Source: a virus
Virus record (IMG/VR): IMGVR_UViG_3300010158_002705
Location: 1 to 61,314 of that record
Length of the DNA stretch: 61,314 bases
Strand: one strand, 5' to 3'
Below the pieces are notes generated by a model that made no database searches, had not been told where the DNA came from, and saw only the letters and a program-made list of their open reading frames with translations. Below are positions 1 through 61,314 of this stretch, piece by piece (position 1 is the stretch's first letter; every line of letters starts with the position of its first letter). The position numbers were made by a program, and so were the translations under genes.

Positions 1-1
1 A

Positions 2-262
2 ATGACTACATTCTATATTCAAGGAACTTCCAGCCTTAGGAGCACCGTGGCAGCAACTTCCACTGCTGGTGCTACTATTAAAAAACCAACTAGATGGAGT
101 GTTGGATTAAACAGCTCACTTGTAAGAACTTCTGGATTATACGCTGAATCAAATGCTACCTACCCTGCTACTAATTATATAAATTTTTCTGATTTAACCG
201 CTTTAGTCGTTGCCAGTGCATTAAGTTCACTGGGTGCATCTGCATTTTTAAATTTCTTCTAA
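2..262 (+). CDS. Small phage protein, possibly 5'-truncated by window edge
   Basis: An open frame of 86 codons starts with ATG at the second base of the window, so a real start further upstream cannot be excluded. The product is Ser/Thr/Ala-rich with no charged clusters and ends in a hydrophobic ALSSLGASAFLNFF tail, a composition common in small virion proteins. I do not recognise a family. It lies directly upstream of a probable late gene, and the late promoter of that gene follows its stop codon. Confidence 0.5.
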   Translation: MTTFYIQGTSSLRSTVAATSTAGATIKKPTRWSVGLNSSLVRTSGLYAESNATYPATNYINFSDLTALVVASALSSLGASAFLNFF

Positions 263-296
263 CAAGTATTGATATTTTTTGTATACTAAATATAGA

Positions 297-722
297 ATGC
301 GAGCAAAACAATTCATCACTGAAGGTAAAGATCTTAGTATAAAAGATCACGGCACACATTTTACTGAAATGTTTAAAAAATTCTTGCCCATTGCAATGAA
401 ATATATTAAATTAAATTCTTTACCCAAAATGCATTTTGAGCCGCATATCAGTGATGTACATCAACCTACTTTTGGTATGTATGAAAATGGCAATCATGTG
501 CTACACGTTGCACTACTTAATCGTCACCCTAATGATATATTAAGAACAGTTGCTCACGAATTAGTACACTATAAACAAGATACAGAACACGAATTAGGTG
601 ACGATAGCGGTACTACTGGTAGTCCTCACGAAAATCAAGCACACGCTATTGCTGGTATTGTAATGAGGCACTTTAACAAACAATACCCTGAATACTTAAA
701 TTCAAAACCAATTACAGAATAA
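297..722 (+). CDS. HExxH zinc metallopeptidase-like protein with capsid-targeting-like N-terminus
   Basis: The 141-residue product has the zinc-protease motif HELVH at residues 87-91, preceded by TVA as in gluzincin-type helices. A second His/Glu-rich stretch (HENQAHA) follows and could supply the third ligand. The start at 297 is preferred because ATG lies 4 nt after a TAAATA late-promoter element. That start also exposes the leader MRAKQFITEG, which resembles the T4 capsid-targeting sequence with a prohead-protease-type FITE|G site. An in-frame ATG at 279 is an alternative. Inference: a protease packaged in the head and delivered on infection. Its substrate is unknown. Confidence 0.75.
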   Translation: MRAKQFITEGKDLSIKDHGTHFTEMFKKFLPIAMKYIKLNSLPKMHFEPHISDVHQPTFGMYENGNHVLHVALLNRHPNDILRTVAHELVHYKQDTEHELGDDSGTTGSPHENQAHAIAGIVMRHFNKQYPEYLNSKPITE

Positions 723-731
723 GGAAACTAA

Positions 732-1067
732 ATGTCTAATACATATAACTGGACTATTGAACGAATAGAATATCAACCCACTGCTCACGGGCAAAATAAA
801 GTTGCCAATATTTTACATTGGGTATACGCTGCAACTGATGAAACTGGTAATTTTACTGCTAATTTATTTAATTCTACAGTTATAACATACGATCCAACAT
901 CAGTGTATATAGATTTTGATAATCTTACACACGATATTGTTGTTGGATGGTTAGAGGCAGCATTGGGCAGTGAAACTATTGCATCTTTTAAAACTCAATT
1001 AGATACCAAATTGGAAGAATTAGCGTCTCCCAAATCAGTAATCACTACTCCCCCTTGGAATGTTTAA
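732..1067 (+). CDS. Conserved small phage protein of unknown function
   Basis: The 111-residue product has the pattern NTYNWTIERIEYQP near the N-terminus and a C-terminal amphipathic helix rich in Lys/Glu. I associate this type of protein with T4-like marine phages but cannot assign a function. It has a GGA-type ribosome site (aaggaaacta) shortly before ATG and sits 9 nt after the metallopeptidase gene, so the two are probably co-transcribed. Confidence 0.6.
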   Translation: MSNTYNWTIERIEYQPTAHGQNKVANILHWVYAATDETGNFTANLFNSTVITYDPTSVYIDFDNLTHDIVVGWLEAALGSETIASFKTQLDTKLEELASPKSVITTPPWNV

Positions 1068-1076
1068 GACTGGTTT

Positions 1077-1649
1077 ATGACAATAGTCTATATTCACGGT
1101 GCAAACGCCACAATAGACAGTTTTAATTATATCAGAGATCACTTGTCATATAAAGATTATGCTATTAGTTACGACAGTGCTAATGGTTTTGAAAATAATC
1201 TGCAAGATATGTTAAAGCAACTTGAAAAATTTAAAGATATATTTTTTATTGCACATAGTTTGGGCGGCATCTATTCACTGCATATTGCCAATGCTATTCC
1301 TGATCGTGTATTAGGAGCAGTAACGTTGAGTACACCTTATGGTGGTAGTGAAAGCGCCGACTACGCCAAATATTTTTTGCCGTTTAGTAGATTATTAAGG
1401 GATATAGGTCCCAGCAGTTGGCCTATTAGACAAGCTGATAATATTACAATACAGCATCCTTGGTGTAATGTGGTAACTATCAAAGGATCTAGTCCTTGGA
1501 TGACCGAACCTAATGATGGTATAGTAACCATACGAAGTCAAAAACACCACAGTGAAAATATGGAATTAATTGAAGTAGATTCTAATCATTACGAGGTGGT
1601 GATTAATGAACGTGTTGTTAATTTAATTAAAGAACGTTTGCCACAATAA
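1077..1649 (+). CDS. Alpha/beta hydrolase (lipase/esterase-like)
   Basis: The 190-residue product starts with the typical beta-strand and oxyanion pattern IVYIHGANA and has the nucleophile elbow AHSLGG, with Ser61 as catalytic Ser. Likely triad partners are Asp147 (EPNDGIVT) and His171 (DSNHYEVV), in the order expected for the fold. No signal peptide is visible, so it should act in the cytoplasm or be carried in particles. Substrate is unknown; an esterase or lipase acting on envelope lipids is possible. A strong hairpin terminator follows the gene. Confidence 0.8.
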   Translation: MTIVYIHGANATIDSFNYIRDHLSYKDYAISYDSANGFENNLQDMLKQLEKFKDIFFIAHSLGGIYSLHIANAIPDRVLGAVTLSTPYGGSESADYAKYFLPFSRLLRDIGPSSWPIRQADNITIQHPWCNVVTIKGSSPWMTEPNDGIVTIRSQKHHSENMELIEVDSNHYEVVINERVVNLIKERLPQ

Positions 1650-1651
1650 GA

Positions 1652-1676
1652 AAAGCCCCAGTTACGGGGCTTTCCT
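1652..1676 (+). terminator. Rho-independent terminator after the hydrolase gene
   Basis: AAAGCCCC and GGGGCTTT form an 8-bp stem with loop AGTTAC, followed by TCCTATTT. It lies between convergent genes and its near-palindrome could work in both directions. A second small hairpin (GGGC-TAT-GCCC, about 1695-1708) lies closer to the end of the minus-strand gene. Confidence 0.75.
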
Positions 1677-1732
1677 ATTTCTACAATATTATTATAAGGG
1701 CTATGCCCCGATATTCTAATTTATTTTAATAT

Positions 1733-2011
1733 TTACTTCTTACTAGATGCACTTGCATTAACAAAACTATACATCTTTTCTGCTGTTTCTAGAACTTTAT
1801 CAAGTCCTGGAAATTCTGGCATTGCTACAGATGTAACAATTTGACCAGTCTTCTCATCACGAGTAGCGGTCATTTCCCATCCTTGAAATTTAGCATGGAA
1901 GTCTTCTTTTACCAAGTCTTTAGCCATTGCCAAGATGTCTGTTCTAATTTCGTAACCATTTTTATTAAATTTAACTTCTGGTACTGACGGTGCTTTAAAT
2001 GCGTTTGACAT
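1733..2011 (-). CDS. Conserved phage protein of unknown function
   Basis: The 92-residue product is soluble and mixed-charge, with the core NGYEIRTDILAMAKDLV and FQGWEMTATRDEKTG, a pattern I associate with small proteins of T4-like marine phages. The start at 2011 is chosen because AAGGAG lies at the right distance before this ATG; an in-frame ATG further upstream lacks one. An AATAAATA element (2070-2077 on this strand) looks like a late promoter, giving a leader of about 55 nt. Confidence 0.65.
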   Translation of the reverse strand: MSNAFKAPSVPEVKFNKNGYEIRTDILAMAKDLVKEDFHAKFQGWEMTATRDEKTGQIVTSVAMPEFPGLDKVLETAEKMYSFVNASASSKK

Positions 2012-2106
2012 ATTATTCTCCTTGTGTGTAATGTCTGTGTATAAACAGCAACTAATTTTGCTGTCTATGTATTTATTATACACAACTGACCTGTGTATAA
2101 CAATCT

Positions 2107-2187
2107 TTACGAACGTTTTAACTTAAATTTTTCAGGATAATTTAACCGTTCCCATTCTTCGTCGGATACTGGCCACCATTGATTCAT
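2107..2187 (-). CDS. Tiny Trp-rich ORF (26 aa) in a coupled minus-strand operon
   Basis: A 26-codon frame begins MNQWWPVSDEEWERL and overlaps the stop of the upstream small gene by one base (TAATG), the arrangement of real coupled genes in this genome. The sequence is acidic and Trp-rich, unlike random translation of AT-rich DNA. No function is recognised and it is too short for certainty. Confidence 0.4.
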   Translation of the reverse strand: MNQWWPVSDEEWERLNYPEKFKLKRS

Positions 2188-2321
2188 TATATCCATCCCT
2201 TAAATTCTGACATCATAATTCTGTTAGCAGCGGCATGATCGCCTTGACGTGCAAAGTGTGCAGCAGCACGTACACGACCTATCTCACCTAAAAAATTAAA
2301 AATTGTCTTTATAACTTTCAT
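2187..2321 (-). CDS. Small ORF (44 aa) in a coupled minus-strand operon
   Basis: The frame starts MKVIKTIFNFLGEIGRV and continues RAAAHFARQGDHAAANRI. Its ATG overlaps the TGA of the preceding gene as ATGA, indicating translational coupling. It is short and basic with one amphipathic helix. I do not recognise the family. The three-gene order 2506-2318, 2321-2187, 2187-2107 forms a compact operon under the late-type promoter at 2557-2564. Confidence 0.5.
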   Translation of the reverse strand: MKVIKTIFNFLGEIGRVRAAAHFARQGDHAAANRIMMSEFKGWI

Positions 2322-2506
2322 TTGAACCACCCAGCCATTGTGCGATTTAAATTTTTCTGTTCAAACTCTCGTGCTAGTCGATCAACATCGCAACTATCTT
2401 GTGGATTATTCTTGACAATGTATTCTTCTAATGCCGATCCGTAAGTTTGTGGCTTACTAAAACTCTGAAACATCTTTTGGAAGTATTCAGCTAATTGGTT
2501 TAACAT
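2318..2506 (-). CDS. DUF3563-like small protein
   Basis: The 62-residue product has the layout I remember for DUF3563 bacterial proteins: a short hydrophobic N-terminal helix, then a pattern like LEEYIVKNNPQDSCDVDRL and a Lys/Arg-rich C-terminus ending in GWFK. Function of that family is unknown. A good ribosome site (CAGGAG) precedes the ATG. The gene heads a minus-strand operon with two tiny coupled frames. The family assignment is by pattern memory only. Confidence 0.55.
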   Translation of the reverse strand: MLNQLAEYFQKMFQSFSKPQTYGSALEEYIVKNNPQDSCDVDRLAREFEQKNLNRTMAGWFK

Positions 2507-2556
2507 ATTTTTCTCCTGTGTGTTAAATTGTGTATCAGTGCTTCTACTGATATAAT

Positions 2557-2564
2557 TATTTATA
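2557..2564 (-). promoter_or_regulatory. T4-type late promoter (TATAAATA)
   Basis: On the minus strand the sequence is an exact TATAAATA, the T4 late consensus, about 50 nt upstream of the small-gene operon start at 2506. This suggests sliding-clamp-dependent late transcription. Confidence 0.6.
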
Positions 2565-2660
2565 CTAGTTTACCTGGCAGTGCAACATTTTGCAAGTCTT
2601 TATCTTTCCGTTTAGATATGTTACAATATACTAAATATTACAAATACAAAGGAAACTGCT

Positions 2661-2960
2661 TTGAAACGTGTCACAAGAAGTTTATTAGAAGAACTTAATA
2701 CCATATCGGAACGTAAAAACGGCGAGGCTATCGTTGAAGCCCGTGCCACACACGTAATCAACAGTGCCATCAATTTACTAAATCTTATCAAAGAAAACTT
2801 CTCTCCAGAAGAAGCATACGAATTAGAACGTAGATTAGTCAACAGTATCCGAGGTGGTGATGCCAGTAAGTTTACCCGTAGTATACGCAGACTACGCGAT
2901 AATAAAGAAACTGCTAAACATCTTAAAATCGTTGATGGCGACTTAAAAGACGACGATTAG
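2661..2960 (+). CDS. Conserved small phage protein, TTG start
   Basis: The 99-residue, highly charged helical product begins KRVTRSLLEELNTI and contains ATHVINSAINLLNLIKENF and RRLVNSIRGGDASKF. I associate this pattern with a conserved protein of T4-like cyanophages but know no function. The only suitable start is TTG at 2661, preceded by AAAGGA at 2649-2654. A TAAATA element lies a few bases before the ribosome site (about 2633-2638), so the message leader is short. Confidence 0.6.
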   Translation: MKRVTRSLLEELNTISERKNGEAIVEARATHVINSAINLLNLIKENFSPEEAYELERRLVNSIRGGDASKFTRSIRRLRDNKETAKHLKIVDGDLKDDD

Positions 2961-3041
2961 GCATAAATAATATTACAAAAACACTCTAGAGTAGAGTGAG
3001 ACATACGATTAAAGGAGACATATTATGTCAGCAGGAATTAC
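2959..3041 (+). repeat. Duplicated late-promoter leader, copy 1
   Basis: This segment carries CATAAATA (2962-2969), a hairpin CACTCTA-GAG-TAGAGTG (2982-2998), an AAAGGAG ribosome site and the first codons MSAGIT. It is nearly identical to 3589-3669. The two hairpins differ by paired changes (TA/TA to CA/TG) that preserve the stem. Confidence 0.85.
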
Positions 3042-3543
3042 AGCAGTACATCGCAAAGCCTATCCAGGCAGTTTCATCGGTCGTCAAATTGCATTCTACG
3101 CAGTTCGCCACGTCGATCTTAACGCAGGTAACGGGCCAGACCCAGTCTATGATAGCGAAAACTTCCGTTTAGCAATCCAGGCAATTCAAACTCAAGCAGA
3201 AATCTTATTCATTGGTAACCCAACGGTAAGTAACAGTTGGGCAAGTTTCATCGTCGGTATCGCACAAGATACAGCAAACGATGGTAACGACACAGTTGGT
3301 AATATCAAAGACAATCCAATGTCTGATACAATCCGAACTATTCTTCGTAGTATCCCATCCTTGAATGACAACAACGATGCAGAATTTGATCGTCGTTGGT
3401 TGTTTGGTACAAATTTGGTAACAACTGGTAACTTCTTGAGCGACATCCAGCATGGCCTACAAGGTGGTACACTACCTGAGCCAGAAACTTTTGCTCCAGG
3501 AAGCGTTGAAGATCAGGAACTAAAACTAATCCAAAGTATGTAA
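3025..3543 (+). CDS. Probable virion protein, MSAGIT pair member A
   Basis: The 172-residue product starts MSAGITAVHRKAYPG and is preceded by an excellent ribosome site. It has no enzyme motif; composition and position under a strong late promoter suggest a structural protein. The next gene shares the first six residues and the whole leader, so the promoter-leader unit was duplicated although the rest of the proteins differ. Function is inferred only as late/virion. Confidence 0.6.
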   Translation: MSAGITAVHRKAYPGSFIGRQIAFYAVRHVDLNAGNGPDPVYDSENFRLAIQAIQTQAEILFIGNPTVSNSWASFIVGIAQDTANDGNDTVGNIKDNPMSDTIRTILRSIPSLNDNNDAEFDRRWLFGTNLVTTGNFLSDIQHGLQGGTLPEPETFAPGSVEDQELKLIQSM

Positions 3544-3558
3544 TATCGGAATGGTTTA

Positions 3559-3583
3559 AAAAGGGTCCTTTGGGGCCTTTTTT
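3559..3583 (+). terminator. Terminator between the MSAGIT genes
   Basis: AAAGGGTCC and GGGGCCTTT form an imperfect stem with loop TTT, followed by a T run. It should end most transcripts from the first late leader before the second copy begins at 3589. Confidence 0.65.
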
Positions 3584-3588
3584 ACGAC

Positions 3589-3669
3589 AGGCATAAATAA
3601 TATTACAAAACACTCCAGAGTGGGGTGAGACATACGATTAAGGAGATATATTATGTCAGCAGGAATTAC
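3589..3669 (+). repeat. Duplicated late-promoter leader, copy 2
   Basis: It contains CATAAATA at 3592-3599, the hairpin CACTCCA-GAG-TGGGGTG (3611-3627), AAGGAG and the first codons MSAGIT. It matches 2959-3041 almost base for base, with compensating changes in the hairpin stem. Confidence 0.85.
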
Positions 3670-4075
3670 AAGAAAAAACGGTACAGTATTGGCACCAAGT
3701 CAGCGTCCAAGTACACTAACATTCTTTCAAATTGACTTTGGTGTTGATTTGACAACTAGCGTTGGTGTTGTTGATGGCGCTTTTGAGAAAGCAGTTCGCG
3801 CTTGCGAAAACTTTGCTACATTAGCAATGGTTGGCACATTAAACGCAACAGGCGGTACAGGCCAAGGTCTACGTATTGCTATTGAAGATACTGGTACAGT
3901 GAGCGACACCGGCCAGCCAGCAACAAGCGGCTTGGGCATGGGTTCCGCTAGTGATAGCGTAACATACAGCAATACAGCAGATGCATTGAAAGCTGCTATC
4001 CGCGCTTTGGGACAACACGCTGGTGTTGATGACAAAGATCTACGCAGTGCAGACGTTACAGTATTCGCACTATAA
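3653..4075 (+). CDS. Probable virion protein, MSAGIT pair member B
   Basis: The 140-residue product begins MSAGITRKNGTVLAPSQRP and continues with a Thr/Gly/Ala-rich region and ALKAAIRALGQHAGVDD near the end. It has no recognised domain. Strong ribosome site, own late promoter and a strong terminator on each side make this a single-gene late transcription unit, consistent with an abundant virion component. The shared first six residues with the upstream protein could mark a common role or simply reflect leader duplication. Confidence 0.6.
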   Translation: MSAGITRKNGTVLAPSQRPSTLTFFQIDFGVDLTTSVGVVDGAFEKAVRACENFATLAMVGTLNATGGTGQGLRIAIEDTGTVSDTGQPATSGLGMGSASDSVTYSNTADALKAAIRALGQHAGVDDKDLRSADVTVFAL

Positions 4076-4096
4076 TCTTTAACAAGATTTAAGACT

Positions 4097-4123
4097 AAGG
4101 GAGTTTTTTAACTCCCTTTTCTT
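4097..4123 (+). terminator. Strong rho-independent terminator
   Basis: AAGGGAGTT and AACTCCCTT form a perfect 9-bp stem with a TTTT loop and a TTCTT tail, just downstream of the second MSAGIT gene. Confidence 0.85.
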
Positions 4124-4128
4124 ATGGC

Positions 4129-4136
4129 TATAAATA
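4129..4136 (+). promoter_or_regulatory. T4-type late promoter (exact TATAAATA)
   Basis: Exact TATAAATA 17 nt before the ATG at 4154 and immediately after a terminator, so it should drive the block 4154 to about 5917. Confidence 0.75.
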
Positions 4137-4153
4137 CATTATATAGGTAGTTT

Positions 4154-4582
4154 ATGGACATAATTGAAATTCAGACTTTGGTCGACATCACTAACACGCG
4201 AGTAGTTAGACCCAATCAAGGTACTTCACTCGCATACGATCAAAATAGGAATTTTATTACATTGATACAATGTATTGAAATCCGCAGTATTATTATCTAT
4301 AACAATCCGCCCCTATGCAAACTAGTGGACATAACAGATTCGGAGTTTGGATCTGACTATGAAGGCGAACATATGGTATGGTCATTTAGTTTTCAACCAG
4401 ATCGTATAGGTGTATATAATATAGATAAGAAGAACCCATTAGGCGGGCTCATTGAAAATGTTGACGGTGTGCCAATTATTAAAAATCTAACGGAAACTAT
4501 AAATATAGCAAAGGCCATATTCGATTGTAAGGATATTGCCTACAAGAACACAATCATCAAGGCACATCTAGGCACAATTTAA
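4154..4582 (+). CDS. Conserved T4-like phage protein of unknown function
   Basis: The 142-residue product begins MDIIEIQTLVDITNTRV and contains NFITLIQCIEIRSII. I recall this pattern from T4-like cyanophages, where it is a conserved hypothetical, probably virion-related. It is the first gene after the exact late promoter at 4129. No enzyme motif is visible. Confidence 0.65.
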   Translation: MDIIEIQTLVDITNTRVVRPNQGTSLAYDQNRNFITLIQCIEIRSIIIYNNPPLCKLVDITDSEFGSDYEGEHMVWSFSFQPDRIGVYNIDKKNPLGGLIENVDGVPIIKNLTETINIAKAIFDCKDIAYKNTIIKAHLGTI

Positions 4583-4618
4583 TGCAATCCCGTACTACCC
4601 CAACTGAAGGAGAAAAAG

Positions 4619-4861
4619 ATGTCCACTGGACCAATAATTGATATTGAAAAAACAAATTTAGAAGCGCACGTTGATTTGTGTGCCCAACGCTACGACAATT
4701 TAGACAAACGCCTTACCTCTATTGAAGGTAAATTTGCTGATCTTAAAAAGTTAATTGAATCTGGCCATAATAGTATGACTAAAGTTGTCATCGGTACTGC
4801 TGGTACTATTGTTACTGGTATTATAGGCTTAGTAGTTGTAGTCTTACAAAAAGCACACTGA
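4619..4861 (+). CDS. Small coiled-coil plus membrane-anchor protein (XhlA/holin-like layout)
   Basis: The 80-residue product has an N-terminal charged coiled-coil region (about 8-50) and one C-terminal hydrophobic segment (about 56-76, VVIGTAGTIVTGIIGLVVVV) ending in QKAH. This layout resembles XhlA-type haemolysin/holin accessory proteins, with the C-terminal helix in the membrane. AGGAG precedes the ATG. A lysis role is possible but not shown. Confidence 0.6.
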   Translation: MSTGPIIDIEKTNLEAHVDLCAQRYDNLDKRLTSIEGKFADLKKLIESGHNSMTKVVIGTAGTIVTGIIGLVVVVLQKAH

Positions 4862-4862
4862 T

Positions 4863-5264
4863 ATGAGAATATTTGAATTGTTTGAGGGCACACCTCCTTT
4901 GGCGGCTGTAGTTCCTGGAGATAAGATAGGAGAAATACCCGCTGGTGGAAAAATTAGTGGAGATGTTCCTACACCCATTACGCAAGCGGGCCCAACAACT
5001 TCAAATACTCCCAAAACTAATCAACCTACTGGTTTTACTCCTGGATCAAAAGTAGTTACTCCACAACCTGGATCAAGTGCAGTGACTCCAACACCAGGAC
5101 AAACAACATCTCCTAATCAAACTCCCAATCAGCCAACTGATCAAAATAACAGTGGCAACAATCAAAATTCCATGGCTGATATGACAAGTAAAATTGCAGC
5201 ATTACAGGCCACTGTAAATATGATGAGGGGGCAATTAACTCCGCCTCCAGAGCCGCCAAACTAA
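4863..5264 (+). CDS. Pro/Thr-rich protein with capsid-targeting-like N-terminus
   Basis: The 133-residue product starts MRIFELFEGT, matching the shared leader seen in eight other proteins here, with LFE|G as a possible prohead-protease site. The rest is low-complexity Pro/Thr/Gln/Asn (about 40-110) followed by a short helix. Such disordered proteins resemble internal head proteins. It starts 2 nt after the upstream gene and is followed by another leader-bearing gene. Confidence 0.6.
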   Translation: MRIFELFEGTPPLAAVVPGDKIGEIPAGGKISGDVPTPITQAGPTTSNTPKTNQPTGFTPGSKVVTPQPGSSAVTPTPGQTTSPNQTPNQPTDQNNSGNNQNSMADMTSKIAALQATVNMMRGQLTPPPEPPN

Positions 5265-5265
5265 T

Positions 5266-5475
5266 ATGAAAATACATCAGTTATTATCAGGAATTGGCAT
5301 GACATTGACCAATGAAGAACAACACTTTATTGAGCATCACGAAGGCAATGTTAAAGTAAGCGGATTGGATGACCATGATCAATGGTTAGCTCAGAATCTT
5401 GTACGCAAAGGTGTGTACGCCATAAGTAAAGATAACAACACATTAATCTCCAAATTAGATGAAAACAATTCCTGA
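5266..5475 (+). CDS. Small protein with divergent capsid-targeting-like leader
   Basis: The 69-residue product begins MKIHQLLSGIG, a weaker version of the shared leader (no acidic residue at the expected cleavage position). It is acidic and soluble. It begins 2 nt after the previous stop and overlaps the next gene by 17 bp. Function unknown. Confidence 0.55.
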   Translation: MKIHQLLSGIGMTLTNEEQHFIEHHEGNVKVSGLDDHDQWLAQNLVRKGVYAISKDNNTLISKLDENNS

Positions 5476-5917
5476 AGAACTTTACGGCCAAATTAAAAAA
5501 GTCAGTGAGACAGTACGTCGTGACCTTTATAAAAAAGGCCTAGTAGTACCTATCAAAAACAATGACGGCACAATATCTATTGGTAGTTACTCTATTGTTA
5601 AAGAAGATGACGGTTCGTTTGCTATATTAGATTTTTCAGGTGAATCGTTAATACAAGGTATTAATTTGCCACAAACAGCAATACTGGTTACAAACAAACT
5701 AGCATTGGGCTTGTATAAAGATACTGAATTATTGGAAACAGATCGCCGTTATGGTTCTGCAGATTTTGAAGAACAAGTATATAAGAGAGCGATGAAACGT
5801 AAGACTAACGATGTTTTTTCCTTATATATTACCAAGTATGATGACGCCAGACTTAAGAAAACTGAGCATAAACGCACTATAATTCGAAGTTTTGAAAAAC
5901 TTATTAAACTCGTATAA
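5459..5917 (+). CDS. Conserved T4-like phage protein of unknown function
   Basis: The 152-residue product begins MKTIPEELYGQIKKVSETVRRDLYKK, has a beta-rich middle and a basic C-terminus. I associate it with a conserved protein near head genes in T4-like phages but cannot name a function. It overlaps the upstream frame, so translation is probably coupled. A late-type element (GTATAAATA) at the end of the gene serves the next one. Confidence 0.55.
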   Translation: MKTIPEELYGQIKKVSETVRRDLYKKGLVVPIKNNDGTISIGSYSIVKEDDGSFAILDFSGESLIQGINLPQTAILVTNKLALGLYKDTELLETDRRYGSADFEEQVYKRAMKRKTNDVFSLYITKYDDARLKKTEHKRTIIRSFEKLIKLV

Positions 5918-5946
5918 ATAGTATTAACCAATTTTCTGGAACTCAT

Positions 5947-7428
5947 ATGAAAACAACAGATTTCAACAAAAAGATCACTAGTGCACATCTAGCTGAAAAC
6001 CTAGAGAAGCAATTTAGTAGTCGTGTTAACTTGACCAAGTATAACCGTGAACAGTTGGAAGATATTCGTAACAAGTTACGTACTCGTATTTTTCAGCAGG
6101 AGGGCACTGCCAAATTCAATGAGTTGCTGACCAACGAGACATATCAAAAAGACAAGGCAATGTTAGAATTGCTAAACACAAGGATTAAAGAAATGCTAGG
6201 CGAACAAATGCAAAAACTACGTGACAAAATGTCACAACTAAGCGAAGCCAAAAAGGCCAAACCAGACTTTTTAGACTTAGACAAAGATGGCAATAAGAAA
6301 GAGACAATGAAAAAGGCTGCTAAAGATGCCAAAGTTAAAGAAGCCATCAAGAAAGACAAGAAAGAACTTGAAGGTAATGCTTTTGGTAAAGCAGTTCAAG
6401 ATGCAAAAAAAGATGGCATTCAGCCTGGAGAAAAAATCAAAGTAGGTGGCAAAGAATATCCAGTTAAGGAAGCCAACTTTGACGGCGATCGTGCAGGTGA
6501 TCAGGATACCGCCAGTAAGTTCAACAAAAAGAAAATCACTACTGGTACAGTGCATACCAAAAAAAGCAAGGAGTTTGATAAAGACTCTGGCGACAACAGC
6601 AAGGGCGATACTAGCCACCTGCAAGGTATGTTGGGAGGTGCTCCTACAACGCCAACCAAGGGTCGTGTGCACAAAATGAAAGAAGGCATGAAGCATCCTA
6701 AAGATTGCGATTGCAAAGAATGCATGATGCAAGAAGGTGATTTCAATAAATTAGAAAAGAAGTTAAGTCATCAAAAGGGTGTTACTAATCCAGCTGGTTT
6801 AGCTGCAAAAATTGGTCGTGACAAATACGGCAAAGCAGGAATGGAAAAGAAAGCTGCTGCTGGTAGAAAGAAAACCAACGAAAGCCAATACAAACACAAT
6901 GTTAAGTTTGTAAATGAAAGTTTACAGTTCTTGTTGATGGAAGATGAAGAAGGCAAAGCACAAGCTATTACTGCTGCTGGTGATATGGTTAATGACTTTA
7001 CAGGTTGGATGCAACGTGTTGGTCAATACCAAACTAAGGCCATTATTGAATTGAGTGATCAAATTAAATCAGAGTTTGGTCAAGCTGAAGCCGAAGCATT
7101 TAAACAATCAGTTGGCCCGGCATTGAGTTCTACATTAGAAGTATTGACACAACAACGTGAAGCAATTAGTAATGCTGTTGCCCAACTAGCAGGCGGCGCT
7201 GCTCCAGAGACCCCAATGGGTATGGAACCAGAAATGCCAGCAGAGCCAGGTATGGATGCTGCTATGCCAGATGAAATGAATCCCCCCGCTGGAGATGAGT
7301 TTGGTGCTAGCGATGCTGCTGCCGGCGGTGATATGACTTCTGGTCGTGAAATGCGCGAAAGTCGTCAACAAAGCCGTGCACGTAAGTTGGCTGAGTCACA
7401 CAGCATCATGTCAAAGTTGGCTAGATGA
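5947..7428 (+). CDS. Probable prohead core/scaffold-like protein with EF-hand-like loop
   Basis: The 493-residue product is extremely Lys/Glu-rich and helical in its first third. It contains a calcium-loop-like sequence DFLDLDKDGNKKE (around residue 110) and a Cys-rich stretch (DCDCKECM) near residue 255. A Met/Pro/Glu-rich low-complexity tail follows. Composition fits head scaffold or core proteins of T4-like phages, where I remember a similar DLDKDGNKKE protein. The late promoter GTATAAATA lies at about 5911-5919. Assignment is by composition and context, not by a defining motif. Confidence 0.5.
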   Translation: MKTTDFNKKITSAHLAENLEKQFSSRVNLTKYNREQLEDIRNKLRTRIFQQEGTAKFNELLTNETYQKDKAMLELLNTRIKEMLGEQMQKLRDKMSQLSEAKKAKPDFLDLDKDGNKKETMKKAAKDAKVKEAIKKDKKELEGNAFGKAVQDAKKDGIQPGEKIKVGGKEYPVKEANFDGDRAGDQDTASKFNKKKITTGTVHTKKSKEFDKDSGDNSKGDTSHLQGMLGGAPTTPTKGRVHKMKEGMKHPKDCDCKECMMQEGDFNKLEKKLSHQKGVTNPAGLAAKIGRDKYGKAGMEKKAAAGRKKTNESQYKHNVKFVNESLQFLLMEDEEGKAQAITAAGDMVNDFTGWMQRVGQYQTKAIIELSDQIKSEFGQAEAEAFKQSVGPALSSTLEVLTQQREAISNAVAQLAGGAAPETPMGMEPEMPAEPGMDAAMPDEMNPPAGDEFGASDAAAGGDMTSGREMRESRQQSRARKLAESHSIMSKLAR

Positions 7429-7775
7429 GACTATTTGAAGTAGATCAAGGCGGCGCCAGGGAAGTCATGGCTGTACTACAGGGGCTTGCTAATAAGCCTG
7501 GACAAGAACAGGCTAGTGATTTACCTTGGCCAGTTGTCAAAGGCATACTAGATAAATTTGCTTTGGGAATAAGTACACCTGATGGATTGATTGCACTTAA
7601 AAATGAAATTGATCCACAGGGCGATGTTATCAAAGATATCGATAGTGAAACTGGCGCAGTTACTTTGAATACCAGACTTCAAAATCACAACGATCAACAA
7701 GATAGTGACAAAAAAGGCCCAGCACCTAGTGTGGCAAAAATGGCCAGTCATAACGCCAAAAACGCATTCAAATAA
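7425..7775 (+). CDS. Small protein with capsid-targeting-like leader
   Basis: The 116-residue product begins MRLFEVDQGG, a variant of the leader family. Its ATG overlaps the stop of the core-like gene as ATGA, so it is translated with it. The rest is acidic and Asn/Asp/Gln-rich with a basic C-terminus (KMASHNAKNAFK). No domain is recognised. Coupling to a probable head gene supports a head-internal role. Confidence 0.55.
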   Translation: MRLFEVDQGGAREVMAVLQGLANKPGQEQASDLPWPVVKGILDKFALGISTPDGLIALKNEIDPQGDVIKDIDSETGAVTLNTRLQNHNDQQDSDKKGPAPSVAKMASHNAKNAFK

Positions 7776-7804
7776 TAGACGGAGTCTGTCATATATGTTA
7801 TAAT
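7776..7804 (+). promoter_or_regulatory. Sigma70-like promoter of the exonuclease gene
   Basis: -10 TATAAT at 7799-7804 with TG one base upstream (extended), and a weak -35 TAGACG at 7776-7781, spacer 17. The ATG at 7812 is only 7 nt after the -10, so the message is probably leaderless. Confidence 0.65.
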
Positions 7805-7811
7805 TAACTAT

Positions 7812-8564
7812 ATGACAACCATTTATACCCCACCTCCATTCGTGGAGCGATTCCAATACAAAAACTGCAAACAGGTCAACGACCCCATTACTCGTAAACG
7901 AGTTTATCAAACTCCAGACGGAGAAACACTTCCTAGTGTAACAACTATCCTTGGCGCAACTAAGGATATGACAGCACTAAACGAATGGAAGAAGCGTGTG
8001 GGTGTAGAAAAAGCACAACAAATTACAACAGAGGCGGCCGGAGTTGGAACAGCTATGCACGCCAACTTAGAACGTTTCCTAATTGGTGAACAGCGTCAGC
8101 CTGGTAACAATCCAGTGCATATCAAAGCCAACGCAATGGCTGATCAAATCATTATTAACGGTTTGAGCAAGATGGATGAAATTTGGGCAATGGAGCAATC
8201 ATTATATTTCCCAGGACTTTACAGTGGCACAACTGACTTGGTAGGTGTATATGAAGGTGTCCCAGCAGTTTGCGACCATAAACAAACTAACAAGCCAAAG
8301 AAGGCAGAGTGGGTTGAAGATTACTACCTACAATTAGTGGCTTATATCTTAGCACATAATGAAGTTTATGGCACTGATATGAAGCGTGGAGTTATCTTTA
8401 TGTGCAGTCGCGGTGATGATGGCATTAAAGTGGGCGGCGAGACATATCAACAATTTGATTTGCTGCCACAAGACTTCAATAAGTACCAAGACTTGTGGTT
8501 GACTAAGGTAGAAGAGTATCATACCACTGGATTAAAAGGCTACAAGCAATTGCTCACACAGTAA
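7812..8564 (+). CDS. PD-(D/E)XK (Cas4/RecB-like) exonuclease
   Basis: The 250-residue product has the family signature: GTAMHANLE (about 77-85), GTTDLVGVYEGVPAVCDHKQ (the D...(D/E)xK core, with Lys in DHKQT) and the helix YYLQLVAYILAHNEVYG. This fits phage exonucleases of the PD-(D/E)XK superfamily found in T4-like cyanophages, which act on DNA ends in recombination or host DNA breakdown. There is no ribosome site; the start lies 7 nt from the -10 box, so a leaderless early or middle transcript is likely. Confidence 0.8.
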   Translation: MTTIYTPPPFVERFQYKNCKQVNDPITRKRVYQTPDGETLPSVTTILGATKDMTALNEWKKRVGVEKAQQITTEAAGVGTAMHANLERFLIGEQRQPGNNPVHIKANAMADQIIINGLSKMDEIWAMEQSLYFPGLYSGTTDLVGVYEGVPAVCDHKQTNKPKKAEWVEDYYLQLVAYILAHNEVYGTDMKRGVIFMCSRGDDGIKVGGETYQQFDLLPQDFNKYQDLWLTKVEEYHTTGLKGYKQLLTQ

Positions 8565-8594
8565 GCATAAATATCCAATAGAGGGGATATTAAT

Positions 8595-10292
8595 ATGGCG
8601 ATAACTGAGATTGCAAGAATACAAGTACGACGTGGACAGGAAAATCAAACGGGTGTGCCACAGTTAGAGCCGGGCGAATTTGGTTGGGCTGAAGATACAC
8701 AAAATCTTTATATTGGTAAACGTGTATCAGAAGGAGCCAACAATGACAATAACGCCCGTATTTTAACTGATAAAGATTTGGCCAATGTATTTCGTTTGGC
8801 CCAAGCAGGTACAATTTCAGTTAATCCTTCAACCGGTTACAGATATAGAAATGATATATCTAATACTATATTACATTCTTCTACAGGTACATATGCTAAG
8901 AAGTTAGACACGTGGGCCAACATGATAGATTTTACCACCACTTGGTTTTATTCTTCAGGTACCGACATTACTAAAATATTGCAAGAATCAATCGGAACTG
9001 TTACAAATCCATTTGGTGTTGTTGTTAACAGTAACCCGTCTCAAGTTGCTATCAGCGCAATAAAAATTCCAGCAGGAAACTTCAGCGTCAGTGGTACAAT
9101 TAGTTTACCGCCCAACACTAAATTAGTTGGCGAAGGCGCAGGTTTAACAGTATTGACAGCCGCGGGCGGAGCACCTATATTCCAAACCGTTGATGCCAAT
9201 GGACAATCTTTCTTTAGTATGAATGGTGATACGTTTGCTACTCAACCTAAAAACATACATATTGAAGGTATGACGTTAATTAGTACCAGTACATATAGTT
9301 CAACATTAATCTTATTAGATAATGTAGCCAATGCTGATATTTTAAATGTTAATTTTGGCGATCCAGCAGCTAGTACATTAACAAGTGTTGACGGTATTAC
9401 AATACGTGGATTTTCAGTTAGTTCAGATGCAACCCTTGCACTAAGTTCAAATATTAGAATTGACGATTGTAATTTTAATGGACTTAACAGAGGGGTATAT
9501 CAAAACACTGGCACTACCAATAGATACTATATTCAAAACAGTGAATTTAGTAATATGAGTCGCGGTGTAAGAATGTGGTCAAGTGCAAATGGTATTGTCC
9601 CCGTCAATGGTTTAATAGATAACAACATATTCCAAAACATTGCTCGAGAAGCTATCTACATTGGCACTATTACAAACACTACAACAAACTCTTATGTAAT
9701 AAGTTCTAACAACACATTTAGAAATGTTGGTAATAATTTTAGCGGTGATGCAGGAACACAGATAACTCCAGTAATTACATTTAATGATGGCGGAAATAGT
9801 TCAAGCAATGATTATTTTGGTAGATTTATAAATCCAATAAACACCGTAACAAATTATCCTATTATTTCAGGCCCTGCTGTTATAGAAAGTCCAATTACTT
9901 ACGTATCTAGCATTGGCACAGATACCACTGTGGGATATACTATTACTAATTTTGTGTTGACAGGTCGAGAACAAAAAGTGTCAATTGATTATACACTAAT
10001 TGACGAAAATAATACAGTATTCTCAAGAACAGGCCAATTGACAATGAATATAACTCCAGCAAATGTCGAGGCAAATGAAGCAGTATTTGCCAGTGTGAGT
10101 GATTATTTTAATTATGCTGAAGTATTGTCAGGTAGCACAAACTTTGTAATTTTCTCAACTGACTACACTAGCAATATTACTAACAATTATGTTTCATTAA
10201 CTTGTTGGAATCAATTAGGTACAACAGCAACTGGTTTGGCAAGTACTGTTACTAATTTCAATATCGAATACAAATTAAATATTTTACAATAA
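8595..10292 (+). CDS. Tail spike/fibre with beta-helix receptor domain
   Basis: The 565-residue product starts with a short particle-binding module (RIQVRRG...PQLEPGEFGWAEDTQNLYIG) that I know from phage tail fibres and spikes. From about 135 to 440 it has a right-handed beta-helix pattern: the IPAGNFSVSGTISLPPNTKLVGEG pectate-lyase-like entry and many Asn-rich turns such as DCNFNGL and NSEFSNM. A beta-sandwich-like C-terminus follows. It likely binds or cleaves a host surface glycan. A CATAAATA late element lies upstream with a GAGGGG ribosome site. Confidence 0.8.
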   Translation: MAITEIARIQVRRGQENQTGVPQLEPGEFGWAEDTQNLYIGKRVSEGANNDNNARILTDKDLANVFRLAQAGTISVNPSTGYRYRNDISNTILHSSTGTYAKKLDTWANMIDFTTTWFYSSGTDITKILQESIGTVTNPFGVVVNSNPSQVAISAIKIPAGNFSVSGTISLPPNTKLVGEGAGLTVLTAAGGAPIFQTVDANGQSFFSMNGDTFATQPKNIHIEGMTLISTSTYSSTLILLDNVANADILNVNFGDPAASTLTSVDGITIRGFSVSSDATLALSSNIRIDDCNFNGLNRGVYQNTGTTNRYYIQNSEFSNMSRGVRMWSSANGIVPVNGLIDNNIFQNIAREAIYIGTITNTTTNSYVISSNNTFRNVGNNFSGDAGTQITPVITFNDGGNSSSNDYFGRFINPINTVTNYPIISGPAVIESPITYVSSIGTDTTVGYTITNFVLTGREQKVSIDYTLIDENNTVFSRTGQLTMNITPANVEANEAVFASVSDYFNYAEVLSGSTNFVIFSTDYTSNITNNYVSLTCWNQLGTTATGLASTVTNFNIEYKLNILQ

Positions 10293-10298
10293 GCAGCA

Positions 10299-10733
10299 AT
10301 GTTTAAATTATCCGTTGACGATAGATTATCGTCCTGGGCAGCGCTTCGTGCTCAGTTAGAAACTTGCGAAGAACCTTTTCAACTTGTTATTGACTTTTGG
10401 CGGGATGCTCCATTTGTTCCATATAATAGACATATCGATCCTTTCAATAAATCATCGTGGCCCAGTCCTTGGGAAATCATTGTAGAAAATCAATACGATG
10501 ATTTTACCAAATCATTAATGATAGCATATAGCCTTAAGTTCACTCAAAGGTATAAAGATACCGACATAGAAGTACGTAGTTTAATAGACAAAACCAAATC
10601 TACATACTATAATATAGTTTGTGTTGATTCTTTGTGGGCCATTAACTATAATGATAACAATGCGGTATTATTAGAGAATATACCTGATTCATTTTTTATT
10701 GAAAATCTTATCAAAGTTACGCCCACGCGGTAA
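10299..10733 (+). CDS. Conserved T4-like phage protein of unknown function
   Basis: The 144-residue product begins MFKLSVDDRLSSWAALRAQLE and contains FWRDAPFVPYNRHIDPF and SWPSPWEIIVENQYDDFTKSLM. I recall this Trp-rich protein as a conserved hypothetical of T4-like cyanophages. It follows the tail spike gene by 6 nt, but no structural or enzymatic motif is evident. Confidence 0.65.
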   Translation: MFKLSVDDRLSSWAALRAQLETCEEPFQLVIDFWRDAPFVPYNRHIDPFNKSSWPSPWEIIVENQYDDFTKSLMIAYSLKFTQRYKDTDIEVRSLIDKTKSTYYNIVCVDSLWAINYNDNNAVLLENIPDSFFIENLIKVTPTR

Positions 10734-10768
10734 ATATCAGCTCAACACAGAATAAAGGCATAAGAAAT

Positions 10769-13096
10769 ATGATCACAGTGGTCAAACGCAATGGAGAAAG
10801 AGTACCGTTAGATATCTCCAAAATTCAAAGACAAGTGGCCCACGCTTGTACGGGCATTGACGGTGTTAGCCCAAGTATGGTGGAAATTAAAGCACAAATA
10901 GAACTTCACGACGGTATGACTACTGAAACGATTGACGAGTTGTTGCTTAAAGCAATGGTTGATCTAATTGATGAAACTGAAAATCCAGAAATTAATAATG
11001 TTAATTATCAATATGTAGCAGGCCGGCAACGTGTCAGTATGCTACGTAAGGAAGTATACGGTAGTTACACTCCGCCCAAATTATATAGCGTAGTGCAGAC
11101 TAATGTTGCTGCTGGTATGTATACCCCAGAACTGTTAAATTGGTATACTGAAGATGAATGGAATATTATAGACTTGTTTATTGATCATAGTAAAGACGAA
11201 GAATACACATATGCCGCCATTGCTCAATTGACAGAAAAGTATTTGGTACAGAATCGTGCCAATGGAAAAATATATGAAACGCCACAAGTACGTTACGCGG
11301 TTGCCGCGGCAACCGCGTTTCATAATGAAAATAAAGATGTGAGATTAAAATATGTTAAAGAATATTATGAATGTGCGGCCGCAGGTCACTTCACGTTGGC
11401 TACGCCAGTCTTGGCGGGGCTTGGCACTACTACTAAACAGTTTAGTAGTTGCGTACTTATTAGTTCGGATGATACTTTGGACAGTATTTTCGCCGCAGGC
11501 GAAATGATGGCGAAATATGCATCAAAACGTGCCGGAATTGGCCTAGAAATAGGCAGAATTCGCCCGTTAGGTGCACCAATTCGCAATGGAGAAATCAAGC
11601 ATACGGGTATGATACCCTTTCTGAAAAAATGGTTCTCGGATTTGCGTAGTTGCAGTCAAGGCGGCATCCGTAATGCAAGTTGCACAGTGACATACCCTAT
11701 TTGGCACTATCAATTTGAAGATCTTATTGTACTAAAGAACAATCAAGGCACTGAAGAAAATCGTGTGCGTCAAATGGACTACAGTGTAGTGGTCAATAAG
11801 ATGTTTTGGAATCGTTATAAAAATGGTGGCTCAATTACATTGTTTGATCCGCACGATGTTCCAGACTTATACGAAGCATATTATCGTGACAGTGAAGAAT
11901 TTGAACAACTATATCTAAACTATGAGAAGCATCCGACAATTAAAAAGAAAAGCGTATCGGCAGATGAGATATTCAAAAATGGAATTCTTAAAGAACGTAC
12001 TGATACTGGGCGCATCTATCTTGTCAACATCGACAACGTTATCAACCAGGGGCCGTTTGATACAAGGCTTGACCCGATATATCAATCAAACCTATGCCAA
12101 GAGATACTTTTACCCACCCGTCCTTTCCAAAGAATTGAAGATCCAGAGGGACGCATTGCTCTTTGTACTCTTGGCAGCATAAACTGGGGAGCATTTAATA
12201 ACCCACAACAGATGAAAAAGGCTTGCCGTGTATTAGTTAGAAGTCTAAGCAATTTATTAAGTTACCAAGATTTCCTAAGTGTTCAAAGTCAATTAGCAAA
12301 TAACGAGTTTGAACCTTTAGGTGTAGGCATTACCAATTTGGCCTACTGGCACGCCAAACGTAATTTCAAATATGGTACTACAGAGGCATTGGCAGAAGTT
12401 AAACGTTGGATGGAACATCAAGCATTTTACCTAACCGAAACAAGTGTTGAACTTGCACAAGAACGTGGTGCTTGTACCCGTAGCGAATTCACATACTATG
12501 GCAAAGGTGTATTCCCGTGGGAACGTCGTGCAGTCGGCAGCAACGAACTAACTGATTTTACTCCCAGTTTGGATTGGGAACCACTACGTGAACGTATGAA
12601 ACAGTATGGCATCCGTAATGCTACATTGATGGCAGTTGCACCAGTTGAAAGTTCTAGTGTTGTATTGAACAGTACTAATGGTATTGAAATGCCAATGGAA
12701 TTAATCAGTGTTAAGGAAAGTAAAGCAGGATCATTTACACAAGTTGTTCCAGAATACAAACGCTTAAAGAATCGTTATCAACTAATGTGGGATCAAAAGG
12801 ACTGCGTTGATTATTTGAAAACTGCTGCCGTACTTGCTGTGTACATTGATCAGTCATTGTCAACTAACACATTCTATAATCCTGCAAATTATGAAAAAGG
12901 TAAAGTACCTGGCACATTGATTGCTAAGAACTTGATGCTTGCATACAAGTGGGGATTGAAAACTATGTATTACAGTCTTATCAACAAAGTTGGTAGTAAG
13001 AATATATTAAACACTCAAAGCGATAGACTGCTAACAACACAGCCTGTTACTATATATGAAGAATTAGAAGATGACTGCGAGGCTTGCAAATTATGA
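10769..13096 (+). CDS. nrdA: Ribonucleoside-diphosphate reductase class Ia, alpha subunit
   Basis: The 775-residue product reduces ribonucleotides to deoxyribonucleotides for phage DNA synthesis. An ATP-cone (1-90, starting ITVVKRNGERVPLDISKIQ) precedes the ten-stranded barrel. The three active-site cysteines are at 228 (FSSCVLIS), 443 (NLCQEILLPT) and 466 (LCTLGSINW), and the C-terminus DDCEACKL carries the thiol-relay pair. Length fits class Ia enzymes. AAAGG precedes the ATG. The gene overlaps nrdB (ATGA), and the glutaredoxin gene for re-reduction lies 1.8 kb downstream. Confidence 0.95.
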   Translation: MITVVKRNGERVPLDISKIQRQVAHACTGIDGVSPSMVEIKAQIELHDGMTTETIDELLLKAMVDLIDETENPEINNVNYQYVAGRQRVSMLRKEVYGSYTPPKLYSVVQTNVAAGMYTPELLNWYTEDEWNIIDLFIDHSKDEEYTYAAIAQLTEKYLVQNRANGKIYETPQVRYAVAAATAFHNENKDVRLKYVKEYYECAAAGHFTLATPVLAGLGTTTKQFSSCVLISSDDTLDSIFAAGEMMAKYASKRAGIGLEIGRIRPLGAPIRNGEIKHTGMIPFLKKWFSDLRSCSQGGIRNASCTVTYPIWHYQFEDLIVLKNNQGTEENRVRQMDYSVVVNKMFWNRYKNGGSITLFDPHDVPDLYEAYYRDSEEFEQLYLNYEKHPTIKKKSVSADEIFKNGILKERTDTGRIYLVNIDNVINQGPFDTRLDPIYQSNLCQEILLPTRPFQRIEDPEGRIALCTLGSINWGAFNNPQQMKKACRVLVRSLSNLLSYQDFLSVQSQLANNEFEPLGVGITNLAYWHAKRNFKYGTTEALAEVKRWMEHQAFYLTETSVELAQERGACTRSEFTYYGKGVFPWERRAVGSNELTDFTPSLDWEPLRERMKQYGIRNATLMAVAPVESSSVVLNSTNGIEMPMELISVKESKAGSFTQVVPEYKRLKNRYQLMWDQKDCVDYLKTAAVLAVYIDQSLSTNTFYNPANYEKGKVPGTLIAKNLMLAYKWGLKTMYYSLINKVGSKNILNTQSDRLLTTQPVTIYEELEDDCEACKL

Positions 13097-14193
13097 GCAA
13101 AGAACAATATAACCTAAGTAAACAAACTAACTACTTAAAACGCACAATGTTTTTGGATCCAGCAGGTCCTGTTACAGTACAGCGTTTTGAGGAAGTCAAG
13201 TACAACAAGTTACAAAAATACGAAGAATTGGCCAGAGGGTTCTTTTGGGTACCTGAAGAAATTAGTCTTACTAAAGATAAAATGGATCACAAAGATGCCA
13301 GCGATGCAGTCAAGCATATCTTTACCAGTAACCTACTTCGACAAACTGCTTTGGACAGTATCCAAGGTCGTGCGCCTAATCAAGTGTTTAGTCCTGTTAT
13401 TAGTATTCCAGAACTTGAAGCACTGGTAAGCAATTGGAGTTTCTTCGAAACCAATATTCACAGTAAGTCATACAGTCACATTATTCGTAATGTCTATGGT
13501 GTGCCTAAGGAAGAGTTTAACAAGATTCACGACACACAAGAAATTATAGATATGGCTGCAAGTATTGGCCGTTACTATGAAATTTTACACGGACTCAATT
13601 GTCGCAAAGAATGTGGTGAGGCAATTGATCTCCACACACATAAGACTGCAATTTGGATGGCATTACACGCAAGTTATGCATTGGAAGCATTTAGATTTAT
13701 GGTGTCATTTGCTACAAGTTTGGCAATGGTTGAAAATAAGATTTACATTGGCAATGGAAACATTATCAGTCTTATTTTACAAGACGAATTGTTACACGCA
13801 GAATGGACCGCTTGGTTAATCAACCAAGTTGTTAAAGATGATCCGGATTTTATTTCTATTGCTGAAGAATGCAAAACAGAAGTATATGCATTGTATATGG
13901 AAGTTATTGCAGAGGAAAAAGCCTGGGCAGATTACTTGTTTAAGAAAGGACCAGTCATTGGCCTTAATGCAACTATTCTAAAAGACTTTGTTGACTATAC
14001 AGCATTCACCCGTTTGAAAGATATTGGCATCAAATACGACGGCGAACATCCACGCAGTAGTCCTATCCCTTGGTTTAACAAACACGTTAACATTGGAAAG
14101 AAACAAAGTGCACTACAGGAAACTGAAAGCACTAATTACGTAGTGGGTGTGATGAGTGACTCTGTCACCTATGACGAATTACCAGACCTATAA
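13093..14193 (+). CDS. nrdB: Ribonucleoside-diphosphate reductase class Ia, beta subunit
   Basis: The 366-residue product is the radical-generating partner of NrdA. It contains the DSIQGRAPN helix with the first Asp ligand, then E119-TNI-H123-SKS-Y127 (radical Tyr), later ALEAFRF and LQDELLHAEW (further Glu/His ligands). The start at 13093 overlaps the nrdA stop as ATGA; an upstream TTG is less likely. Oddity: Glu119 and His123 are four residues apart, whereas E. coli NrdB as I remember it has three (ETIH). This may be a one-residue insertion in the metal site. Confidence 0.95.
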   Translation: MSKEQYNLSKQTNYLKRTMFLDPAGPVTVQRFEEVKYNKLQKYEELARGFFWVPEEISLTKDKMDHKDASDAVKHIFTSNLLRQTALDSIQGRAPNQVFSPVISIPELEALVSNWSFFETNIHSKSYSHIIRNVYGVPKEEFNKIHDTQEIIDMAASIGRYYEILHGLNCRKECGEAIDLHTHKTAIWMALHASYALEAFRFMVSFATSLAMVENKIYIGNGNIISLILQDELLHAEWTAWLINQVVKDDPDFISIAEECKTEVYALYMEVIAEEKAWADYLFKKGPVIGLNATILKDFVDYTAFTRLKDIGIKYDGEHPRSSPIPWFNKHVNIGKKQSALQETESTNYVVGVMSDSVTYDELPDL

Positions 14194-14207
14194 GGATTAA
14201 AATTAAA

Positions 14208-14891
14208 ATGGCAGATATTATTAAAGTGGAATTTTCTGGAGACTGGTCGTCTGAACTTGCCCAGGCGTTGAAAACGGCATTTGATCGTGCTGATAAAATG
14301 CAACACAAATTACCTGCAGAATTAATGACAATGCACGGGATGAGTGGTAAAAAATTTCGAGCATTAATGAATAATTTAATAGAGATCGTGCCCAATCCTA
14401 GATATTTAGAAATAGGATGCTGGGCAGGATCAACATTTTGTTCGTCAATTTGGCAAAATAACTGCCAAGCGGTGGCAGTGGATAATTGGAGTCAATTTGG
14501 CGGACCTCGAGATCAATTTTTAAACAATCTAAAGAAATTTTCAAATTCAGAAAATCAAAGATTCATTGAAAGTGATTTTAGAGATATTGATTACAATAAT
14601 TTGGGCAAGTTTAATGTTTATATGTATGATGGCCCACATGAACACGATGATCAAAGCGATGGACTACGTATGGTTTTGCCTGCATTAGACGATATGTTTA
14701 TTTGGGTAGTAGATGATTGGAATTGGCCTGATCCTAAAAACGGTACTATCGATGCGTTAACCAACGTAGACGTTGAAGTAATTGCTGGTATTGAAATTCA
14801 TACTACGGATGATTTGACCCACGCTAAAGTATCTCACGAACAAAGCGATTGGCATAATGGATATTATATCGCAATTTTAAAAAAACTATAA
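14208..14891 (+). CDS. Class I SAM-dependent methyltransferase-like protein
   Basis: The 227-residue product has a Rossmann-type motif I (NPRYLEIGCWAGSTFCSSI, about 63-81), a motif II acidic end (AVAVDNWSQ) and DVYMYDGPHEHDDQ-like motif IV (residues NVYMYDGPHEHDD). This resembles Methyltransf_24 proteins that often act on sugars or small molecules. Two related proteins occur later in the window (39546 and 51677). Substrate unknown. Ribosome site aaggattaaaatt precedes the ATG. Confidence 0.7.
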   Translation: MADIIKVEFSGDWSSELAQALKTAFDRADKMQHKLPAELMTMHGMSGKKFRALMNNLIEIVPNPRYLEIGCWAGSTFCSSIWQNNCQAVAVDNWSQFGGPRDQFLNNLKKFSNSENQRFIESDFRDIDYNNLGKFNVYMYDGPHEHDDQSDGLRMVLPALDDMFIWVVDDWNWPDPKNGTIDALTNVDVEVIAGIEIHTTDDLTHAKVSHEQSDWHNGYYIAILKKL

Positions 14892-14901
14892 GGAAAATAA
14901 A

Positions 14902-15129
14902 ATGACAAAAGCAATTGTATGGAGTAAGTATCACTGTCCCTATTGCGATCAAGCAAAAGCATTGTTAAATCAGCGTGGTATTGCATTTGAAGAGAAAAAA
15001 ATTGGTGACGGATATACACGAGAAGAATTATTAGAAGCAGTGCCTACAGCACGAACTGTTCCACAAATTTTTATTGACGGAGCACTAATTGGCGGCTTTA
15101 CTGAATTAAAGGCACACTTAAATGGATGA
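14902..15129 (+). CDS. Glutaredoxin
   Basis: The 75-residue product has the redox centre C12-P-Y-C15, the cis-Pro segment RTVPQIFIDG and the glutathione-site GGFTEL, with the length of a classic glutaredoxin. It probably re-reduces the NrdA thiols. Located in the same transcription direction as nrdA and nrdB. Ribosome site AAGGAAA precedes the ATG; its end overlaps the next start. Confidence 0.93.
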   Translation: MTKAIVWSKYHCPYCDQAKALLNQRGIAFEEKKIGDGYTREELLEAVPTARTVPQIFIDGALIGGFTELKAHLNG

Positions 15130-15556
15130 TGAAATAATTATTACTATACCTGAAAGTAGTCTAGATACCCACGATATATCTTCAGGCGATGTTACTATTG
15201 ATATTTCTGGTGTATCATCAAGCATACTTGGTCCATATTTTATTCCCGGCATAGGCGCAGTTGGGTCAAACAGTAATTACGGTTCTTATATCACAACTAC
15301 TAATAATACATGGGGTGGTAGTTTTAATACCCCATCAAAGCCCAGCACATTACAGGTCACCGGCGATGCAGAGTTTGCGGGTGATGTTAAAATTAAGGGT
15401 GTTAGCATTGCCAAGGCATTGGAAGATATACAAAAGCGTTTAGCCATACTTGTACCAGATCCTGCAAAGTTAGAACACTTTGAAGCATTAAAAAAAGCAT
15501 ATGATCACTACAAGACTTTAGAAGCCTTGTGTGAAATACCAACAAAAGATGATTGA
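15122..15556 (+). CDS. Probable virion protein of T4-like type
   Basis: The 144-residue product has a Ser/Gly/Asn-rich first half and the pattern LQVTGDAEFAGDVKIKGVSIAK followed by RLAILVPDPAKLEHFEALKKAY. I remember the second half as a conserved protein of T4-like cyanophages; the LQVTGDAEF repeat-like strand is typical of fibre or baseplate components. It overlaps both neighbours, indicating coupling. Function is not known. Confidence 0.6.
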   Translation: MDDEIIITIPESSLDTHDISSGDVTIDISGVSSSILGPYFIPGIGAVGSNSNYGSYITTTNNTWGGSFNTPSKPSTLQVTGDAEFAGDVKIKGVSIAKALEDIQKRLAILVPDPAKLEHFEALKKAYDHYKTLEALCEIPTKDD

Positions 15557-15713
15557 TCCAAAAGATAAAAAGATTGCCGACCTTGAACAGCAAGTAAGAA
15601 CGCTGTCGTCAAATGTTGGCAAATTAAATCAACAGGTCAGTGTTCTTGTAAGAGAAAACAATAGGCGTAAGAGTGAGATATCACAAGTAATCGCCGCAAT
15701 TAAAAAAGGATAA
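15549..15713 (+). CDS. Small coiled-coil protein
   Basis: The 54-residue product beginning MIDPKDKKIADLEQQVRTL is a continuous heptad-like coiled coil with a basic end. The start at 15549 overlaps the previous gene by 8 bp. It may be a trimerisation or chaperone-like accessory of the neighbouring virion protein; this is inference. Confidence 0.6.
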   Translation: MIDPKDKKIADLEQQVRTLSSNVGKLNQQVSVLVRENNRRKSEISQVIAAIKKG

Positions 15714-15714
15714 T

Positions 15715-16002
15715 ATGTTAATTAATAAAGGTTTCTCCTCAGGAGATGTAGTAAGTATCAAACTAATCAACGGTGACGAGATCATTGCCAAGTTTGAAAG
15801 TGAAACCAGTGATACAATTACTATTAGTAAGCCACTGGCATTGACTATGAATGGTCAAGGTTTGGGAATGATCCCTTGGATTTTCCTCGGTAAAGAAACT
15901 GATGTTACTCTAAGTAAGAGCAATACATTCTTTGTTGTAGCAAGCAAGAATGAAGCTGCCACACAGTATCTCGAAGGTACTACTGGCATTGCATTGAGAT
16001 AA
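15715..16002 (+). CDS. Conserved phage protein with Sm-like beta pattern
   Basis: The 95-residue product starts MLINKGFSSGDVVSIKLINGDEIIAKFESE, a strand-turn-strand pattern like Sm/Hfq barrels, then LTMNGQGLGMIPWIFLG. I recall similar proteins as conserved hypotheticals in T4-like cyanophages. An RNA-binding role is only suggested by the fold-like pattern. It lies 1 nt after the coiled-coil gene. Confidence 0.55.
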   Translation: MLINKGFSSGDVVSIKLINGDEIIAKFESETSDTITISKPLALTMNGQGLGMIPWIFLGKETDVTLSKSNTFFVVASKNEAATQYLEGTTGIALR

Positions 16003-16003
16003 T

Positions 16004-17053
16004 ATGGCACTGGCTCACGAGGAAATTGTAAGTACACTTGAGATAAAAATCTCAAGCAGTACACCTTTGAATATGCAAACCATTGCGGATGCAATTCGTC
16101 GGGCATATCCTAATGATCCAAACATAATTCCCATTGGTATTGCTGTTCCTGGAATTTGCATTACCAACTGTAATGCTATCGGTGTTATTGATGCTGAATC
16201 GGATGTTAATGACGCAGCCAGTAGATTATACAATGCAGGTATGCAGGCCATATATCAACCTGTCTGGACTGCATTATATTCAGCATATCAAGTATTAAAA
16301 AGGTTTGGACTGGGTGTAATTGATTTGACATTGCCATACTTTGGTTTGCATATCAGTGACTTATTTGATCCCAACTTCTATTGCAAGTTATACGACATCA
16401 TTGCCAAACTATTTCCACTTAAATTAGATTTCTTAAAGAACATATTTAAAGCGTTGGGCATACCTTGGCCTTTTTATAAAAACTTTGACAACATACAAGA
16501 AAAAATCAAATATATAGTAAGGACCATTGCACAAAGTCTGTGGGATCAGTTGTTAAAGAAAATCAACACTATTAAAGACCTTATCCAACAAGGTTTGGCA
16601 TTATTTGATACTGCTACTTATAAGGTGCCTACATTGAGTGTACTATGGAAAAAGGCAGTAGATCAAATATTATCCAGTATTTTAAAATATTTGAAACAGC
16701 CGCCTAGTTTACAAGAAATACTTGATGCACTTAAAGCCTTTGCTAAAAAAGTATTGAAAAAGATTGAAGTGACTGCACAAGATATTTTAAATTCAATTAA
16801 GAATTTTAAATTACCTATATTTGGTAGACCGTGGGATTGGGCAGAGCCATTTGCAAAACACAGTATTAATCCTGAAAAGATTTTGGCTAAACTGCTGTCA
16901 GATATAGGACTTTGGATTAAAAACTTTATAGCCAACATCATATTGAAGTTTGTTGAATTTGTTATGAACATTTTGAAAATTTTAGGAATAACTTTCACAT
17001 TACCATCTCTAAAAATTCCCATTACATTGTGTGTGATTCGCGTAAAACCTTGA
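16004..17053 (+). CDS. Large helical phage protein of unknown function
   Basis: The 349-residue product has a soluble N-terminal domain (IVSTLEIKISSSTPLNMQTIADAI), and then from about 75 onwards long amphipathic, hydrophobic helices rich in Ile, Leu and Lys (for example LQEILDALKAFAKKVLKKIE). Such helices could insert in membranes or line a tail lumen. I do not recognise a family. It is the last gene before the promoter at 17050. Confidence 0.6.
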   Translation: MALAHEEIVSTLEIKISSSTPLNMQTIADAIRRAYPNDPNIIPIGIAVPGICITNCNAIGVIDAESDVNDAASRLYNAGMQAIYQPVWTALYSAYQVLKRFGLGVIDLTLPYFGLHISDLFDPNFYCKLYDIIAKLFPLKLDFLKNIFKALGIPWPFYKNFDNIQEKIKYIVRTIAQSLWDQLLKKINTIKDLIQQGLALFDTATYKVPTLSVLWKKAVDQILSSILKYLKQPPSLQEILDALKAFAKKVLKKIEVTAQDILNSIKNFKLPIFGRPWDWAEPFAKHSINPEKILAKLLSDIGLWIKNFIANIILKFVEFVMNILKILGITFTLPSLKIPITLCVIRVKP

Positions 17054-17078
17054 CACTGATAGATTTTTTTGTTACAAT
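17050..17078 (+). promoter_or_regulatory. Sigma70-like promoter, leaderless
   Basis: TTGACA (17050-17055), 17-nt spacer, TACAAT (17073-17078). ATG at 17084 lies 5 nt after the -10, so transcription should start at or next to the start codon. Confidence 0.8.
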
Positions 17079-17083
17079 AAACT

Positions 17084-17383
17084 ATGAGCACTGAACAAGA
17101 CAAATTCAAAAAGAGCAAACGCCTACTAAAGGACGATGCACATATTGCTAAACAGGTAAAGATTGCCAAAGCACACGGCTTTCCAGTTAAGAAAGATGAA
17201 ACACATCGTTTGCATAAATTAAGTGGAACTACCTGCGGCGATCCAAATTGTGCGATGTGTGGTAATCCTCGAAAGTTTTTTAACGAGCCTACACAGCAAG
17301 AAAAACGCCTTTTTCAAGATGTGGAAAAGATCACAGACAAACACAGCAATGGATTGAAAAATGACGAAGAAGATATACTATGA
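17084..17383 (+). CDS. Small zinc-finger-like phage protein
   Basis: The 99-residue product is basic and contains the Cys cluster TCGDPNCAMCGNPRKFF, which has three closely spaced Cys plus upstream His residues (HRLHKL) that could bind zinc. I associate this element with small T4-like cyanophage proteins of unknown role. The promoter at 17050 places the start codon at the transcript start. It overlaps the next gene by 23 bp. Confidence 0.7.
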   Translation: MSTEQDKFKKSKRLLKDDAHIAKQVKIAKAHGFPVKKDETHRLHKLSGTTCGDPNCAMCGNPRKFFNEPTQQEKRLFQDVEKITDKHSNGLKNDEEDIL

Positions 17384-17819
17384 ACGAGTTGGTCGAAAGT
17401 ATGTTCCTGTTTCTGAGTACGATAGCGACTATTTAGATAGTTTTGGAAAAGGTACACATATTGTAATGTGTTACCCAGGTGGCCAAAGCCGTAGATATAA
17501 TATAGATCCAGATTATGCTAGTTTGATTGCTGCCAGTCGAGTTGCACAAGATGCAATGACTAAGGCAATGCAAGAAGCAAGCGAACTGAAACCTCGACAA
17601 ACTCCAATTACTGAAGGTCAGCGTAAAGCCTGGAAAAAATTAGCCAAAGAGTTTGGTGATGACCTGTGTACATTACAGAGCGCCAGTGCCCACGATATTG
17701 CTGAAGCAGGAGTAAAAGCCATTCAAGAAGAAGCCCAAAAACTTCTTCAGAATGAAAGTGTGCGTAAAGCATATGATCATTTTATATTAATTTGTCAATT
17801 AACTAAACAAGTTGAGTAA
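17361..17819 (+). CDS. Conserved phage protein of unknown function
   Basis: The 152-residue product starts MTKKIYYERVGRKYVPVSEYD and has HIVMCYPGGQSRRYNIDPDYASLIAAS, followed by a helical C-terminal half. I do not know a function; the pattern recalls hypothetical proteins of T4-like phages. It is coupled by overlap to the zinc-finger-like gene. Confidence 0.6.
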   Translation: MTKKIYYERVGRKYVPVSEYDSDYLDSFGKGTHIVMCYPGGQSRRYNIDPDYASLIAASRVAQDAMTKAMQEASELKPRQTPITEGQRKAWKKLAKEFGDDLCTLQSASAHDIAEAGVKAIQEEAQKLLQNESVRKAYDHFILICQLTKQVE

Positions 17820-17933
17820 ATAATATATCTGGTAGGGGTAAATCTACATAGTAGATTGTTGCAGTGGGAGGCTGTAAGGCTAGGCGGAGGCACAACACGC
17901 CCTACGGAGTCCGTCACAAATTTAGAGATCATT
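17820..17933 (+). promoter_or_regulatory. Structured leader upstream of a FILKWS-family gene
   Basis: This intergenic stretch holds a perfect hairpin AATCTAC-ATA-GTAGATT (17841-17857), a bulged stem TAGGCG/CGCCCTA (17881-17904) and a palindrome ACGGA-G-TCCGT (17904-17914). The last closely matches a palindrome at 7779-7789. It is GC-richer than its surroundings. A regulatory leader RNA is likely; the class is unknown. Confidence 0.45.
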
Positions 17934-18236
17934 ATGAGCAAACCAATTGTACTGAGTCAAGAACAGTGGGAAAAACTAAAAAATCGTTTGACTAATGATT
18001 ATACACCTAGTGTAATGATGATCAGATGGAAGATGAAAGATGTGCTTGGTTTTACTGTGCGTGAACACGCAGAATGGTTTAACCAAGAAGTACATCTCAA
18101 GGATATTCACTACGGGACCAAATATTGTAGTCAAAGCATTCGTTTAGATTTTTATAATGAACCTAAACGTACAATGTTTATTCTCAAATATAGTGAATAT
18201 CTAGAAAATAAATCAACCAAAACAGTAGACTTATAA
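17934..18236 (+). CDS. FILKWS-family paralogue (solo member)
   Basis: The 100-residue product ends with DFYNEPKRTMFILKYS plus a 13-residue extension. Its C-terminal motif matches the family in the 24.5-28.2 kb array (F..x..D/R.(T)(M/L)F(I/L)L(K/R)(W/Y)S). The region before it, with HAEWFNQEV and Trp-rich pieces, is also comparable. The start at 17934 is chosen to exclude the structured leader. Function unknown. Confidence 0.65.
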   Translation: MSKPIVLSQEQWEKLKNRLTNDYTPSVMMIRWKMKDVLGFTVREHAEWFNQEVHLKDIHYGTKYCSQSIRLDFYNEPKRTMFILKYSEYLENKSTKTVDL

Positions 18237-18314
18237 CTATATTTGCTGTACAGTAAATATTGTTGAGTATTAACAAGACTTAATAAAATTTTAAAACTAA
18301 AGGAAAATTTAAAA

Positions 18315-18764
18315 ATGAAAAAAATCGCAATTGCATCTTTATTGGCTTTGGCCGCAATTTCTGCTTCAGCAGTTGAAGTTGGTGTAACAGCCGCTCGTGA
18401 CTACGCAGGCGCAGATCGTGATGCTTATGGTATCACCCTTGGACAAACTTTTGGTAAAGTTGGCGTAACTACTAGCTTTGACCGTGCTACTAAAGGCGCA
18501 AACAACCAAGACCGTTACACAGTAGTTGGCAGTTATGATGTTGCCAAGGTTGGTCCTGCTACTGTTGCTGTTAAGGCTGGCGGTGCATACTTGAACAACC
18601 AAACTAGTGCAGACGGCTACGCATTGCTAGTTGGTGCAGGTGTTAGCGTTCCAGTTGCTAGTAAAGTTAGCCTTGGCTTAGACTATACTCGTCAGTATGG
18701 TCAAGATCGTGTACAAGCACAAGACGGCAATCGTTTGACCGCCAGTGTTAAGTACGCATTCTAA
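18315..18764 (+). CDS. Outer-membrane beta-barrel protein with signal peptide
   Basis: The 149-residue product has a signal peptide (MKKIAIASLLALAAISASA, cleavage after ASA). It then has alternating hydrophobic beta strands (VEVGVTAARDY, YGITLGQTFGKVGVTTSF, LGLDYTRQYGQ) and ends in KYAF, the aromatic C-terminus of Bam-inserted barrels. Size fits an 8-strand barrel. It looks like a host-type protein expressed from the phage: AAAGGAAA ribosome site, own terminator. Roles such as receptor masking, superinfection exclusion or envelope stabilisation are inference. Confidence 0.8.
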   Translation: MKKIAIASLLALAAISASAVEVGVTAARDYAGADRDAYGITLGQTFGKVGVTTSFDRATKGANNQDRYTVVGSYDVAKVGPATVAVKAGGAYLNNQTSADGYALLVGAGVSVPVASKVSLGLDYTRQYGQDRVQAQDGNRLTASVKYAF

Positions 18765-18783
18765 TCATTTAGGATGATTCAAA

Positions 18784-18809
18784 GAAGGCTACTTGAGTGG
18801 CCTTTTTTG
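18784..18809 (+). terminator. Terminator after the outer-membrane protein gene
   Basis: GGCTAC-TTGA-GTGGCC stem with flanking AA/TT pairs, followed by TTTTTTGTT. It directly abuts the next promoter. Confidence 0.8.
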
Positions 18810-18838
18810 TTGACTACATTACTAGTCAATGCTATAAT
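18810..18838 (+). promoter_or_regulatory. Sigma70-like extended -10 promoter
   Basis: TTGACT (18810-18815), 17-nt spacer, TGC then TATAAT (18833-18838). The next start codon is at 18848, 9 nt downstream, so at most a couple of bases precede it in the mRNA. Confidence 0.8.
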
Positions 18839-18847
18839 ATCAGTAAT

Positions 18848-19012
18848 ATGAGTAATCACTTAGACTTAGAAACACGAACTTATACTGTAAACCTAAATGG
18901 TAATACAGTTCAATTTACCTTATACGGTGAAGAAGATGATTTGAATACATTGGATATGTTTATTACATTTTTAATGCAAGCCGCAAGAGACAACTTAGGA
19001 GACGATGAATGA
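18848..19012 (+). CDS. Small acidic phage protein
   Basis: The 54-residue product MSNHLDLETRTYTVNLNG... is acidic with two predicted strands and a C-terminal helix. The start at 18848 is chosen because upstream in-frame codons lie inside the promoter. The stop overlaps the next start as ATGA. No function recognised. Confidence 0.6.
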   Translation: MSNHLDLETRTYTVNLNGNTVQFTLYGEEDDLNTLDMFITFLMQAARDNLGDDE

Positions 19013-19398
19013 CAATGCATTTATGTGGCCCGGCACTTACTACAACTGGTAAAAAGAAGGGCAAGGTAAAATTTCGTAATGCAGATGAAGCTCGTAAGGC
19101 TCGAGAGCTTGACGCTAGTTGGAAAGAACTACAAAAGAAATGGGGTGTCGAAGAAGAAGCACGTAAACGTAAACGAGCATTATCGGCTGAAACACTAGTA
19201 TATGGGCTCGGTACTCCAGTTGGAAGAACTAATACACACCACATCCCCAGTCGAGATACTGGTGGGGTGGCAATATCAGCACCTACTAAAGTTTATACTG
19301 GTACTAAGGTAAAAGGCATTGCCACTATGCACAAGAGTAATGCTGTGCCAGTGTTTAGTGATGAAGAAGCAATTGATATTTCCAAGATGCGCCGCTAA
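19009..19398 (+). CDS. Conserved phage protein of unknown function
   Basis: The 129-residue basic product begins MTMHLCGPALTTTGKKKGKVKF, has a charged helix (ARELDASWKELQKKWGVEEEARKRK) and ends with TMHKSNAVPVFSDEEAIDISKMRR. I remember this pattern as a widespread conserved phage hypothetical. It is coupled to the upstream gene by ATGA overlap. Confidence 0.65.
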   Translation: MTMHLCGPALTTTGKKKGKVKFRNADEARKARELDASWKELQKKWGVEEEARKRKRALSAETLVYGLGTPVGRTNTHHIPSRDTGGVAISAPTKVYTGTKVKGIATMHKSNAVPVFSDEEAIDISKMRR

Positions 19399-19414
19399 AC
19401 ATAATAAATACCTT

Positions 19415-20446
19415 ATGAAACCAACATTAAATGATAAACTCATTGCCTATATAACACTGCTCAGTGGATTGGCACTTTCGATTGTAGCTGAATATTATAG
19501 TATTGCGGGGTTAACTGCCATATTTGCGGCTGCTGTAATTCCCACAATTATTATGGGCATCACCCTGGGACTTGGTAAAATTGTTGCCACAGTTTGGGTT
19601 AAACAAAATTGGAAAACTGCTCCTTGGACAATTAAAAGCTATCTATGTATAGCAATCGTATTGCTAATGCTGATTACCAGTATGGGAACATTTGGTTTCC
19701 TAAGCAAAGCACACAGTGATCAAACATTAGTGAGTGGTGACGTACAAAGTAAGGTAGCAGTATATGACGAGAAAATTAAAACAGCCCGTGAAAATGTTGA
19801 AGCCAACCGTAAACAACTTAAACAAATGGATGAGGCTGTTGACCAAATCATGGGTCGAAGTACAGATGAAAAGGGTGCGGACAAAGCAAATGCTGTGCGT
19901 AAATCACAACAACGCGATCGTGCAAATCTTGCCAAAGACATCGAAGCCAACCAGAAGCTTATTAGTGATCTTAATGACGAAGCCGCGCCAATTCGTGCAG
20001 AAATACGAAAAGTTGAAGCAGAAGTAGGCCCAGTCAAATATTTGGCAGCATTTGTCTATGGCAATACAGATCCCGATGTATTAGAACGTTCAGTAACTTG
20101 GATTATCGTACTAATCATATTTGTATTTGATCCACTAGCATTAATGTTGCTTATTGCCAGTCAAATTAGTTTCCAACAAATTAAAAAAGCCAGTGGTGGT
20201 GTTATTATAGACCAGGACGGTACCATCATTGGATTAAAGGGCACGGAGGGTGACAGCCCTAGAGGGACCAAAGAAGTCGTAGACCCAAAGCCGCCTACTG
20301 TCACAACACCTGTACCAATTGTACCCACTGCAGAAAGTAGGATTGTTCGAACAAAGGTGTTTCCTAAACCTACCATAGAAGGATATGTTCAAAACGAAGA
20401 ACAGTCGACAAGCAATTTATGGAAAAAAGTAACTGGTAAAAATTAA
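19415..20446 (+). CDS. Membrane protein with long periplasmic/cytoplasmic coiled coil
   Basis: The 343-residue product has three N-terminal hydrophobic segments (about 9-25, 28-58 and 73-95). A long charged coiled coil follows (about 100-205, KIKTARENVEANRKQLKQ), then a further membrane segment (about 228-252, WIIVLIIFVFDPLALMLLIAS) and a Pro/Thr-rich tail. I recall similar proteins in T4-like phages with unknown function. The start at 19415 lies 4 nt after a TAAATA late element, so the late mRNA is probably leaderless. Confidence 0.7.
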   Translation: MKPTLNDKLIAYITLLSGLALSIVAEYYSIAGLTAIFAAAVIPTIIMGITLGLGKIVATVWVKQNWKTAPWTIKSYLCIAIVLLMLITSMGTFGFLSKAHSDQTLVSGDVQSKVAVYDEKIKTARENVEANRKQLKQMDEAVDQIMGRSTDEKGADKANAVRKSQQRDRANLAKDIEANQKLISDLNDEAAPIRAEIRKVEAEVGPVKYLAAFVYGNTDPDVLERSVTWIIVLIIFVFDPLALMLLIASQISFQQIKKASGGVIIDQDGTIIGLKGTEGDSPRGTKEVVDPKPPTVTTPVPIVPTAESRIVRTKVFPKPTIEGYVQNEEQSTSNLWKKVTGKN

Positions 20447-20841
20447 TGCAAGGTAAATTAACACTAATAACGCCGCCCGATATATACGAGAATAGCAATT
20501 TAAGTATTTTTTTTATACATTTAACAGACGAAGAACAAGACGCAGTAAGTCAATGGTTTTTCAATAATAATATTCCTGGTGATATAAACTTGTATTTGTA
20601 TAATGGGGAATCAAATGTGTCCTGGTTTTTATACGCACTTGGTCGTAGCGACTATAAGTATATTAACATAGATTGTGTAAATTATATTACACAATCACTA
20701 GCAGGTTACGTATTAGGCAAAGGTGACACTTATTATAAAACCAGTGATGCAAATATTGCTGAAGTATATAGTCATATCAATTCCAAATCCGTAACTAATG
20801 TTGAACAGTTTTTAGAAAGCATACTAAGTGAGCAAAAATAA
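20446..20841 (+). CDS. Conserved T4-like phage protein of unknown function
   Basis: The 131-residue product begins MQGKLTLITPPDIYENSN and contains ALGRSDYKYINIDCVNYI and AEVYSHINSKSVTNVEQFLE. I remember this as a conserved hypothetical in T4-like cyanophages. It is joined to its neighbours by one-base and 14-base overlaps, placing it in one operon with clpX. Confidence 0.65.
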   Translation: MQGKLTLITPPDIYENSNLSIFFIHLTDEEQDAVSQWFFNNNIPGDINLYLYNGESNVSWFLYALGRSDYKYINIDCVNYITQSLAGYVLGKGDTYYKTSDANIAEVYSHINSKSVTNVEQFLESILSEQK

Positions 20842-22063
20842 CATATCCAACCAGTGCTGCGATTTCTGTGGCAAAAGTAAAGAAGATGTTGAAAAATTAA
20901 TAGTGGGTGATCAAGCCGCCATTTGTAATGACTGTATCACACTCTGTGTAGATATATTAGATGATGAAAAATTCAAAAAAGTATCTGATTCAACCAATAA
21001 ATTAAATCCATCTGCTATCAAAGATTATTTGGACGAATATGTTATTGGACAGGAAGATGCTAAAATTAGTTTAAGTGTTGCTGTTAGTCAACATTTTAAA
21101 CGAATCAATAACCCCAGTAAAGATATTCAATTAGAAAAGACTAATATGTTATTATTAGGCCCCACTGGCTGTGGCAAAACTATGATGGTACGTAAGATTG
21201 CGGAATATTTAGATTTGCCTTTTGCCATTTGTGATGCTACTGGCATTACAGAAGCCGGATATGTAGGTGATGATGTAGAAAGTATTTTATTACGCCTACT
21301 TAATGCCGCAGATGGCGATCTTGAAAAAGCACAATGTGGCATTGTCTACATTGATGAAATTGACAAGATTGCACGTAAAGGTGAAAGCACTAGTATTAGC
21401 CGAGACGTCAGCGGAGAAGGTGTACAGCAGGCACTGCTAAAAATGATTGAGGGTAGCGTAATGCGAGTGCCCTATAGTGGAAAGAGAAAACATCCTGGCA
21501 GTGATATGCAGGAAGTAGACACCCGCGGCATACTATTCATTTGTGGCGGTGCATTTGTGGGAATGGACAAAATAGTTGAAAAACGATTGAACCATCGCAG
21601 TGTTGGGTTTCACAGTACTCTCAAAAAGAAAGACGAAATAACAGATCTTTACAGTTTAGTATCAACTAAAGATATTATTCAGTTTGGTTTTATTCCCGAA
21701 TTTATTGGTCGATTTGGCCTTATTGCCAATGTTACTGAATTAGCTGTGGAAGATTTGGTACGGGTTCTTAAAGAGCCTAAAAACAGTTTGATTCGTCAGT
21801 ATCAATACATTTTTGAATTAGATGGTATTGAATTAATATTTGAAGATACTGCATTAACACATATTGCAGAACGCGCCAAGGAACTCAAAACTAACGCTCG
21901 CGGACTCAAAAATATTATTGAAAAAACATTACTTCCATATCAATTTGATGCTATGAATTTAGTATCACGCGGTCTTAATCAAATTAGGATAACTAAAGAT
22001 ACTATAGCTGGGAATAGTCCAGCTATAATGATTTTTGATAAAACCGTAAATGAGAAAAAATAA
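20828..22063 (+). CDS. clpX: ClpX-like AAA+ unfoldase
   Basis: The 411-residue product has the ClpX layout. An N-terminal zinc-binding domain (CCDFCGKSK...ICNDCITLC) is followed by Walker A GPTGCGKT, pore loop GYVGD, Walker B YIDEIDKI and sensor regions [11 protein letters not shown] and ARGLKNIIE. The ClpP-docking loop reads VGF, close to the IGF of E. coli, so it may still pair with host ClpP. Length is near the cellular enzyme (about 420). The start is GTG at 20828 within the previous gene. A phage-encoded unfoldase could redirect host proteolysis or remodel phage assemblies. Confidence 0.92.
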
Positions 22064-22283
22064 AATATTCAAAGGAAATTCTGTTTTAGTAGGTGATATG
22101 CCACTTAATGTGGCCTTGCGCAAATTTAAACAAAAAGTTGACGATAGTGGTAAACTAGAAGATGTTAAAAAACATATGTTCTTTGAAAAACCAACCACTA
22201 CTAGAAAGCGCAAGAAGGGCGCAGCTGCCGCCCGCTGGAAAAAGAAACTCCAAGAACAACAATTACCCAAAAAACTGTATTGA
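22050..22283 (+). CDS. rpsU: Ribosomal protein bS21 homologue
   Basis: The 77-residue product aligns by eye with bS21: VALRKFKQKVDDSGKLEDVKK, then the FEKPTTTRKRKK signature, a basic Ala/Lys/Arg helix and terminal LY. bS21 sits near the anti-Shine-Dalgarno region of the 30S subunit and affects initiation. Phage bS21 copies are known from large environmental phages. It overlaps the end of clpX by 14 bp, so it is co-translated. Exchange into host ribosomes to favour phage mRNAs is inference. Confidence 0.9.
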   Translation: MRKNKIFKGNSVLVGDMPLNVALRKFKQKVDDSGKLEDVKKHMFFEKPTTTRKRKKGAAAARWKKKLQEQQLPKKLY

Positions 22284-22308
22284 CAACAATTCTTTTATAT
22301 GCTATAAT
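22280..22308 (+). promoter_or_regulatory. Sigma70-like extended -10 promoter
   Basis: TTGACA (22280-22285), 17-nt spacer, TGC then TATAAT (22303-22308); perfect consensus. The downstream gene keeps a 5' leader with an AGGAAG site. Confidence 0.85.
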
Positions 22309-22330
22309 ATAGTTTTATAGGAAGAATAAT

Positions 22331-22855
22331 ATGTCAAAAGCATTGATGGTGGACTTGGAAACAATGGCCACTGGTCCAAACGCAACTGTACTAACACTAG
22401 GTGCAGTACATTTTAATCCCTACGGAAATGGCTATGGTGACAAGATTTATTTCCGTATCAATATTGATGAACAAGAAGGTCGGGATATAGATCCAGTTAC
22501 ACTTGAATGGTGGAGCAAGCAAGATCCTGCCATTATGGAAGAAGCGTTTAGTCCAGATGACCGTGTTCCACTGATTGAAGCAGTCGATCGTTTCCATAAA
22601 TTTGCTTGGGGATGTTCAACATTTTGGAGTCACGGCGCAACATTCGACTTGGTGATATTAGAAAACTTGTACCGCCAAGTTGGTAAGCCACTTCCTTGGA
22701 ACTTTTGGCAACTACGCGATACCCGCACATTGTTTGATTTGGGACTTGATCCTGATATGCCACAAGGTGGAAAACACGATGCATTGCAGGATGCTATTCG
22801 ACAGGCAGTGGGTGTGCAAAACATTTACGCTAAACTTGGAATTAAAGAACGATGA
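22331..22855 (+). CDS. DnaQ-fold 3'-5' exonuclease, DexA-like
   Basis: The 174-residue product has the DEDD signature: D8-L-E10 (VDLETMA), SHGATFDLVILE for motif II, and KHDALQDAIRQ for motif III with His/Asp (DEDDh type). Length and motif spacing resemble T4 DexA and related 3'-5' exoribonuclease Rv2179c-like proteins. It likely trims or degrades nucleic acid during infection. A strong promoter precedes it; its stop overlaps the next start. Confidence 0.82.
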   Translation: MSKALMVDLETMATGPNATVLTLGAVHFNPYGNGYGDKIYFRINIDEQEGRDIDPVTLEWWSKQDPAIMEEAFSPDDRVPLIEAVDRFHKFAWGCSTFWSHGATFDLVILENLYRQVGKPLPWNFWQLRDTRTLFDLGLDPDMPQGGKHDALQDAIRQAVGVQNIYAKLGIKER

Positions 22856-23124
22856 TCTATCTTAGTTTTGGATTAAGTAATCCCTGGGGTAAGCCCTTTG
22901 CTAACTTGTGGAATAGGTCAGGAATGATCACTAAACATAAAGCGTGGGAAGCAGAACTGTTACGAACTCGAGAACTGGTCGGATTTCATTTTAGTTACAC
23001 TGCACGGCAAAGCCACGCCGGCCTAAATTTAGAACTAGGATTATTTGGCTATAGTATATCGTTTCAAATTTATGATACACGGCATTGGGATCACAACACA
23101 AACACTTGGGAAGCATATGATTGA
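22852..23124 (+). CDS. Conserved small phage protein of unknown function
   Basis: The 90-residue product MIYLSFGLSNPWGKPFANLW... contains FHFSYTARQSHAGLNLELGLFGYSISF and a Trp/His-rich end (DTRHWDHNTNTW). I remember this as a widespread phage hypothetical. It is coupled upstream by ATGA and downstream by an 8-bp overlap. Confidence 0.65.
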   Translation: MIYLSFGLSNPWGKPFANLWNRSGMITKHKAWEAELLRTRELVGFHFSYTARQSHAGLNLELGLFGYSISFQIYDTRHWDHNTNTWEAYD

Positions 23125-23512
23125 TTGTTTAATTTTAGGTGATAGTATTGCAGTAGGCACACATCAGTTTAAACCTGAATGTGCGGCCTACGCTCGTGGT
23201 GGATGGAATACTTGGCAATGGAACAAAGATTATCTAAAGAATGATCTAACTGCTAATACTGTGATTATCAGTTTAGGCAGCAATGACCATAAGGGTGTTA
23301 AAACTCGTCAGGAGTTGGAAACTATGAGGGCAAAAGTTAAAGGCAGCAGAGTGTTTTGGATCTTGCCTGCTATCAAACCCAATATTCAAGATATTGTGCG
23401 AGAGATTGCTGCCGAGCACGGAGATACTGTATTACCAATTTCTCGTTTACAACCAGATGGCGTTCACCCTAGTTGGGCTGGATATAAAGATATTGCAGAA
23501 AGGACAAAGTAA
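23117..23512 (+). CDS. SGNH/GDSL hydrolase
   Basis: The 131-residue product has block I LGDSIAVG (Ser10 nucleophile), block III LGSNDHKG and block V DGVHPSWAGY (Asp/His), the signature of SGNH hydrolases. It is short but complete in motifs. Such enzymes remove acetyl or acyl groups from glycans or lipids. The start at 23117 is chosen by overlap with the preceding stop. No signal peptide is visible. Confidence 0.8.
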   Translation: MIDCLILGDSIAVGTHQFKPECAAYARGGWNTWQWNKDYLKNDLTANTVIISLGSNDHKGVKTRQELETMRAKVKGSRVFWILPAIKPNIQDIVREIAAEHGDTVLPISRLQPDGVHPSWAGYKDIAERTK

Positions 23513-23760
23513 TGGCAAGCCAAACTGATTATTTTAACAAGATAGGTTACCAACCAAAATACTGGATTGGTGATCGTGTATTTGGCAAGTGGAACAAGAT
23601 TCCATTTATAGGTACTGTGGGTAATGATACGATAATTAACGAAATAGAAGGTCCTAGGATTTCAATCCACTTGGATCTGCCAATCAAGTTTAAAGATGCT
23701 ATTCATAATATCATCATTGTCAAACACAAAGATATTAAGAAACTAACTGTTATTGATTAA
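23512..23760 (+). CDS. Small phage protein of unknown function
   Basis: The 82-residue product starts MASQTDYFNKIGYQPKYWIGDRVFGKWNKIPFIGTVG, a beta-rich pattern reminiscent of small SH3-like barrels, with no defining motif. The ATG shares one base with the upstream stop. Convergent with the DUF454-like gene. Confidence 0.6.
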   Translation: MASQTDYFNKIGYQPKYWIGDRVFGKWNKIPFIGTVGNDTIINEIEGPRISIHLDLPIKFKDAIHNIIIVKHKDIKKLTVID

Positions 23761-23761
23761 G

Positions 23762-24181
23762 TTATTTGAACCAACCTAGTTTTTCACCAGCGGCTTTTCT
23801 GCGTTCTGCTTCTTCTTTACTGCCTGGCAAGCGACTTGCCCATAGTATAATAAGTGCAAAAAATATGCCTAATCCTAGGCATAGTCGCCAATTACCGGTA
23901 CGCCAGTAAATTAGAATCAAACTAAAGTCCATACTAGCAAACATTGCCCACTTGGCAAGTGTGGGGAACACACGACCTTCTCCCCAGTTCTTAATAAAGG
24001 GACCGAAAAGTTTATGGTTCAACATATAATCGTGAAACTTTTTACTGCTTTTGCTAAAGCACCAAGTGGCTAAAAGCGCAGGTGTACTCCAAGGCAATCC
24101 TGGAACAAAAGTTCCTAAGTAGGCAATACCTAAAAATACAATTCCGAGGCTAAACCAAAGTGCTTTTTTAATCTTATTCAT
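23762..24181 (-). CDS. DUF454/YbaN-like inner-membrane protein
   Basis: The 139-residue product has the DUF454 pattern: LGIAYLGTFVPGLPWSTPALL in the first hydrophobic segment, then FSKSSKKFHDYMLNHKLFGP and further hydrophobic segments (about 70-90 and 95-115). The family is common in proteobacterial inner membranes and has no established role. The start at 24181 is chosen because AAAGG lies 6-7 nt before it. A host-derived membrane gene in a phage is notable. It overlaps the upstream gene slightly. Confidence 0.75.
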   Translation of the reverse strand: MNKIKKALWFSLGIVFLGIAYLGTFVPGLPWSTPALLATWCFSKSSKKFHDYMLNHKLFGPFIKNWGEGRVFPTLAKWAMFASMDFSLILIYWRTGNWRLCLGLGIFFALIILWASRLPGSKEEAERRKAAGEKLGWFK

Positions 24182-24449
24182 CGTCATCCTTTATGTGGTC
24201 TGCTTTTGGACCTACTGTTTTCATTTTTTCAAAATACGCTACTTTACTCTGCTCCAATGCATCTAAGTCAACGGGAACATTTCTTATTTCTTGTAATATA
24301 GGATGTAGCAACTTGTTCATGAAACTTCGAGAAAATGCTTCTAAAACTTGATCAATATCTTCGCCCCGGGCTATTCGCTTATGCGCTTTTTTGATTTCTT
24401 CAGCGTGTGCTTGTTCAACCCATTCTGAGTATTGATCTTTGGATTCCAT
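24174..24449 (-). CDS. Small acidic helical phage protein
   Basis: The 91-residue product MESKDQYSEWVEQAHAEEIKKAHKRIARGEDIDQVLEAF... has a helix pair and NKLLHPILQEIRNVP, a pattern I know from T4-like cyanophage hypotheticals. The start at 24449 lies 5 nt after a minus-strand -10 box (TACAAT), so the transcript is probably leaderless. Its end overlaps the membrane protein gene. Confidence 0.65.
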   Translation of the reverse strand: MESKDQYSEWVEQAHAEEIKKAHKRIARGEDIDQVLEAFSRSFMNKLLHPILQEIRNVPVDLDALEQSKVAYFEKMKTVGPKADHIKDDDE

Positions 24450-24454
24450 TCTAT

Positions 24455-24483
24455 ATTGTAGCATACTATTTACAGGAAATCAA
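24455..24483 (-). promoter_or_regulatory. Minus-strand sigma70-like promoter, leaderless
   Basis: On the minus strand: TTGATT (24483-24478), 17-nt spacer ending in TGC, TACAAT (24460-24455), then five bases and ATG at 24449. The -35 box is separated by one base from the -35 of the divergent plus-strand promoter. Confidence 0.75.
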
Positions 24484-24484
24484 C

Positions 24485-24513
24485 TTGACTTTTTGTTATC
24501 GTGGGTGTATAAT
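24485..24513 (+). promoter_or_regulatory. Plus-strand sigma70-like promoter, leaderless
   Basis: TTGACT (24485-24490), 17-nt spacer, TATAAT (24508-24513), then ATG at 24520 (6 nt later; another in-frame ATG at 24514). It is back to back with the promoter at 24455-24483. Confidence 0.8.
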
Positions 24514-24519
24514 ATGGGT

Positions 24520-24780
24520 ATGAAACTTAACAAAATTGATGGAAGAATGAATGGACACGGTGTGTTCAAACACTATGTCAATCTCACATCTGCACAGAAA
24601 TTTTCTGATATTCGTAAATGGTGTTGGGAACAGTTTGGTCCAAGCGACGATTTAGAATTCTTTTATAAACTTACAGATCCCAACATCAAGTGGAGTTGGG
24701 TCAATGACAAATATACAATGAGAATTTATTTGGCCTCAGACGCAGAAGCACAGTGGTTCTTATTGAAATGGGGCTCTTGA
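24520..24780 (+). CDS. FILKWS-family paralogue 1
   Basis: The 86-residue product MKLNKIDGRMNGHGVFKHYVN... ends with YLASDAEAQWFLLKWGS, matching the shared C-terminal motif of the array. It also has KWCWEQFG, like the WC/WxxxxFG segments of other members. Start at 24520 (or 24514) is dictated by the promoter. Its stop lies inside the next promoter. Function unknown. Confidence 0.65.
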   Translation: MKLNKIDGRMNGHGVFKHYVNLTSAQKFSDIRKWCWEQFGPSDDLEFFYKLTDPNIKWSWVNDKYTMRIYLASDAEAQWFLLKWGS

Positions 24781-24805
24781 CAAACAGTCAAATTTATTGT
24801 ATAAT
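24777..24805 (+). promoter_or_regulatory. Sigma70-like consensus promoter, leaderless
   Basis: TTGACA (24777-24782), 17-nt spacer, TATAAT (24800-24805); ATG at 24811 is 5 nt after the -10. The -35 overlaps the stop codon of the preceding gene. Confidence 0.85.
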
Positions 24806-24810
24806 GCACT

Positions 24811-25161
24811 ATGACAACAAATGCTTTTATTTTTTCGTGGGACCAATTGGGTATCGAATCAATCGTGCCAATTAGTCAGTACGAACTTCACGAAAAACAG
24901 CAACTTATCAATATACTGAGTGAGAAACGTACACAAAAAAATCCCTTGGATGGAATTTTGAGAAGTTTGATGTTGCGGGCCAGATTTAATCCGCAACGGC
25001 ATTATGAAATCTATGCCATTGATTGTGATGCTAGTTTGGACGAAGCATTTTGGCGTGAACAGTGGGAAGAGTATCCACAAGAAACTGCGGAACTGATTAG
25101 GGACCGTGGACACAAATTATACAGTGACAGAGCAAGTGCAGATAGGATAAAGATAATATGA
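24811..25161 (+). CDS. Conserved T4-like phage protein of unknown function
   Basis: The 116-residue product begins MTTNAFIFSWDQLGIESIVPI and has SLMLRARFNPQRHYEIYAIDCD and DRGHKLYSDR. I recall this as a conserved protein of T4-related phages without known role. The consensus promoter just upstream suggests early expression from a leaderless mRNA. It overlaps the next gene by 4 bp. Confidence 0.7.
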   Translation: MTTNAFIFSWDQLGIESIVPISQYELHEKQQLINILSEKRTQKNPLDGILRSLMLRARFNPQRHYEIYAIDCDASLDEAFWREQWEEYPQETAELIRDRGHKLYSDRASADRIKII

Positions 25162-25970
25162 AAATCAGTTTAGTAAGTGATCTCCATCTTGAGTTTGGCC
25201 CTCAAGAAATGGAAGGTGGCGATGTACTAATCCTTGCTGGCGATATGTGCGAGGCACGTACACTAATCAAACAATTCCACAGTACTAAGGTTCTGCCTTA
25301 TACTCCTGGAAAGTTGAGTGCCTATGATTTCTTCTACCATGAATGCGCCAAGTACAAGAAAGTGTTTATGGTAATGGGCAATCACGAACATTATCACGGA
25401 CGCTTTGATAAGACTTATGACGAACTCAAACGAGTGTTGCCTGACAATATTACCTTGTTGGAAAACGAAGTGGTGGAATACGAAGGTGTTATGTTCTTGG
25501 GTGCCACATTGTGGACAGACTTAAACAAAGGCGATCCCATTACTGTGCAGTCGATGAAGCAATTTATGAACGACTACCGAACTGTTCAAAATCATTACCC
25601 CGATAAGGGCTTGTACCACAAGTTAACTCCTTACGATACTGTGGAAGCACATCGTAAAAGTAAGCAGTACTTTCTGTCTACAGTAGAAGAACACAAAGAC
25701 AAGACTTTTGTGGTTATTACACATATGGCTCCTAGTTTTGCCAGTGTGAACGAAAAATACATTCGAGATACTGTTATGAACGGTGGGTATGCAAGTGAAA
25801 TGAGTGAATTTATTCTTGATCACGAAAACATCAAAGTTTGGGTACACGGTCATATGCACGATCCCGCTGATTATATGATTGGTGAAACACGTATTCTAAC
25901 TAACCCTCGTGGTTATGTTGGACACGAAGATACTAGTGGTTTTGATCCTGACTTAACTTTTGAGGTATAA
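25158..25970 (+). CDS. Calcineurin-like metallophosphoesterase
   Basis: The 270-residue product has all family blocks: SDLHLEF (8-14), AGDMCEA, GNHEHYHG, ITHMAPS and VHGHMHDP, binding two metal ions. It probably hydrolyses a phosphate ester or nucleotide; substrate is unknown. It differs from the PlcP-like enzyme at 41013 in sequence. ATGA overlap couples it to the preceding gene, and the FILKWS array begins 2 nt downstream. Confidence 0.82.
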   Translation: MKISLVSDLHLEFGPQEMEGGDVLILAGDMCEARTLIKQFHSTKVLPYTPGKLSAYDFFYHECAKYKKVFMVMGNHEHYHGRFDKTYDELKRVLPDNITLLENEVVEYEGVMFLGATLWTDLNKGDPITVQSMKQFMNDYRTVQNHYPDKGLYHKLTPYDTVEAHRKSKQYFLSTVEEHKDKTFVVITHMAPSFASVNEKYIRDTVMNGGYASEMSEFILDHENIKVWVHGHMHDPADYMIGETRILTNPRGYVGHEDTSGFDPDLTFEV

Positions 25971-25971
25971 G

Positions 25972-26226
25972 ATGGCTAGTACAGTACGCATACCTTGGAA
26001 GCGTGAGTTTGACAATGAACAAATGTGGAATGAAGTCTGTGCCTGGGCAATCGAATATTTCGGCCTGCCTGGGGACAGATTTCAAACGCACGCCAATGTT
26101 AATTATATGGACTTTGTTTTTAAAAGCAACAAGGATGCATTGGTTATGGCATTGATGTGGAATGCAGAAATTGTGCCCGACAATGATCTCACTGTGGAAT
26201 ATGTTGGCGGTCTGATCAATGTTTAA
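25972..26226 (+). CDS. FILKWS-family-like paralogue 2 (divergent)
   Basis: The 84-residue product has WNEVCAWAIEYFGLPGDRF and DFVFKSNKDALVMALMW, the equivalent of the D-F-x-F...D-A-x-x-F-x-L-x-W motif. It then continues 17 residues beyond, unlike most members. Start at 25972 has GAGG upstream. It overlaps the next member by 8 bp. Confidence 0.55.
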   Translation: MASTVRIPWKREFDNEQMWNEVCAWAIEYFGLPGDRFQTHANVNYMDFVFKSNKDALVMALMWNAEIVPDNDLTVEYVGGLINV

Positions 26227-26512
26227 GAAACGTGCTATGGCCGAGTCTAGATGGGTTGGCGACAGTATTACTAGTTATACACCAGTTAAACATTTTGAAA
26301 CTGGGTATGCTGAGAAACAACCTGATTGGCCCTATTGGGTACAGCCTTTTAACTATGATAAGTTTGAATGGGCTGATATGGACAAGTGGATATGTCAAAC
26401 AATGGGAGATACTGACTGGTCAACGCCTGATGGTCGATGGGTAGGCAGTGATAGAAAATATTGGTTCCGTAATGAAGAAGATCGCACTATGTTTATTTTG
26501 AGGTGGTCATGA
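26219..26512 (+). CDS. FILKWS-family paralogue 3
   Basis: The 97-residue product ends YWFRNEEDRTMFILRWS and has DMDKWICQTMGDTDW in the middle, both diagnostic of the family. A start at 26237 (MAESRW) is also possible. The stop forms ATGA with the next start, and the DNA around this junction (tttattttgaggtggtcatga) is identical to that at the next junction. Confidence 0.7.
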   Translation: MFKKRAMAESRWVGDSITSYTPVKHFETGYAEKQPDWPYWVQPFNYDKFEWADMDKWICQTMGDTDWSTPDGRWVGSDRKYWFRNEEDRTMFILRWS

Positions 26513-26712
26513 ATTTGGACATCCATTATAGTGAAAAATATAAAGAATATTCTATATTCTGGAATCAAGATGACGAGTTGCACAATAGTGAAATTGAAAA
26601 CTGGTGTAATCAAACTTTTGGAAATTTTTGGGAAAACGGGATTGAAGATCTAAATTATATTAGATTAACATCTGCCAAAGATGCTACAATGTTTATTTTG
26701 AGGTGGTCATGA
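26509..26712 (+). CDS. FILKWS-family paralogue 4
   Basis: The 67-residue product MNLDIHYSEKYKEYSIFWNQ... has IENWCNQTFGNFWENG and ends IRLTSAKDATMFILRWS. ATGA overlaps at both ends show translational coupling. It is among the shortest full members and so a good template of the minimal domain. Confidence 0.7.
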   Translation: MNLDIHYSEKYKEYSIFWNQDDELHNSEIENWCNQTFGNFWENGIEDLNYIRLTSAKDATMFILRWS

Positions 26713-26969
26713 AGATTACAGGATACACGTGGGAAGAGCAAGCCGCACAACATTTGGCTGATGAAATTGATCGAGAAGTATTTTGGGGACTGCTCAAAGA
26801 TTGTGGATGGCATCGTGTTATGCTTGATCGGTTACAGGATAATAAACACGCTATAGATATCACACTATGGCTAGAAGAAAACGTAAGAAACCCTTATGAA
26901 CGCAATGGTCGAGATTTTATATTTTCAGCAGAACGAGATGCTGTATTGTTTATTTTGAAATGGAGTTAA
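26709..26969 (+). CDS. FILKWS-family paralogue 5
   Basis: The 86-residue product has DITLWLEENVRNPYERNG and ends DFIFSAERDAVLFILKWS, the clearest form of the C-terminal motif. Start overlaps the previous stop (ATGA). No catalytic motif. Confidence 0.7.
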   Translation: MKITGYTWEEQAAQHLADEIDREVFWGLLKDCGWHRVMLDRLQDNKHAIDITLWLEENVRNPYERNGRDFIFSAERDAVLFILKWS

Positions 26970-26974
26970 TTAAA

Positions 26975-27271
26975 ATGGCAACTATGATTAACACTGGACC
27001 TGGCATTTCCAGTATTATTGGCGGTTTAAACTTTGGATCTGAACACGAACTACGTCCTATGAAAACTGGCAAGGCCAGTGGTTGGGGTATGGAGTATAGT
27101 TGGGTTGAAATTGCCAGAACTGAAAATACACCCGTAGACATTAATGAACAAGCGCAGGATTGGTGTAAGCAAATGTTTGGTACTTCATCTGTTCGTTGGT
27201 TTGAAAAGAAAGATAAATTCTATTTTAAAAGTGAAAAAGACCTAACACTGTTTCTATTAAAGTGGTCTTAA
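26975..27271 (+). CDS. FILKWS-family paralogue 6
   Basis: The 98-residue product has a Gly-rich N-terminus, then AQDWCKQMFGTSSVRWF and the end KFYFKSEKDLTLFLLKWS. The start at 26975 is preferred over 26960 because GGAG (26962-26965) lies 9 nt before it; here the array uses a ribosome site rather than an overlap. Confidence 0.7.
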   Translation: MATMINTGPGISSIIGGLNFGSEHELRPMKTGKASGWGMEYSWVEIARTENTPVDINEQAQDWCKQMFGTSSVRWFEKKDKFYFKSEKDLTLFLLKWS

Positions 27272-27272
27272 T

Positions 27273-27482
27273 ATGAGAGTACTTAAAAAATCGTTGTGGC
27301 CCCATTGTATCAAACTGGATGTGTTAGAACCTGGGGATGATATGTATGATATAGAAATTTGGCTTGGTGAAACAATGGGTTCTTTTAAGGATCGTTGGAA
27401 CGCAGTTTACAAGCACAACGGAACTGATTTTTATTTTCGTCAAGGGCAGGATGCAACACTATTTGCATTGAAATGGTCATGA
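27273..27482 (+). CDS. FILKWS-family paralogue 7
   Basis: The 69-residue product has YDIEIWLGETMGSFKDRWNAVYKHNG and ends DFYFRQGQDATLFALKWS. It starts 1 nt after the previous stop and its own stop forms ATGA with the next start. Confidence 0.7.
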   Translation: MRVLKKSLWPHCIKLDVLEPGDDMYDIEIWLGETMGSFKDRWNAVYKHNGTDFYFRQGQDATLFALKWS

Positions 27483-27748
27483 CCGGTAAACTACGCCGCG
27501 CAAGCCCAAATGCTGTAATGCCTCCACATAAAGCCGTCATCATTGGCAATTTTGAAAAGATGGACTCTGCCCTAGTTGACGGAGACTTGTGGTATAAGGT
27601 ACAAGTTATTCCAAAAGTTACTCGTTGGGTTAAAGAACAAAATAAAGATCTATGGTATGATCATAGAACACCAAATAATTATAAAGTCTTGGATACTTTT
27701 GATGTACACGAAAAACTATACACAATGATGGCAGTGAGGTGGTCGTGA
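27479..27748 (+). CDS. FILKWS-family-like paralogue 8 (divergent)
   Basis: The 89-residue product is basic at the start (MTGKLRRASPNAVMPPHK) and ends TFDVHEKLYTMMAVRWS, a diverged version of the motif that keeps the final RWS. The stop forms GTGA with a GTG start of the next gene. N-terminal part unrelated by eye to other members. Confidence 0.6.
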   Translation: MTGKLRRASPNAVMPPHKAVIIGNFEKMDSALVDGDLWYKVQVIPKVTRWVKEQNKDLWYDHRTPNNYKVLDTFDVHEKLYTMMAVRWS

Positions 27749-28003
27749 AAGATTATACAGACTATATGGTACTGCCCTGCGGCGGTGTTGCCTACTATGA
27801 TGAGCCCGTACACGGTATGAATTATTTCTGTGCTCAATGCGGCACATCAGTTGGCAGTGTAGGTATGCCCCGAGCGTGTAAACGTGAGATGGACAAGTGG
27901 GACCTAATCAAACTACTTGGCGGGAAAGGATGGGATTACTTTGCAGAACCTGATGAATTCTTCTGATACAGATGCAACTTTGTTTTTGATGAGGTGGCCA
28001 TGA
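27745..28003 (+). pseudogene. FILKWS-family paralogue 9 with frame break before the motif
   Basis: From GTG at 27745 the open frame runs to TGA at 27964-27966 and gives a 73-residue product with a Cys pair (FCAQCGT) and MDKWDLIKLLGG. It ends DEFF just where the family motif should begin. The missing tail SDTDATLFLMRWP is encoded immediately after, in the +1 frame. It ends at TGA 28001-28003 and forms the usual ATGA with the next gene. This is a single-base indel, a sequencing error or a programmed +1 shift at TTC-TGA. Both halves look otherwise intact. Confidence 0.6.
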
Positions 28004-28215
28004 TTGAAGTTAAACTCGCCAACAGGACGGTTGATGCTGTAATGACCATTGTTCGAGAACTTAGGGCTAAGGGACTAGTACAAGGTATAGATTTTGATTT
28101 TGCGTATCATCAAAGTAAATGGGACAATATGATTGGCCATAATCCAACATACTCTATTTTCACATTTTACGAAGATAAAACTGCATTATTTTTCATTCTC
28201 AAGTACAGTAAATAA
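28000..28215 (+). CDS. FILKWS-family paralogue 10
   Basis: The 71-residue product MIEVKLANRTVDAVMTIVREL... ends TFYEDKTALFFILKYSK, with Tyr in place of Trp as in the solo member at 17934. The ATG at 28000 overlaps the preceding TGA. This is the last array member; the D,D-peptidase gene follows after 3 nt. Confidence 0.68.
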   Translation: MIEVKLANRTVDAVMTIVRELRAKGLVQGIDFDFAYHQSKWDNMIGHNPTYSIFTFYEDKTALFFILKYSK

Positions 28216-28218
28216 CGT

Positions 28219-28965
28219 ATGAAATATCTCGTACTAGTATTAGCCCTATTCACAAGTAATGTGTGGCCCAACAGTCACGGACTGTATCATTATTCCACAG
28301 AGGAATACATTGATAAGAAAGATACGGATACAGTACGTAGCATTGCCAGTATCACTAAATTGTTTACTGCTATGACAGTATTAAATTCTGGCCAAGATTT
28401 GGAAGAACGAGTAACAGTAGATTGCCGTAATCGTGGTCGTATCAGTAACGGTATGGAACTATCACGAAAAGACTTATTGACTGCTGCAATTGTTGTCAGC
28501 GATAATTGTGCCGCAGAAACACTAGCCAATGCTTATCCAGGTGGATATAGTAGATTTATATTTGATCGTAGTAAACTACTCAAAGATTTAGGACTACATA
28601 ATACTCAATTATTTGACCCCACAGGTCTAAGTGTGTTTAACGTTAGTACAGTGGATGATTTGATTAAGTTTGCTCCTGTAGCATATTCAAATGAATTCTT
28701 GCGTACTATTGCAAATTTACCCCAAGCCACAATTAAAGCAATACGTAAGGGTAAAGTCGTATCCATAACTGTAAGAAATACGAATCCAGCAATATTTTCC
28801 CATAATAACGTCGTGGTGAGCAAAACAGGGTTTACTAATTCTGCTGGTCGTTGCGTTTTGATGCTGGTAAAACGTGTCCAAGATGTATATGCCGTTGTTG
28901 TTTTGGGCGAGCCTAGTTTAAAATCTCGAACAAAACAAGTGGAAATTTTAATGGCTAAGAAATAA
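28219..28965 (+). CDS. D-alanyl-D-alanine endopeptidase/carboxypeptidase (PBP7-like)
   Basis: The 248-residue product has a signal-like N-terminus (MKYLVLVLALFTSNVWP) and the penicillin-binding triad S44-I-T-K47, S94-D-N96 and K202-T-G204 in correct order and spacing. It resembles small PBP7/DacA peptidases of the S11 family acting on peptidoglycan cross-links in the periplasm. It lacks a visible C-terminal membrane anchor. A host-type wall enzyme in a phage could aid lysis or reshape the wall. It starts 3 nt after the FILKWS array and is probably co-transcribed. Confidence 0.85.
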   Translation: MKYLVLVLALFTSNVWPNSHGLYHYSTEEYIDKKDTDTVRSIASITKLFTAMTVLNSGQDLEERVTVDCRNRGRISNGMELSRKDLLTAAIVVSDNCAAETLANAYPGGYSRFIFDRSKLLKDLGLHNTQLFDPTGLSVFNVSTVDDLIKFAPVAYSNEFLRTIANLPQATIKAIRKGKVVSITVRNTNPAIFSHNNVVVSKTGFTNSAGRCVLMLVKRVQDVYAVVVLGEPSLKSRTKQVEILMAKK

Positions 28966-28975
28966 ATTTATTCAA

Positions 28976-29004
28976 TTGACATTAAAATACTATTTCTGTA
29001 TAAT
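28976..29004 (+). promoter_or_regulatory. Consensus sigma70-like promoter of the Hsp20 gene
   Basis: TTGACA (28976-28981), 17-nt spacer, TATAAT (28999-29004), overlapping a TAATAAATA late-like element. Unlike most promoters here it leaves a leader of about 75 nt containing the hairpin TGGGC-AAAGT-GCCCA (29041-29055). Confidence 0.85.
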
Positions 29005-29085
29005 AAATAAATGTGTAGAAGACCTAATGGCTTTTACATATGGGCAAAGTGCCCAGATTGTCTTACTTTATTAAGGAGAAAAATT

Positions 29086-29520
29086 ATGACAAATCAATTA
29101 GTTCGTTTCGACACCAACTCTCTAAACAGAGCACTTCTAGGATTTGATTCCTTGTTTAACGATTTTGAACATCGTTTTGCAAATCAAATTAATCAAAACT
29201 ATCCACCCTACAATATCTTAAAACACAATGAAGATTCTTACGAGATCGAAATTGCTGTGACTGGATTTGATAAGGATGAGATCACAGTTGAGATTGATCA
29301 AAATCAATTGGTTGTGAAGGGTGAACGTACACCAACTGATGACGGTGCAGAATACTTGCATCGTGGATTGGCTGCACGTAGTTTCACACGCAGTTGGACA
29401 TTGGCTGAGCATATGGTAGTGGGCGAAGGCCGTATTAAAAACGGCGTCCTTACTATTGGGTTGACTCGCGAAGTTCCGGAAGCATTGAAACCTCGTGTTC
29501 TTAAACTAAAGGCTGAATAA
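29086..29520 (+). CDS. Small heat-shock protein (Hsp20/alpha-crystallin)
   Basis: The 144-residue product has the IbpA-like start (MTNQLVRFDTNSLNRALLGFDSLF), the alpha-crystallin core (YPPYNILKHNEDSYEIEIAVTG; QLVVKGERT; YLHRGLAARSFTRSW; GRIKNGVLTIGL) and a PRVLKLKAE tail. Sizes match. Small Hsps of this type are common in T4-like cyanophages and may hold virion proteins before assembly. The ATG at 29086 has AAGGAG; the in-frame ATG at 29011 is not needed. Confidence 0.9.
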   Translation: MTNQLVRFDTNSLNRALLGFDSLFNDFEHRFANQINQNYPPYNILKHNEDSYEIEIAVTGFDKDEITVEIDQNQLVVKGERTPTDDGAEYLHRGLAARSFTRSWTLAEHMVVGEGRIKNGVLTIGLTREVPEALKPRVLKLKAE

Positions 29521-29526
29521 AAGGCC

Positions 29527-29544
29527 CGGGGGCTCAGTCCCCCG
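29527..29544 (+). promoter_or_regulatory. GC-rich hairpin between hsp20 and clpS
   Basis: CGGGGG-CTCAGT-CCCCCG, a 6-bp GC stem without a U tract. It could be a weak terminator, an RNA-processing or stability element, or a regulator of clpS translation 17 nt downstream. Confidence 0.5.
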
Positions 29545-29560
29545 TTAACTTAACTTTATT

Positions 29561-29869
29561 ATGACTATTGAAACTCCAGTACTTGAAAAAAAGCAAACAA
29601 CACTTCGCAAGGTTAAAGAACCTAAAAAGTATAAGGTAGTTGTTTTGAACGACGACTTTACTCCTATGGAATTTGTTGTGGCTATGTTTGTTTCTATATT
29701 TAGAAAACAACATAATGAAGCCATTGACTTGACTGTACAAATTCATACTGATGGTAGTGCTGTTGCAGGTATTTTCCCTCACGAAATTGCTGAACAAAAA
29801 GTTGTCGATGCAGTTTCAATGGCTCGAGCCAATGGGCATCCCCTTGTACTTAGGGCTGAGCAGGAATGA
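29561..29869 (+). CDS. clpS: ClpS-like protease adaptor
   Basis: The 102-residue product has the ClpS core YKVVVLNDDFTPMEFVV with N30-D31-D32 of the N-degron pocket, and MFVSIFRKQHNEAIDLTVQIHTDG and HEIAEQKV. In cells ClpS delivers N-end-rule substrates to ClpAP. Together with the phage ClpX at 20828 it suggests manipulation of host Clp proteolysis. It overlaps the heme oxygenase start by 4 bp (ATGA). Confidence 0.88.
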   Translation: MTIETPVLEKKQTTLRKVKEPKKYKVVVLNDDFTPMEFVVAMFVSIFRKQHNEAIDLTVQIHTDGSAVAGIFPHEIAEQKVVDAVSMARANGHPLVLRAEQE

Positions 29870-30402
29870 GTTTAAAAGAACTAACAAAAGATAAACACAC
29901 TGCCGCAGAAGGCACCCCGTTTATGAAGGCAGTGTTTGCCAACAAGATGCCTATGGCAGTGTGGGTCGACTACACATATCAAAAAGCACTGTGGTATAAA
30001 TCTATAGAAGAACGCTCAGAACAGTTGGGACTGTTAAAAGATCTTCAAGGCATCCAACGTGCCAAATTGATTATGGAAGACTATCGTGCAATGAAAAAGC
30101 CATTTGCATCATATAACACTTATAAACAAATTACTAAAGACTACGCAAGTTATATTAACAGTCTGCAAGATCCTAAACAAGTTCTGGCACACCTATATAC
30201 TTGGCATATGGGTGATATGTTTGGCGGGCAAATGATCAAGAAGATTATCAACGCTCCACACAGTCATTTAGAATTTGAAAATGCAATGGCACTGATTTCA
30301 ACTATGCGTCCCTTGTTGACTGATGACCTAGCCGATGAAGCAAACGTGGCCTTTGATTGGGCAATTAAAATACTAGGCGAATATGACGACAGTTTGGAAT
30401 AA
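29866..30402 (+). CDS. Heme oxygenase (HO-1 type)
   Basis: The 178-residue product cleaves heme to biliverdin, CO and iron. It shows the HO start LKELTKDKHTAAEGTPFMK with proximal ligand His11, and the distal-helix signature HMGDMFGGQMIKK. Length is slightly shorter than cyanobacterial HO1 (about 230-240). The next gene is a ferredoxin-dependent bilin reductase that overlaps it by 20 bp, so heme-to-bilin conversion is almost certainly the joint role. Confidence 0.88.
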   Translation: MSLKELTKDKHTAAEGTPFMKAVFANKMPMAVWVDYTYQKALWYKSIEERSEQLGLLKDLQGIQRAKLIMEDYRAMKKPFASYNTYKQITKDYASYINSLQDPKQVLAHLYTWHMGDMFGGQMIKKIINAPHSHLEFENAMALISTMRPLLTDDLADEANVAFDWAIKILGEYDDSLE

Positions 30403-31048
30403 AATTTCAGCACTGGCAAAAGATATCGAATCCAAGTTTCAAGCTACAGGCGAGTCATTACCTGTTGATCACGACTACGGTTGGTATAACGCATTGTACT
30501 CTAGTCCTAAATATCGTAGGGCTCACGTGGAAATTGTAGACTTCCGCGACACCCATAACATTTACATTTTGCACAGTACCATTTTTCCGCATTTCAATGA
30601 TCCCAGTCCCATTTGGGGATTTGATGCAGTATGCGGCCCAAACAAGATAACAGGCGCATTCCACGATTATAGCATTACTGGAGATCCTACTAATTTTATG
30701 TATCTATGGTTTAAAGCACAGGTAAACGGTCTTGAATGGAACAAACCTAGACAACTTCCCGAATGGGCACAACAAATCTTTAGTCCCGCAATAGTTGCCG
30801 CAGGAAATCTGCAGGATGAGGCAGAGATTGACCAACTTTGTAATACAGCACTAACTACCTTAGATTTTTATCTTAAGAATGTAGGATTGGAGCAGCAAGA
30901 TGTAGCTGATTATCATATGGCACAGAATCGATATTGCCATTATCAAAAACAAAATCCACACGTAATTAAAAGTATGATTTCAATGGGAGTCCCTGAGAAA
31001 ACAATGACCAATTTTGTTCACAAAGTATTGTTTCCAGAGATTGACTAA
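30383..31048 (+). CDS. Ferredoxin-dependent bilin reductase (PcyX/PcyA-like)
   Basis: The 221-residue product has the FDBR core PIWGFDAVCGPNKITGAFHD, with the central Asp used in proton transfer. Before it comes YILHSTIFPHFNDP and at the end AQNRYCHYQKQN followed by a FVHKVLFPE tail. It closely recalls PcyX of marine phages, reported to make phycoerythrobilin from biliverdin, rather than chlorophyll-linked enzymes. The electron donor would be host ferredoxin. No phycobiliprotein or phytochrome is encoded in the window. Translationally overlapped with heme oxygenase. Confidence 0.87.
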   Translation: MTTVWNKISALAKDIESKFQATGESLPVDHDYGWYNALYSSPKYRRAHVEIVDFRDTHNIYILHSTIFPHFNDPSPIWGFDAVCGPNKITGAFHDYSITGDPTNFMYLWFKAQVNGLEWNKPRQLPEWAQQIFSPAIVAAGNLQDEAEIDQLCNTALTTLDFYLKNVGLEQQDVADYHMAQNRYCHYQKQNPHVIKSMISMGVPEKTMTNFVHKVLFPEID

Positions 31049-31058
31049 ATATTAAATT

Positions 31059-32696
31059 ATGCGTATAATTGAATTATTAACAGAAACTGAAGACCCTTTG
31101 GATAATACCCAACAACATATACCGCCAGCGCCAGATCAACAAATTGGTGCAGATCCAGAAACTCAATCAAAAGTTAATAATTCAGTCAAACCTGTGAATA
31201 AAAAATTGAAGACGGATGACGGCCCATATAACTTTGATGGCAAAGAATACGCAAATATAATGGCAAGTAAGAAAATTGCCATTGATATTCAAAATGCACT
31301 CAAAAAAGATTTTCCAAATATTGTGGTTGGGGTAGATAGTGCCAAAGATGGTAAACTAGTTCCATCTATTCGTATTAAAAATGTTTTACCAAAAGATGCA
31401 GGTAAAAAAATATTAGCATCTATGTATGCCCTACATCCAGCTGATCCAGTGTCATCAACGGTTACTGGAACATATCAAACTGATACGTATTCATTCACAG
31501 TTGATAATCAAATTTTTACAATCATACTTGCTGGTAAAGGTAGTAAAAGTGGCGGTGCACAAGTTGGTATCCAACAACTACGTCCTAATAAGTTGGGACT
31601 AGTGGGAGACAACACTAAGGCTCAAGTAGTTGAGTTGGTCAAAAAATCATTGGTAAAAGTAGTAGGCAAGGATCCAAAACTTTTAGAAGCATTGCGTCAA
31701 TTAGTGGATGTTGCTGCTGGAACACGCGATGTTATTGATCCAGACCTTAACGATCATATCAAAGACAGTATCAATCTAATCAGTCAAGATTTTGGTGAAG
31801 TATTAACACCAATCAAAATGTCAGTTAATGACAGCGATATCATTAATTTTCCAGAACAATCAAATCAACCTTTGATTGACGCAAAAGTTAATGGTAAAAT
31901 GATTGCTGTTAAAAGTCTTGGCGGCAGTGGCAATAGTTTTTCTGTTATTCAAGAGTTGATTGACGAATACGAAAAAGAAATGAACAAAGATCCCAAGCAA
32001 GTTGCTGGTGAACGAGCACGTATGCTTAAATTAGTGAAAGAATTTAACAAATCTAAAGGCGATGTCAAGGATAATTTAATTCGCGTAGCACAACTAGCTC
32101 CAACTAAGGAAGCATTGGCACTAAACAATTTGGTAGGATTTAAACCTAACAATTACGAAGAAATGTTAAAAGCAGCGGACATTATTATGAAATCTATATC
32201 TGCTGAGGCAACAAGTAGCGAAGATTTGTACAAAAAATATTTGGAAGCAGTATTACCAATTAGTACATCTGGTGCAAGAATGACTGGCGGGAAATCCCCC
32301 AAAGTACAAGCCATTGGTATGCCAAGTGATTGGAAACACTACACTGGATTAAAAGATATTAAAGATTTAAAAGTCAAGGCTAGTGGAAAGAAATATTTTG
32401 ATTCCAACTTTGTTAAAGCAGCAGCTGATCAATTAACTTATTTGCTAGGCTGGAGTTTTAGAATGGATGCAGCCGAAGGTGGGAAAGATTCAGAAGAAAT
32501 GAGTAAATTAATTACTGATATCATGACCAAGAAAGAAGCTGTTGCTGCAAAAATTTCAATAACTCCAGAAGGTGGTATTGTGGTCAGAGTTACACCATTC
32601 AGTGATTTGAAATTTGGCTATCAATATCATGCAGGAACAAGTCGTCCTTCTCAAAATGCTCCTGGTTTTTCAATTCATTTTGTAGATACCAATTGA
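31059..32696 (+). CDS. Large protein with capsid-targeting-like leader
   Basis: The 545-residue product begins MRIIELLTETED, one of the best examples of the shared leader (LLTE|T as possible cleavage site), 7 nt after a TAAATA late element. The remainder is mostly soluble. A segment PLIDAKVNGKMIAVKSLGGSGNS (around 275-297) resembles D...xxK catalytic strands of nuclease-like folds, but a complete motif is not clear. The size and late leaderless promoter fit an abundant internal or ejected head protein. Function unknown. Confidence 0.65.
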   Translation: MRIIELLTETEDPLDNTQQHIPPAPDQQIGADPETQSKVNNSVKPVNKKLKTDDGPYNFDGKEYANIMASKKIAIDIQNALKKDFPNIVVGVDSAKDGKLVPSIRIKNVLPKDAGKKILASMYALHPADPVSSTVTGTYQTDTYSFTVDNQIFTIILAGKGSKSGGAQVGIQQLRPNKLGLVGDNTKAQVVELVKKSLVKVVGKDPKLLEALRQLVDVAAGTRDVIDPDLNDHIKDSINLISQDFGEVLTPIKMSVNDSDIINFPEQSNQPLIDAKVNGKMIAVKSLGGSGNSFSVIQELIDEYEKEMNKDPKQVAGERARMLKLVKEFNKSKGDVKDNLIRVAQLAPTKEALALNNLVGFKPNNYEEMLKAADIIMKSISAEATSSEDLYKKYLEAVLPISTSGARMTGGKSPKVQAIGMPSDWKHYTGLKDIKDLKVKASGKKYFDSNFVKAAADQLTYLLGWSFRMDAAEGGKDSEEMSKLITDIMTKKEAVAAKISITPEGGIVVRVTPFSDLKFGYQYHAGTSRPSQNAPGFSIHFVDTN

Positions 32697-32721
32697 CACA
32701 TATTTGATTTTGTGTTATAAT
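32693..32721 (+). promoter_or_regulatory. Consensus extended -10 promoter of the DNA methyltransferase
   Basis: TTGACA (32693-32698, inside the preceding stop region), 17-nt spacer, TGT then TATAAT (32716-32721). ATG at 32727 follows 5 nt later, implying a leaderless transcript. Confidence 0.87.
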
Positions 32722-32726
32722 AAGGT

Positions 32727-33692
32727 ATGAACACACTATACCAAGGCAATTTTTTAGACTTTGATGCTAATATCAAAGATAACTCAATTGATCTACTACT
32801 AACAGATCCTCCTTACAATATCAGCGAGAACGGTGCAAAGCCAGTTTGGATTGATAAGGCTACGGGCAAGAATAAAAGCACTATCCATAATCAACAATTT
32901 TCAGAAAAGTTTGATGAAAATTGGGATAGTGTAAGCCACGATGAATTCTTAATTCAAATTGAAACTTGGGCAAAGTTTTGGTTTAAAAAACTACGCAAGG
33001 GTGGCACATTTGCTATCTTTATCAGCGACCAATACATTTCATATCTTTGGAAGATTATGGAAGCGGAGGGATTTGAACCCAAACGAATTTGGACTTGGAA
33101 AAAACCTGCCGCTGTTCCCTTTAATCGAAAAGTAAATCCAGTGAGTGCGTGTGAGTATGTACTATTTGGTATTAAACCAGGTGGCAAACGTACATTCAAC
33201 TCTGATGCAGAACGGGGCAGTTTGGTTGAACGCTATGCGGCTGCGGACAAAGTCAGCAGTATTGTGTACAAGTTATTCAAAAACAGTTTACCTAGCGACG
33301 ATATTAATGAAATTTTTGCACAGGCTGCAAAACAAGCAGAAACGATGCTTAAAGCACGTAAAACTACAAATAATGTAGTAGAGTGTGTGATTCCTAATAC
33401 ACTTACATATAGTGGCGGGTTAGGCAAAAATAAGATACATCCTACTGAAAAACCAGTGGAAATCCTGGAATATTTCATTGAATTGTTGTCTAATAAGGGT
33501 GATCTAGTGTTAGATACGTTTGGTGGTAGTGGTAGCACTAGTATTGCCGCAACCAATATGGAACGTGATTCAATCGTTTTTGAACAAGATGAGGTAATGT
33601 TTGAAAAAATGAAGGCCAGGATTGAAGCACACGAAGGCAATCCATCCGTAGCATTATTTGGGAATTCTGATGCCCAAAACCCTGCTATTTAG
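32727..33692 (+). CDS. Site-specific DNA methyltransferase (N6-adenine/N4-cytosine, beta type)
   Basis: The 321-residue product has catalytic motif IV DPPY at 27-30 and, near the C-terminus, SAM-binding motif I VLDTFGGSGSTSIAA with preceding HPTEKPVE. This is the beta-class order (catalytic motif first). It methylates an unknown DNA site. No restriction gene is adjacent, so it is likely an orphan enzyme protecting phage DNA or altering gene expression. A strong leaderless promoter suggests early expression. Confidence 0.9.
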   Translation: MNTLYQGNFLDFDANIKDNSIDLLLTDPPYNISENGAKPVWIDKATGKNKSTIHNQQFSEKFDENWDSVSHDEFLIQIETWAKFWFKKLRKGGTFAIFISDQYISYLWKIMEAEGFEPKRIWTWKKPAAVPFNRKVNPVSACEYVLFGIKPGGKRTFNSDAERGSLVERYAAADKVSSIVYKLFKNSLPSDDINEIFAQAAKQAETMLKARKTTNNVVECVIPNTLTYSGGLGKNKIHPTEKPVEILEYFIELLSNKGDLVLDTFGGSGSTSIAATNMERDSIVFEQDEVMFEKMKARIEAHEGNPSVALFGNSDAQNPAI

Positions 33693-33717
33693 GATTAAGT
33701 AGATACTAAATAGTAAT

Positions 33718-34086
33718 ATGGATATATTACTATTAATGTTCCTTTTGATTGTCAAGCATTCGTATGCTGACTTTACTATCCAAACTTATCAGCAAACGGT
33801 ACGTAAGGGGATTTACCGCGATCCCATTGGTATTAGCCATAGTATGGATCACGTATGGACGACACTAATAGCATTACTGATTTTTAGTTTTATCCACCCG
33901 CTGAATCCATATACGGCATTGGCAATTGCTGCTGTTGAAGGCATTGTTCACTATCATATTGATTGGGTTAAAGTTAGATTTGGAAGTAAAGACCAAACTA
34001 AACCTATATTTTGGACACAGTTTGGGTTGGATCAATTAGCCCATTATCTTTGCTACTTGGTAATGACTTGGTATATATTAGTATAA
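33718..34086 (+). CDS. DUF3307-like membrane protein
   Basis: The 122-residue product has hydrophobic segments at about 1-15, 48-64, 66-80 and 100-120, and conserved His/Asp positions typical of DUF3307 (AVEGIVHYHIDWVKVRF and FGLDQLAHYLCY). The family is found in bacteria and phages without known function. The ATG lies 5 nt after TAAATA, consistent with a leaderless late mRNA. Confidence 0.7.
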   Translation: MDILLLMFLLIVKHSYADFTIQTYQQTVRKGIYRDPIGISHSMDHVWTTLIALLIFSFIHPLNPYTALAIAAVEGIVHYHIDWVKVRFGSKDQTKPIFWTQFGLDQLAHYLCYLVMTWYILV

Positions 34087-34144
34087 CTACATAGTTAATC
34101 TAAAATTTTATTCTATTAAATATGAGTATAGAATAGGAATTACG

Positions 34145-34633
34145 ATGAAACTACGTATATTAATAGCAGGTTTGACAGTGGCGTTAGTCACGTCATTATC
34201 ACACGCCGAATTAATTCAACAATTTAAAGACCCAACGTTCAGTGGTAACGGATGGGCTAGCCAAGTTCTCACAGTAGAACAGATGCGTAATAGTGCACAG
34301 AATTCGCTGGATTCTAAAGCAGCATCAGATGCCTCGGCCGCAGCAGCCGCAGCCTCAAATACACCATTAGCCAAATTTATGGCCCTGTTTACTGGGCAAG
34401 TATACAGCCAGTTGGCAACTCAACTGACAAATAACTTGTTCAAAGAATGTACAACAGGTGCGTGTGCTAACGGTAGTTTTATGGTAACTGATAGTCAACA
34501 AATACAATGGACAAAATTAAACGGCCAAGTTACATTGAATGTATACGATGGTAAAACGGTTAACGGTTCATTTGTTGCAAACGCAAGTCCTACACAGTCA
34601 ATTTCTGTGCCAATTTCAAGTTTTAGTTTTTAA
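34145..34633 (+). CDS. csgF: CsgF-like curli assembly factor
   Basis: The 162-residue product has a signal peptide (cleavage near SHA|E). It begins ELIQQFKDPTFSGNG, matching the FxxPxFxGN start of mature CsgF that inserts in the CsgG pore. The middle (PLAKFMALFTGQVYSQLATQL) and the end (FMVTDSQQIQWTKLNGQVTLNVYDGKT) follow CsgF order. An Ala-rich insert (about 60-75) is extra. First gene of a five-gene curli-like operon; AGGA site before ATG. Confidence 0.82.
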   Translation: MKLRILIAGLTVALVTSLSHAELIQQFKDPTFSGNGWASQVLTVEQMRNSAQNSLDSKAASDASAAAAAASNTPLAKFMALFTGQVYSQLATQLTNNLFKECTTGACANGSFMVTDSQQIQWTKLNGQVTLNVYDGKTVNGSFVANASPTQSISVPISSFSF

Positions 34634-34643
34634 GGAGCAATAG

Positions 34644-35474
34644 ATGAAAACATTTAAATTAGCTACTATTGCATTAGTATTAGCATCATTATTTGGTTGT
34701 TCTACAGTTCGTCCGTTAGGAGAAATTGGTATTAAAGATCAGCCTAAAGAAAGCGCAAGTATTGTTAAACAGATTGATACATTACCAGCACCATCAGGTC
34801 CTAAAGTTGCGGTGGCAGTTTACAGTTTTAAAGATCTAACTGGTCAGCGTAAACCAAGTGCAACATTGAGTTTGTTTAGCACAGCAGTTACACAAGGCGC
34901 AGAAGCCTATTTGATTAAGAGTTTACAGGAAGCAGGCAACCGTCAATGGTTCACTGTTGTAGAACGTGCCAACTTAGACAATCTTTTAAAAGAGCGTCAA
35001 ATGATTAAACAAACTCGTGAAATTTACGATGGCGCCAATGCTAAAATTCTCCCACCGCTTACACTAGCTGGCGTTATTTTAGAAGGCGGTATTGTTGACT
35101 ATAACAGCAACGTATTAACAGGTGGGACTGGATTTGCTGTTTTGGGAATTGGGCCATATACCCAATATACACAAGATCAAGTAGTAATTAGTATGAGATT
35201 AGTCAGTGTGCAAACTGGCGAAATTTTAACATCAGTTACTATTGAAAAGAACTTATTAAGTACGCAAGATGGTGCGACTGCAATGAAGTTCTATGACCAA
35301 GGAACGAAATCGTTTGAATTTGATTCTAGTCAAACATTCAACGAGCCTGGAAACTATGCCTTACGATCTGCAATTGAACAAGGAATTGTTGAATTAGTAA
35401 AGAAAGGCGAGCAGTTGGGATTGTGGGGCTACAAGACCGCAAATCCTAAAAATGAGGAAACACTAACCAAATAA
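34644..35474 (+). CDS. csgG: CsgG-like curli secretion channel lipoprotein
   Basis: The 276-residue product has a lipobox (LASLFGC) and aligns by eye along all of CsgG: LPAPSGPKVAVAVYSFKDLTGQRKP, FSTAVTQGA, LLKERQMIKQTRE, LTLAGVILEGGIVDYNSNVLTGG, GIGPYTQYTQDQV, GEILTSVTIEK and LGLWG. CsgG nonamers form the outer-membrane curlin export pore. The constriction loop reads KPSATLSLFSTAV; compared with E. coli KPYPASNFSTAV the Tyr and Asn are not retained while Phe is, and one residue is added. Follows csgF by 10 nt. Confidence 0.92.
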   Translation: MKTFKLATIALVLASLFGCSTVRPLGEIGIKDQPKESASIVKQIDTLPAPSGPKVAVAVYSFKDLTGQRKPSATLSLFSTAVTQGAEAYLIKSLQEAGNRQWFTVVERANLDNLLKERQMIKQTREIYDGANAKILPPLTLAGVILEGGIVDYNSNVLTGGTGFAVLGIGPYTQYTQDQVVISMRLVSVQTGEILTSVTIEKNLLSTQDGATAMKFYDQGTKSFEFDSSQTFNEPGNYALRSAIEQGIVELVKKGEQLGLWGYKTANPKNEETLTK

Positions 35475-35494
35475 ACACCCTCGGAGCAAACACT

Positions 35495-36307
35495 ATGATT
35501 AAAAAATTATTAACAACACTAATCGCAGGTATTTTCGTTAGTTCTGTTTACGCACAAACTGCGCCAACAGCACCAACACAATCATCTGCACCCACTATTA
35601 CAACTGAAGCAACTACAAGGTTCGCAGCAGGTGTAACTGCATCTTTAAATGCAAGTACAACGAACATTATCTATCTACAGCAAACTGGTATTGCACCTAC
35701 TATCAGTATTAACCAAGATGGTAACAGCAACCGCGCTGGCACTGATGCCAGCGGAACAATTAACAGTATGATATTAAACGGTAATAACCAAGTTGTTACT
35801 ATTGATCAAACTGGTAACAACAACGTTATCAATACTATGAAGATTACAGGTAACGATGCAAATGTTTATTTAGAACAGTTAGGTAACAACAATTCATCAA
35901 ACGTAAGCTGTGGTTTGGTAATAAGCTGCGCTGGACAGGCAACTTTAAATCAAAATGCATTATTAGATTTAAGATTTACTGGCAATAGCAATACTGCAAA
36001 TTACACAGGTAATGGCACTGCATTACAGGCCGCTGTATATGTTAAAGGCAATGGAAATACACTTAATTTAGAGCAATCAAGTTCTACAGGTCAAGGACAA
36101 CAAATGTTGATCAACTTGACTAATAGCGACAACAATACTGTAAATGTTCTACAATCTAGCGCAAGTATCAGCAGTTTGGCATTGGCACAAAATGGTACTG
36201 GCGGAACAACTTTCAATGTTAGTCAAACTGGAACATATTCTAATGTCTCTAATATCACTGCTACATCAGCAGGTGGTAGTTTCAACGTTATTCAACGTAG
36301 TCGTTAA
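35495..36307 (+). CDS. Curlin-like amyloid subunit (CsgA/CsgB type)
   Basis: The 270-residue product has a signal peptide (cleavage near VYA|Q) and a Thr/Ala/Pro-rich linker. It then has repeated strand-turn-strand units of the curlin type with regularly spaced Gln and Asn-Gly-Asn turns, such as ISINQDGNSNRAG, VTIDQTGNNNVIN, VYLEQLGNNNSS and FNVSQTGTYSNV. Such repeats fold as amyloid beta-solenoids outside the cell after export by CsgG. It is preceded by a CGGAG ribosome site. It is longer than E. coli CsgA (151 aa). Confidence 0.87.
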   Translation: MIKKLLTTLIAGIFVSSVYAQTAPTAPTQSSAPTITTEATTRFAAGVTASLNASTTNIIYLQQTGIAPTISINQDGNSNRAGTDASGTINSMILNGNNQVVTIDQTGNNNVINTMKITGNDANVYLEQLGNNNSSNVSCGLVISCAGQATLNQNALLDLRFTGNSNTANYTGNGTALQAAVYVKGNGNTLNLEQSSSTGQGQQMLINLTNSDNNTVNVLQSSASISSLALAQNGTGGTTFNVSQTGTYSNVSNITATSAGGSFNVIQRSR

Positions 36308-36319
36308 TAAGGGGAAGGC

Positions 36320-37456
36320 GTGAAACGATGGGCCATATTGTTATGGTTGTTCACTACGGCGGCGGTTGCTGATATTGGATCAATTGTTGATCTAACAGGC
36401 ACCGCTGTAATTAAGCGCGGTAAAGAGGCCATCACAGTTATAAAAGGCACGCCTGTTGAAATCAACGATCGAGTAGAAACAAAAAATGGTGTTGTCAATA
36501 TCAAATTTAAAGACGACACCACTGTTAAAGTTACAGAAAATTCCAGCCTCGTAATAGACGACTTTGTTTACGATCCCAAAAATACCGCTGGTGGCAAACT
36601 TGGTCTCAAGGCCGCCGCTGGTACTGTACGCTATGTATCAGGCAACATTGCACATAATAATCCCAATAGTGTAAAAATTAATACACCAACTGCTGCTATT
36701 GCCGTTCGTGGTACAGACTTCGTTATGGCTGTAGATGAAACTGGTAAAAGTATGATTATGCTTATGCCCACTTGTGAAACAGATCAGAGCGTTAACTTAA
36801 AAGGCTTAACTTGCGGTAGTGGTAAAATTGATGTAGATAGCGGATCTACAATTATTCGATTAGATAAACCATATCAAGCCACAGTTGTAGAAACTGCCAG
36901 TACTCCACCAAGTCCTCCTGTTATTGTTAATTTGAGTAATACACCAATAGGTAATAATTTAATTATTCGTCCTCCGTCAACAATGTCTGGACAAAGCATT
37001 CAACAGGCAGCACGAGCGGCCGCACAAAAAACTGGTGATGTTAAGAAAGAAGATGATAAGAAAGACACTAAGGAACCCAGTGTGGCCGAATCAAAAGCAA
37101 CGGACGATCAACGTAAAGATAATCAAGAAAAAACCGCTGCTGCTCAGGCTGCAGAAGATCGAGCATTGGCCGTACTGACTGAACTAAAAGATAAAAATGT
37201 TAAAGTTACTGATAAAGCCTATGAAAACGAACACGTTGTTGGTATATATAAAAACGATAATCCTAACTTAAACCAATTAGGATGGGGTTATATGAGTATG
37301 AGTCCAAACGGTAATAACTTTACAGCCATAAGTTTAACTAACGATAATAGAGTATTAGTGGTAGTAACACAAGATCGACAAACAGATGCTTACAACTTTG
37401 CAGGCAGTAATAATAAACCGCAGGGTAGCATCATAATTAATCAGAGTTATAAATGA
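36320..37456 (+). CDS. FecR-domain secreted protein in curli operon
   Basis: The 378-residue product has a signal-like N-terminus and a FecR domain (about 18-150): GTAVIKRGKEAITVIKGTPVE, FKDDTTVKVTENSSLVIDDF and TPTAAIAVRGTDFVM. A Pro-rich linker, a charged Lys/Glu/Asp/Ala helical segment (about 235-290) and a C-terminal beta domain follow. FecR domains occur in secreted adhesion and polymer systems. Lying between two curlin-like genes, with an overlap downstream, it may anchor or regulate fibre assembly. Confidence 0.78.
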   Translation: MKRWAILLWLFTTAAVADIGSIVDLTGTAVIKRGKEAITVIKGTPVEINDRVETKNGVVNIKFKDDTTVKVTENSSLVIDDFVYDPKNTAGGKLGLKAAAGTVRYVSGNIAHNNPNSVKINTPTAAIAVRGTDFVMAVDETGKSMIMLMPTCETDQSVNLKGLTCGSGKIDVDSGSTIIRLDKPYQATVVETASTPPSPPVIVNLSNTPIGNNLIIRPPSTMSGQSIQQAARAAAQKTGDVKKEDDKKDTKEPSVAESKATDDQRKDNQEKTAAAQAAEDRALAVLTELKDKNVKVTDKAYENEHVVGIYKNDNPNLNQLGWGYMSMSPNGNNFTAISLTNDNRVLVVVTQDRQTDAYNFAGSNNKPQGSIIINQSYK

Positions 37457-39492
37457 AAAAGTTGTTATCATTCCTTTTTATGTTAATGATGTGCTTAACT
37501 GCGCAGGCAACTGGATTGTCTGACTTAAAATTTGGGCAAGCACAGATTGCTGACAGTCAATGGAACGTGCAGGCTTGTACACAAACAACAACTTGTCAAA
37601 TCTATAGTAAGAATCCAGGTACAGCATATAAAATTCCTTGGACAAATGGACAGTTAAGTTGGGCAGCAGGCGACTATGTTGCCTTTGCGGCAACAGGCAA
37701 TAGTGCCAATCCATTTAATGCTGTTCAATATGCAGCCAACGGAACACAAAAAGCAGTGATGGGAACTGGTCATATTGTTAATATGGGCTCTGACTATTTC
37801 TTCTTTGTTGGTAACGACAACAATACCGGTCAGTTGTTTAGTATGACTCAGGGGTTTAATAATACTAGTGGGGTAACGTGGACTGGAACATTAAATCCTA
37901 CAGTGGCACAAGTTAATGCATATGCTGCTAATGGTAGTACAACCCCACTAGCCGCTGGGCAGAGGGCCGCGCCGACACCAGCCCCGCCAGTTAACAATAC
38001 TACACCAGCAGGAACTATGCCTGGCGGATATATTGGAAGAATATTGAACAATGTTCCAGGACAAAGTCAGAACTATTCATTTACATATACTCCCGGACAA
38101 ACAGGTAGCCAATATGTACAATTGGCTTTTAGACAAGATCCTGCCTTTTGGACTGTGACCAATGTTACACTAACCGCCGGCGGTAGTTCAACTAACTTGC
38201 TACAAAATGGAAACTTTGCTACAGGCGGTACAATCACAGCGCAGACTAACAATGGGCCAATGGATGTCAATACTCCAACATATTGGGGTGTAGCATATCA
38301 ATCAGGTATATATCCTGGCGCAGCAGGCAGTTGGAGTCCAGGCCAGTGGTATGATGGTGCTGTAGGAAGTTTTGATGCTATATATCAAGGCGTTAATTTA
38401 ACTGTGGGCGTTACTTATACCGTAACTGTAACTGTGCGTGGAGATAATACCAGCAATAACAATTTAAATGGTGAAGTACAATTAGGCGTTTATGCAGCAC
38501 CTTGTGGCAGTCTTACACTTAGTCCAGATCAATGTACGCTACCAAGTAATAGTGGTTACACTACATTAGCAACACCAAGTGAAGGTGCAAGTGCAGGTAA
38601 CACAGCACCAACACCAACAGGAAGCAGTACATCCAATGTTGTTACATCAAGTTCTAGTATAGGTAGTACGACTACTATATCAAATCCTTATACATTTGGT
38701 AATCAAACGTTTACAGTGACTGGTACTGGTACTCCAACAACAACCACAACATCTACGACTCCTGTAACAACTACATACTGGAGTGATGGTACTACAACTA
38801 TATCAAACGGTACCACTACAACTACTAGTAACACTACTTGGAATTATACAGTCACTGGTCCAAATACTCCGCCTATGAGTCCAAATGTTGGAACAAATAG
38901 AAATAGCGTCTATATTACACAAACTAATGCAGGTGCTAATAACAACATAACAACTAACCAAAGCGGGCACGGTAATTATGAAAGTGTTAGCCTAGGTGGG
39001 TCCAACAATATTGTTAGGTTAGGACAAGGATATACATTTAGTACTTCAGGTGTTGCCACTGAATCTAATACTGCCAGTAACCACGATCTATCAACCTTAA
39101 CAGTATCTGGCAATTTTAACGGAATTATCAACTCTCAAGTGGGTGCTAGTAATAGCGCCATTATCAGTGCTACAGGAAACTATAATTCATTACTAGCCAC
39201 TCAAACTGGTAACAACAATCAAGTTTATAGTACAATAAGTGGAAATAATAATTCTTTATCCTTTGGACAAAATGGAAACAGCAATATTGCCGCCGCAAAT
39301 TTGTACGGAAATAATAATGTGGCCACAGTTACTCAAACTGGTAATAATCACGGCGTAGTATTAAGTCTTGTTAATGCAGGTGGAGCCAACAATGTAAGTG
39401 TTGTTCAAACTGGCATAGGCGATGCTTATAGTTTGCAACAAATTTGCACAAATCCAGCAGGTTGTTCAGTTTCAGTAATTAGAAACAAATAA
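37453..39492 (+). CDS. Large secreted protein with C-terminal curlin repeats
   Basis: The 679-residue product has a signal peptide (cleavage near AQA|T) and an N-terminal beta domain (20-150). A carbohydrate-binding-like module follows (about 190-355, with LLQNGNFATGG and TPTYWGV), then a Ser/Thr/Gly-rich linker (370-480) and about eight curlin-type repeats (485-670, for example SLLATQTGNNNQVYS and VATVTQTGNNHGVV). A multi-domain curlin could act as nucleator (CsgB role) or adhesive tip. It overlaps the FecR gene by 4 bp. Confidence 0.82.
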   Translation: MKKLLSFLFMLMMCLTAQATGLSDLKFGQAQIADSQWNVQACTQTTTCQIYSKNPGTAYKIPWTNGQLSWAAGDYVAFAATGNSANPFNAVQYAANGTQKAVMGTGHIVNMGSDYFFFVGNDNNTGQLFSMTQGFNNTSGVTWTGTLNPTVAQVNAYAANGSTTPLAAGQRAAPTPAPPVNNTTPAGTMPGGYIGRILNNVPGQSQNYSFTYTPGQTGSQYVQLAFRQDPAFWTVTNVTLTAGGSSTNLLQNGNFATGGTITAQTNNGPMDVNTPTYWGVAYQSGIYPGAAGSWSPGQWYDGAVGSFDAIYQGVNLTVGVTYTVTVTVRGDNTSNNNLNGEVQLGVYAAPCGSLTLSPDQCTLPSNSGYTTLATPSEGASAGNTAPTPTGSSTSNVVTSSSSIGSTTTISNPYTFGNQTFTVTGTGTPTTTTTSTTPVTTTYWSDGTTTISNGTTTTTSNTTWNYTVTGPNTPPMSPNVGTNRNSVYITQTNAGANNNITTNQSGHGNYESVSLGGSNNIVRLGQGYTFSTSGVATESNTASNHDLSTLTVSGNFNGIINSQVGASNSAIISATGNYNSLLATQTGNNNQVYSTISGNNNSLSFGQNGNSNIAAANLYGNNNVATVTQTGNNHGVVLSLVNAGGANNVSVVQTGIGDAYSLQQICTNPAGCSVSVIRNK

Positions 39493-39545
39493 AAATCCAA
39501 CAATAAATATCTGTAGCTATAATAGCAATACATAACGGAGAAAAT

Positions 39546-40127
39546 ATGACAGGAATAGATTTGTTAATCAGTGGTAATGCCGAGGCACTAAAGGAAGAAG
39601 TTAAAAAGATTAGTTTGGTTAATCAAGCCAAAGAAATGCCCAGTGCTGAATATCGAGGATACTTGTCTGAAGAAGCAGGGATGGAGCATTATAAATTGTT
39701 GGCGTTTATTTCCAGTGCATATGCTGGACAAACAATTTATGAAATTGGTACTGCTATGGGAAACAGCTCATTAGCACTAAGTTATAGTCCAACTACAAAA
39801 ATTATTTCCTATGATATTTTGGATACCAAATGTGTTATTACATTGCCAAAAAATGTTGAATATAGAATTGGCGATTTTAGATTAGATCCTGAAGTATTGA
39901 AGTCACCATTTATTTTTATTGATGTTGATCCGCACGACGGAATCCAAGAACAAGAATTCCACGAATTCTTTCTAGATAATAATTATAAAGGTATTGTAAT
40001 GTGGGATGATATCCTAGCTTGGGGATTAAAAGATTGGTGGCCAACTTTAAATCACCCATCTGTTACAAAGATTGACATTTCAGCAGCAGGTCATCTTTCT
40101 GGTACTGGTTTAACTATCTATAATTAA
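39546..40127 (+). CDS. Class I SAM methyltransferase-like protein
   Basis: The 193-residue product has motif I TIYEIGTAMGNSSLAL and motif II-like IISYDILD, with FIFIDVDPHDGIQEQEFHEF at motif IV and IVMWDDI after it. This resembles Methyltransf_24 proteins acting on sugars. Ribosome site ACGGAG precedes the ATG. Independent of the curli operon by a 53-nt gap with an AATAAATA element. Confidence 0.7.
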   Translation: MTGIDLLISGNAEALKEEVKKISLVNQAKEMPSAEYRGYLSEEAGMEHYKLLAFISSAYAGQTIYEIGTAMGNSSLALSYSPTTKIISYDILDTKCVITLPKNVEYRIGDFRLDPEVLKSPFIFIDVDPHDGIQEQEFHEFFLDNNYKGIVMWDDILAWGLKDWWPTLNHPSVTKIDISAAGHLSGTGLTIYN

Positions 40128-40129
40128 AA

Positions 40130-40789
40130 ATGGCTAAACCAACCATTGCCCTGTTCTTGAATCATCCAGAATGTTCTAAAGATTGTGTGGATGGAATGAC
40201 AGTTGCGTTATCTTCCCATTACAAAATAAAAACTTTTGGGGTAAGCGAGTGTAATCCTAACACATTTGAAAATGTAGACATTGTAGCATTTCCAGGTGGT
40301 ATTGGTGATGCCAGCAGTTATGATAAGTTTTTCCGTCGTCGAGCACAAAATGCAGTTGCAGATTATGTTGCTGACGGTGGACGATATTTAGGAATATGTA
40401 TGGGGGCTTATTGGGCAGGCTCCCATTATTTTGACTTATTAGACGGTGTAGAACCTGTACAATATATCAAACGCCCCAACAGTGATATCAAACGCAGTTA
40501 TAGTACAATCGCACCCGTAACTTGGAATGGTGTTGAAGAAAATATATTCTTTTATGATGGTTGTGCATTGATTGGTGACAACAAAAAGTTCGATACCGTA
40601 GCCACATATGCCAATGGCGATGCTGCCGCAATTATACAGGGTCGCATAGGACTGATTGGGCCTCATCCCGAAAGTCTCAAATATTGGTTTGAAAAGCCGC
40701 GTCAATACTTAAATCCCTATTGGCACCAAGGCACACATCATTCACTGTTATTAAAATTTGTGGATAAATTGATAAAACAGTATAAATAG
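40130..40789 (+). CDS. Class I amidotransferase-like protein (BPL_N type)
   Basis: The 219-residue product has [11 protein letters not shown], the nucleophile elbow [12 protein letters not shown] (Cys) and a late PHPES, as in the N-terminal domain family of biotin-protein ligases and related DJ-1/PfpI-like glutamine amidotransferases. Its substrate is unknown; it has no ligase domain. It starts 2 nt after the methyltransferase gene. Confidence 0.72.
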
Positions 40790-40809
40790 TTATCAAGGAG
40801 GATCTAGCC

Positions 40810-40968
40810 ATGAAACAAAAGAAATTAGTTTCCAAATTGTACAGGGCTTGTTTCCGACACGATGAAGATGCAATTGCCAAACTACGTAAAGAACAGTTTC
40901 GCAAGATACTAAAGCACCGCGCCGAAGGCAAATCATTTGATGCAAAATGGACAATAGTGCAAATTTAA
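40810..40968 (+). CDS. Small basic phage protein (52 aa)
   Basis: A very strong ribosome site (AAGGAGG at 40796-40802) precedes ATG at 40810. The product [20 protein letters not shown] continues with a Lys/Arg-rich helix and ends [18 protein letters not shown] late element lies upstream at the end of the previous gene. The sequence looks like a genuine small phage protein; function unknown. Confidence 0.7.
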
Positions 40969-41012
40969 CGTAACAGAACTGTAATGTTCTAAAAATGTAT
41001 AGGGCGATAAAT

Positions 41013-41813
41013 ATGGATATGACAAAAACCAAAACTTATCGCTCTATTTTTGTGAGTGACGTGCACCTTGGTACCAAAGATTGCCAAGCCGACAAACTCA
41101 ATAACTTCCTTAAACATAATTCTTGTGATACACTATACCTTGTAGGAGATATAATTGATGCCTGGAGAATACAACAAAACAAATGGCGCTGGAAACAGAG
41201 CCACACTAATGTGGTGCGTCGTGTGCTCGGTCATGCTAAACGTGGCACTCGCGTCGTGTATATTGCAGGCAATCATGATGAATTCTTGCGTCCAATGATT
41301 CCATATGGGTTTAGTTTTGGACTCATTGAAATTCACAACCAAATAGAACATATTGGTGCCGATGGTAAACATTATCTAGTTACCCACGGTGATCTATTTG
41401 ATGGTATTACAAGACTAGCACCTTGGCTAGCATTTTTAGGGGACAAGGCATATGACATTATTCTCACTCTTAACAGCAGATTTAATTGGGTGCGCCATCG
41501 TTTGGGTTTTGGCTACTGGAGTCTGTCTCAGTATCTTAAGCATCGTGTTAAGAAAGCCGTGGATTTTATGTTTAAGTTTGAGCTTACTCTTGTTGGATAT
41601 TGCCGCAAGAGAGGTTTTGATGGTGTCATTTGCGGACATATTCACCACGCTGAAATAAAAGAGATTGATGGCATTGCTTATATGAACGACGGTGACTGGG
41701 TAGAAAGTTGTACTGCCCTAGTTGAACACCACGACGGCCGTTGGGAGATAATTACATGGACTACGGAGAAAGATGATGTGGTTATTGATACTAATAGCAG
41801 TACACATAAATAA
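41013..41813 (+). CDS. PlcP-like metallophosphoesterase (phospholipase C type, LpxH-related)
   Basis: The 266-residue product has all metal-binding blocks: VSDVHLG (D16, H18), LVGDIIDAW, AGNHDEF, VTHGDLFD and CGHIHHAEI, plus the NDGDWVESCTALVEH end typical of the subgroup annotated as UDP-2,3-diacylglucosamine hydrolase. In proteobacteria that subgroup includes PlcP, which removes phospho-headgroups from phospholipids under phosphate stress. An Agt-like glycosyltransferase sits two genes downstream, as in known plcP-agt operons, which favours PlcP over LpxH. Start 41013 has AGGG upstream. Confidence 0.8.
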   Translation: MDMTKTKTYRSIFVSDVHLGTKDCQADKLNNFLKHNSCDTLYLVGDIIDAWRIQQNKWRWKQSHTNVVRRVLGHAKRGTRVVYIAGNHDEFLRPMIPYGFSFGLIEIHNQIEHIGADGKHYLVTHGDLFDGITRLAPWLAFLGDKAYDIILTLNSRFNWVRHRLGFGYWSLSQYLKHRVKKAVDFMFKFELTLVGYCRKRGFDGVICGHIHHAEIKEIDGIAYMNDGDWVESCTALVEHHDGRWEIITWTTEKDDVVIDTNSSTHK

Positions 41814-41859
41814 TCCATCTGATCAACCAGGTCGAATAGAACTTCAATTTTCAGACCAG

Positions 41860-41888
41860 TTGACTTGCGAACGCAGTCTTAGTACAAT
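41860..41888 (+). promoter_or_regulatory. Sigma70-like promoter upstream of the RimK-like gene
   Basis: TTGACT (41860-41865), 17-nt spacer, TACAAT (41883-41888). The gene starts at 41931 with a GAGGG site, so this transcript has a leader of about 35 nt. Confidence 0.75.
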
Positions 41889-41930
41889 AAAATGGAACTT
41901 AAAGTTCAAAAATTTTAAAATAGAGGGCTC

Positions 41931-42821
41931 ATGCCAAAAACAATCTTAATTTTAACCAAATTAGATCGTAACGAATACGAATCTAACAAACTAGTAGAAA
42001 GTTTTGAATCCAAGGGTATTAATGCTATGATGGCACACCCTGATGATTTTGACATCATTGTTGACCGTGATATACACAAGGGTTTAAAATACAAGGGTGA
42101 GGATATGGAACTTCCAAGCCTGGCCCTAGTAAGACTGGGTGCTGGCATACTACCATTTCAGTTGGCCGTTGTACGTCATTTAGAACAAGCAGGCATTCCT
42201 TGTGTTAATGGTAGTGTTGCTATTGAAACAGTTAAAGACAAACTACGCACAAGTCAAATTCTAAGTCGGCACAGTATTCCCATCCCTAACACTATGATGG
42301 TGCGTATGCCTATTGACGACAATCTTGTTAAAGACAACATTGGTTTTCCCTGTGTAGTCAAAGTTGTTACTGGCAGCTACGGTGAAGGAGTGTACCTTTG
42401 TGAGCGACAAAGAGACTACAAAAAACTAATGGAATTTATTGACAATCTAGGTAACAAGAAAACTATGATTGTACAAGAATATCTAGGAGAACGTGTAGGG
42501 GAAGATCTACGAGTACTGGTAATAGGAGGCAAAGTTATTGGTGCTATGAAACGTACAGCTCCTGAAGGAGATTTTCGGGCCAACATTACCGGCGGCGGCA
42601 CTGGGGAAAGTTATCCCGTAACGGAGGAAATTGATTTCCTTGCTAGAGAAACTGCCAGAGCGCTAAATTTAGATATTGCAGGCATTGATTTGTTGTTTGA
42701 CAGTAGGGGCTTTAGGGTTTGCGAAGCAAACAGTAATCCTGGGTTCAGTGGTTTTGAACGTTATTGTGGGGTCAATGTTGCTGACATAATTACAGAATAT
42801 GTAAAGTTCAAAGTTCAATGA
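41931..42821 (+). CDS. RimK-like ATP-grasp ligase
   Basis: The 296-residue product has an N-terminal Rossmann-like part and ATP-grasp elements: FPCVVKVVTGSYGEGVYL, IVQEYLGERVGEDLRVLVIGG, MKRTAPEGDFRANITGGG and CEANSNPGFSGFERY. These match RimK, which adds glutamates to ribosomal protein bS6, and related amino-acid ligases. With a phage bS21 in the same window a ribosome-modifying role is attractive. Its place between PlcP-like and Agt-like genes also allows a role in envelope metabolism. It overlaps the glycosyltransferase gene (ATGA). Confidence 0.85.
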   Translation: MPKTILILTKLDRNEYESNKLVESFESKGINAMMAHPDDFDIIVDRDIHKGLKYKGEDMELPSLALVRLGAGILPFQLAVVRHLEQAGIPCVNGSVAIETVKDKLRTSQILSRHSIPIPNTMMVRMPIDDNLVKDNIGFPCVVKVVTGSYGEGVYLCERQRDYKKLMEFIDNLGNKKTMIVQEYLGERVGEDLRVLVIGGKVIGAMKRTAPEGDFRANITGGGTGESYPVTEEIDFLARETARALNLDIAGIDLLFDSRGFRVCEANSNPGFSGFERYCGVNVADIITEYVKFKVQ

Positions 42822-43825
42822 AAACAATATTAGTCATCACTGATAACTTACCGGAGCAAATAAATGGCGTGGTCACGACCTACACGAATATTGAGACACT
42901 TGCGGTTTTGGATGGTTATAAGTTTGTGGTGTTGCATCCCGGGTGGTTCCGCTACATTGATTGCCCTAAATATCACGAGGTCAAACTTGCCTGGCCACGC
43001 CATATGGGGAAGAAGATTAAAGAGATTGCTCCGGATTATATACACATCGCGACAGAAGGTCCTCTTGGTGTGTGGGCTAGAAAGTATCTTTCATTGGCTG
43101 GTATTAGGCACAATACCGCTTATCATACTAAATTTCCTGAAGGTTTAAAAAAGCTGTTTGGTATCCCTGAAACATTTACTTGGCGTTTTGTTCGTTGGTT
43201 TCACAAACATAGTGGTAAAGTATTGACCACCACAGACAGTATGGTTAAAGAATTAGAAGCACACGGTTTTAAAGGCGAAGTTGTTCCTTGGACACGTGGG
43301 GTTGATCGTGAAATCTTTAAACCAGAACTTAGGGAAGATTTTCCTAGCAAATATTTGTTATGTGTTAGCCGTGTCAGCAAGGAAAAGAATTTAGAAGCGT
43401 TCTTGGAATTAGATTATCCTGGCTATCAAAAGATTATGGTAGGTGATGGTCCTATGTTGGAAACATATAAGAAGCGATATCCTGATGTTACATTTACTGG
43501 ATTCAAAACTGGAGTGGACCTAGCTCGTTATTATGCCAATGCTGAAGTATTTGTATTCCCTAGCAAGTGGGAAACATTTGGTATTGTTATGATTGAAGCA
43601 ATGGCCTGCGGAACTCCAGTTGCTGCTTATCCCTGTCAAGGTCCAGAAGATGTTGTTGAGCCTGGCGTTACTGGATTTTTGGAAGAAGATTTGGCCACCG
43701 CGGTTTATCGTTGTTTAGGATTGAATAGGGATCGAGTATTACAGGGTAGTCAAATATGGTCTTGGCCTCGAGCTTGGGAAATATTTAGAGACAACTTAAT
43801 AGAAATAAAACCGGCCACAGAATAA
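42818..43825 (+). CDS. GT4 glycosyltransferase, Agt/diacylglycerol-glycosyltransferase-like
   Basis: The 335-residue product has the GT4 start VITDNLPEQINGVVTTY, then YIHIATEGPLGVWARKY, NTAYHTKFPEGLKK, TRGVDREIFKP and the ExxxxxxxE donor motif ETFGIVMIEAMACGTPVAAY. The N-terminal half strongly recalls the Agt enzymes that glycosylate diacylglycerol to replace phospholipids in phosphate-starved alphaproteobacteria and marine bacteria. PlcP-like gene nearby supports this. A perfect terminator follows. Confidence 0.85.
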   Translation: MKTILVITDNLPEQINGVVTTYTNIETLAVLDGYKFVVLHPGWFRYIDCPKYHEVKLAWPRHMGKKIKEIAPDYIHIATEGPLGVWARKYLSLAGIRHNTAYHTKFPEGLKKLFGIPETFTWRFVRWFHKHSGKVLTTTDSMVKELEAHGFKGEVVPWTRGVDREIFKPELREDFPSKYLLCVSRVSKEKNLEAFLELDYPGYQKIMVGDGPMLETYKKRYPDVTFTGFKTGVDLARYYANAEVFVFPSKWETFGIVMIEAMACGTPVAAYPCQGPEDVVEPGVTGFLEEDLATAVYRCLGLNRDRVLQGSQIWSWPRAWEIFRDNLIEIKPATE

Positions 43826-43840
43826 GATCTTGTATTTGGT

Positions 43841-43865
43841 AATAGGATCTTATGATCCTATTTTT
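43841..43865 (+). terminator. Strong terminator after the glycosyltransferase
   Basis: AATAGGATC-TTAT-GATCCTATT, a perfect 9-bp stem, followed by a TTT run. It closes the lipid-gene block. Confidence 0.85.
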
Positions 43866-43881
43866 ACGACTAAATATTCCT

Positions 43882-44565
43882 ATGAGAGCCAACGAATTTA
43901 TTATTGAATTGCATTTACCACCCGACGTCGACGAAGGTTGGAAAGACTGGGTAGCAGGTGCTGCTATGGGTGCGGCTGCATTAGGTGGTGCACAAGATGC
44001 TAATGCTAAACAGCCAGCAAAACAACCACAGGCACAACACCAACAAGTGCAAAAAGTTGCCGCTAAAAAATTACTACCACCACAACAAATGGATCCGGCA
44101 ACAAATCCAGAAACTCAAAGAATAGCAAATACCATCAATCAACCAGTTGCTGCTACATTGATTAAGACTGCACAGAAAGCAGGCATTGTTGGATCTGAAC
44201 TAGCACAGATGGTAGCACAGGCAGCACACGAAACTGCCAATTTTACCACAATGCATCAGAAGATTAAAAATCCCCACGACCCTTGGGAAATTGGGCGCGG
44301 ATACTTTCAACTGACACACAAGTTTATGTACAAGGCCGCAAGTCAAGCAATTTTCAAAGATGATAGATTGATAAAGAATCCTGAACTTGCCGCTGACCCA
44401 AAAGTAGCCGCACAAGTGGCAGTATGGTATTGGAAAACGCAAGTCAAAGCACCAGATCCTATGGACACAGCAGCAGTAACTAAAAAAATCAACGGTGGCA
44501 ATACTGGATTACAAGATAGGCACAATAAGTTTGCTGCCATTATGCGTCTAATGAAACGAGCATAA
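43882..44565 (+). CDS. GH19 chitinase/lysozyme-like protein with capsid-targeting-like leader
   Basis: The 227-residue product starts MRANEFIIEL (FIIE|L possible cleavage), 5 nt after a TAAATA late element, indicating a leaderless late mRNA. A Gln/Pro/Lys linker (40-70) leads to a GH19 domain: AQAAHETANF with catalytic Glu117, GRGYFQLTHKFMY and KKINGGNTGLQDR. It likely cleaves peptidoglycan. With a packaging-type leader it could act at entry rather than as the lysis enzyme. Two further leader-bearing genes follow in tandem. Confidence 0.82.
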   Translation: MRANEFIIELHLPPDVDEGWKDWVAGAAMGAAALGGAQDANAKQPAKQPQAQHQQVQKVAAKKLLPPQQMDPATNPETQRIANTINQPVAATLIKTAQKAGIVGSELAQMVAQAAHETANFTTMHQKIKNPHDPWEIGRGYFQLTHKFMYKAASQAIFKDDRLIKNPELAADPKVAAQVAVWYWKTQVKAPDPMDTAAVTKKINGGNTGLQDRHNKFAAIMRLMKRA

Positions 44566-44566
44566 A

Positions 44567-45376
44567 ATGAAAGCAATAGAATTTATTTTTGAAACTCAGG
44601 AAGCAATCGAAAAACTTCCATCTGCTGAATATACCGGTGGTAAAAAGTCATTGTATGTACCCACACAGTTCAAATCAGATGTCACTAAAGAGTTACCAGG
44701 CGGCAGCGGATTCTTATACACTATAGGGCCTGGACATTATGGTACCGATATACAAATATGGGATCCCAAAGGACAAGATTATATCAATGCAACAACACCG
44801 CCAGTTAAAAAGCCGAGAGAGTCTGATGGTGCTTATAAAGAACGAGTTCAATATTGGAATAATGCCAACAAACGAGCGTTGAAAACTCCAGGGCAATTGA
44901 TTGGTAAACTTTTAATTACACCTGCAGATACAAGGACAAGCCATTTCCCATTACCTAACGCAGTAAGAGTTGATACTATCACAGTTGATGAAGACTATCG
45001 CGGTCGAGGAATTGCCAAGGCATTGTATGGCATTGTGTTAACTATCATGAAATTGCCGCTGGTTGCGGGCAGTATGCAAACACCTGGTGGTCGTAAAAAT
45101 TGGGTCAGCCTTGCCAGTATACCTGGTGTTGAAATGAAAGGGTATGTAGGTTTAGAAACTTATGATCTAAATTCTCGTAATATTGATATAGTCATGGGGC
45201 AACTGGGCGGCGAACATATTGGCCGGGCCAAAGATGGAGAAGCGTTTTTTGCGTTTGATGTACGGCCTACAACAACTGGGCAGGAATTAGAAGCCCACGT
45301 TAAGACATCCTTATCTAAGATATATGGCAGTGGTCAATATAATTCTGGACTATACGCAACTTGGAGCGGGGCATGA
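44567..45376 (+). CDS. GNAT acetyltransferase-like protein with capsid-targeting-like leader
   Basis: The 269-residue product begins MKAIEFIFETQE (FIFE|T). Residues 136-160 read TVDEDYRGRGIAKALYGIV, a canonical acetyl-CoA-binding GNAT motif A (R/Q-x-x-G-x-G/A). An early-acting acetyltransferase delivered with DNA would recall T4 Alt-type virion enzymes that modify host proteins. Target unknown. It follows the GH19 gene by 1 nt. Confidence 0.75.
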   Translation: MKAIEFIFETQEAIEKLPSAEYTGGKKSLYVPTQFKSDVTKELPGGSGFLYTIGPGHYGTDIQIWDPKGQDYINATTPPVKKPRESDGAYKERVQYWNNANKRALKTPGQLIGKLLITPADTRTSHFPLPNAVRVDTITVDEDYRGRGIAKALYGIVLTIMKLPLVAGSMQTPGGRKNWVSLASIPGVEMKGYVGLETYDLNSRNIDIVMGQLGGEHIGRAKDGEAFFAFDVRPTTTGQELEAHVKTSLSKIYGSGQYNSGLYATWSGA

Positions 45377-45780
45377 GAATAAACGAACTATTCACAGGCG
45401 GTCACAAATGGCAGTGGGATTACAATAGTCATACGGAAGCCGAGGCCACGTTCGTTGTAGGTGAAATACAATATAAGTTCTATGCATATACATCTGAACA
45501 AGGTGTGTGGGAAGTAGAGTTCAAAGTAATGGAAGGTGGTAATCCGCGTAACAGATTTGGTATTACTGGTACCGGTAATGCTGCTATAGTTATGTCCACA
45601 GTCACTGATATAATGCGAGAATTTCTGGAAATGCACAAGGGTGATATAACAACACTTACCTTTACTGCTGATGAAAGTTCTCGTCAAGCATTATATGCTA
45701 GAATGGTCAAGCGTTTATTACCATCTTGGACACTTACACAAAAACATAAACAATTTGTTTTAACTGCTCCGACCGTTTGA
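45373..45780 (+). CDS. Small protein with capsid-targeting-like leader
   Basis: The 135-residue product begins MRINELFTGGHKW, overlapping the GNAT gene as ATGA. It is beta-rich and has a C-terminal part TFTADESSRQALYARMVKRLLP that resembles a helix found in other phage proteins and in GNAT-like folds. No catalytic motif is clear. Third gene of a leader-bearing cluster. Confidence 0.65.
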   Translation: MRINELFTGGHKWQWDYNSHTEAEATFVVGEIQYKFYAYTSEQGVWEVEFKVMEGGNPRNRFGITGTGNAAIVMSTVTDIMREFLEMHKGDITTLTFTADESSRQALYARMVKRLLPSWTLTQKHKQFVLTAPTV

Positions 45781-46336
45781 AGGTCTTTCCAAAATCTTCA
45801 TTTGCGACCTTGTTGGTTCTACTGTACACTGTATAGACATATACACATAGTACAGCGAAACACAAGGTTTGCAGGCCAGTTAACTTTCTGCAGGGTAAGC
45901 ATCTGATGTGTGTGCCGATGCCCAATTCTTTTCGTTCGCAAAAGACTTCTAACTCACTACCTCAAGCCACGATTTGAGATGCCTAATAAACGCCAGTCCC
46001 ACGACTGTTCACGTTTGAGTTGTCGTAAAAAGGTTGTCAAATAGCAATATTAGAATAAGGGTGCGTCAGTGCCTTTAGAATTTCAATACATTATATGCGT
46101 CCAATGACACGGAGGACGCTTAAAAATCGCCGCAGGTCTGGTAAGGGTCGAGCCAAATAATGTGAAGTTTATAAACACCTGCTGTCTAAATGAACGAAAG
46201 CAACTCAGATGAGAACCTTCTTTATGGCACCACTAACCTGGTGTCATACTCACTCTACAATCTAGATGAATTTAAATTCAGTTCAATAATTGCCCGAGCG
46301 TGAGCGATAGGGCGGTTGAACTTGTTCAACCTTTAT
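45781..46336 (+). ncRNA. Candidate large structured non-coding RNA (~550 nt)
   Basis: No convincing gene is found in this 573-nt gap. On the plus strand it holds successive stems: GCATC/GATGC (45899/45917), TCTTTT/AAAAGA (about 45928/45940), CTCAA/TTGAG (45961/45974), CAGTC/GACTG (45994/46003), GCGTCC/GGACGC (46097/46114) and GGCACCA/TGGTGTC (46226/46239). It ends in a perfect terminator GGTTGAAC-TT-GTTCAACC plus T-rich tail (46314-46336). Size and setting near tRNA-rich phage DNA recall ornate phage RNAs such as GOLLD or ROOL, but I cannot match consensus motifs. No clear promoter is seen. Confidence 0.5.
46314..46336 (+). terminator. Perfect hairpin terminator of the candidate large RNA
   Basis: GGTTGAAC-TT-GTTCAACC followed by TTTATT. 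It ends before the late element TACTAAATA (about 46340-46348) of the next gene. Confidence 0.75.
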
Positions 46337-46353
46337 TGATACTAAATATTTGT

Positions 46354-48411
46354 ATGTTTAAAAAACTCTTACTCAATCCTTGGACTGCTTTAATTACCCT
46401 TGCTATAATATTATCCGTTAGATTTTATGATCCTTCCTTTGTAGAATCTGTTAGATTACGCTACTTTGATCAGTTGGTGACTAGTCAAGACAAAGTGGAT
46501 ATTCCCGTTAATGTCGTACACATCGATGAATCAGCTTTAGACAAATATGGGCAATGGCCTTTCCCCCGAGATTATTATGCCAACATCATTAAGGATTTGT
46601 ATGCCCGTGATGCAGGGCTAGTTGTATTCAATGTACTAATGCCAGAAGCAGACAGATTTAAACAAGATTCAGTATTAGCTAGAACTTTACAAACACATCC
46701 AACTATATTGCCTACATTGGGCAGTCAAAAACAAAAGAACACAGATCACGGCAGCGCCATACAAGTGATTGGGTTGGATCCTGCTGGCCGAGTAGTTGAG
46801 TACCCAGGACTTATTTCCAATGTTGAACCACTTGAATCATTGGCAGCAGGCGTTGGTATTGTAAACACATTTCCTGAAGTGGATGGCGTTGTTCGCCGTA
46901 TGCCGCTTGTTATACTGAGCAATGGATCTTTACATCCTAGCCTAGCATTGGAAACTATGCGTGTGGCTGCTGGTGACATTAAGATACAGGCTAAGATTGA
47001 CGAAGAAGGAATTGCAGCCCTACGTATTCCCAAAGTTGGAAAGATCCCTACAGATGGATTAAGCCGTGTTTGGGTTGATTGGAGTCAAACTCCTAAAGAA
47101 TATAGCCTAACTGAATTACCTAAATCATTTAATCACGAAATTGTCATTGTGGGTCTTAGTGCTGCTGGTCTAGTTAATCCTGTAGCAACATCCAAAGGCG
47201 AGATATGGCCACAAAACTTGCAGGCCGCTGCTATTGGAACAATCCTTAGTGGCAAAACTATCCTACGTCCAGATTGGGCGGACACTGCGGAATTGGCTGC
47301 ATTGTTTGTAATCAGTGTTATTTTATTATTTTTAACGAGGTGGACCTATGTCGGACTTTCAGCAATGGTTATATTGGCAGTCAGTGGTGCTATTTTACCT
47401 TACTATCTTTATAGTCATTGGTTATTCCTTTTCGATGCCACTGCCTTAACAGCAGGTATCGTATTAGTATCGCTACACGCTTATGGTGTTAAGTTTGTAA
47501 GCGAGTTCTTACAAAAACAACAAATTAAGAAACAGTTTGGCAGTTATCTAAGTCCAGACTTGGTTGCTAAACTGGTTAAAGATCCTAGCCTATTAAAACT
47601 GGGTGGAACAGAACAAGATCTTACTATCCAGTTTAGCGACGTTCGCGGCTTTACTAGCATCAGCGAGCACTATGGCAAGGACGTTCAAGGGCTTACTAAA
47701 ATTATGAATCGTTATATGACTGTAATGACACGAGTAATTTTAGAAAACGAAGGCACATTGGACAAGTACATTGGTGATGCTACGATGAGTTTTTGGAATG
47801 CCCCATTAGACAATCACAAGCACGCCAAAGACAGTGTTAGAGCAGCATTAGAAATGCTAGATGCAGTAAAGGTGTTTAATGATGAAATTGCTAAAGAAGG
47901 TGTACCACCTTTTGGTCTTGGTATTGGTTGCAACACTGGCGTTGTCGTTGTTGGTAATATGGGCGGCGAGCAACGTTTTGATTATACTTGTCTCGGCGAT
48001 GCTGTTAATTTGGCTTCCAGACTTGAAGGCCAAAGCAAGAACTACGGCGTACTCCTTGTTATCGGACCAGAAACAGCAGCCAGATTAGATGATGAATTCT
48101 TTGCTATTGAACTTGACTGTATAGCAGTTAAAGGCAAGACGGAAGGAGTAACAATCTTTACTGCTTTCCGTAATCCAGATGCTGGTGCAATGGTGGATTA
48201 TATTTCTTCCCGTGAGCGTCACGAACTAATGTTGGCTCACTATCGTAAACAACAGTGGGAACAGGCTATCAAACTTTGCAATGAACTACAAGGTGAGTTT
48301 GATGGACAGTTGGATCATTACTATGAACTATGGCTAGAGCGTATTGAAGAAATGCGAGCCAAAGGATTACCAGAAGATTGGGATGGCGTGTTTAGAGCGA
48401 CGAGCAAATAA
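46354..48411 (+). CDS. CHASE2-domain receptor adenylate cyclase (class III)
   Basis: The 685-residue product has an N-terminal membrane helix (about 9-22), a large CHASE2 sensor (about 25-310, with FDQLVTSQDKVDIPVNVVHIDE), three membrane helices (about 325-395) and a class III cyclase domain (about 420-590). Metal Asp residues are D429 (FSDVRGFT) and D475 (YIGDATMSF). Lys in LDKYIGD and D in FDYTCLGDAVNLASRLE indicate ATP specificity. It is complete with all catalytic residues. It would make cAMP in the host inner membrane. Start 46354 lies 5 nt after TAAATA (leaderless late). Confidence 0.92.
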   Translation: MFKKLLLNPWTALITLAIILSVRFYDPSFVESVRLRYFDQLVTSQDKVDIPVNVVHIDESALDKYGQWPFPRDYYANIIKDLYARDAGLVVFNVLMPEADRFKQDSVLARTLQTHPTILPTLGSQKQKNTDHGSAIQVIGLDPAGRVVEYPGLISNVEPLESLAAGVGIVNTFPEVDGVVRRMPLVILSNGSLHPSLALETMRVAAGDIKIQAKIDEEGIAALRIPKVGKIPTDGLSRVWVDWSQTPKEYSLTELPKSFNHEIVIVGLSAAGLVNPVATSKGEIWPQNLQAAAIGTILSGKTILRPDWADTAELAALFVISVILLFLTRWTYVGLSAMVILAVSGAILPYYLYSHWLFLFDATALTAGIVLVSLHAYGVKFVSEFLQKQQIKKQFGSYLSPDLVAKLVKDPSLLKLGGTEQDLTIQFSDVRGFTSISEHYGKDVQGLTKIMNRYMTVMTRVILENEGTLDKYIGDATMSFWNAPLDNHKHAKDSVRAALEMLDAVKVFNDEIAKEGVPPFGLGIGCNTGVVVVGNMGGEQRFDYTCLGDAVNLASRLEGQSKNYGVLLVIGPETAARLDDEFFAIELDCIAVKGKTEGVTIFTAFRNPDAGAMVDYISSRERHELMLAHYRKQQWEQAIKLCNELQGEFDGQLDHYYELWLERIEEMRAKGLPEDWDGVFRATSK

Positions 48412-48774
48412 TTAATCGTCGCCGGCAGCTGATTGTATTTCGGTTTTAGTTGCTCGGCGTTTGCCAATTGGTTGAACAGCAGCATCATCGCGCTTCTTAG
48501 TTTGATTAATATCTTTTTCAGCTTCAATACGTTCACGTTCAATGGTCTTACCACGTAGTTCCATAACAGTTTCTACTTTTTGATTAAGACGTATAAGATC
48601 GTTATCCAGCATACGAATACGGTCAATAAGTGCAATAAGAGTTCCGTTGGCTGCACCAATAACTGGTTTAATTTCGGTAGTTACCCAAGTCCAAACATAG
48701 TAAATCATGTACCCAACACCAAACGCTGCTACAATAGGAAATCCATATTTGTTTATTAAATCTACTGGATCCAT
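48412..48774 (-). CDS. Membrane-anchored coiled-coil protein A (holin-like)
   Basis: The 120-residue product begins MDPVDLINKYGFPIVAAFGVGYMIYYVWTWV-type: one N-terminal membrane helix (about 10-31) after a short head. A coiled coil (about 45-90) and a basic, Gln/Ala-rich tail follow. It is paralogous by eye to the product of 49149-48874 (shared GFPI...GY). This layout resembles BhlA-type holins. Convergent with the cyclase gene, with no intervening base. Confidence 0.6.
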   Translation of the reverse strand: MDPVDLINKYGFPIVAAFGVGYMIYYVWTWVTTEIKPVIGAANGTLIALIDRIRMLDNDLIRLNQKVETVMELRGKTIERERIEAEKDINQTKKRDDAAVQPIGKRRATKTEIQSAAGDD

Positions 48775-48776
48775 GA

Positions 48777-48872
48777 TTACCCCTTAAATGTTATGGCAAT
48801 ATACATACCATAGACGGCGACGATCATAGAAATTCCAACTATGATTTGCATAATTATACTATCATTAATCAT
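48777..48872 (-). CDS. Single-pass 31-residue membrane peptide
   Basis: The product MINDSIIMQIIVGISMIVAV continues with YGMYIAITFKG: one membrane helix with a charged end. AAGGA lies 8 nt before the ATG. It sits between two paralogous membrane genes on the same strand with 1-3 nt gaps, so the three form one operon. Size and layout fit a small holin/spanin-like or toxin-like peptide; the role is unknown. Confidence 0.6.
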   Translation of the reverse strand: MINDSIIMQIIVGISMIVAVYGMYIAITFKG

Positions 48873-48873
48873 A

Positions 48874-49149
48874 TTAATCCTTCCTTTGATCTGCTTGTTC
48901 TGCTCTACTAATTCTATCGTAATCGGGCTGTAAACCTAGTGCGTGGCTTACTTTAACGTCAATACGTTGTAGTTGGTTGGTCATTGTATCAACTCGTGCA
49001 TCAAGCCCTTTGATGATACCGCCCATGCCGTTTACGCTGCTAGTAACACCAGCTAGAATGAATTTTAGTGTAAGGAAAACGAAATAACCAGCAGCCATTG
49101 CGCCAGCAATTGGAAAACCTAATTCTGCTACTAATTTGAAGAAATCCAT
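48874..49149 (-). CDS. Membrane-anchored coiled-coil protein B (holin-like)
   Basis: The 91-residue product begins MDFFKLVAELGFPIAGAMAA and continues GYFVFLTLKFILAG, a membrane helix followed by a Gly-rich turn and a coiled coil (about 45-75) with an acidic/basic tail. GGGAG precedes the ATG at 49149; a GTAAATA late-like element lies upstream on this strand. Paralogue of the downstream 120-residue protein. Confidence 0.62.
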   Translation of the reverse strand: MDFFKLVAELGFPIAGAMAAGYFVFLTLKFILAGVTSSVNGMGGIIKGLDARVDTMTNQLQRIDVKVSHALGLQPDYDRISRAEQADQRKD

Positions 49150-49211
49150 TAATCTACTCCCAGTGTATCTGTATTTACTATGTAGATAATCAAAAAAATA
49201 TACGCACTTAA

Positions 49212-49240
49212 TTGACAAAATCTTAAATATATGTTATACT
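49212..49240 (+). promoter_or_regulatory. Sigma70-like promoter of tRNA-Arg(TCT)
   Basis: TTGACA (49212-49217), 17-nt spacer, TATACT (49235-49240). The tRNA 5' end is 9 nt after the -10, so the primary transcript may start at the mature end. Confidence 0.8.
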
Positions 49241-49248
49241 TAGACATA

Positions 49249-49323
49249 CTGGCCGTAGCACAATGGATAGTGCAGTAGCCTTCTAAGCTATTGATCCAGG
49301 TTCAATTCCTGGCGGCCGGACCA
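49249..49323 (+). tRNA. tRNA-Arg (TCT)
   Basis: Acceptor CTGGCCG/CGGCCGG with discriminator A and encoded CCA; anticodon loop CTTCTAA, T loop TTCAATT. Separate from the main tRNA array by 9 kb. The next gene starts 7 nt after CCA. Confidence 0.93.
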
Positions 49324-49329
49324 TACAAA

Positions 49330-50277
49330 ATGAAAATACTAATAATAAGAAATCCCCAAAACGATCCCCACGCACCCAATTATCCTAATGGATTAAAGGG
49401 CGGCGCTTGCTATCAAAGCGATATGTTATTACACGGGCTTAGACAACGTTTTGGGGACGAAGTTGTTGAAGTGGAACGTAGTTGGTGGATGTACTCGGAA
49501 GATTTTGGTCCTGGCAAATTATCCGAAGATGTACACAAAGGATTTACCATTTATCGTACACTAGGTGACGATAGCGGAGTAGATAGAACAGATATTGATT
49601 CAAAGATTGTCAATCATTATTTTGACGTCGTCATTTTTGGTTATGTGCATTACGGTATCAATCCATACTTTTGGAATCTAGTAAAAAATCATTATCAGTC
49701 AAACGAAATTTTATATATTGATGGTGATGATAAATGGTCCGCTGTTAGACACGATTTGTCTAAAGAGTGTGTATACTTTAAACGTGAACTTTTTGAACCA
49801 TCTGACAACTTATTTCCTATCAGCTTTGCTATGCCTGATGAAAAAATAGACACAGTTCCCAACGACAACAAAACCTGTATTGTTAGTCATATGGATCCTA
49901 GGGATAAAAGCACATACATCTATACTACCGAGCCATCATATTACCAGCAATATGCAGATGGCTTGTTTGGTATAACAATGAAAAAAGGTGGATGGGATTG
50001 TATGCGTCATTATGAAATATTAGCTAATAATTCTATTCCATTATTTTTAGATATTGAACAATGTCCGTCTCCCAGTGTAATGCATACCTTGCCTAAAGAT
50101 CAATTGGTAAAGGTGATAGAACTAATTAGGGCAAATGGAATAGATTGGTTTGCAACTAGCGACGGTTTTGATTGCTGGCAAGAAATTAACGATAAAGTGC
50201 AAACTCATTTTAAACAGTATTGTACTACTAGTGCGTTAGCAGATTACGTGTTAGACACGGTTAGGAAATTGAAATGA
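49330..50277 (+). CDS. Exostosin-like glycosyltransferase
   Basis: The 315-residue product begins MKILIIRNPQNDPHAPNYPN and contains ILYIDGDDKWS and MKKGGWDCMRHYEILANNSIPLFLD, the last resembling the acceptor/donor end of exostosin (GT47-like) proteins (RHYEI..G.IPLF). No membrane anchor. The start at 49330 lies just after the tRNA. It overlaps the next glycosyltransferase by 4 bp and opens a ten-gene glycan cluster. Confidence 0.6.
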   Translation: MKILIIRNPQNDPHAPNYPNGLKGGACYQSDMLLHGLRQRFGDEVVEVERSWWMYSEDFGPGKLSEDVHKGFTIYRTLGDDSGVDRTDIDSKIVNHYFDVVIFGYVHYGINPYFWNLVKNHYQSNEILYIDGDDKWSAVRHDLSKECVYFKRELFEPSDNLFPISFAMPDEKIDTVPNDNKTCIVSHMDPRDKSTYIYTTEPSYYQQYADGLFGITMKKGGWDCMRHYEILANNSIPLFLDIEQCPSPSVMHTLPKDQLVKVIELIRANGIDWFATSDGFDCWQEINDKVQTHFKQYCTTSALADYVLDTVRKLK

Positions 50278-51101
50278 AAATTGTTGATACATTTATGTTT
50301 TGTAACGAGTATGACTTACTTGAATTACGTTTATCAGAACATTACAATCACGTAGACAAGTTTATCATCATTGAATGTGATAGAACATTTACTGGCTTGT
50401 ATAAAGGATTTAATTTGGAAACACAGTTGGCACGTTATACAACTTGGTGGGATAAAGTTGAATATATTAAAGTAAGCAATTGCCCCTCCACGCCCAATGC
50501 TTGGGCCAACGAAACTTGGCAACGTAGTCATATGAATACAGCGTGGCAAGATTTAGGTAAAGACGATGTAATTCTAATTAGTGATTTAGATGAAATTTTT
50601 AGACCAGAAGCAATTGATTTTATACGCAATAGTGATTACGATTTGTATCTTTTATATATGCCTGGATTTTATCTAAAGTTAAACTATATGGACACTGAAG
50701 GTCATTATAGTACTTGGGGTCGTGCTATTCGAGGTTATCAAACTGACGGCGAACAGATGCGTTATATCAAAGACTTTCCAGGTGCTCGTAAAGTTTCGGT
50801 ACACCATGCGGGGTGGCATTTTGGTTGGTTAGGCGATGTCAAATGGATTCAGAATAAAATCAATAGTTTTGCACACGCAGCAGAATTACAAGCAATTGCT
50901 CATACTATTGATATTGATGCACATATTCAAAATCACGAAGATCCACAACGTAGATCAAAGTCGTGGTATCCTGTAAAGTTTGACGGATACTTTCCTAAAA
51001 CTATTTTAAATAATTTAGAAAAGTATCGTTCTTGGATTTTACCTATTGCTGATAAAACTGTACAGGATTATCATACACGCAGTATTTTAGACCTTGATTA
51101 A
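50274..51101 (+). CDS. GT17-like glycosyltransferase
   Basis: The 275-residue product matches GT17 (beta-1,4-N-acetylglucosaminyltransferase family) by the start IVDTFMFCNEYDLLELRL, FIIIECDRTFTGLYKG and the DxD-type ISDLDEIFRPEA, then HHAGWHFGWLG. It would transfer a sugar in the cytoplasm. Convergent with the next gene; the 3' ends overlap by 15 bp. Confidence 0.82.
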   Translation: MKIVDTFMFCNEYDLLELRLSEHYNHVDKFIIIECDRTFTGLYKGFNLETQLARYTTWWDKVEYIKVSNCPSTPNAWANETWQRSHMNTAWQDLGKDDVILISDLDEIFRPEAIDFIRNSDYDLYLLYMPGFYLKLNYMDTEGHYSTWGRAIRGYQTDGEQMRYIKDFPGARKVSVHHAGWHFGWLGDVKWIQNKINSFAHAAELQAIAHTIDIDAHIQNHEDPQRRSKSWYPVKFDGYFPKTILNNLEKYRSWILPIADKTVQDYHTRSILDLD

Positions 51102-51677
51102 TTTAATAAGAACATCGTCTTCACGACCATTCTTTAATAATTTATAAACTTTGATACTGGCAATACCTTTTAACACAGGTATAATATCTTCACGTAGCTG
51201 ATCTGCCACAGTACTACTTGATACATCTTCAATAATATAAATGCCACCAGACTTTAAACTGTCCCAGGCCAATTTAATTGTTTCAAACTGTGTTACGTGA
51301 TTATGATCGCCATCATCAATAATAGCATCAAAATCTTTTGGTAAATTGTTGTATGTATTAGCATCTGTACTAGAACTGTTCCACAAGCCGTGGATATTGG
51401 AATCGGCTTTTAGTTCTTCTACAAATGGCCTGTTATCCCAATAGTCAGGCAAAATGTCGACTCCCCACAATTCGTAAGAATTAAAAAATCGTCTCCAGGC
51501 CCATTGACTACCACCCGAATGAACTCCAATCTCAAGCAACTTAATATGTGAATAACCACTAAAGATTTCATCATACAAATTTGCGTAAGAGTGAAATGTA
51601 TTTTTGTCCGTAAACACACCGCAATAATCACCGTATAGGGATACACCCTCATTTAATATTTCATTTAAATCTGCCAT
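51087..51677 (-). CDS. Class I SAM methyltransferase (sugar O-methyltransferase-like)
   Basis: The 196-residue product has KLLEIGVHSGGSQWAW (motif I), WGVDILPDYWDNR, DFDAIIDDGDHNHVTQ (motif IV) and GGIYIIEDVSSS. This resembles Methyltransf_24/rhamnosyl O-methyltransferase and CmcI-like proteins. It lies in the glycan cluster, so methyl capping of a sugar is plausible. Ribosome site AGGAAAT before ATG. Confidence 0.75.
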   Translation of the reverse strand: MADLNEILNEGVSLYGDYCGVFTDKNTFHSYANLYDEIFSGYSHIKLLEIGVHSGGSQWAWRRFFNSYELWGVDILPDYWDNRPFVEELKADSNIHGLWNSSSTDANTYNNLPKDFDAIIDDGDHNHVTQFETIKLAWDSLKSGGIYIIEDVSSSTVADQLREDIIPVLKGIASIKVYKLLKNGREDDVLIKLIKV

Positions 51678-51685
51678 TTTATTTC

Positions 51686-52393
51686 CTAATTAATAGTTCT
51701 ATTTAACACATCTTGCCAATCAATAATTTTATCCATTGTCCAAGAATCACAATGTGTAGCATATCCAGGGACAGGTGTAATCAGCCCTCGTTTATTTCCC
51801 AGTTCAGTAAATAGTTGCGAATCATGAGTCCAATGGTCATCACCGCCGCACCATTGATAAAATATATCTTTGTCCTGCTTTAAGTAGTGCACACTAGAAG
51901 CAAATGTCATTGTAGTTGAAGGTGTTGTCCTCCAATGACAACTTTCAGTTTGAATAAGGTAACAGGCATTATTTGCTTGTTCCTTCCAATATTTGTCTGG
52001 ATGGTCATATAGGCTTACATAAGCAGCTCGATTGAGACCTTGCTCTAATATTAAATCAGCACCCTCGTGATGAATGTAATCATCTTCTACAAAATATACT
52101 TGTGCAGCATCTGGTAATTTTAATGCCCGTTCTAAACTATATAAAAACGAACCTGCATTGTGACCAAATGAAGTCCTTTGTAGATCTAAATTAGGATATA
52201 ATGCATTGAGTTGATCCCATACTTGATCGTCCACTCCATCAGCAATAATACTAATATCTTGTTCTGCAAACACACTGGTGAAGTTTTTAAGTACTTGCCA
52301 CTTATCAAACCAATTGGGTCTGCTGGGACTTTTTCTAGGAGTCCCATCGCTGCCCAACATATTGTTAAAACTAAATCTATAATATATTTTCAT
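51686..52393 (-). CDS. GT-A-fold glycosyltransferase-like protein
   Basis: The 235-residue product starts MKIYYRFSFNNMLGSDGTPRKSPSRP, has ISIIADGVDDQVWDQL and AQVYFVEDDYIHHEGA with an EDD metal-site-like motif, and FASSVHYLKQDKDIF. A similar EDDYLH occurs in the gene at 55587. It likely uses a nucleotide sugar; specificity unknown. Overlaps its upstream neighbour by 4 bp. Confidence 0.65.
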   Translation of the reverse strand: MKIYYRFSFNNMLGSDGTPRKSPSRPNWFDKWQVLKNFTSVFAEQDISIIADGVDDQVWDQLNALYPNLDLQRTSFGHNAGSFLYSLERALKLPDAAQVYFVEDDYIHHEGADLILEQGLNRAAYVSLYDHPDKYWKEQANNACYLIQTESCHWRTTPSTTMTFASSVHYLKQDKDIFYQWCGGDDHWTHDSQLFTELGNKRGLITPVPGYATHCDSWTMDKIIDWQDVLNRTIN

Positions 52394-53073
52394 TTTTTAT
52401 ATCTTTCTGGAGGATATTCTTGTTGGTAATGGTCTACCCCAGATTCATACATACCATAAAATTTTGCACCATTGTGGCCCCACCAGGCTTCCATATCGCA
52501 CGTATAGTTAAAATTGTTATTAGTTTGTCGTTCGTAGTTTACTGTACTTGGCAAAACTAGTGCTTGGCATCGTCTGATAAAACTTGCCTTTGTCCAACCC
52601 AAATTGCCACTGAGGTGATGCCACGGATAACTGTGATAGTTACAGCCCACACCGTCGTACCCTTCATTTAATTTGGCAACACATTCTTGCCAGTGATCAA
52701 TTGCCCAGTAGTCTAACAACCAGCGCCAATGTTTTGCTCTAATGTCAGTTACTTTACCAATATGGGTCACACCTTTTAAATGAAGATAAAGAATGGGGTA
52801 TTCATCCGTTGTTATATCAACAACTTCTTTCATTAAGATGCCTGTAGGTACGTCATGTTCTTTTGGATCAATACCTTCTTTAAAGACCCATACAAATTTT
52901 CCTCGATGATTCCATTTTTCTTTTAAGTCATCAAAACTACTTTCATTGTAGTGCATATTCATATAGATTTCAGATTGAGCCATTAATCCACTATCTTCAA
53001 TTTGTGATAATTGTTCTTCAGCAATGTCTTGCCACCCTGGAAGATCAACTAAATGGTAAAATATTTTTATCAT
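52390..53073 (-). CDS. Glycosyltransferase-like protein
   Basis: The 227-residue product has YPILYLHLKGVTHIGK, WRWLLDYWAIDHWQECV, HLSGNLGWTKASFIRRC and a Trp-rich end. These resemble uncharacterised phage and bacterial proteins found in glycan clusters (rhamnan-synthesis-like). No classical DxD is evident, so the assignment rests on pattern and neighbours. It overlaps genes on both sides by 4 bp. Confidence 0.55.
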   Translation of the reverse strand: MIKIFYHLVDLPGWQDIAEEQLSQIEDSGLMAQSEIYMNMHYNESSFDDLKEKWNHRGKFVWVFKEGIDPKEHDVPTGILMKEVVDITTDEYPILYLHLKGVTHIGKVTDIRAKHWRWLLDYWAIDHWQECVAKLNEGYDGVGCNYHSYPWHHLSGNLGWTKASFIRRCQALVLPSTVNYERQTNNNFNYTCDMEAWWGHNGAKFYGMYESGVDHYQQEYPPERYKK

Positions 53074-53750
53074 TTTTTAACTTTTGCCAATGCTAGGTAA
53101 TGTCCATATGCTTCTGAAAAACCTACAGGCTCCATATCAAATTGATAGAATATTTGCTGTATTAACTGTTCATCAAAAACGTGATGATGCAAACATCTAT
53201 TTTCTATATTTTTAAGAGACCTATTGACAAAGTTTAAAAATGTACCAGCACCCTGATCTTTAGATAAATCGTGCAACTTTAATATTTCTTCTAAATGAGT
53301 TAAATCGTCCTCACCTACATCATTATTATAATCATCAATAAGGTGTTGCAATGTAGTAGTAGGCCTTCGGTGATCAAAACAATGCGCTTTCATTGGCAAA
53401 ATTAAAAATATAGATCCGCCAGGTTTGACTACACGGATCCATTCTGTTAAGGCTTTAAAAGGATTGGCAATGTGTTCTAGATTATTTGATGATAAGATTA
53501 AATCATAACTATTGTCCTCAATGGGATGAAGATCTGTACCTTCGCAAATATACAAATCTCCAGTTTTACCATCTGCGTATTTGTATTGACCCTTTCCTTC
53601 AGTTTGAGAATGTTGCCAAACAGTTTCTGCACTAAAGTTTACGCCATCTACAGATCCAACTGATCTATAAATTCCGTGTGTGCCAAATTCTCCACTTGGA
53701 CCGCCAATCTCTAATGCTTTCATTCCTTGACAATATTCTTCGTAAGTCAT
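53070..53750 (-). CDS. SAM-dependent methyltransferase (Methyltransf_11-like)
   Basis: The 226-residue product has KALEIGGPSGEFG at the SAM-binding position, then DLILSSNNLEHIANPFKALTEWIRVVKPGGSIFLILP, a textbook motif IV/post-I to VI series. First gene of the minus-strand half of the glycan cluster; AAAGGA ribosome site. Substrate unknown, probably a sugar or lipid-linked intermediate. Confidence 0.78.
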   Translation of the reverse strand: MTYEEYCQGMKALEIGGPSGEFGTHGIYRSVGSVDGVNFSAETVWQHSQTEGKGQYKYADGKTGDLYICEGTDLHPIEDNSYDLILSSNNLEHIANPFKALTEWIRVVKPGGSIFLILPMKAHCFDHRRPTTTLQHLIDDYNNDVGEDDLTHLEEILKLHDLSKDQGAGTFLNFVNRSLKNIENRCLHHHVFDEQLIQQIFYQFDMEPVGFSEAYGHYLALAKVKK

Positions 53751-53843
53751 ATATTTCCTTTATGATATTTAATATTTAGGTTGCGAACCTGAAAAATTTA
53801 TTGTACACTAATGATAATCATAAGTAAACAAAAGGGTATATAA
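53751..53843. promoter_or_regulatory. Divergent promoter region in the glycan cluster
   Basis: Plus strand: TTGCGA (53781-53786), 17-nt spacer, TACACT (53804-53809), then an AAAGGG ribosome site. Minus strand: a CCTAAATATT late-like element (about 53771-53780). Early-type transcription rightward and late-type leftward is possible. Confidence 0.5.
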
Positions 53844-54725
53844 ATGCAAGCATTATTTACAGGGGCATTGGGAGATTTCCTCGGTGCCGAAAGTTTTATG
53901 ACAGAAGCTGAAAAAGATTCGGTTACTACAATTCTATGGGCGACCCGCAATCGTTCTGAAATTCAAGCAGCAGTTGATTTAAAAGTAATCTTTCCAAATT
54001 TACAAGAAGAAAAAATATTGTTTGATGATTGGGGAACTGACCGTCCAACACGACCTTGGCAAGAGGGTGACAAATTTATGTCTATTGGAATGAAGGGAGA
54101 TTTAAATCTCAAGTGCAAGTTAAATCTTAGTCAAGAAGAATTGGACGCAATTAACGACTATAGTTTGGATGCCACACTACAGAAAATTTTTACAGGACAT
54201 CGTTGGCAAAGCAGCAGATTTACATCAAGAAGTATCTGGCCAGATGTTGGCAGATTTAATTTACCAGAACGTTATGTGGTAATACATCCGTGGAGTGATG
54301 CTGAAATCTGTGGTCGAGAATTTAACAATGCAGATTGGCAAAATATTTTTACATTTTTAAATACAATTGGCGCAACTGGCGTTGTAGTGAATCAAAGCAG
54401 CACCCCTGCCCCTGTTCATCCATTATTAATTGATCTTACAAATCAAACTTCTTTAAAAGAAACGTTTAGCATTATTACTCAAGCTGAATCTTGTATTTTA
54501 TGTTCAAGCAGCCTAGCCTGCTTTGCATCAAAAATATTTCCAAAACATAAAATTTGGATTAAAGGTGGACATCAATATATTTTTACAGATTGGGCTACAT
54601 ATTTTTATCACGGCCCATTTAACAATCCTTCTGATGTTACTTTCAAAGATTTTGAAATTTTAAAAACATATCGAATATCAAATCAATCAGCAATGCTTGA
54701 TCAGGGACTGCTAACACTTTTATAA
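53844..54725 (+). CDS. GT9/heptosyltransferase-fold-like protein
   Basis: The 293-residue product begins MQALFTGALGDFLGAESFM, and has YVVIHPWSDAEICGREFNNADWQNIFTFL and LCSSSLACFASKIF, in the order of GT-B heptosyltransferase-like domains (HP.......W.....; C.SS). Catalytic residues of true heptosyltransferases are not certain. Position suggests a role in surface-glycan synthesis. Confidence 0.6.
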   Translation: MQALFTGALGDFLGAESFMTEAEKDSVTTILWATRNRSEIQAAVDLKVIFPNLQEEKILFDDWGTDRPTRPWQEGDKFMSIGMKGDLNLKCKLNLSQEELDAINDYSLDATLQKIFTGHRWQSSRFTSRSIWPDVGRFNLPERYVVIHPWSDAEICGREFNNADWQNIFTFLNTIGATGVVVNQSSTPAPVHPLLIDLTNQTSLKETFSIITQAESCILCSSSLACFASKIFPKHKIWIKGGHQYIFTDWATYFYHGPFNNPSDVTFKDFEILKTYRISNQSAMLDQGLLTLL

Positions 54726-54730
54726 TAACT

Positions 54731-55585
54731 ATGAAAAATAATTTAACCATTGCTATTATTGATAGCGAATACCACGCATTAGCTTCCAAAGCTATTGATA
54801 AAACATTGGAAGTTACTGATGCTAAATCTGTTGTAGTGTTAAGCGATAAAGATTTTTATCCTGGAAGCACTTTTGTAAAGATTGATGCGCTTTCAGATAA
54901 AGCTGGTTATGATCGACTTGTATTAAAAGAACTTGGAAAACATATTACAACTGATCATTTTCTTGTTATACAATATGATGGTATGGCCACTGATGCAAGT
55001 AAATGGCAAGATGATTTTTTAAAGTACGATTATATTGGTGCTCCTTGGCCTTGGGGTGATCCAGCATACAGTGTGGGCAATGGTGGCTTTAGTCTACGCA
55101 GTAGAAAATTGGCTGAGTTGTGTTTAGATGACCGATTAGTTCACAATCCACCAGAAGTTGGCCCAGATAATCATATGGAAGATAAACACATTGCCGTTTT
55201 TTACAAACAATGGTTGATGAGCGAGGGAATCAATTACGCATCAGTACCATTGGCTCGACAATTTTCAGCAGAAATTCCAGGAGGCAAATTTGATACCTTT
55301 GGATTCCACGGTACACTTTGTTTGCCATTTTATCTAAATGATGAACACTTAGCTTTTTACATTGATAATCTAACTACAAAGATGCTGACTAATGAAGCTC
55401 ACATTCGTATTATGTATGGACTATTCCGTGCAGAGCGTTACGAGCATTTAGAACAGTTTATGGATAAAACTACATCGATCAATCCCAATTTTAAACAAGT
55501 CTTGTTAAATCAATTTCCAAGAGATGCCCATCACTATCCAGAAATTTCATTGTCTGATATTGAAACTTTGTTGATAAACTACTAA
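54731..55585 (+). CDS. DUF5672-like glycosyltransferase
   Basis: The 284-residue product has FLVIQYDGMATDASKWQDDFLKYDYIGAPWPW and VGNGGFSLRSRKLAELC, which I recognise as the DUF5672 signature, a family linked with glycosyltransferase genes. A TATAAT sits 4 nt before the ATG but is within the preceding stop and lacks a good -35, so it is not counted as a promoter. Confidence 0.72.
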   Translation: MKNNLTIAIIDSEYHALASKAIDKTLEVTDAKSVVVLSDKDFYPGSTFVKIDALSDKAGYDRLVLKELGKHITTDHFLVIQYDGMATDASKWQDDFLKYDYIGAPWPWGDPAYSVGNGGFSLRSRKLAELCLDDRLVHNPPEVGPDNHMEDKHIAVFYKQWLMSEGINYASVPLARQFSAEIPGGKFDTFGFHGTLCLPFYLNDEHLAFYIDNLTTKMLTNEAHIRIMYGLFRAERYEHLEQFMDKTTSINPNFKQVLLNQFPRDAHHYPEISLSDIETLLINY

Positions 55586-55586
55586 T

Positions 55587-56369
55587 ATGAAACGTAAATT
55601 ACTAATTATTTTAAGAACTTGCCAACGTGTCAATATGGTGCACGACAATGGCAGTGGCAGATATATCAAAGTCAGCAAACACGAATTGATCAATGTGTGT
55701 ATGAGCAGTCTTGTAGACAGTATCAATCGAGTAACCGACCACGACATTGAATTGGTTGTTCTTGATGACCACAGTATTCCTGAAGCAGTTACAGATATCA
55801 AAACCATCATGGGCAAGTGTAAGTTTCCATCAGAATTTATTTCACTCGATGTTACCGGAAATGCCGAATCATTAGCACAAGTATATGGGCTCGTAGAGCA
55901 ACGTGCAACGGACTTATGGTATCACGTGGAAGATGATTACTTGCACTTTCCCACTGCTATACAAGATATGATTGACAGTGTGAGCTTGTTCGAAGAAATG
56001 ACTAACAAGATGATTGCAATCAATCCGCACGACGATGCTTGGCGCTATAAGAAGGAAATTTATCCCAGTTTTATTTTGCACGGACCCCAAAGGCATTATA
56101 GAACTGTTAAACATACTACTTATACTTGTTTAGCTAGTAAACAAATTTACAATAAATATCGTCAGCATTTTCAAGATGTTGTAACGCTAACAAGGCAGAG
56201 AGCAGATTGGGTAGAAGATAAAACAATTAATTTGGTTTGGAGCAAAGAAGATGTTATGTTATTCAGCCCAATACCAGGACTAGCTTTACACATTATGGAC
56301 GAAAGTGGCATGGATCCGTATATTGATGTAGCATCACTTTGGGACAGTGTTCCAGAACTTTGGAGTTAA
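55587..56369 (+). CDS. GT-A-fold glycosyltransferase-like protein
   Basis: The 260-residue product has ELVVLDDHSIPEA at the nucleotide-sugar site and DLWYHVEDDYLHFPTAI (EDD motif). A C-terminal segment DWVEDKTINLVWSKEDVMLFSPIPGLALH follows. It resembles GT2-like enzymes and shares the EDDYxH element with the minus-strand gene at 52393. Starts 1 nt after the DUF5672 gene. Confidence 0.7.
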   Translation: MKRKLLIILRTCQRVNMVHDNGSGRYIKVSKHELINVCMSSLVDSINRVTDHDIELVVLDDHSIPEAVTDIKTIMGKCKFPSEFISLDVTGNAESLAQVYGLVEQRATDLWYHVEDDYLHFPTAIQDMIDSVSLFEEMTNKMIAINPHDDAWRYKKEIYPSFILHGPQRHYRTVKHTTYTCLASKQIYNKYRQHFQDVVTLTRQRADWVEDKTINLVWSKEDVMLFSPIPGLALHIMDESGMDPYIDVASLWDSVPELWS

Positions 56370-56373
56370 AATT

Positions 56374-57207
56374 ATGATTAGTGTTCATTTAGGCGGAAGG
56401 ATTGGAAATCATTTATGGATGTATGCTGTTGCTAGAACAGTAGCAGAGCATTGTGGTTTTGATTATCACATTCCTAGAGATTTTTTAGGTAAAGATATTT
56501 TTAATGCAGATCTTGGTGTAGAACATTGCCAAGTAGATCGAGTATATACTGAGCGCAATGGATGGGAGCAGTTTTACGAACCACAAATTTGGAACATTGA
56601 AGATAATACAAAACTTCACGGTTGGTGGCAAACTGAAAAATATATTATCAATAACAAACGCAACATTCAGCAATGGTTTACTCAGAAAGACCCTAACGTA
56701 GGGTTATTAGATCAACTTCAAATAGATGACGATACTTGTGTTATTAACTTCCGTGGAGAAGATTATAAAGGTGTTCATTTCTTATATTTGCCAGAACAGT
56801 ATTATAGAGATTCAATTAATGAAATGCGTAAGATAAACCCCAATATGAAATTTGTGGTTATTACCAATGATGTTGCTGAAGCTAATAGACTATTCCCCGA
56901 ATTCCCTGCATATCATTTTGGTCAAAAGGATGACTTTTATATTGTTAGTCAAGCCAAATATCTAATTATTGTAAACTCTACATTCAGCTGGTGGGCAGCT
57001 TGGCTCAATGATCGCAGTAAATTTACCATTGCTCCCAAATATTGGTTTAGATATAATATTGATAACGGCTGGTGGTGCGGTAACGACATAATTACACACG
57101 GTTGGCATTATATGCAAAAGAGCGGCAAGTTGCAGTCGTCAAATGAATGTTTGCGTGAACAGTCCTTGCAGGATCTTAAAGACTTCCCGCACAATCGTGA
57201 TTACTAA
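56374..57207 (+). CDS. GT11 alpha-1,2-fucosyltransferase-like protein
   Basis: The 277-residue product has the GT11 N-terminal signature GGRIGNHLWMYAVAR, a donor-site-like INFRGEDYKG in place of HxRRxDY, and the late NSTFSWWAAWLN. It would add fucose or a related deoxysugar to a surface glycan. GGAG lies before the ATG at 56374. It is the last gene of the glycan cluster. Confidence 0.82.
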   Translation: MISVHLGGRIGNHLWMYAVARTVAEHCGFDYHIPRDFLGKDIFNADLGVEHCQVDRVYTERNGWEQFYEPQIWNIEDNTKLHGWWQTEKYIINNKRNIQQWFTQKDPNVGLLDQLQIDDDTCVINFRGEDYKGVHFLYLPEQYYRDSINEMRKINPNMKFVVITNDVAEANRLFPEFPAYHFGQKDDFYIVSQAKYLIIVNSTFSWWAAWLNDRSKFTIAPKYWFRYNIDNGWWCGNDIITHGWHYMQKSGKLQSSNECLREQSLQDLKDFPHNRDY

Positions 57208-57234
57208 ATTGTTGTATTTTTACAACAAAAAGTG

Positions 57235-57263
57235 TTGACAACTGTACAGCACTCATATACAAT
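57235..57263 (+). promoter_or_regulatory. Sigma70-like promoter upstream of the RNA region
   Basis: TTGACA (57235-57240), 17-nt spacer, TACAAT (57258-57263). Downstream follows a hairpin with arms AAACAC/GTGTTT (about 57281-57307). Confidence 0.78.
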
Positions 57264-57347
57264 AGAGACTTGTTAGTTAGAAAACACCAGTTTTTAACCA
57301 GTGTTTAGAAAAAAGACTAAATAAATTGTCAAAAACATAAAAAGTGC

Positions 57348-57376
57348 TTGACAACAGGCATAAATAAATGTACAAT
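57348..57376 (+). promoter_or_regulatory. Second sigma70-like promoter with embedded late element
   Basis: TTGACA (57348-57353), 17-nt spacer, TACAAT (57371-57376). The spacer contains CATAAATA, so both an early and a late start are possible. Confidence 0.75.
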
Positions 57377-57430
57377 TAACACATACACTAGAAACAGTGT
57401 ATAATTTTTAAAGAGAAAACGGAAACTAAA

Positions 57431-57574
57431 ATGCAATCGCAACAAAGACATTTACAACTAGGGACAGCAAAACAGCTGGGCAATTGCCCCGCCGTATTGT
57501 GGTCTGCGTTTAATATGTCAAGTTATGATCGCACACCAGAGATTACGATCGGGGTCCGGGAGGACTTAATGTAA
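57431..57574 (+). CDS. Small ORF (47 aa) upstream of a terminator
   Basis: The frame MQSQQRHLQLGTAKQLGNCP continues AVLWSAFNMSSYDRTPEITI and ends VREDLM. It is preceded by GGAAA 8 nt before ATG and lies between a strong promoter and a strong terminator, so it would be the only gene of that transcript. The sequence is balanced and protein-like; no family is recognised. Confidence 0.5.
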   Translation: MQSQQRHLQLGTAKQLGNCPAVLWSAFNMSSYDRTPEITIGVREDLM

Positions 57575-57600
57575 ATGTAAGTTTACACTAACTCCACAGG

Positions 57601-57631
57601 ACCCCAGGATTAAGAACCCTGGGGTTTTTTG
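57601..57631 (+). terminator. Strong terminator
   Basis: ACCCCAGG and CCTGGGGT form an 8-bp stem around ATTAAGAAC, followed by TTTTTTG. Confidence 0.88.
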
Positions 57632-57639
57632 TTTTAGCG

Positions 57640-57885
57640 TTGGTATAGTGTGAAGAACAGGTAACGAGGACCTGGCCCCGCACTTAAAACATGGGGCAAA
57701 CGGGCGGTGGCGAGGATGGCTTATCTTCTTGTAGATAAAAAAATTCGTCATATTAAAGCAAATTGTTGCACGGGCATCCCTTTGACGGGTGTTGTCGAAG
57801 CATAGCTAAACAGTTTGTTTTAATATACACATTGAGCTGACAGGGGCTGTGATGCCGCAGACAGTGTGTTTAATTAAATAAGTGT
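57640..57885 (+). ncRNA. Candidate structured RNA before the tRNA array
   Basis: No gene is seen. Plus-strand stems: CAGGT/ACCTG (57658/57670), GCCCC/GGGGC (57675/57693), TTATCT/AGATAA (57721/57733) and an 18-bp stem between 57750-57767 and 57809-57826 (two G-U pairs). Near the end GGC-TGTGAT-GCC lies inside a CTG/CAG frame. It ends at a TAAATA late element before 57886. Class unknown. Confidence 0.45.
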
Positions 57886-58101
57886 ATGTCTAATAAACAA
57901 AAAGAATATGCTGGTAGGCTATTAAAAATAGCATCCCAGCAGGCACATCACAAACTACCCAATGGTTCAAAAGAAGAACTATTGATTTATCAACTGGGTT
58001 TTGTTGTTGGAATTTTGTCTAGATATGCACCCAATGATATTACCATTCATCAAGACATTAAAATTCTTGAAGAATATTTAGGTATCAATATTAAAGAATA
58101 A
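57886..58101 (+). CDS. Small phage protein of unknown function
   Basis: The 71-residue product MSNKQKEYAGRLLKIASQQA... is helical with one hydrophobic segment (YQLGFVVGILSRY). The ATG lies 5 nt after TAAATA in TAAATAAGTGTATG, a 14-nt sequence repeated exactly before the gene at 60169. A leaderless late mRNA is likely. It ends 2 nt before the first tRNA-like gene. Confidence 0.6.
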   Translation: MSNKQKEYAGRLLKIASQQAHHKLPNGSKEELLIYQLGFVVGILSRYAPNDITIHQDIKILEEYLGINIKE

Positions 58102-58103
58102 TT

Positions 58104-58192
58104 GGAGTGTGTTCCCTGTTGCCGGCTGTAACCCGGTAGCCTTTATTAAGCAGGGTGGCTGGCAAGTGGTTCGATTCCATCACGCTTCACCA
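58104..58192 (+). tRNA. tRNA-Tyr-like (GTA) with defective D arm
   Basis: Acceptor GGAGTGT pairs with ACGCTTC (two wobbles), then A-CCA. Anticodon arm GCCGG-CTGTAAC-CCGGT gives GTA. Only 10 nt separate acceptor and anticodon stems, too short for a D arm. The region between anticodon and T arm is long (AGCC...GGCT) like a type II variable arm. Could be a decayed or unusual tRNA. Confidence 0.55.
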
Positions 58193-58198
58193 ATTTAC

Positions 58199-58274
58199 AT
58201 CGCGGTGGACTTCTGGGTTAGGTCACTAGGCTTTCATCCTAGCTAGGCGGGTTCGATTCCCGTCCGCGATACCA
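58199..58274 (+). tRNA. tRNA-Glu (TTC)
   Basis: Acceptor ATCGCGG/CCGCGAT, A-CCA encoded; anticodon loop CTTTCAT in stem CTAGG/CCTAG; T arm CGGG-TTCGATT-CCCG. Confidence 0.88.
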
Positions 58275-58282
58275 AAGATAAT

Positions 58283-58368
58283 GGATGTGTAGGAAAACTG
58301 GTAACCCCAGAAGACTGTAAATCTTCCGCCTTACGGCACTGTTGGTTCGACTCCAACCGCATCCACCA
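58283..58368 (+). tRNA. tRNA-Tyr (GTA)
   Basis: Acceptor GGATGTG/CGCATCC, A-CCA; anticodon arm GAAGA-CTGTAAA-TCTTC; long variable arm (CGCC TTAC GGC) typical of type II tRNA. Confidence 0.9.
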
Positions 58369-58376
58369 AAAGTAAT

Positions 58377-58451
58377 GGGCTGATAGTGATAATGGGAGCA
58401 CAGGGGCTTTGCAAGCCTTTAGTCGGGGTTCGATCCCCCGTCGGTCCACCA
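58377..58451 (+). tRNA. tRNA-Ala (TGC)
   Basis: Acceptor GGGCTGA/TCGGTCC with the G3-U70 wobble that marks tRNA-Ala; loop TTTGCAA; A-CCA. Confidence 0.9.
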
Positions 58452-58458
58452 AGTTTAT

Positions 58459-58543
58459 GGATAGTAGTGTCGCTGGGCGCGAGCTGGTTTGCTAAACCGG
58501 TCTACTGGAAACGGTAACAGTTCGATTCTGTTGCTATCCACCA
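58459..58543 (+). tRNA. tRNA-Ser (GCT)
   Basis: Acceptor GGATAGT/GCTATCC, A-CCA; loop TTGCTAA; long variable arm. Confidence 0.9.
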
Positions 58544-58550
58544 AGTTAAT

Positions 58551-58625
58551 GGTCTCGTCATATAGTGGTTATTATACCGGCCTGTCTAGTCGGATATCGG
58601 GGTTCGATTCCCCGCGGGATCGCCA
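58551..58625 (+). tRNA. tRNA-Asp (GTC)
   Basis: Acceptor GGTCTCG/CGGGATC, discriminator G, CCA; loop CTGTCTA. Confidence 0.9.
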
Positions 58626-58634
58626 AGTTTTTAT

Positions 58635-58709
58635 TGCCGCGTAACTCAGAGGCAGAGTAATCGCTTGATAAGCGATAAGTCGACATTTCGAAATTGTCCG
58701 TGGCAACCA
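58635..58709 (+). tRNA. tRNA-Ile (GAT)
   Basis: Acceptor TGCCGCG/CGTGGCA, A-CCA; anticodon arm ATCGC-TTGATAA-GCGAT. Confidence 0.88.
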
Positions 58710-58714
58710 ATTAT

Positions 58715-58790
58715 GCTCAGTTCGTCTATCGGTTTAGGACGCTGCCCTTTCAAGGCGGAAAGACGGGTTCGATTCCCGTACTGAGCACCA
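58715..58790 (+). tRNA. tRNA-Glu (TTC), second copy
   Basis: Acceptor GCTCAGT/ACTGAGC, A-CCA; loop CTTTCAA in stem CTGCC/GGCGG. Same anticodon as 58199-58274 but different body. Confidence 0.87.
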
Positions 58791-58800
58791 TGTTTTTTGT

Positions 58801-58874
58801 TGGCGCATTGTGTAATGGTAGCACAACAGACTTTGACTCTGTTAGTCTAGGTTCGATCCCTAGTGCGCCTGCCA
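58801..58874 (+). tRNA. tRNA-Gln (TTG)
   Basis: Acceptor TGGCGCA/TGCGCCT with a weak first pair and G73, both typical of tRNA-Gln; loop CTTTGAC; CCA encoded. Confidence 0.9.
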
Positions 58875-58881
58875 AGTTTAT

Positions 58882-58956
58882 ATCGCGTTCGTATAGTGGA
58901 AAATACACGATCCTACGAAGTTCGGAACGGTGGTTCGATTCCATCACGCGATACCA
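58882..58956 (+). tRNA. tRNA-Arg (ACG)
   Basis: Acceptor ATCGCGT/ACGCGAT, A-CCA; loop CTACGAA; one mismatch in the anticodon stem. The ACG anticodon would need host TadA for full wobble. Confidence 0.86.
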
Positions 58957-58965
58957 AAAATTTAT

Positions 58966-59041
58966 TCCATCTTAGTATTCTCGGTGAGTACCCCCGGCTG
59001 TTAACCGGAAGAGGTTGGTTCGAATCCAACAGATGGAGCCA
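58966..59041 (+). tRNA. tRNA-Asn (GTT)
   Basis: Acceptor TCCATCT/AGATGGA, G-CCA; loop CTGTTAA. Confidence 0.9.
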
Positions 59042-59138
59042 ATATCGAAATACACTGATTGTTTAGGAGTGGGGGATACGAACCACGTTAAACAAATAAG
59101 TCTACAAAAGCCTAAGCAATAGCGCAACAGTATATTTC
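59041..59138 (+). ncRNA. Candidate structured RNA between tRNA-Asn and tRNA-Ala
   Basis: Nested stems: GAAATACACTG (59047-59057) with CAGTATATTTC (59128-59138), continued by ATTGTTTAGG (59058-59067) with CCTAAGCAAT (59111-59120) and a 7-nt bulge; inside, GTGG/CCAC (59069/59083). No tRNA fits. About 97 nt; class unknown. Confidence 0.5.
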
Positions 59139-59144
59139 AATATT

Positions 59145-59219
59145 GGGGGCAGCAGTGGGCTGCGGCGTTCCCTTGCAAGGATCGTGACTAGAAGGATTCG
59201 ATTTCCTCGGCCTCCACCA
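59145..59219 (+). tRNA. tRNA-Ala (TGC), second copy
   Basis: Acceptor GGGGGCA/GGCCTCC with G3-U70 and a mismatched last pair; loop CTTGCAA; A-CCA. Less perfect stems than the first Ala gene. Confidence 0.8.
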
Positions 59220-59228
59220 AAGATAAAT

Positions 59229-59305
59229 GCACTGGTACCAGAGAGGCCTAATGGCATGGATTGCAAATCCGTTGTTCGGGGGTTCGAATCCCTCCCAGTG
59301 CTCCA
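59229..59305 (+). tRNA. tRNA-Cys (GCA)
   Basis: Acceptor GCACTGG/CCAGTGC with U73 (Cys identity), CCA; loop TTGCAAA. Confidence 0.9.
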
Positions 59306-59312
59306 AGTTTAT

Positions 59313-59386
59313 GCGGGTATGATGTAATGGTAACCTGAAACCTTGCCAAGGTTTATTCGCGAGTTCGATTCTCGCTATCCGCTCCA
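59313..59386 (+). tRNA. tRNA-Gly (GCC)
   Basis: Acceptor GCGGGTA/TATCCGC, U73, CCA; anticodon arm AAACC-TTGCCAA-GGTTT. Confidence 0.9.
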
Positions 59387-59387
59387 A

Positions 59388-59539
59388 TTTTTGAGATAGA
59401 CGATGGGATTGAGTCCCTTGTATTCTAGCGCATTGTGCTGATGCGTGACACACCAGTAGAACTGTACAAGGTCAATATAAACTCTCCCATTCGAGACAAG
59501 CCAATGAGTCCTTCAGAAAGATAGTTGGTCTCTCAAAAA
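59388..59539 (+). ncRNA. Candidate structured RNA between tRNA-Gly and tRNA-Phe
   Basis: Closed by TTTTTGAGA (59388-59396) with TCTCAAAAA (59531-59539). Inside: CGCAT/ATGCG hairpin (59429/59441), and ATGGGA (59403) able to pair with TCCCAT (59485), or alternatively GGGA/TCCC locally (59405/59414). No tRNA or gene fits the 160-nt gap. Class unknown. Confidence 0.5.
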
Positions 59540-59547
59540 CCTATAAT

Positions 59548-59623
59548 GCAACCTTAGCAAATGTGGTCATTGCGGTCGCCTGAAGAGCGATGGAAGCAGG
59601 TTCGATCCCTGCAGGTTGCACCA
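59548..59623 (+). tRNA. tRNA-Phe (GAA)
   Basis: Acceptor GCAACCT/AGGTTGC, A-CCA; loop CTGAAGA in stem GTCGC/GCGAT. Confidence 0.9.
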
Positions 59624-59628
59624 ATTAT

Positions 59629-59703
59629 GTATCCCTAGTGTTAACGGCAGCACGACAGTCTCCAAAACTGCTAGTCAAGGTTCGAATCCTTGGGGGTATG
59701 CCA
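59629..59703 (+). tRNA. tRNA-Trp (CCA)
   Basis: Acceptor GTATCCC/GGGGTAT (with wobbles), G73, CCA; loop CTCCAAA. Confidence 0.88.
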
Positions 59704-59710
59704 ATTTTAT

Positions 59711-59789
59711 CTGTGTGTAATGTCAGCCAGGTCAGACGGCTCGCCTTGGAAGTGAGAGGTCGCAGGTTCGAATCCTGCCACACAGACCA
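59711..59789 (+). tRNA. tRNA-Pro (TGG)
   Basis: Acceptor CTGTGTG/CACACAG, A-CCA; loop CTTGGAA in stem CTCGC/GTGAG. Confidence 0.89.
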
Positions 59790-59793
59790 ATTC

Positions 59794-59868
59794 GCCCTTT
59801 TATCCTTAATGGTAGAGGTCCTGTTTTGTAAGCAGGGTGTGTGGGTTCGATTCCTGCAAGGGGCACCA
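59794..59868 (+). tRNA. tRNA-Thr (TGT)
   Basis: Acceptor GCCCTTT/AAGGGGC, A-CCA; loop TTTGTAA in stem CCTGT/GCAGG. Confidence 0.9.
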
Positions 59869-59875
59869 AACAAAT

Positions 59876-59962
59876 GGAAGATAGGGACGCTGGGCGTCAA
59901 CCGGTTTCGAAGTCCGGCCCACTCTGCAAAGGGTGACTGTTCGATTCAGTTATCTTCCTCCA
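59876..59962 (+). tRNA. tRNA-Ser (CGA)
   Basis: Acceptor GGAAGAT/ATCTTCC, U73, CCA; loop TTCGAAG in stem CCGG/CCGG; long variable arm CCC...GGG. Confidence 0.82.
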
Positions 59963-59971
59963 ACAGTTTAT

Positions 59972-60061
59972 GGAAGCGTGGCAGAGTCCGGTTTATTGTA
60001 CCTGACTTGAAATCAGACGTGTCGTAAGGCACCGTGAGTTCGAATCTCACCGCTTCCGCCA
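59972..60061 (+). tRNA. tRNA-Ser (TGA)
   Basis: Acceptor GGAAGCG/CGCTTCC, G73, CCA; loop CTTGAAA; long variable arm. Confidence 0.9.
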
Positions 60062-60066
60062 TATAT

Positions 60067-60156
60067 GGAAAATAGAAGTGCTGGGCACTAAGCAACTTGG
60101 AAAGTTGTTCCACTTGTGATGAGCAGGTGACAGTTCGATTCTGTTATTTTCCTCCA
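60067..60156 (+). tRNA. tRNA-Ser (GGA)
   Basis: Acceptor GGAAAAT/ATTTTCC, U73, CCA; anticodon arm GCAAC-TTGGAAA-GTTGT; long variable arm. Its CCA touches the late element of the next gene. Confidence 0.88.
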
Positions 60157-60168
60157 CTAAATAAGTGT

Positions 60169-60912
60169 ATGAGAATACAGGAACTATTGGTTGAAACTGC
60201 CGAAGATGATCGAGCTATCTTGAGTCTTGCAGACGCCATTTACAATTATCTTCAGTCCTACGCTGATACAGAGTTGGACTATGATGAAACTGGCGTGATA
60301 CACATAGGACGTATAGGTGATCTTTTTGATACTCCTATTGAGATACTGAATAGTGTGAGACTGGAAATAACACCAGATGAAGCTATAGTGGATTTGGCAC
60401 GTAGACTATACGGTCGTGCTACTCCAGCAGATAGTCATTTTGGACAATGGGACCCTATGAACAAGGCCATAAGCCTAAATGCTGATTATTTGAGTTCTAA
60501 ACGTATGCGTAATGTTATTGCACACGAACTAAGACACGCTATGGATGATGCTAAAAGTCTAAATAGGGCTAATCAAAGTACACGTTATCGTACAGCAAGA
60601 AGTGTTCAGCATCAAGCAGATCAAGATGGCGCTTATCAAGCACAGCCTGCGGAGATCAACGCTAGATTCGTTGAAGCATTAAATTTACTAGTGCCCGTGA
60701 TTGCCAAACTGAGCACATTGGATTCTACTAGTTTTAGAACTAAGATGACTGCATATCTAAACCGTGCATTTGAACTTAAAGACATTGCAGATTATTATCC
60801 AGAAAAAACAGCAAATGCTCACTATAGAAGACTGCTTCAAAGAGCTTGGGACTTTATCAACAAAGAACTGGCTCACGTGAAATCCCAGTCCTCTGATACT
60901 GCTGACACATAA
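60169..60912 (+). CDS. HExxH zinc metallopeptidase-like protein with capsid-targeting-like leader
   Basis: The 247-residue product begins MRIQELLVETAEDD (LLVE|T), a strong example of the shared leader, 5 nt after TAAATA (TAAATAAGTGTATG). HELRH at 119-123 in the context NVIAHELRHAMDDA is a zinc-protease active site; the later QPAEINARFVEAL may supply a third ligand. With the gene at 297 it is the second leader-bearing metallopeptidase in the window. Probably packaged and delivered; target unknown. It interrupts the tRNA array. Confidence 0.78.
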   Translation: MRIQELLVETAEDDRAILSLADAIYNYLQSYADTELDYDETGVIHIGRIGDLFDTPIEILNSVRLEITPDEAIVDLARRLYGRATPADSHFGQWDPMNKAISLNADYLSSKRMRNVIAHELRHAMDDAKSLNRANQSTRYRTARSVQHQADQDGAYQAQPAEINARFVEALNLLVPVIAKLSTLDSTSFRTKMTAYLNRAFELKDIADYYPEKTANAHYRRLLQRAWDFINKELAHVKSQSSDTADT

Positions 60913-60917
60913 TTTTT

Positions 60918-60991
60918 AGGTCCTTAGTTTAATGGCAGAACACTGCTTTGACTTGGCGAAGATGAAAGTTCGATTCTTTCAGGACCTACCA
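60918..60991 (+). tRNA. tRNA-Val (GAC), weak anticodon stem
   Basis: Acceptor AGGTCCT/AGGACCT, A-CCA; T arm GAAAG-TTCGATT-CTTTC. Best anticodon arm CTGCT-TTGACTT-GGCGA has one mismatch and two wobbles, so the identity is less certain. Confidence 0.68.
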
Positions 60992-61047
60992 AACTCTCCC
61001 TTACATACGGAGTACAATAGGACAAGTAGTATGTAAACTAATACAGG

Positions 61048-61076
61048 TTGACAACTGACCATGATAGTTGTATAAT
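61048..61076 (+). promoter_or_regulatory. Consensus sigma70-like promoter before tRNA-Lys
   Basis: TTGACA (61048-61053), 17-nt spacer, TATAAT (61071-61076). It reads through a 9-codon leader frame toward the tRNA. Confidence 0.87.
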
Positions 61077-61107
61077 AGATACTTAAACAAACAAAAGAGG
61101 TAACACA

Positions 61108-61137
61108 ATGAAACGTACTAAAGGTGCTAAAATGTAG
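61108..61137 (+). CDS. Nine-residue leader peptide frame (MKRTKGAKM)
   Basis: AGAGG lies 8 nt before ATG, 30 nt downstream of a consensus promoter. The frame MKRTKGAKM ends in TAG exactly where a stem begins (GTGTCAACC 61137-61145 with GGTTGGCAC 61168-61176). Layout resembles attenuation leaders. The peptide is Lys-rich and the next gene is tRNA-Lys. Speculative. Confidence 0.35.
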   Translation: MKRTKGAKM

Positions 61138-61149
61138 TGTCAACCGTTG

Positions 61150-61287
61150 ACCCCGTATATGGTCTAAGGTTGGCACTTTAAAGACAATTTAATATGCACA
61201 ACCCACTCTAAACTTTGAAGGTGAAGTCCTGCCTCTTAAGCAGAGAGAACTGAGTTCGAGTCTCAGAGAGTGGACCATATACGGGGT
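61150..61287. repeat. 15-bp perfect inverted repeat flanking tRNA-Lys
   Basis: ACCCCGTATATGGTC at 61150-61164 is the exact reverse complement of 61273-61287. The first arm lies in the loop of the leader hairpin; the second spans the CCA of tRNA-Lys and the acceptor of the next tRNA. It can form a long stem enclosing tRNA-Lys. Confidence 0.85.
61203..61277 (+). tRNA. tRNA-Lys (CTT)
   Basis: Acceptor CCACTCT/AGAGTGG, A-CCA; D arm ACTT/AAGT; loop CTCTTAA with stem CTGC/GCAG. Confidence 0.88.
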
Positions 61288-61314
61288 ATAATTCAATGGC
61301 TAGAATAACCGGCT
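61282..61314 (+). tRNA. Partial tRNA at window end
   Basis: CGGGGTA acceptor arm, TA, D arm ATTC-AATGGCTA-GAAT and the start of an anticodon stem (CCGGCT) are visible before the window ends. Identity cannot be read. Confidence 0.65.

Follow-up and report, generated by a model that had tools for sequence, protein, structure and literature searches.

The closest described counterpart of the locus considered here is the bacterial plcP-agt pair, known as PA3219-PA3218 in P. aeruginosa and as PB7211_983/PB7211_960 in Ca. Pelagibacter HTCC7211, and from PlcP of Phaeobacter MED193 and Agt of A. tumefaciens. The arrangement of the two genes has been published for bacteria (PMC4796936), as has their control by a Pho box (PMC4796936, PMC8528852). 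LpxH has its metallophosphoesterase fold and metal ligands in common with PlcP. Phages carry phosphate-stress genes of their own (pstS, phoA, phoH, ugpQ and phoD), and cyanophages use the PhoB of their host, yet predicted Pho boxes can fail (PMC10976474). Phage fatty-acid desaturases have been found as well (PMC7300359), and cyanophage desaturases are cited in PMC12282109. Viral pstS, phoA and desaturases are thus already known. A survey of viral phosphorus-acquisition genes, with 17 kinds in soil and 11 known before, has a main text without plcP, phospholipase or lipid (PMC10987575). No paper was found that describes a phage PlcP-Agt module, nor one that links plcP to viral auxiliary metabolic genes; most subscription papers lay outside the search, so this is not proof of absence. 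The initial annotation likewise knew of no characterised viral example.

The window, that is the whole stretch of 61,314 nucleotides that was analysed, is an IMG/VR virus record with phage NrdA/NrdB and an exonuclease, and 21 of its 22 tRNA genes are clustered at one end. The three genes that the initial annotation had recognised as PlcP-type, RimK-like and GT4 are confirmed by their open reading frames and by Pfam matches above the cut-offs (Table 1). The GT4 frame overlaps the stop codon of the RimK frame by ATGA. For plcP, an in-frame ATG at 41013 or 41019 is probably the true start, rather than position 40995. Relatives of PlcP are encoded in at least 593 viral contig stretches, the best 80 of which have 82-95% identity, and relatives of the GT4 in 284. 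The dN/dS ratios are low, at 0.03-0.05 for PlcP (pairs with finite dS only) and about 0.09-0.15 for GT4, many other pairs being saturated at synonymous sites. As judged from these ratios, purifying selection acts on both enzymes. Because of the many viral relatives and the low dN/dS, the three frames are not chance frames. Sister records with the same PlcP encode a T4-type Gp23 capsid protein (10 of 26) and a terminase (17 of 26), so the PlcP carriers are tailed phages and, at least in part, T4-like; related PlcP-carrying records reach 524 kb.

Table 1. Features of the window, by position
Feature	Position	Strand	Details
Second phage metallophosphoesterase	25158-25970		Other family (phrog_1649)
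Curli-like export cluster	34644-39492
CsgG homologue	34644-35474		169.8 bits (cut-off 20.8)
FecR-domain protein	36320-37456		Pfam
Protein with curlin-associated repeat	37453-39492		679 aa; Pfam
Protein with biotin-protein-ligase N-terminal (glutamine amidotransferase-like) domain	40130-40789
Pho-box-like direct repeat CGTAAC-N5-TGTAAT	40969..40985	+	Before plcP; differs from TGTnAY-N5-TGTnAY by one mismatch
PlcP-type metallophosphoesterase	40995-41813	+	272 aa; Pfam Metallophos 40.7 bits (cut-off 21.5)
TAAATA, T4-late-promoter-like core	41008..41013	+	22 nt after the Pho-box-like repeat
RimK-like ATP-grasp ligase	41931-42821	+	296 aa; Pfam RimK 163 bits (cut-off 21)
Agt-like GT4	42818-43825	+	335 aa; Pfam Glycos_transf_1 91.8 bits (cut-off 26.4)
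CHASE2 and class III adenylate/guanylate cyclase protein	46300-48411		703 aa
Dense tRNA array	58199-60156		19 tRNA genes

In other phage contigs (L062, L100, L114 and L137), plcP is likewise preceded by relatives of several genes of the curli-like cluster. Relatives of the protein with the biotin-protein-ligase domain (cluster c3) are found a few genes from plcP in 54 loci.

Judged by its sequence, the phosphoesterase of the window is PlcP-like and not LpxH, the hydrolysis of phospholipid itself being inferred. In a tree of 76 sequences (IQ-TREE; SAR11 and MED193 PlcP not included), the LpxH proteins of E. coli, Proteus, Aeromonas and Legionella, together with an LpxH-like protein of Phocaeicola, separate from all remaining sequences at 97/98 support. 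The window protein and 11 dereplicated viral PlcPs form a clade (95/98) that lies in the same part of the tree as the PlcPs of S. meliloti and P. aeruginosa. The S. meliloti sequence adjoins an AHL synthase and a LuxR regulator, which we take to be the setting of PlcP SMc00171. The comparison with characterised PlcP that had been proposed for this gene has thus been made, and the sequence side of the outcome named in advance as its refutation, a grouping with LpxH proper, is not observed. The scores against the NCBIfam LpxH equivalogs, 41.8 bits (cut-off 134) and 31.3 bits (cut-off 190), and the signature motifs agree with the tree. All viral sequences in the tree have GNHDE where LpxH has GNRDF; they conserve the PlcP motif NDGDWVES, which LpxH is without, and GHIHHAE is also present. 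All 144 viral sequences have the calcineurin-type metal ligands D22, H24, D52, N93, H131, H215 and H217. The Agt1-adjacent PlcP of P. aeruginosa has 52% identity to the window protein over 95%, and the PlcP of S. meliloti 48% over 97%, values as high as between characterised PlcPs, since the P. aeruginosa enzyme has 46-47% identity to those of S. meliloti and MED193 (PMC8528852). The nearest cellular PlcP is alphaproteobacterial, at 60% identity. Among solved structures, LpxH gives the best matches to a model of the window protein (pLDDT 78, 17 sequences), and no PlcP is seen among those matches, so this fold comparison does not separate the two. LpxH identity is rejected on the tree, the motifs and the curated cut-offs. 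Viral genes named lpxH have been reported as lipopolysaccharide genes in viromes of Lake Baikal (PMC9611531) and of offshore oligotrophic waters (PMC10653327). They may be plcP labelled as LpxH, in which case they would have to be read anew.

In phages, plcP is followed by a glycosyltransferase with great regularity. Among the 143 viral plcP loci whose downstream sequence can be read, none lacks a GT4 or a GT2 just downstream: GT4 follows directly in 66, GT2 stands in its place in 59, RimK lies between plcP and GT4 in 13, and another gene or genes lie between them in 5. Since GT4 served as bait for roughly half of these loci, its share is biased upward; the 80 loci baited with PlcP have a GT4 or GT2 wherever downstream genes are visible. 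A GT4 of the window type also lies within 600 nt of bacterial plcP in 42 of the 56 loci examined, in line with the published order of the pair (PMC4796936). The description of the module as a ligase flanked by PlcP and GT4 therefore fits the window and only a minority of its relatives, the conserved core being PlcP and then a glycosyltransferase. The RimK of the window passes the test for the RimK family of alpha-L-glutamate ligases (TIGR00768, 223.9 bits, cut-off 143.4) and fails that for the S6-ligase equivalog (NF007764, 153.4 bits, cut-off 331). In one locus (L130) the order is plcP-RimK-extra ORF-GT4, and no RimK was found near plcP in the bacterial loci examined. With none there and a minority among phages, RimK is not treated as a core part of the module; it is best read as an optional element that has been inserted, and its acceptor is unknown.

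The GT2 that replaces GT4 directly after plcP belongs to one cluster (c2; L034:8901-9617 and 58 more loci), the substrate of which is unknown. On plasmids of P. aeruginosa (L191:4001-7246) the gene order is PlcP-Agt1-cyclase, presumably also the order on the chromosome of that species. Of 49 related phage records, 13 encode a homologue (46-66% identity) of the CHASE2-cyclase protein of the window, sometimes directly after GT4. The cyclase is not counted as part of the module: in 4 of the 13 it is within 5 kb of plcP, a result that about 9% of random placements equal.

The GT4 is a predicted diacylglycerol glycosyltransferase, the lipid acceptor and the sugar donor being inferred. Over 98% of its length it has 40-43% identity to the plcP-adjacent GT4s of Sphingomonas and P. 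aeruginosa (Agt1); proteins of the GTcp/Agt clade are reported to have less than 25% identity to other GT4s (PMC8231724). In the tree called for by the initial annotation, the viral GT4s form a clade (100/100) that is nested among plcP-adjacent bacterial GT4s, Agt1 of P. aeruginosa included, and has L221 as its sister (99/92); support for its separation from WaaG, WaaB, WcaI and WcaC of E. coli is only moderate (83/77). The fold is GT-B, and the closest solved structures are MshA and BshA. The GT4 keeps the motifs HIATEGP, HTKFPE, SRVSKEKN and VGDGP. The donor motifs of Agt are GRVAxEKN and FPSxTDTFG, the latter with the catalytic Asp (PMC8231724). SRVSKEKN resembles the first of these, whereas all viral members have FPSxWETFG in place of the second, with Glu for Asp as in MshA, and do not meet the Agt motif test. 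The assignment to the Agt type thus stands as far as the clade is concerned and fails on the FPSxTDTFG motif; on account of this replacement the enzyme is named Agt-like, not Agt, and its sugar is left open. Its donor or its acceptor may differ from that of Agt. The altered motif, together with the long branch to the viral clade, leaves room for an acceptor other than diacylglycerol, in which case PlcP and GT4 would not belong to one pathway. This seems unlikely, since the viral GT4s sit within the plcP-adjacent group, retain the TEGP, HTKFPE, EKN and VGDGP motifs, and stay next to plcP in bacteria and phages alike.

Upstream of plcP, the window has a hybrid arrangement in which a Pho-box-like repeat precedes a TAAATA element. 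TAAATA resembles the T4 late promoter core, TATAAATA. There are 19 repeats within one mismatch of TGTnAY-N5-TGTnAY in the window, and only the one before plcP has TAAATA at 11 or 21-22 nt. When the 150 nt upstream of each gene and the first 30 nt into it are searched, and the expectation is taken from dinucleotide shuffles, the exact pattern precedes viral plcP in 53 of 108 distinct genes, against 0.10 expected, and in 79, against 3.5 expected, when one mismatch is allowed. It also precedes viral pstS in 13 of 14 cases. It is absent upstream of GT4 (0/72), GT2 (0/34) and desaturase genes (0/17), and it occurs upstream of 15 of 767 other genes, mostly those of the coiled-coil family c9. The gap between repeat and TAAATA before viral plcP is exactly 11 nt in 39 of 81 cases and 21-22 nt in 35 of 81, two classes that differ by about one helical turn, and before c9 genes it is 11 nt in 12 of 12. 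The repeat pattern was refined on these same upstream regions, so the spacing, the c9 genes and the absence before GT genes are the more independent evidence. The canonical Pho box, CTGTCAT-N4-CTGTCAT, is weakly enriched before viral plcP (at least 11 of 14 matches in 12% against 2% when shuffled). It was set aside since the variant, though chosen after looking, fits far better. The region between plcP and pstS in the isolated Pelagibacter phage Mosig has no good match to the variant.

TAAATA is not confined to these promoters; in related phages it lies within 25 nt upstream of 97 of 759 other genes, where a shifted control gives 20 of 759. It stands only a few nucleotides before many starts, as in the window, apparently without a Shine-Dalgarno sequence between, which hints at leaderless or very short-leader late transcripts. 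The c9 proteins (L064:9700-10647, L071:9996-10649 and 13 more loci) are unannotated Ala/Val-rich coiled-coil phage proteins often encoded directly after the plcP-GT pair; the member in L064 has no Pfam match.

From the upstream sequences, the plcP promoter looks to be controlled by host PhoB, binding being inferred. It is quite conceivable, if still short of probable, that plcP-GT, pstS and the c9 gene make up a small viral Pho regulon, each under a hybrid promoter with a host PhoB site 11 or 21-22 nt upstream of the phage late core. Host PhoB would then gate late transcription, and the phosphorus of the membrane would be mined only when phosphate is scarce.

The neighbouring genes also point to phosphate. 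PstS (TIGR00975, above the cut-off) is encoded in 7 of 49 whole phage records, in all 7 within 5 kb of plcP and in 6 within 2 kb, a proximity matched by none of 10,000 random placements; some of the 49 records are near-duplicates, and a few were known to hold pstS when they were chosen. In Mosig, a PstS-family gene adjoins that for a PlcP (51% identity). Among plasmids, the nearest cellular PstS found is that of Azospirillum (57%). These co-locations and the Pho-box-like sites beyond the window strengthen the earlier proposal of a phosphate-starvation strategy. DesA-like fatty-acid desaturases are also close to plcP, within 5 kb in 14 of 26 (random mean 3.3). Their clustering would suit a wider membrane role, as would the GT2 of one large group of relatives; lipid would then be remodelled for structural reasons, such as membrane charge or fluidity in virion exit, lysis timing or phage exclusion, with phosphate saving secondary. 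That reading has little probability, because the Pho-box-like sites and the PstS neighbours indicate phosphate as the trigger. The least credible reading makes the phosphoesterase an LpxH that works in lipid A synthesis and the GT4 an LPS sugar transferase, the two modifying the surface of the host, for instance against superinfection: it has on its side the structural matches and the name UDP-2,3-diacylglucosamine diphosphatase that automatic annotation gives to the relatives, but that automatic name is also attached to the PlcPs of S. meliloti and P. aeruginosa, and the equivalog scores far below cut-off, the separate clade, GNHDE for GNRDF and the pstS and Pho-box context all stand against it.

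With good confidence, then, the module is taken to be the bacterial PlcP-Agt lipid renovation pathway in phage-borne form, by which the phage copes with hosts that are short of phosphate. What is observed is the placement in families, the conservation, the purifying selection, the co-location with pstS and the promoter signature; the enzyme activities, PhoB binding, the release of usable phosphate, the sugar, the host and the benefit are inferred. In a phosphate-starved infected cell, host PhoB would bind the Pho-box-like repeat, a site identified by comparison, and boost the plcP-(rimK)-GT operon. Phage PlcP, if it acts as its placement suggests, would cleave the phospholipids of the host into diacylglycerol and a phosphorylated headgroup. 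The initial annotation had PlcP free phosphate for DNA synthesis; the phosphate context supports this, but what PlcP itself releases is a headgroup with its phosphate still attached, and another step has to follow in the host, in which host enzymes would presumably make that phosphate usable for the DNA and RNA of the phage. The GT4, by its clade, would transfer a sugar from a UDP-sugar to the diacylglycerol, glucose or glucuronate being the probable ones, and the sugar-capped product could keep the membrane bilayer going until lysis. Against this reading are the one mismatch in the repeat of the window, the lack of any pstS found there, the 59 viral loci with a GT2 of unknown substrate, and FPSxWETFG in the GT4.

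The phage module resembles the bacterial plcP-agt pair in its homologous enzymes, with 52% and 40% identity to those of P. aeruginosa, and in the order of plcP and then GT4. It differs in being joined to a late-promoter-like element, in having WETFG for TDTFG in the GT4, and in being found sometimes with RimK, with pstS, or with GT2 in place of GT4. Like the phage phosphate-stress genes and the PhoB-controlled genes of cyanophages, it has the same presumed aim and host-PhoB control, and in some of these phages pstS is physically beside plcP; unlike them, it would draw phosphorus from the host membrane and not from outside. LpxH shares the fold and the metal ligands, whereas viral PlcP has a separate clade, other signature motifs and scores below the curated cut-offs. 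Phage desaturases likewise act on host membrane lipids, but they alter acyl chains instead of headgroups and recover no phosphorus.

In small aquatic cells the phospholipids are a sizeable store of phosphorus, an element for which phage genomes have a high demand. Hundreds of related aquatic phages carry the predicted phospholipid-to-glycolipid enzyme pair, probably to salvage scarce phosphorus. Mosig, with its PlcP beside a PstS-family gene and a cultured host (HTCC1062), makes parts of the proposal testable now. If the proposal is true, these phages mine the host membrane for phosphate and replace the lost lipids, which goes beyond better uptake from outside, and infection would have one more way of changing the phosphorus cycle and the make-up of membranes in lakes and seas.
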